Of a DNA stretch of 21,502 nucleotides, positions 1-21,502 are shown piece by piece. Location: assembly GCF_000341285.1 (NCBI RefSeq), contig NW_005178441.1, positions 1 through 21,502 on the forward strand. Direction: 5' to 3'. The position numbers and the translations under genes are program-made. The stretch is from Galdieria sulphuraria (taxonomy: Eukaryota; Rhodophyta; Bangiophyceae; Galdieriales; Galdieriaceae). Under the pieces are notes generated by a model that was given only the letters and a program-made list of their open reading frames with translations, searched no databases and was not told the DNA's origin. Each line of letters opens with the position of its first letter. The first letter of the stretch is position 1.

Positions 1-192
1 ATTTGAATCCCTCTAACACTCTTCTTGTATTTTCTTAATTTCCTCAATTCAAATTACTCTGCCCTTTTCATACACTGCCCTGACAGTTTTCAATACCCCT
101 TCCCATTTCCAATTTACCCATCCTTCCCCACCCACCAACAATAATGGCAATTTCAAAATCACAATCCGACTCTGGGTTGGCCCCCTTTCTTC

Positions 193-206
193 CCAATTGC
201 AATTGG
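193..206. other. Perfect 14-bp palindrome CCAATTGCAATTGG
   Basis: The sequence equals its own reverse complement and lies inside the first C-rich array. The equivalent place in unit 2 (about 1273-1286) has one changed base that breaks the symmetry, so the palindrome is not strictly conserved. Confidence 0.7.
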
Positions 207-244
207 CCCCAATCCTTCCTCCCCTCCCACTCATTTTCCCCCAT

Positions 245-268
245 GGCAATTTTCAAATCACAATTGCC
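245..268. repeat. Inverted repeat GGCAATT / AATTGCC, 10-nt loop
   Basis: Seven-base arms at 245-251 and 262-268 flank TTCAAATCAC. The same arrangement with small changes recurs in the other C-rich arrays (for example near 1330, 2794 and 8440), so it belongs to the repeat unit. It could form a short hairpin or be a protein-binding site; nothing here shows which. Confidence 0.6.
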
Positions 269-1080
269 CATCCAAACTTCGAATTGACACCTCTCTAAAT
301 TTGCCCATTCTTCCTCCCACTCATTTTCCACCATGCACATTTTCCAAATCACAATGGCCATGCGCATTACGAATTGACCCCTCTCCAAACTTGCCCATTT
401 TTGCCCCTTACTCATTTTCACCCATGGCATTCTTCAAATCAAACTTGTCTGTTTTCTTGAGTTATTTTGTCTATTTTTGTTTCTGCACTGTATCCTATTC
501 AATATTTTTGGACATCTTTCATTCCTTAAATGCAACTTCTTTTTGTGTATTATTCAAAATTGTGTCTTATCGCTCGCATAGATTGGTATCTATTTTACAA
601 TTGACTGATGTTTGAAAAACAAATTTTCTCGTTATTGTATGATTGTAATCTATTTCTGTTTATGTTGCGATGAATTCTAGCTAATAAATTTTGCATCTGT
701 GGTTTCTATTTTTAGTAATTATTTTAAAACTAAAAATTATTTTCTCTTGTACATGAACTAGCTACTGCGTAATTTTTAATTTAAAATTATTTTATTTTGG
801 CTTTATTGAATTTTTTTGCCGTAATATAGAGTTTATTTGAAAACATTGACATATAAGCGTTGAAAGTCAATTCAATAATAAAATTCTTTATTAATGTTTT
901 TAATGTTTTAATTGACTATATTAATTTTTAGCATAGTTTTATCAAGTTTAAAAAAGATTGTTTTTGAATCAGGTTGTATGAAAAAAACATATAAACATTG
1001 CGTGAACAGTATGTCATCAAGTTTACTGCTATTTAAATCTCCTAAAATATGAATCAAGTTTAACTTGAAATCTTCTACGT

Positions 1081-2230
1081 TTGGAACTTAATCTCCTCGA
1101 ACGCTTCTTTTCGTATTTTGCCAAATTCCTCAATTCAAACCACACTGTCCTATTCATACACTGCCCTGACAGTTTTCAATGTCTCTTCCCATTTCCAATT
1201 TACCCATTATTCCCCATCATTCATAATGGTAAATTCCAAATCACAATCCACCTTCGGGTTGGCCCCCTTTCTTCCCAATAGCAATTGGCCCCAATCCTTC
1301 CTCCCCTCCCTCCCACTCAGTTTCCCCCATGGCAATTTCAAAATCACAATTGCCCATCCACATTTCGAGTTGACCCCTCTCTTCTCAATTTGCCCCAATC
1401 CTTCTCCCCACTCATTTTCCCCCATGCCAATTTCCAATTCACAATTGCTCCCAACCCTCTCCCAATTAATTTACCCCTTTTTTCCCCCCATCCCCACACG
1501 CCAAGACAATTTTTTAACCAAAGTTGCACTACCATCCTTTACCCGAAATCGACCATTCCATTCCCCCATACATACTCTCTCATCAAATGACAATTTACCA
1601 GATGCAATTCTTTGTTTGTTCCAGTTACTTTTTTTGAACCTTCTACTAGATCCTTCTCAATATGTCTATTTCTTTCAATAAAAAACCTTCTTTCTATACA
1701 TTCTACGACTATATACTCTTTTTTTATAGGTTAGTTTTCACCTTCGATGTCATGAATTTTTAAAAAAAATAATCCTTGCGTTTATGGCGTGTCTGTAGTA
1801 TAGCGTGTCAAGGCAGCTTTAAAATTTTACTTATTATCATTATTTTTATTGTCTATATTTTTAGTAAATATTGTCAAACTAAACTAAAAATTATTTATTT
1901 TTGTCAATTTAGTGGATAATGTACAAATATAGTCTTTTAAAATTAATTCTTTTTTTGCTTTGTTGAGTTTTATGTGTTTATATAATATTTACTTTGAACA
2001 TTTAATTGTAACAGTTGAAAATTAAGTCAACGATTAAATTTTTTAATAATGTTTTCAATGTTTCAATTAACTATATTATATTGTTATTATATTTTCTTTA
2101 GAAATTTAATAAGAAGATTATTTTGGAGTAAAAATGTATTATGAAAACATGGAAACAGTATGTGAACAGCATGTAATTGAACTTTCTACTACTACTATCT
2201 CATAAAATATAACTAAAGTTCAAATTTCAA
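1081..2230 (+). repeat. Tandem 1.1-kb unit 2: C-rich array plus AT-rich segment
   Basis: This is a diverged second copy of 1-1080. The C-rich array occupies about 1160-1530 and keeps the CATGGCAATTT...AATCACAATTGCCC blocks; the AT-rich tail runs to 2230. Alignment by eye with unit 1 is clear in the left flank and again from about 1855 (TATTTTTAGTAA) to 2200, and poor between. No gene is visible on either strand. Confidence 0.8.
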
Positions 2231-2571
2231 TCTTTTTTGCTTTTCGAATTGGAATTTTTCAAACATCCTTTCTATACGGACTCTCCCAAGATTTTCAATT
2301 CACACTCAGTCCTCTTTGCACACTGTCCTCAATTTCAAATGCCCCCATTTCTAATTTACCCATTCTACCCTGCATCCATAATGGCAATTTTCAAATCAAC
2401 CCAATCGCCTTTGGGTTGCCCCCTCTTCAATTTCCTCACACCCCTTTCCCCACTCATTTTCCCCCATCGCAATTTCCCCACTCTTTCCCATTTCCAATTA
2501 CCCATTCTTCCCCAGCCCGCCACAATGGCAATTTTAAAATCACGATAACCTTTGGGGTTGGCCCAAATAGG

Positions 2572-2597
2572 CCCCCTTTCCCCACCCATTTTCCCCC
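2572..2597 (-). other. G-quadruplex motif (minus strand)
   Basis: On the plus strand there are four C-runs of 5, 4, 3 and 5 separated by 3, 1 and 5 bases, giving four G-runs of at least three on the minus strand. This fits the standard G3+N1-7 quadruplex rule, and the plus strand fits an i-motif. Folding is a prediction. Confidence 0.6.
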
Positions 2598-2701
2598 ATC
2601 ACAATTTCCCCTCCCATCTCCAATAATGGACCCATTCTTCCCTCAGCCCACCCACAATGGCAATTTCAAATCACGATCACCTTGGGGTTGGCCCAAATTG
2701 G

Positions 2702-2726
2702 CCCCTTTCCCCACCCATTTTCCCCC
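2702..2726 (-). other. G-quadruplex motif (minus strand)
   Basis: Same layout as at 2572-2597, one repeat block later: C-runs of 4, 4, 3 and 5 separated by 3, 1 and 5 bases on the plus strand. Confidence 0.6.
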
Positions 2727-3900
2727 ATCGCAATTTCCCCACTCTCTCCCATTTCCAATTTACCCATTCTTACCCACCCCACACCCAGAATGGCAATTTT
2801 CAAATCAAAATTGCGCAGGCCCATTTTCAATCGGCCTCTTTCCAAAATTCCCCATCTTTCCCATTAGCAGAAAAAATCACTAAAAAGTGTGTATTGTATA
2901 CTGGTGCTCAACATATTATGCAGAATCACACCCAATAACAAAATCAAAATTCTCGTCTAACAGAATAAAATAGCAATATAATCCAACATTTAGTTATCTG
3001 TAAAAAGAATGCACTCCAATGAGTTGTGGTCAACGACTTGTTATATAGTAAAAGCTATCTGCAACTATGAAAAGAGAATGTAAGGATTTTCTCTCATTAT
3101 GATTCTTGCCAAACAAACTATAAACTAGGTTATCCTTTATGCGTTAAGATAAAAGACTACTAGTACTAGTTGGTATTTTGTTTGCCAAACCTACTTGAGT
3201 AAATTCTTCTAATAAATCCATATGATCATTGTGCATTTGCTACTAAAGAGAATATCGACGATATATAAATACTATATGAAACAAAGTCTAGGATATGAAT
3301 AACTCCACTAACATATGGGATAGTTTTCGTGTTGCTAGTATAAAACAACTGGATGGAAAAAAAGACTTATGAAAAATGGACAGACAATATACGATAATTC
3401 AAACAACCCATGTCATTCTAGCAACACTATCCAAGCCATATTCAACTTGAGAATACACAATGAACTTACTACTATTTATGTCACTTGCCTTGTATAAGTC
3501 TTCTTCAATAGGTAAAACTTGTCCTTGATTCACAAACCAGCAACTTGTCTAAAGTGCATTCTTACATAGGCATGATGTAAAAGTCTGCAAGAGTGACATC
3601 GATTCTTCCAACTTCTTACCAATCTGAGTTTCCATACTACAAAACAAGTTATCAGTTCGTTTCTCAATCATCATAAAAAATACTCTTTCGTCTTTCTGTT
3701 TCCTGAAAAAAGAAAAGAGTAACGACTTAACAAATTGATAGCGTACTACAATTCTTTAGTCTTGTGTCTGGCAATCCATATAAACTGTACTTTTTTATAT
3801 GAATTGTTCGCGCTTCTTGAAATAACTAGCTTTATACCATCAAAGTCATTTCGTTTGGTATCTGGAACAATCTCTTCCCAGTGCAAGTTGACCAGGTTTT

Positions 3901-3914
3901 GTTCGTTCGTTCGT
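3901..3914. repeat. (GTTC)n microsatellite
   Basis: Three and a half copies of GTTC in a row. It lies inside the decayed transposase region. Confidence 0.7.
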
Positions 3915-4131
3915 AGAGCTGTTTCCATCTGACCTTGGTGTCGAAGAAAATTGATAAACTTGAGTGTACACACTTTGGGAAATGTTTTCTTTTTCTTCTC
4001 AGTATGGACTGTCAAGTCTACTGCTTTCTCCCTTTCTTTATACCTTGGTTTCCTTGGAAAGTTTCAAAGAGCTACAAAGTAAACCTTCCCTCGCTCCTTT
4101 TTGGTCACATAGTACTTGATTGCTTTAATAT

Positions 4132-4149
4132 ATATACATATATGTATAT
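4132..4149. repeat. AT-rich perfect palindrome in a TA/TG microsatellite
   Basis: ATATACATATATGTATAT is its own reverse complement and sits within a longer alternating purine-pyrimidine run (about 4127-4157) that ends in TGTGTGTG. It could extrude as a cruciform, but it may simply be slippage-prone simple sequence. Confidence 0.7.
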
Positions 4150-5399
4150 GTGTGTGTTTAGAGCGATATAATCTTGACACCTTTTTTGTTAAGTTTAAAA
4201 GAAACAAAAATTGAGTCAATGATGATAGGATGTATATCTAATAGCTTTGCAATTGTTGAAAACACACTGAATATTTTCGAATCAAACAAAAAGGTAGTCG
4301 GAACAACGAATTTCGGAGTCTCTATGAAAAAAAAAGACAATGAAATTTCATAAACAATTGGCAATGTTGGTCAACTAAGTAAAAGCCACTGAACAAAGAA
4401 TTCGTGAAATGTATGGACCAGTCCATTCTCAAAAGAATAAGAATATGCGAGTAGTAAATAGAAAGCTTTATGAATAAATGGATGGGATGTAACTTTATGT
4501 AGTTTTCATTAATGAAAGGCCTACTGAAAGATACTTATTGGAATCCTTTTATCCAGAATGAGGTAAAGTAAGATCGTTGGCAACTTTAAACGAAACAATA
4601 ATTATGGTGCTTCTTATCCTATTGCCAATTACCAAAAGACTGCTAGTCAGTCGAAAAAAAGCCCATATCAAATATACAACACCTCAAAATGACTACTGTT
4701 CGACAATCAAACCCTTTCCAAATTTTGTAAGGTTTCCTTATTTCTTTCACGGAAACAAAAAACCATTTTACCTTTTAGATTCCAAAGTTTAAACTACTTC
4801 GCAGTTGTACGAGACTGAAATTTACAACAGACACAAAGTTATGAAACACTATCAGAGGATCTCCTAGGACATGAAAAAGTATACGTTGACTTTGTCAAAG
4901 TTCATAAAATCGTTTCCTTTGTTAAGGCATACAAATAAGTACCTTCAAGTAGGTATTTCAAACAAATTCCAACAGGAAACAATTGTGCTCAAAATTGAAT
5001 TTTCGAGACAAAACAGAGGTATCATTTATCGAAGGAAAATTTGCTAAAAAAAGAATGACACCTAGTGTTTCTCTGTTCATAAAGGTGTAGAACCATACAT
5101 AAAATAGTGCGAAAATGGAAAAATAACACTTGAGCTTGCTTTGGAAAACTCCATACAATAAAACTAATCGTTCAATAAATGAAAGTTTTATCTATCACCA
5201 TCTCATGGATCATTTCAACCGTCTCTCTCGATATCTTGTTACATTTGAAATAGCTTCCTTGAAGAAAAGTCTTGTAAAAAGTGGAACAAAGAGTGCGACA
5301 CCAACTTTGACTCAAATGACGTTGTTCATATTCTTTTGTACCATTTTCCCATAAATATATAGTTTTATACTTTTTGTTTCACTCGCTTATTTTTCCACA

Positions 5400-8060
5400 G
5401 AGTTTCCTCGTCTTCTAAAACTCAAAACGCTTCATCTCCTTGTAAAAGTCAACTCATACTCCCAAGTTTCATTTCTTCCATAGTCTTGAGCCTACAATCC
5501 AACACTATCGTTTCTATATAGCCCTTTTTTCCAATCCATTTCATATTCGAGCAACAAAATTGAGCTTTGTAAATACAACATACGCTGGAGCAGGCCTGTA
5601 TAATCTTCTCTCAACAAAGCAAACACAGACGCTCTTTTCTAGTTGCTTTTTCTTTTGAACTTTTAAAAAAGTTTCCTATAGACCTATGGTGGTGAGAACC
5701 TTCCAACGGTGATGTCTTCAAGCAATCCAACGTCTATTGATGTGGACATTACGTTAAACCAGATAGTAGTAAACAACAAATAAACCAAGAATATGCAGCA
5801 AATTTTTCCATTTATTGTTTGACAGAAACTCTTGGAGATACTTTTCAACAATTTCAATGGCACTCTCGCTTGTGTTTTCAAGTCTATGATGTCAGTAACT
5901 GTAAATCGATTGGAAGAAATGTTGAACAATTCCTGGAAATTTTTCTGGGTCTCACCTGTAATGTATCTACTTTATCTTCTTCGATTGACTCCAACATACA
6001 TATTCGTTTAACGTGTATACCTCTTCATAAAACTCAAACAGCATTGCTACGACATGAAGAGGATCTTTTTTTTAACCATTCCTTGACTTTTAAAAGACAA
6101 AGTAGTACCTAATAGAACCTACATTCCAAGACTTGTGCTCTCAAACAAGATGCAACAGAGTCGCTCTAAAACTAGTCAATAGGTTCTTGGACAGATTGTT
6201 CAAAGCACGTCGAGACGCATTTATAAAAGTGTGTAAAGTCAAATGGTCGAAATAAATAAATGTGACGATACAGAATAAACAGATGGGCTTGGAGAAAGGG
6301 TCGTCGAGGAGGAGTCTTGTCATTTGAAAGAGTCGGTTTCTTGGTGATCCATCAATGTTTCTTGTACAACGTCCAACCTGGCTTGCGTCTCTTCTTGAAA
6401 AGCTGGGACAATAGCCAAAACATTAGGTTGGGTATATATACAATGAATAAAACTCCTTGATTACTGCTAGACCTTTGAGGACAATCTCTCCATTGTTATC
6501 CGTAATAAATGTACAAGTTAGTTTTGGCTTTACGCGGCATCTTTTTGCAACGTCTTGAATGTTGCTCTCTGTGTTTTCAAGAAACTGACTGAATCACAAA
6601 ATATCTTTACAAAACAACTTGAGGTGTTTATCCATTTCTGTGGAGTGTTGATATTACCTTCAGAACCAAAAAAAGAAACCAAAAAAGAATTTCATCTATT
6701 CCCCAAAAAAAAGGACAGAAAGATTGATTGGTTTTACAATGAAACAATCAGTTCCCAAAAAAGGATAAAAAAAGCTGCAAGACTATGTTCAACCAGCTGT
6801 ATTACGTTCAACAGACTCGACACAACCAATTGGTAACGAGTCTCCGATATGGATGACAACACTCTCTCAAACTATAGGAGAGAATGGGCAAGCAATGTCA
6901 TCAAGGTTTTGGGTAAACATGGGAAAAGACTGTTTCCAACTTGATGATGGGTAAGAATCAACAAGGCAGGGAATTCTACAGTAATAGCAATCTAATGAGA
7001 AACCAATGCCAAATCTTGTTGCCTCATCCAAAAAGCAACCAACAAAGATTGACAAATTTGCAGAGAGTTGGTATGTAAAGACGTTATTGAAGCTTCTATT
7101 GTATTTGATCAAAGGATTTTTCATGAAATAGTTGCAAAGAAGAAAAGGCTTCATAAAGCGAATTGACTCTTTTTCGTTGCAAGTGATTTCTTGGATCTGG
7201 TACTTGAGAATAGCCAACCAACATCATGAATTGATATTTGAGTTTAGAAAAGGAGATATCAAGGAGTTAACGCTATGTAAAGGTGATTTCGTGGAGACTT
7301 GTTAAAAAGTCTCACAAATGTAGGGGTACAATACGCTTATTGTATGGATAATTTGAGGGAATAGTAAGGGAATAATGTCCCGATGTAGGGGCACTGTTTG
7401 GAGAGTGAAACATACTTTTATAAGTATCACCTGAAGACAATCTAGTAAAACCAAACCTATCTCCAAGGCTGTAGTTGCTGCACTTTTTCGTACAGACATT
7501 AACAAGCCCTTGTCGTTCGACTAGAACACAGTTCTTGGCTATGGACAAAACTGTACTCCAATCCTTCAAGTATGGTTATGCTTCAACAGGTAAACAAAAA
7601 GCTTTTCAAGGGTTCTTTTCTTGTGTTTCTTGGGTGCCTTTGTCTCAAGGTTCCGCAAAGACTTGAGCTTCGAAAAGAACAACTTTTCTTTGACTTTTAC
7701 TACTTGTAGCTTTGTTCAATGTCTTGGTAAACCAAACGATGATATCATTCAACTGGCTACTCAACTCAATATCACTTGTGTTTTTCCAAACTAGTTACTC
7801 TCAAGGGTACTTGTCCATTTTTAAAGAGTCATTTCAATCAATATTGAGGTGGAACCTAAACATGTTACAGACTGTTTTTTTGCTGAATTGAAACGTATTT
7901 TTTTGTTATGGTTATTCAAAACAAGTATTTTTGAAAGAAAGGAAAAAAATAACCATTTTTTTGTCATTCTTCTCTTCTTTTGCATAGAATGTGTCTTTAA
8001 AGCATTGGCTCTTAATGTTTCGTTATCAGTGTGGAAATCAAAGTTAACTTTCTTGGAATG
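5400..8060. other. No identifiable gene; scattered short open stretches
   Basis: No frame is long enough, or recognisable enough, to call. The longest is on the minus strand at 6867-7217, about 116 codons without an ATG at its head; it has a protein-like composition but no motif I know. On the plus strand, 6555-6836 and parts of 6844-7215 also look faintly protein-like. Because opposite strands are open over the same bases, I cannot choose between them. The stretch lies between the two copies of the segmental duplication and may hold another decayed element or an old host gene. Confidence 0.4.
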
Positions 8061-8222
8061 ATCCTTTACTGTTTCAAATGGCTTTACTGATTTTTACACA
8101 CACTGTCAATTTCAAATGCCCCATTTCCAATTTACCCATTCTTCCCCGCATCCATATCCATAATGGCAATTTCCAAATCAACACAATCGCCTTTGGGTTG
8201 GCCCCTCTTCATTTTCCTCACA

Positions 8223-8247
8223 CCCCTTACCCCACCCATTTTCCCCC
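8223..8247 (-). other. G-quadruplex motif (minus strand)
   Basis: Plus-strand C-runs of 4, 4, 3 and 5 are separated by 3, 1 and 5 bases. It lies at the same place in the repeat block as the motifs of array 3. Confidence 0.6.
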
Positions 8248-8357
8248 ATCGCAATTTTCCGACTCTCTCCCATTTCCTCCAATTTACCCATTCTTTCCCA
8301 GCCCACCACACAATGGCAATTTCAAATCACGATCGCCTTGGGGTTGGCCCCAATTGT

Positions 8358-8381
8358 CCCCTTTCCCCACCCATTTCCCCC
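8358..8381 (-). other. G-quadruplex motif (minus strand)
   Basis: Plus-strand C-runs of 4, 4, 3 and 5 are separated by 3, 1 and 4 bases. This is the second motif of array 4, one block after that at 8223-8247. Confidence 0.6.
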
Positions 8382-8624
8382 ATCGCAATTTCCCCTCCCA
8401 TCTCCAAATGGGCCCATTCTTTCCCACCCCACACCCATAATGGCAATTTTCAAATCAAAATTGCGCGGGCCCATTCCAAATCGGCCACTCTTTTCAAATT
8501 GCCCATCTTTCCCATTAGCAGAAAAAAGGCACTAAAAAGTGTGTATATTGGTGCTCAACATACTATGCAGTATCAGACCCAATGCAAACAACAAAATCTT
8601 CATTTTACAGTATACCAATATGAT

Positions 8625-9290
8625 TCAACAGTGGGTCAATTCTACAAACAATGGATTCAAACGAGTTAAGGTCAACGATCTGTTTAGAATTTGAAAGTAA
8701 TTTACAACTATGAGGAGAGAATTTGGGGATTTTCTCCCATTATGATTCTTGTCAAGCAATCTATCAACTAGATTGTCCTCTGTGTATTTAGATGAAAGAA
8801 TACTAGTACTCGTTGGTATTTCGTCTGCCAACTCTACTTGGGTAAATTCTTCCAATAAATCCATACGATCGTGAAGCAATCGGTGGTAAATAGACTATCA
8901 AGGATATATAAATACTATATGAACTAAAGTCTAGGGTATAATGACTCTTCTTATGGCTCAGAGAGTTTTATAGTGCCACGATAAAATATCTTGATGAGCT
9001 AAAAACTCATAATAGACGAACAACCCAGTGTGGTTCAAACAACCCATTTCATTCTATTAGCACTGTCCATTCCAGTCCGTATTCAACTGGAGAATGGACA
9101 ATGAAACTACTCCTATTTATATCACTTACCATAAATCTTTTTCTATGGTACAACTTGTCTTTGACTCGCAAAACAACAATCTGTCTAAAGTGAATTCTTA
9201 AATCACCTTTTTGAATAGAGTTGTTTTACTACTATTCCTCAAATACTGGAATCAGTCAATTTTACAAATCCAAGTGCGATTATTTGTCAC
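8625..9290 (-). mobile_element. Decayed PiggyBac-like transposase 3' part, copy 2
   Basis: Second copy of the coding remains at 3085-3570. Read leftwards on the minus strand from about 9210 it gives HFRQIVVLRVKDKLYHRKRF and then SDINRSSFIVHSPVEYGLE. This keeps the region's frame better than copy 1 but carries a five-base insertion right after the YGL, and the frame soon stops. A second open piece starts at an ATG (8864) and runs 79 codons to 8625. Its acidic, soluble start (MDLLEEFTQVELADEIPTS) and an RLLDKNH motif would fit the last part of a PiggyBac transposase before the cysteine-rich tail. The matching piece in copy 1 is interrupted by a stop. Homology beyond 9290 is doubtful. It could be another transposase class; that it is transposon-derived is inferred from its duplication. 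Confidence 0.4.
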
Positions 9291-11200
9291 TTGATAAGTA
9301 AATAGGCTAGTATGACACAAAACAATCAATCAATCAGTCATTGAATCAACACAAACCAAACTCAATTCTTCATCCATAAAGATAACAAAGAGTCTGCTGT
9401 GAAAGACACCTTGCCCTAGTAAAAGCTGTACCAGATGATCAACTTGAATTTGTAATAGCTTGACATAACAAAGATAAGAGACAACTTTTTCAACAAAAAA
9501 AGTAAACGGACATAACCATATGTCTCAGCATGACTTGAAGTACTAACAATCAAAGGTTAGGATCAAAGTACTTCTTCGTCAATCTTCTCAAGTTATTATG
9601 TGGATTCAAATCTTTCAAACAACATAATACCGAATGTTTGCGTTCTTCTACTTAAAATAGGAATGATCTCTAAAGTTGCCGAGCATACAGTTCCTTCCAA
9701 TACAGTTGAATTGCCTCATATGCCTACGATTCTGTAGTTAACTGCGACATTATGCATGTCCCACTATCAAATCAATCTTTGATGCAACAGATTGGTGACA
9801 ATTGGGTTCTATCAAAACTGTACAATTCATAGCCATAAAACTTGATAGTCTCAACGATACCAAGACTTTTATGAAACTAAGTTACAGGATGAGGTGTATG
9901 ATAAACAGTGAAAAAAAAAAAGTTAAGAGCAAACTCGAATAGCATATAATAGGTACTCTTCAAATACAGTATTCATAACAAGAATATGAATTCATATGGA
10001 CAAGGTCAAGTTGTTCTATTTGACACCAAGTTCAATACAAAAGTAGCCAGGATAGATTATAGTCCCTCTCTCTCTCTGCAACTTAAAATTGACCTTATCA
10101 CTAGGCATAAACGATATGATAACTACCAATAATATTCTATTTATGACCGACTCATGTAATTCTATAGGTAAGGCTCCGTGAACAAGAGAATGAATTGTGC
10201 TTAAAGAAACAAAGCACTACTCTTTATTCGACGACATTGATCTGATTCTATCAAGCAAAGGACTTGGTCTATTCTCTTTCTTAATAGCTGATTGCCTATT
10301 TTGTACAATTCCTTGTTTCCACTCAATTCAGTTTAAACTCGATTCAACATAGCCGAAACCTAATCTTTTGAAATCAGTTGAATTCAAACTGATTCCTGGA
10401 CACTAGCTCATATCACTATTGTCTCTAGTCTTGTCGATTAGATAGAAAAATATATCAGTTCCACAATTGAGGAATGTATTGAATTTACAATATAGGGAAG
10501 AGAGTGGTCGTAAAACACCAACCACAATTCTAAATAAATGAGGAACAACAGAAAAAATACTATGTTTACGACTCTTCGAGAACAATGCTGTAGTGAGAAG
10601 TGTTGTCCTATCTCTTCTAAGAGTTGCTGTTATTGTTGTCGTCAAATGTGCAAATCAAACAGTAAATTCTGCTTTTATAATCATTTCTAACAGTTCATAC
10701 CAAGACCTCAATGATTTTTGCAATGAAATAAATACAAGCAACTTTTTTCCGGTCAAGTTGTTGATTGACATAAGATTGATTAGTTTGAATCTAAAACCAT
10801 TCGTCGAGTATGATGAGGAGTGATATCCTTCTTCATGGAATAATAGTATCGAGATCAAGTTGAATCATAAACTTGATATTGTTCTTCCTATAAATGTTGT
10901 TGTATAAACTTTCCAAACTAGTAAAGAAAGTTACAGCTATATATAGCATAATATCTACAGAGATACAAATAACGATTCTGCAAGTACTATTGTATATCGT
11001 TGATGTTTCTGGTGAGAATCAAAGTCAAGACTTTTGGCTCATAATACTATCTCTGTAGTCTATTAAACTAGAAAGCCATTTCTTTCTTTTTTCACTTTAT
11101 ATCTTTCATCATACATTTTCTTCCAAAGCAAATTGGTGTATTTTTTTGATCAGCGAGTTGTATAAAAGTTGAAATGAAAGGAATCATTTCTTCATCTTGT
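9290..11200. other. No identifiable gene
   Basis: No long open frame and no recognisable domain. Faint protein-like stretches occur on both strands (minus about 10200-10320, plus 10593-10823) without motifs. Weak similarity to the region upstream of transposase copy 1 may exist near 9600 and 10190, but I would not rely on it. Otherwise I see only AT-rich DNA and short simple repeats. Confidence 0.4.
10066..10077. repeat. (CT)6 microsatellite
   Basis: Six CT dinucleotides in a row, in otherwise unremarkable AT-rich DNA. Confidence 0.7.
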
Positions 11201-12470
11201 ACAAAAACATTTCAACATGACAAGAGACTCAATAGCTTGTATCAGCGAGGTTACTTTGCTTCTTTTGCAGCTCGTTTGTGACCAATCTTCTACAAACTAG
11301 TTGAATCTTGTTCTAAATCAAATGATTCTATAGTCTATGAATAGTATAGTTTATCGCTGTCATACTTTATTTCAATTAAAGTTCAGTTTTTAGTGTTCAG
11401 TAATTGCAACTTTCTTGAAAAGATAAGATAACAAGAAAATGACTACTCTCCGACCAGTCAATAGAAACAAACAATGGACTTTTAGCACAATATCTTTATC
11501 AAAAAGAATAATGATTCTATGACGCAAGTTGAGCTTGGTGCCAAGGCAGTAAAAGGAGAACGTGCTCCACTAATACTGATAGGAATCAGTGAATTCAAAC
11601 AAAGTCTAATTGAATTCCGTACAGATACAAGGGTTGTAGAAGCTGATTGATTTATGCTCATCAATAGTAACATGTTCTCAATATTCCAGAAACACATTGT
11701 CATTCAATATGAAAGTCAATCCACACATGTACCTAAATTGAACTATGGTCGACCACCTTCCCAGTAGTGCACACAGCATACAAATATCAAGGGAAAATTG
11801 ATGCTTTGCTGTAATTCGGATTCTCACCTAGTGATTCTCAAATGAATTGATCTTCGACTTGATTTTAAGTAATCCAAATAATAGTCTGTAAATCATCCTT
11901 TTAGAGTAAGGACTAGAATACTTTAGGCAAATCAAGATAATCTTCAACAATTCGACTTTGGATCAAGCATACAGGGTACCTAAAGACCACATAGAACACT
12001 GCTTCGAATATAAAGACTCTGTACATACAACAGCAAGATTTCAAGTGCAAAGGTACAAAGTCTTCATCAACCCGACAACTAGTAGTCAATAAAGTATCAA
12101 TTCTACCTTAAAGAAGCCATCTTATACAAACACTATCTAACACAAACTCTATTGGATAACCCAATGTCCACATAATGACAATTCAACCAACTCTCTCGTA
12201 GATACACCTAAAAACATAACAACGTATATTAGTCTTAGTATCAAACAATTGATTTTGAATGGAAACGTTGATTCAACTTTTTGTGCATCGAGTTGTGCCG
12301 TTTATCTTGTCTAACACATTGACTCCATTCATTACTAAGGCTATATTTCAATAGCCAACTTTGAACGTTTCTAACAAGCAACGCATTAAAATTTGAATAC
12401 TTGAAATAAACTGACATCTGATTCCTGATTCTTGTCTGCCAAATGACTATACCTTACTCAGTAATGCATG

Positions 12471-12740
12471 GTTGGAACGAAATGATATAACTGAAGGTAC
12501 TTCAAAACAAGTAGTTATGAATTGAATCAAATACAGTTTGACATATTTATATCCGAACAAACAACTAGTCAATATCAAAATATATAAACCAGTAATAACA
12601 GATTCGTGGCACTGCAAAGATACATTACAATTCACCGCTTGAGTCGATTCGCGAAGCTATCTAAAATGAAACGATCAAGAAAAAGTATCCAGTATCGCAA
12701 ATAAAGTGCAAGCAATGAGAAGAATAATTCGGCATTCTGC
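12471..12740 (+). repeat. Diverged internal repeat, copy A
   Basis: Homologous to 13187-13456, 716 bases downstream. Landmarks fall at matching distances: an in-frame KQV (CAA at 12508), LESI (12638) and VQA (12706). From the CAA to VQA is 198 bases in both copies. Differences between LERNDITEGTSKQV here and LTRSDKIQSTLKQV in copy B include synonymous changes (CGA/AGA, AAA/AAG, GTA/GTG), so the duplication took place while the sequence coded for protein. Confidence 0.6.
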
Positions 12741-13186
12741 TACTACCAAGTTTTTCTCAAACCAAGTCTTCAGCTCCCTAGTCTTCTGTATCCTTAGTAA
12801 TAACACTACTATTAATACTATATGGAAAATAGTTTTTCTCGCGATAAGGACTAACTCGTTCGATAAATTCAGTATAATCTCTAAGAATTCAAAAGTTGAA
12901 TCAACCATAGAGGACATTTCACAAACTTATGAAACAGAATTTCATCTCCATGAGATATTCGACCAGTAATCAACAAATGACCAACTCCTACACAAAAAGT
13001 CATCTTAAATGAACAGTATCAAGAAATATCTTACTTTCTTTCCATTGAACAGTAAATCATTGAATTCAGTATACAATTCAAGTAATAGAAAACAGTAACC
13101 AGTTTCTAGATACGTTGAGAAGGAAGAAATCAAATAGACCTCTTCCTAAATATCGAATAGAATAATTGTGCCATATCCCATTGAGA

Positions 13187-13456
13187 TTTAACTAGAAGTG
13201 ATAAGATTCAGAGTACTCTAAAGCAAGTGACTATTACTTCCTTCAATACAGCTGTAACCAGAATAGTTTCGGATATCACACTAAAATAAGATTCAAACTC
13301 AACTCATCAATAGAAACAAGATATTCGTACGGCATAAATAAATTGTAATTTATCACTTGAATCAATTGTGATAATAGTCCAAAATTAAGAGGTGATGAAA
13401 ACCACCAAAGGTCGCGAAGAGGTTCAAGCATCAAAGGATACAATAAAAGTCCTGAA
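13187..13456 (+). repeat. Diverged internal repeat, copy B
   Basis: Partner of 12471-12740, with KQV (CAA at 13224), LESI (13356) and VQA (13422) in the same order and nearly the same spacing. In a 25-base comparison around LESI (TTACAATTCACC... against TTGTAATTTATC...) every one of the six differences is a transition. Confidence 0.6.
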
Positions 13457-13489
13457 ATTAGAACAAGACTATCAATTTATGTTTTGCTG

Positions 13490-15290
13490 CTACTTGTGTA
13501 AAAATCACAGAATTGGTTCTGCTTTTTGTGAGAATCAACCTCAAAATCTATAAATCATATGTCTGATATTCTAACCTGTGAAACCAGGGAAGCATTCATT
13601 TACTTCTTTTCTTTGAATTTCTTTCAACTGACCTTTCTATATTCTTTCATTGACAAGTATATACTATGTAAAACATAAATTTTTGTCTTTTATGACAATT
13701 CATAAGAATAAGGGAAAACAACCAGTATTTCGTGCTAAGACAAGTTGAATTTCTATTCCCAGCAAATCGTTTATAGAGAACTTTGGCTGCAATCTTGTCG
13801 CTTCTTCTTTGAATTTACATCATCCTGCAGTCTTTGAATACTACTTTCTATCATCTTCATCCCTTTTCTTGTAAGAACATATTACAACTCTAAAAAACAA
13901 GATTTTCACCATTCTACAATAACACCGATAAAGAAGAGAAAAAAAGAAATAGAGATATTATCTTATCCTTATCAGCTAGATGACTACTCCATATGAAGCT
14001 GGTCTTAGGGTCGAACAAGTAAGATGGAATTGTTCTGAAGCATAAATAGTCAAAAGGTGTAGTTTCGACATAAGAACAATACAATGTATCAAGATAAATC
14101 AGAAGTAGATTCAAGATCACAGAAAACAGTATGTTGTACACTTTCATGATACTGCAAGTTCACTTGTCAAAGATTACTTGATTCAACTGACGAAATTGTC
14201 TTGATTTGATCACTTGGAGTTACCCATCCCTACAAATGCAACACAACTATCACGGGACAAAGAGATTCTTTGTGATCGGGATTTCCAATGAAAAATGCTT
14301 CTGAAAAGTTTTTACGTCGACGTTTTTGGAAAAGAAATGATCACTAGTTGCTTCATCATACTATCATGAGATAACAAATAAGTTCGTTTCAAGAATCAAA
14401 AGATAAAGATTAGTCTCAAACAGGTAAAAGAAAAATCGACAGTCGACCAGTAAAGTAACTCGATACCCTAATTATTGTTCAAAATCAGGACCGTCTGTAG
14501 TCCTTCTGATAGTAAGGTACAGGAATAGTCATAAGTGTGCAAATAATGCCCTTTTAATTTGTAAAGTCAACAATACAATTTTCCTTTATGGTAAAAAATA
14601 GGTCAAATTCGTACTTTTATGACAAAAACTATTATTAATATTCCATGTAATACTAACCAATACACTATAACTTTCTCTTGTTGTTGTTGTTGTTGCTGTC
14701 TTTTTACAATTCCAAGTAAATAAAACAATTGCAATTCTCCGTTCATGCCAACAACGAAGAAAACAGTAAAAGATAGAAACACAAGTCATTCTCTTTGTAG
14801 AATTGATGACTATGCCATACTGTACTAGGCTCGGGCTCATATTTGTTGTTGTTGCTGTTCTGGTTGAATTTCAAGTAGTGGCGAATGGTTTGATTTTACT
14901 GCGATAATAGAAAAATGTTTTAGGTTCGTGTCAATGTATTTGCAAACTACTTTGTTCGTCTGCGTATGCTTTCTAGGAATTATCTACCAAAAGTTGGACT
15001 TTATTTTCAGAGTCAAACCAAAAACTCTAGTAGGACACGATGATATCAATGTGTGCACTTGTGTAATATTGTAGAAGTTCAACCAATCCTTCGTGAGTTT
15101 CTTTCAGAGCTACTTTGTATACTATCCAAACGCAACCTGTTTGCACAAAATGTTGTGTCTCCTTTTCGCTTTTTGACAGCTACAACTACCACCACTTTCA
15201 ACAGCATGACTTTCAGTGTGTTGGGAAAAAAACAGATCAGCAGCACTCTTGACACGCAAATACTGTTTCACACAAGTCGCCTTGTTTCCC
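13490..15290. other. No identifiable gene; two TTG microsatellites
   Basis: AT-rich sequence with no long frame and no known domain. The only distinct features are (TTG)n tracts at 14678-14698 and 14843-14859. Each is followed by a related tail (CAATTCCAAGTA and GAATTTCAAGTA), so the tract and tail look like a small duplication about 165 bases apart. A plus-strand open stretch near 15053-15358 overlaps a better minus-strand candidate and has no ATG at its start. Confidence 0.4.
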
Positions 15291-15292
15291 AT

Positions 15293-15508
15293 TCATACCG
15301 TACTACTAATGTTACCCTCCTTTCCAACTATATAAGGACCAAAGACGATTTGCAATAGATGCCTTTCAGAAACAACAGCAATACTAGTTCCAACTTTATC
15401 ACTATTACTACTAAAATATCGTTTTAGACATATTTCACCCTCGTAAAACCAATAATTCATAAAAACAAAGGCGTCTTTCAAAAACGGACTAATAGCTACA
15501 GTCGCCAT
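15293..15508 (-). CDS. Candidate small ORF, hypothetical protein
   Basis: This is an ATG-started frame of 71 codons (start MATVAISPFLKDAFVF, end near a GNISSTV). Its composition is protein-like and its third positions are T-rich, but I recognise no domain. The last codons run into ACG|GTATGAAT, which could be a splice donor: if it is, the same frame continues in open sequence on the left to about 15112. The ATG lies 69 bases from the divergent mini-ORF at 15578, so the two could share a promoter region. It may equally be a chance open frame or a fossil fragment. Confidence 0.2.
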   Translation of the reverse strand: MATVAISPFLKDAFVFMNYWFYEGEICLKRYFSSNSDKVGTSIAVVSERHLLQIVFGPYIVGKEGNISSTV

Positions 15509-15577
15509 CGTCACAACTTTTTACCCGAGTGAACACAACCAAGATTTTCAGCAGTGCTCTTTTGCTTGCTTTATTTC

Positions 15578-15743
15578 ATGGTTCCCGACAAGGTGAGTAT
15601 ATTTTGAACTAAAAACTTTTCCCTTGCTATAAAAAAGCAAGTCTATTCAGCTTTCGTTTTCAATAACTGTCAAACCTTATGGGTGTCGTTTTTCCGCAAA
15701 TAATATTTCAAAAGACATATTTGAATCAATAGAATTGATCTAA
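15578..15743 (+). CDS. Candidate two-exon mini-gene (35 codons)
   Basis: Exon 1 is ATGGTTCCCGACAAG (15578-15592), followed by a textbook donor GTGAGTAT. The intron is 58 nt (15593-15650), AT-rich, ending in TCTATTCAG. Exon 2 (15651-15743) continues in frame, LSFSITVKPYGCRFSANN..., to a TAA. Without splicing the frame stops within a few codons. The frame is also open for a few codons upstream of the ATG (VLFCLLYF), so this could be the 3' end of a longer gene whose earlier exons I cannot see. No domain recognised. The donor, acceptor, length and phase agree, but a chance match is possible. Confidence 0.3.
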
Positions 15744-16660
15744 AAGCACAACAATATAAACAATCATTAAAAATACCTTCCTACGTTATCCTGAGAAATG
15801 AATTTGTTTTACAAAAAGTGCAAATATCGTTTACACTCAAAAACCTGTTGCAAAGCTACAGACCGATTTCTCCATCGTAAAAAGAGTCATATAGAAGACA
15901 AAAAACTATCATACGGAAAGTAACGCTGTGTACTGAACAAAACACTCAACTGAGTGTCTGACTGGTTTCTTGTTCTTGCAAAATATCTTTGAAATATCAA
16001 CCTACAAAGACTGTTTCTCAACAACAGACTACAAGATTAGACTATCAACTGCTAATAAATACGCAAAACTGCTCTGAAACAATTATCAATAAAAATAAAA
16101 AAACTTGTGAGACAACTAGTTGACTAAAGTACCAACACTCAACCACAGCTTAAACTCCTTTGTCTTTGCTCTCTTCTCGACAACGCTAATCTCAAATTTC
16201 CATACAAGACCAAAAGTGAAATAAAAACAAGTGTTGCATAAAGTATATAAACTCCAAAGAGATAATAAAAGCTGTAAATACTAAAAAGAAACTACAGTCT
16301 ACACGGAACTCAGAGCTCAGGACTCGATGGATTGTTATAAAAGAAACACTTGCAGAGCTTAAAAAAAACGCAGATAATAGAAATTCACTTGTCCAACTAA
16401 AACAAACGAAGAATTCGCTTTAGAAATTAAAGTCGGAAAAGTTCCAATAGCAAACTTGAACCAGGTCCACAGCCTTGACAACACTCACTGAGCCTTCCCT
16501 TTCATCCAACAATCAAACCATTGTGTTCATTTCTAATTGGATTGTTATGAAAAGGATCGCTTTGTATTCTCTCCTTTCACTGGAAATATATTATTTTGAG
16601 TGACTAGTGAGTTTTATGAAAGAAAATATTCCACTTTGAGATATGTAAAAAGCTACTGGA
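15744..16660. other. No identifiable gene
   Basis: AT-rich sequence dense in stops in all frames. I see no domain, RNA gene or repeat worth naming. Confidence 0.4.
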
Positions 16661-16867
16661 ACAATAAGTGTGCTAGATACAATCAATCTCACATCTCAGT
16701 ACTATTGTGAAACGAGAAGAACAGTGTCGTATCAAAGATCCTTTCAACTCCCTAGCGACACTGTACCTTTTAACAGAGTTGAATTTGACAAAACTTATTT
16801 GTACGGTAAATTTCAGACTTTCTGTGACCCTATTTCGATAAAAAATCAAAAACGGGTTTTGCTATAA
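16661..16867 (+). pseudogene. Hsp20-like (small heat-shock protein) fragment
   Basis: The frame reads TISVLDTINLT, then a short polar stretch, then YQRSFQLPSDT, VEFDK and YLYGKF before a stop at 16865-16867. This follows the alpha-crystallin domain pattern: a strand with L-T-I, the F-x-R-S-F-x-L-P-x-x-V motif, then a V-x-A-x-x-x-x-G-x-L strand. Usual landmarks are missing: the LPG loop before the first strand is not visible, A and G of the last motif are replaced, and the C-terminal I-x-I/V is not evident. The frame opens after a stop and has no ATG at its head. The piece covers roughly half the domain, so I read it as a broken gene copy. Small heat-shock proteins are ATP-independent chaperones. 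A chance resemblance remains possible. Confidence 0.35.
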
Positions 16868-17292
16868 CCAGTTTTTGACTCGTTCTCGATCTGAGAACCT
16901 TTCTTTGTTGGTCACTCAAAATTTAGGAAAACTCAAAGGTGCAAAATGGTCATTTTCCAATTTCAATAACATTAACTCTGTTTGGCTTGCATTGTGAGAG
17001 CTAGAACCTTTCCTTCTATGCAAATACGCTCAAGGAACAATCTTTGTTCGATTACGAGTTATAAAGAAGAATAAATCGTATATTCAACCGTAGAATTGGA
17101 AAGTATACAGAGGACAGGACGATAATAAAAAACTGACCAAAGGTTGGGAATACTTTTGTCTATACACAAATTCGTACATAAACTACTTACGATAAGGAGG
17201 ATAGAGCCTCAAAAGTTACAAGGGCCACGCTTTGTTCTCTACACAAAGAACTTGTAGAGAGTTTTGACTGGTATAACAACAGTAAAAGTGGT

Positions 17293-17473
17293 GATGCTTT
17301 TGCTTCTCCTTGCACATATATTTCAAGATTCATCTTTCCTTTTTACTTTACCGAGAGGAGATGAAAGATTCTTATTTTTCCATTACTTCTCAATTTATAT
17401 TCTTTTCTTTTCACTAGGAGACGAAATTGATCCAATATATTTAAAAGAACAAGACCTTTACCAGTTTGGATAA
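17293..17473 (+). CDS. Candidate short ORF or terminal exon
   Basis: An ATG-started frame of 59 codons begins with a very hydrophobic leader (MLLLLLAHIFQ), which could pass for a signal peptide, and ends DEIDPIYLKEQDLYQFG. A strong acceptor (pyrimidine tract TTCTTTTCTTTTCACTAG) ends at 17417, so an alternative is that only 17418-17473 is coding, as the last exon of a gene. Function unknown. Either reading is weak. Confidence 0.2.
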
Positions 17474-19080
17474 TCACAATCACAATATCATTTGACATTT
17501 GACTCTGCAAAAGAATCAGATAACTTGTTTTATCTTATTCTGCTGAATATTGCTTGCGAGTTGACGATATTTTTATTCTTTGTAAAGCAACTTGGATAAA
17601 ACAGCGTTTCTCTTCTTTTTCAAGTTTGACTTTCCCTAGTAGAAATGAACATTCCTTCTATTGATAGACACGTTTTTTATACGAAACGTTGGGTTGTCTT
17701 TGATTCTCGTTACCAATATCCAAAAGGAAGCCTCTACTAGTGTACCCATCAGGTTATACTTCGCAAGAGTCTTCTTACAAGTGCCTAACGCAAGGAACTT
17801 TTGTATAGTGACTCACTTATTCAATGAGCTGATGGTTGAGAATGGAAGAAGAATAGGACTCAACTGGACAAATCGTTCTTTGAATTTGCAGAGCTTTTAA
17901 AAGTTTTCCCTTTTTTTATATTGGAAGAAATAATAGCCCTCTTGGAGTTATATCGTTCCTAAAGCAGCTTTGTACTTTTTATAGTTTGCTTTCTTGTATA
18001 TCTTTAAAAGTTGTGGTTTTTACAAAGTTTATCGTACAAAAGGATGCAACAAAAGAATTTAAACCTAAACAGTCATGTTTACCTTCAAAAACACCTCAAA
18101 TGTATAGTCGACTATTGAGGAGAAAGAATTCAACTATGATTCAAACGTGAGAAACGAGAAAAGAATCGATAGAATAGACTCAATTCGACTGAATTCAATT
18201 TTTCTTGAAAAATATATTTTCTCCTCTTAACAGAATCCACAGTATCAAATGCCACTATTTTCAGAGGAGAAAGAAACAGGAGTTATTGACTCTTACAGAA
18301 ATTGAGTATTGACGATACACTTGTGTGAGTCAATGTTGTTTCTGAGATTTGATAAAACCACGAGATATTTTGGATCCTTCTTAGCACATTTGTTTTGGTT
18401 TGTCTATTGCTATCATCAACTTTTGTAGCTTTAGTGATAAACTGCTACTTGTCATGATATCGTAAGAAAGGAATTTGATGATTGCTGAAAATAAAGCAGT
18501 GCTGTGCTTGCGGGTTTCTGCATTTCTACTAAATAATAATATTTCAACTGGAGCTTTTGAATAGACCACACAAGAGAATGACTTGGTTCATACACTAGTT
18601 CCGTGTTTCGAAATGAAGCAAAAGTGACGTAAAAACTATTCCATAAAATACAGAAAATCTAGAGAGAGACGTCTATGGAACAAATTCTTCATGAACAATC
18701 TATATTGCTCGGAACTCTCATGACTACTCTCGAAAATTCTGAAAGAAACTTTCTTATCTATGTGAGAATGGGCCATGTTCAATAGCTTTATACTCTCAAA
18801 GAGCATAAAAAACTTGTGAAATAAACATTGGCTTCCTTCCAATCCTTCTTGTACCCTATGAGAGTTACCATTATATTAGCATACGAGAATAAGAATATCG
18901 ATAGTTGAAAAAGCCATATTGATCGTTCTTGCCATAGTTCTAGTCATCTCAGTCCAAGCCATAAAGGGTATGACATAGTCATCAGTTGATAAAGAGAAGA
19001 AGTTGGATTGGTATCCTTTACTGTTTTCCTTGTTGTTGTTGTGACCGACAAACAAACAGTCAATCGTAAATTCATTTATA
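17474..19080. other. Gene-poor upstream flank of the NTPase gene
   Basis: No recognisable gene. Short open stretches exist on the plus strand (17661-17900) and on the minus strand (18381-18569, 18636-18842), none with an ATG at its head or a known motif; the two minus stretches could be exons of one decayed gene. Just before the NTPase frame there is an in-frame TAA (about 19067) and a short TTG tract near 19030. No convincing promoter element can be assigned. Confidence 0.4.
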
Positions 19081-19126
19081 TTTGTACTCCGAAATAAACA
19101 GAAGATTGTTTAATTTCACTTTGGCG

Positions 19127-21244
19127 ATGGCGAGTTTGGATGAAAAGTGGAAAGCTGTGGACAACTTTGAGTCTATTGTGGTAGATCGTGAAAGAGATGT
19201 TGTTCGAGTGACAAAAGAACTGTATGATCTTCATAGCAACAGAGAACAATTCAGGGGTGTAACAAGTAGTTGCAACTATCGCTTGACGATACCATTTGCC
19301 CCCCATCTCTTTGGCTCGGGCAAAACGACCTTTGCCCGAACCTCTTTGGAGTTGGTGCAAAGGTTTGGTGAAACTTCCCTGTCGACGTTTGCTTCAGACC
19401 CTTTGAGCAGAACCTTTTTGGAGAAGCTGAAAAGGGCTTCGTTGCTTTATGTGGATTTAAAGGAGTTGGAGCCAACTCGACCCATCGAGGAAAAACGAAA
19501 CCTGAAGTGGGCAGTGTACTATTTGTTAATCAAGGCTGCTTGTTTGCAATCAGGTCTTCCGCAACCAGACCCGGACGAATGTTTCAAGGAACTGAAACTT
19601 AGGAGTGATGCTTTGGTTCAGAAAATCCGTTCAATCTTAAACATTCCTTCCGATCAATATCTCCTTGTGGCATTTGACGAAGTTGGTGTCCTAGACGAAA
19701 GTCTCGACGAATTTCATTTCAAGAGAACCCATGACGGTAGAGTTCGACCTTACAACGACTTTTTCGGTATCATTAGTCAATTGTGCAAAGAACCCGACTT
19801 GTTTTTTATAGTTGTTGGGAAAAACAAGGGTTTAAGTATTAAGAATGATGTAGCTTTTGGGCTATCGAGAGTTATACTACATTTTATCCCTTTATCACCT
19901 TTGGACGCTTCCAGTATCGTTGAATTCCTTGAAAGAAGTCTTCTAAAGACACCTACTCAACAACCGGTTTGTAATGTCTTATGTAGTTCTTCATTTTCAG
20001 TAAATGAATTGGCAGACTCATTATTGGAATGTACAGGTGGAGTTCCTGGTTTGTTGACGCGTGCAGTAAATATGCTTTTGAATTATATAAAAACAAGAAA
20101 TAAGCCTTTCATATCGAAAGAAGAATGTTTGACATGTATGAACGACTACGATTTCCGAAGAATTTGCGCTGAACCATTTGTGGAACGAATATTGAATTTG
20201 GACGAAGATAGAAAAAGTGTTTTTGATATACTTTTAATGATGGCTCTTTATCGTATACCGTCTAAAGTAGATGATAGATTGACCTCGGAGTCCTATCTAT
20301 ATGATGCAGTCACTGAAATGGGACTATATCGATATCCTATTGACCAGAATACTTTCCAAATCCTAATTCCAAAAATATTTGTTGGAATCTTCAAGAACGA
20401 CCCTTCCATATCTTCTTTGGAAAAGATACTTCTCGAATCACTCGATGTAGAACCAGTAGATTGTTTCGTCTATTCAAAGTGTCGTGTATTTGAAGGAATT
20501 GTCGCTTTACGACTAGTTTTGATGTTGTCTTCAAAGAATCGAAATGAGTTGAGAGAATTGTTGTGTCAATTGTCTCCGATATGGAAACAAATGAAACTTC
20601 CAATCAGTACAATATCACCTATTCACTATATCAAGTCTGTTGTTAGTTCTAGAGAAACAAAAAGTGAATCGAACAAGAGTCGACGAACTTTTGCCAATAC
20701 TGAATGGAATAAGATTATTCGAGAGACACTTTATTTAGAGACTATTTACATTCCTTTGGACGCTACTTCTCATAGTCCTGATATTATATTCAAATTACAA
20801 TCTCCTGTGGAACCCAAAGTTCTTACTGTTGGAGTTGCATGTAAAGGACGTTGGAAGTCGGAAGGAATTGGCTGGTCAGATATTATAGATGAAGCCAAGA
20901 AATTTTTAGATCCTGTTTATGATCAAGTCTTATCCAGTGCAATGGATTATCATCATTGTATGCTTATTATCGTTAGTACAAAGTTATCATTGAATGCTTC
21001 TAATGAGCTGGGTAATCAGAGTCGTTGTTACTCCAGTGGAATGTTTATTGGAGGTGATTTGTTCAAAGTACCTGATAATTGTGAACTTGTTATTCTTTGT
21101 GAAAGAGATGTCCAAATGCTGATTGACGAAGAAATATTGAATGGACTTGAAAGAGCATTTCATGTTTCTCATAATCCTACTTTTTGGGATTTTGGATTAG
21201 ATTTACTTGATAGAATCCGTAACAGTTTCTTAAGTTGGCAATAA
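19127..21244 (+). CDS. P-loop NTPase fused to PD-(D/E)XK-like nuclease domain
   Basis: An intact, intronless frame of 705 codons. I chose the ATG at 19127 because it is the first in frame after the TAA near 19067. The N-terminal half is a P-loop NTPase: Walker A FGSGKTT at residues 62-68, a second strand LLYVDLKEL (about 106-114), Walker B YLLVAFDE at 178-185 with D184 and E185, a sensor-1-like strand FFIVVGKN (226-233), and a C-T-G-G-V-P-G motif at 302-308 like the GGxP of STAND and archaeal-type ATPases. A helical linker follows. Residues about 525-635 look like a restriction-endonuclease fold: a helix with E526/E533/E538, PDI with D552, a strand VGVACK ending in K573, then GWSDIIDEAKK. Known families with this order are the Crinkler/RHS-type proteins of eukaryotes, often linked to transposons, though archaeal-ATPase-like proteins are an alternative for the first half. 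Cellular role unknown. No signal peptide or membrane segment is evident. Confidence 0.85.
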   Translation: MASLDEKWKAVDNFESIVVDRERDVVRVTKELYDLHSNREQFRGVTSSCNYRLTIPFAPHLFGSGKTTFARTSLELVQRFGETSLSTFASDPLSRTFLEKLKRASLLYVDLKELEPTRPIEEKRNLKWAVYYLLIKAACLQSGLPQPDPDECFKELKLRSDALVQKIRSILNIPSDQYLLVAFDEVGVLDESLDEFHFKRTHDGRVRPYNDFFGIISQLCKEPDLFFIVVGKNKGLSIKNDVAFGLSRVILHFIPLSPLDASSIVEFLERSLLKTPTQQPVCNVLCSSSFSVNELADSLLECTGGVPGLLTRAVNMLLNYIKTRNKPFISKEECLTCMNDYDFRRICAEPFVERILNLDEDRKSVFDILLMMALYRIPSKVDDRLTSESYLYDAVTEMGLYRYPIDQNTFQILIPKIFVGIFKNDPSISSLEKILLESLDVEPVDCFVYSKCRVFEGIVALRLVLMLSSKNRNELRELLCQLSPIWKQMKLPISTISPIHYIKSVVSSRETKSESNKSRRTFANTEWNKIIRETLYLETIYIPLDATSHSPDIIFKLQSPVEPKVLTVGVACKGRWKSEGIGWSDIIDEAKKFLDPVYDQVLSSAMDYHHCMLIIVSTKLSLNASNELGNQSRCYSSGMFIGGDLFKVPDNCELVILCERDVQMLIDEEILNGLERAFHVSHNPTFWDFGLDLLDRIRNSFLSWQ

Positions 21245-21502
21245 AGGCTGGATTCTCAACTCAATCGTTCCTTTTGTAGCGTTTTTTTTGAGAATCATGT
21301 GAACTTTTCGCTTGGTATCCTTTGGAATCCATACAATATCTCTTGGAAATACATTATCGGCCTTCTGACAAGGCTAGTTGGTACTTTATTGTTATTCCTA
21401 AGCCATTCTACACTACTATGTTACTCCATAATATGTTCTGAATATCACGAATACTAAATATGCTAAATTCTGTGTGCAATGACTTCTTGAGTCATTTCAG
21501 TC
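21230..21502 (-). CDS. Probable 3' end of a convergent spliced gene (partial)
   Basis: On the minus strand, 21364-21230 reads KADNVFPRDIVWIPKDTKRK and continues through a lysine-rich stretch to ELRIQPLLPT and TAA, 44 residues. It begins right after CTTGTCAG, a fair acceptor. A 60-nt intron (21424-21365) starting GTAACAT would join it in phase to an upstream exon ending FVIFRTYYG (from 21425 rightwards). That exon is open only to near the window edge, so the gene continues outside. The stop overlaps the last 15 bases of the NTPase gene on the other strand, a tail-to-tail arrangement common in compact genomes. No domain recognised. A second frame is partly open over the same bases, so the call is tentative. 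Confidence 0.35.

What the first reader, a model, noticed from the sequence alone, without database searches (positions are those of the whole stretch)
19127..21244. Intact NTPase-nuclease fusion at the edge of a transposon graveyard
The sequence shows an uninterrupted 705-codon frame with Walker A (FGSGKTT), Walker B (YLLVAFDE), a GGVPG motif and a C-terminal PDI...ACK...E-x-x-K region. The order NTPase then restriction-endonuclease fold is that of eukaryotic Crinkler/RHS-type proteins, thought to have arisen from transposon-associated enzymes. About 19 kb of mostly dead DNA precedes it, yet this gene is whole, which implies selection or recent arrival. It may be a cargo or host-defence gene of a mobile element rather than a housekeeping gene.
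Basis: partly seen in the sequence, partly recalled or inferred. Interest (0 to 1): 0.7.

Follow-up and report, generated by a model that had tools for sequence, protein, structure and literature searches.

The report
Shuffled ATPase–nuclease-like gene beside telomeres
This intact gene belongs to a family repeated beside many chromosome ends of a hot-spring red alga (Galdieria); its copies have swapped segments with one another, and it looks like an ATP-driven switch joined to a possible DNA-cutting domain, which would recast a family so far described as an imported archaeal heat-tolerance ATPase.

Summary
The gene is no isolated survivor: one search finds 69 matching stretches (about 60 loci) in the same genome and a distant sister family C. 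Of 61 A/B stretches on contigs over 80 kb, 57 lie within 40 kb of an end and all 57 point inward. Upstream DNA is a duplicated block, 87-91% identical, in whole or part, at 16 other places. The host is probably Galdieria, and the family fits its disputed 'archaeal STAND ATPases'. New here: (1) four 40-residue cassettes lie between Walker A and B; two are shared at 96-100% DNA identity by copies about half alike elsewhere, so copies recombine; (2) D552, K573 and E589 recur in family C at 19-20% identity, suggesting a PD-(D/E)XK nuclease with a displaced glutamate. The fold is unproven: single-sequence models failed, no nuclease, Crinkler or RHS family matched, and the DUF234 comparison is at chance. 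'Transposon graveyard' is not supported.

The parts
19127..21244 (+). Intact 705-codon gene, type A member of the subtelomeric family
   Evidence: ATG start and MASLDEKW kept in the 7 type A rows aligned
19310..19330 (+). Walker A, FGSGKTT, residues 62-68
   Evidence: FGxGK kept in type C
19523..19642 (+). Exchangeable cassette, residues 133-172; this copy carries the commonest of four classes
   Evidence: 36-50% DNA identity between classes in three comparisons, 96-100% within a class across type A and B backbones
19658..19681 (+). Walker B-like YLLVAFDE, residues 178-185
   Evidence: QYL..DE kept in type C
19691..19744 (+). Second exchangeable segment, residues 189-206 (DESLDEFHFKRTHDGRV versus DTKATLFELEKNDKGVV, and at least one further form)
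20036..20050 (+). GGVPG, residues 304-308 (TGG[VI]P in types A, B and C, with one TGSVP)
20702..20980 (+). Putative PD-(D/E)XK-like core, residues 526-618; helix-strand-strand-strand-helix-strand order in the low-confidence model of the C-terminal half (the full-length model shows two strands before the long helix)
   Evidence: (pLDDT 35, secondary structure only)
20780..20782 (+). D552 of the PD motif
   Evidence: D in 45 of 46 readable A/B copies, E in one; D in both type C rows
20843..20845 (+). K573 (A-C-K; S-F-K in type C)
   Evidence: 46 of 46
20891..20893 (+). E589, proposed displaced catalytic glutamate in the following helix
   Evidence: E in 45 of 46, D in one
9000..18900 (+). Upstream subtelomeric block, duplicated in whole or part elsewhere (only this part of 1-19 kb was searched)
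   Evidence: 26 stretches; the 16 longest (3.9-9.8 kb) have 87-91% identity
213..2843 (+). C-rich repeats; further copies at about 8223-8493
   Evidence: same motif 1.4-2.9 kb inside contigs C76 and C32, which begin with telomere repeats

Best explanation
The gene is one copy of the large subtelomeric gene family of the red alga Galdieria that has been called 'archaeal STAND ATPases'. It most likely encodes a P-loop (STAND/AAA-like) NTPase switch fused to a C-terminal nuclease-type domain of the PD-(D/E)XK superfamily, with active site P-D552...K573...E589 and the glutamate displaced into the following helix. NTP binding and oligomerisation would gate cutting or binding of nucleic acid in the nucleus. 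Shown: chromosome-end location, inward orientation, co-duplication with an upstream block, exchange of segments among copies, and conservation of the motif residues. Inferred: identity with the published family, the nuclease fold, nuclear action, and NTP gating. I think the family is kept as a conflict-type (defence or self-promoting) enzyme, diversified by ectopic recombination between chromosome ends, rather than as a heat-tolerance ATPase. The location and recombination part is about 0.9 likely, the NTPase-nuclease part about 0.55, the conflict role about 0.4.
For: Copies: 69 matching stretches. Placement: of 61 stretches on contigs over 80 kb, 57 within 40 kb of an end, all 57 inward (stretches, not genes); type C 20 of 23 within 40 kb, all 20 inward. 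Contigs C76, C16 and C32 start with telomere repeats and carry a copy 13-23 kb further in, pointing away from them. Block duplication. Segment exchange at DNA level. pN/pS 0.25-0.48 by region over 45 pairs of 10 intact type A copies. Residues P551, K573 and E589 invariant and D552 in 8 of 9 rows that include two type C proteins at 19-20% identity. Helix-strand-strand-strand-helix-strand order in one low-confidence model. Published match in placement and copy number: 211 genes, said to lie next to every telomere on unpublished reads (PMC6629376, passages); duplicated in subtelomeres (PMC9812998, passages).
Against: Both structure models have pLDDT 35, and the full-length one lacks the middle strand. 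Foldseek with the C-terminal model gave no match at E <= 0.001, and its best ranks were acetyl-CoA carboxylase. No nuclease family or nuclease structure matched; the sub-threshold hits were to other things, such as Cas9_PI E 0.057, phage_P_loop E 0.071 and Nup62 E 0.4. PHROGs was tried with two proteins only. The C-terminal half scores no better than chance against archaeal DUF234 (15 of 60 shuffles). The residue two before K573 is A or S, not E/D, so the textbook motif is not met. In type B, residues 326-520 show pN/pS 0.93. The 5' flank (94-97%) is at least as conserved as third codon positions (93-96%), so gene conversion blurs the selection test. No 074W protein was available for direct comparison.
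Confidence: 0.55

Rival explanations
1. It is an archaeal ATPase acquired by horizontal transfer and expanded for life in heat, as published for Galdieria.
For: Weak match to PF01637 ATPase_2, E 0.03 full length and 0.0046 for the N-terminal half. The profile comparison puts Walker B to GGxP in register, and 1 of 60 shuffles reaches the N-half score. Stated in PMC9812998 (passages).
Against: 14.6-17.2 bits against a curated cut-off of 33.2; a genome-wide PF01637 scan, which scores only its best candidates, does not list the family; hhalign probability 0.65 and 0.97%. PMC6629376 (passages) reports no hits outside the species and disputes the transfer. The heat role does not explain segment exchange or the conserved C-terminal half.
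Confidence: 0.12
2. It is a self-spreading chromosome-end gene: the encoded enzyme nicks or cuts subtelomeric DNA so that repair copies the block, comparable in setting to yeast Y' helicase genes (recalled).
For: End location, co-duplication with the block, uniform orientation, mosaic copies.
Against: The same pattern arises from passive ectopic recombination without any enzyme; no target site was looked for; no activity shown.
Confidence: 0.25
3. It is an intracellular defence or conflict receptor: a STAND switch whose exchanged cassettes tune recognition or partner choice and whose C-terminal domain attacks nucleic acid.
For: Cassette diversity between Walker A and B; NTPase plus nuclease-like layout as in Crinkler-RHS proteins; SAM-like tail on type C, SAM_2 E 0.004 and 0.15, below its cut-off.
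Against: Variation lies inside the NTPase half, not in a separate sensor; no trigger known to me; no PADLOC match.
Confidence: 0.3
4. The C-terminal half is not a nuclease but an unrelated adaptor or regulatory fold.
For: No fold or family match; A/S instead of E/D before K573.
Against: D, K and E are among the few charged residues kept between types at 19-20% identity; the secondary-structure order fits.
Confidence: 0.35
5. The copies are passengers of subtelomeric duplication without function.
For: 4 of 15 near-full-length type A rows carry a stop and many fragments exist; type B residues 326-520 have pN/pS 0.93.
Against: 11 of 15 have none, whereas simulated neutral decay (substitutions only) leaves no stop in 10.8%, 1.7% or 1.35% of runs at 3, 5 or 6% divergence; type A pN/pS 0.25-0.48.
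Confidence: 0.1

Closest known systems
'Archaeal STAND ATPases' of Galdieria sulphuraria (Schonknecht 2013, recalled; discussed in PMC6629376 and PMC9812998, passages)
   Same: Genus, multicopy expansion, position next to telomeres, weak ATPase_2 signal, no relatives found elsewhere
   Different: The passages I read do not describe the C-terminal D/K/E motif, the SAM-tailed sister type or segment exchange; no 074W sequence was available to align
Crinkler-RHS (CR) proteins, NTPase + HTH + REase class (PMC5289972, passages)
   Same: NTPase followed by a nuclease-like motif; subtelomeric multicopy setting recalls trypanosome RHS genes (recalled)
   Different: No header domain, no Pfam Crinkler/RHS match, displaced glutamate, HTH not tested
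Archaeal ATPase_2-DUF234 proteins (Methanocaldococcus plasmid and relatives)
   Same: DRE box, Walker A/B, G(G)xP, then a nuclease-type C-terminus (DUF234 as PD-(D/E)XK is recalled)
   Different: 439 against 705 residues; archaeal E-x-K (mostly EVKW) against A/S-x-K; C-terminal halves not alignable above chance
Restriction enzymes with displaced glutamate such as Cfr10I, Bse634I, NgoMIV (recalled)
   Same: PD...K...E order with a small residue in place of the E of ExK
   Different: No sequence match; spacing differs; activity unknown

Membership tests
Galdieria subtelomeric 'archaeal STAND ATPase' family | Host is Galdieria | tested here: met
   Repeat CCCTAA(A)TAAA on 6 contigs, at the very start of C16, C32 and C76 and in reverse on C73, C82 and C88, as printed for G. 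partita (PMC13353863, passages); 18S about 1827 nt; Chloroa_b-bind matches, some with stops inside as introns would give. Species not determined.
Galdieria subtelomeric 'archaeal STAND ATPase' family | Copies beside chromosome ends | tested here: met
   57 of 61 and 20 of 23 placeable stretches within 40 kb of a contig end
Galdieria subtelomeric 'archaeal STAND ATPase' family | Sequence identity to the published 074W proteins | not testable with these tools
   I had no 074W proteome
Crinkler-RHS (CR) proteins | P-loop NTPase domain | tested here: met
   Walker A, Walker B and GGxP kept in types A, B and C; motif level only
Crinkler-RHS (CR) proteins | Helix-turn-helix between NTPase and REase | not tested
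   No usable model of residues 330-520
Crinkler-RHS (CR) proteins | REase-superfamily C-terminal domain | tested here: inconclusive
   Motif residues and element order fit; no fold or family match
Crinkler-RHS (CR) proteins | N-terminal header domain | tested here: not met
   19 residues precede the DRE box that I take as the start of the NTPase; no Pfam header match
Crinkler-RHS (CR) proteins | Match to Pfam Crinkler or RHS models | tested here: not met
   that such models are in Pfam is recalled
PF01637 ATPase_2 / DUF234 archaeal ATPases | ATPase_2 score above the curated cut-off | tested here: not met
   14.6 and 17.2 bits against 33.2
PF01637 ATPase_2 / DUF234 archaeal ATPases | DUF234 C-terminal domain | tested here: not met
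   No Pfam match; 15 of 60 shuffles reach the profile score
PD-(D/E)XK nucleases | Canonical (E/D)-x-K | tested here: not met
   A in 46 of 46 A/B copies, S in the two type C rows
PD-(D/E)XK nucleases | Variant PD...K...E with displaced glutamate in the core fold | tested here: inconclusive
   Residues conserved; geometry not testable on pLDDT 35 models

The most novel reading that the evidence does not exclude
The disputed 'archaeal heat ATPases' at the chromosome ends of Galdieria are a combinatorial NTPase-nuclease system: shuffling a small set of cassettes between Walker A and Walker B by ectopic conversion among about 100 subtelomeric copies creates variants of an NTP-gated nuclease, either for recognition of invaders or for the block's own spread along chromosome ends.
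Probability: 0.25. Interest if true: 0.85.

Novelty: new variant of a known kind. Interest (0 to 1): 0.6.

Why it matters
PMC6629376 states that this kind of gene made up 211 of 335 claimed horizontally acquired genes in Galdieria sulphuraria 074W; it is still cited as archaeal-derived adaptation (PMC9812998), while its origin and function are contested (passages). If it is instead an NTPase-nuclease family that recombines segments at chromosome ends, a well-known case of eukaryotic gene transfer changes meaning. A free-living alga would then have a system resembling trypanosome RHS genes and Crinkler proteins in layout and setting. The D552/K573/E589 and cassette predictions can be tested directly.

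Tried and rejected
Prokaryotic or viral relatives by sequence: none in viral contigs or genome contigs, plasmids or phages; none in the two archaeal genomes reached through loci (uninformative by the tool's own note). Rozella was my first guess for the host and was dropped after the light-harvesting genes and the telomere repeat. Membership in the archaeal ATPase_2-DUF234 family was tested with a 13-row alignment and not supported. Single-sequence structure models were useless except for element order. Foldseek with the poor C-terminal model: no E <= 0.001; of the 50 rows listed, ranks 14, 20, 22, 24, 33, 34, 48 and 50 are nucleases, R2 or defence proteins that, from memory, carry PD-(D/E)XK domains, while ranks 1-8 are acetyl-CoA carboxylases; I give it no weight. 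The SAM-like tail of type C has no PDB match of note (best E 0.75).

Row handling: for type C I placed 41 of the 78 rows, chosen by hand as the long matches; 37 shorter, secondary or more broken rows were left out, among them C64:5565-6506, which is of similar length. 23 of the 41 lie on contigs over 80 kb of known length. In one search, 4 of the 69 rows had no known contig length and 4 lie on contigs of 10-16 kb, where end and orientation mean little; some of the 61 counted are pieces of one gene. The motif count uses a search pattern that already demands part of the motif, so it is biased upward; the D, A and K positions themselves were left free. The cassette count took only copies with 45 unbroken residues before IPSDQYL, in the window and 40 loci. 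The pN/pS values use 10 type A and 6 type B copies chosen as intact, which favours constraint.

Full report
Observation. The frame at 19127-21244 (+) is open for 705 codons and holds the motifs named. A TTG-start reading frame begins 45 bases earlier, but the ATG at 19127 is kept in the type A rows.

Host. The genome holding the window is 12.05 Mb in 102 contigs. It has 18S genes of about 1827 nt and chlorophyll-binding protein matches, some with stops inside as introns would give. Six contigs carry the repeat CCCTAA(A)TAAA (the reversed control pattern matched 0 times): at the very start of C16, C32 and C76, and on the other strand of C73, C82 and C88, whose lengths I did not retrieve. PMC13353863 (passages) lists this repeat for Galdieria partita. 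I take the host to be a Galdieria; the species is open.

Family and place. A search with the protein gives 69 stretches, about 60 loci after I merged pieces of one gene by hand. Of 65 on contigs of known length, 61 lie on contigs above 80 kb; 57 of these are within 40 kb of an end and all 57 are transcribed away from that end. The other 4 are inside contig C1. Contig C76 starts with telomere repeats and has a type A copy at 13741-15855 (+); C16 and C32 also start with telomere repeats and have type C copies at 20.0 and 22.9 kb (+). The window itself has no telomere repeat. Its C-rich motif at 228, 1409 and 2451 recurs in C76 at 1363, 1458 and 2503; by that one comparison its first base may lie roughly 1 kb from the telomere. 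Right of 21502 the scaffold reads N for at least 9.9 kb.

Upstream DNA. 9000-18900 matches 26 stretches of the genome. The 16 longest (3.9-9.8 kb) have 87-91% identity; one lies inside contig C29, the others at contig ends or on contigs whose coordinates suggest short length, including C82 and C88, which carry telomere repeats. RVT_1 matches one place in the readable genome. Other transposon families were not searched, and 1-9 kb was examined only for repeats.

Types and recombination. Six type A copies are 86-92% identical to the window protein. Seven copies with a type B C-terminal half are 48-61%; in C5, C11, C13 and C51 such a copy follows a type A copy by about 0.6 kb further inward. Type C is represented here by two proteins of 827 and 831 residues aligning over their full length at 19-20%, with a SAM-like tail (E 0.004 and 0.15, below the Pfam cut-off). 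Between Walker A and Walker B, 25 readable copies fall into four cassette classes of 11, 1, 7 and 6 members. In three comparisons of different classes with the window copy (L023, L024, L037) the cassette has 36-50% DNA identity, while the neighbouring windows are mostly 80-99%. For two classes, the cassette is 96-100% identical at the DNA level in copies whose C-terminal halves are only about half alike: the window copy against L022 and L038, and L023 against L037. A second segment, residues 189-206, has at least two forms; cassette class 1 occurs with both. This is direct evidence of past segment exchange between copies at different chromosome ends. I found no report of it: searches of the held library for Galdieria with 'gene conversion' (listing only), 'archaeal ATPase' (18), 'subtelomeric' (19), 'Crinkler' (22), 'retrotransposon hot spot' (62), STAND/nuclease terms (63) and a six-term search (101) showed nothing on it. 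Of the main papers only passages were read.

Selection. Over 45 non-independent pairs of 10 intact type A copies, pN/pS is 0.25 to 0.48 by region, with the cassette region highest. Over 15 pairs of 6 type B copies it is 0.35 to 0.56, except 0.93 for residues 326-520, where differences are few (pS 0.027). In 8 of 8 comparisons with the window copy (residues 326-705), third codon positions are less alike than second ones, and in 7 of 8 less alike than first ones. But the 5' flank is at least as conserved (94-97%) as third positions (93-96%), so gene conversion makes this test moderate only. Of 15 near-full-length type A rows 11 have no stop; simulated neutral decay, substitutions only, at 3, 5 and 6% leaves no stop in 10.8, 1.7 and 1.35% of runs.

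The C-terminal half. Modelled alone, its element order is H526-534, strands 536-540, 553-558 and 565-574, H583-602, strand 609-618, which is that of a restriction-endonuclease core (recalled). The full-length model shows only two strands before the long helix, and both models have pLDDT 35. In the nine-row alignment, P551, K573, E589, K592 and F593 are invariant and D552 is D in 8 of 9. In 46 readable A/B copies D552 is D in 45 and E in one, K573 is K in 46, E589 is E in 45 and D in one. The position that should hold E or D two residues before the lysine is A in 46 of 46, and S in the two type C rows. The pattern is therefore not the textbook PD-(D/E)XK but resembles the displaced-glutamate variant (recalled: Cfr10I, NgoMIV). 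No family, PDB or fold search confirms it.

Relation to archaeal ATPases. PF01637 scores 14.6 bits full length and 17.2 for the N-half, against a cut-off of 33.2; 7 of 14 paralogues match it at E <= 5, at best E 0.0068. Against 13 archaeal ATPase_2-DUF234 proteins, hhalign aligns only the Walker B to GGxP part (probability 0.65 and 0.97%). With column shuffles as control, the N-half score is reached in 1 of 60 and the C-half score in 15 of 60; the two cross-comparisons give 14 and 31 of 60. So a common NTPase superfamily is plausible, a shared full-length ancestor with DUF234 proteins is not shown, and the label 'archaeal' rests on little. This agrees with PMC6629376 (passages), which found no hits outside the species and noted, from unpublished reads, that the genes lie next to every telomere, and qualifies PMC9812998 (passages), which treats them as archaeal-derived and adaptive.

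Conclusion. The gene is real, probably under selection, and most likely a member of a described but unexplained Galdieria family. The new elements are the segment exchange, the distant sister type C and the conserved D/K/E motif. The most likely working model is an NTP-gated nucleic-acid enzyme diversified by recombination at chromosome ends; the nuclease step is the weakest link.

Noticed in passing
L009, L010, L012, L013 (C19:180172-181998:+, C13:9484-11310:-, C4:84-1911:-, C41:8159-9986:-): 18S rRNA genes also lie within about 12 kb of contig ends on four long contigs and point outward, the opposite of the ATPase family; a fifth is on the 10 kb contig C100.
   Followed up: no
C1:54-56 kb and 182-192 kb, C29:54.8-65.2 kb, C28:79.2-80.5 kb: Islands of subtelomeric genes or block DNA inside contigs, all on the + strand; fused chromosome ends or assembly misjoins.
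   Followed up: no
L045, L047-L049 (C1, C61, C28, C38); also C20:5762-7774: A type B subgroup matches residues 13-67 and 151-700 but not the stretch between, which begins at Walker A; in the loci read, the downstream frame opens only after a stop between the pieces, so intron, deletion or pseudogene.
   Followed up: partly
L081:609-3089, L082:679-3171: Type C proteins end in a SAM-like domain (SAM_2 E 0.004 and 0.15, below cut-off), absent from types A and B.
   Followed up: partly
window:21245-21400: The 3' flank of the window copy departs from all 8 other copies compared directly after the stop codon and rejoins two of them about 157 bases on.
   Followed up: partly
window right edge, C35:21503 onward: Scaffold gap or withheld stretch of at least 9.9 kb of N immediately after the window; the next copy inward, if any, is unseen.
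   Followed up: no
L034, L053, L054, L062: Scattered single ambiguous bases in copies at contig ends, perhaps collapsed or low-quality repeats; some apparent stops or frameshifts may be assembly errors.
   Followed up: no
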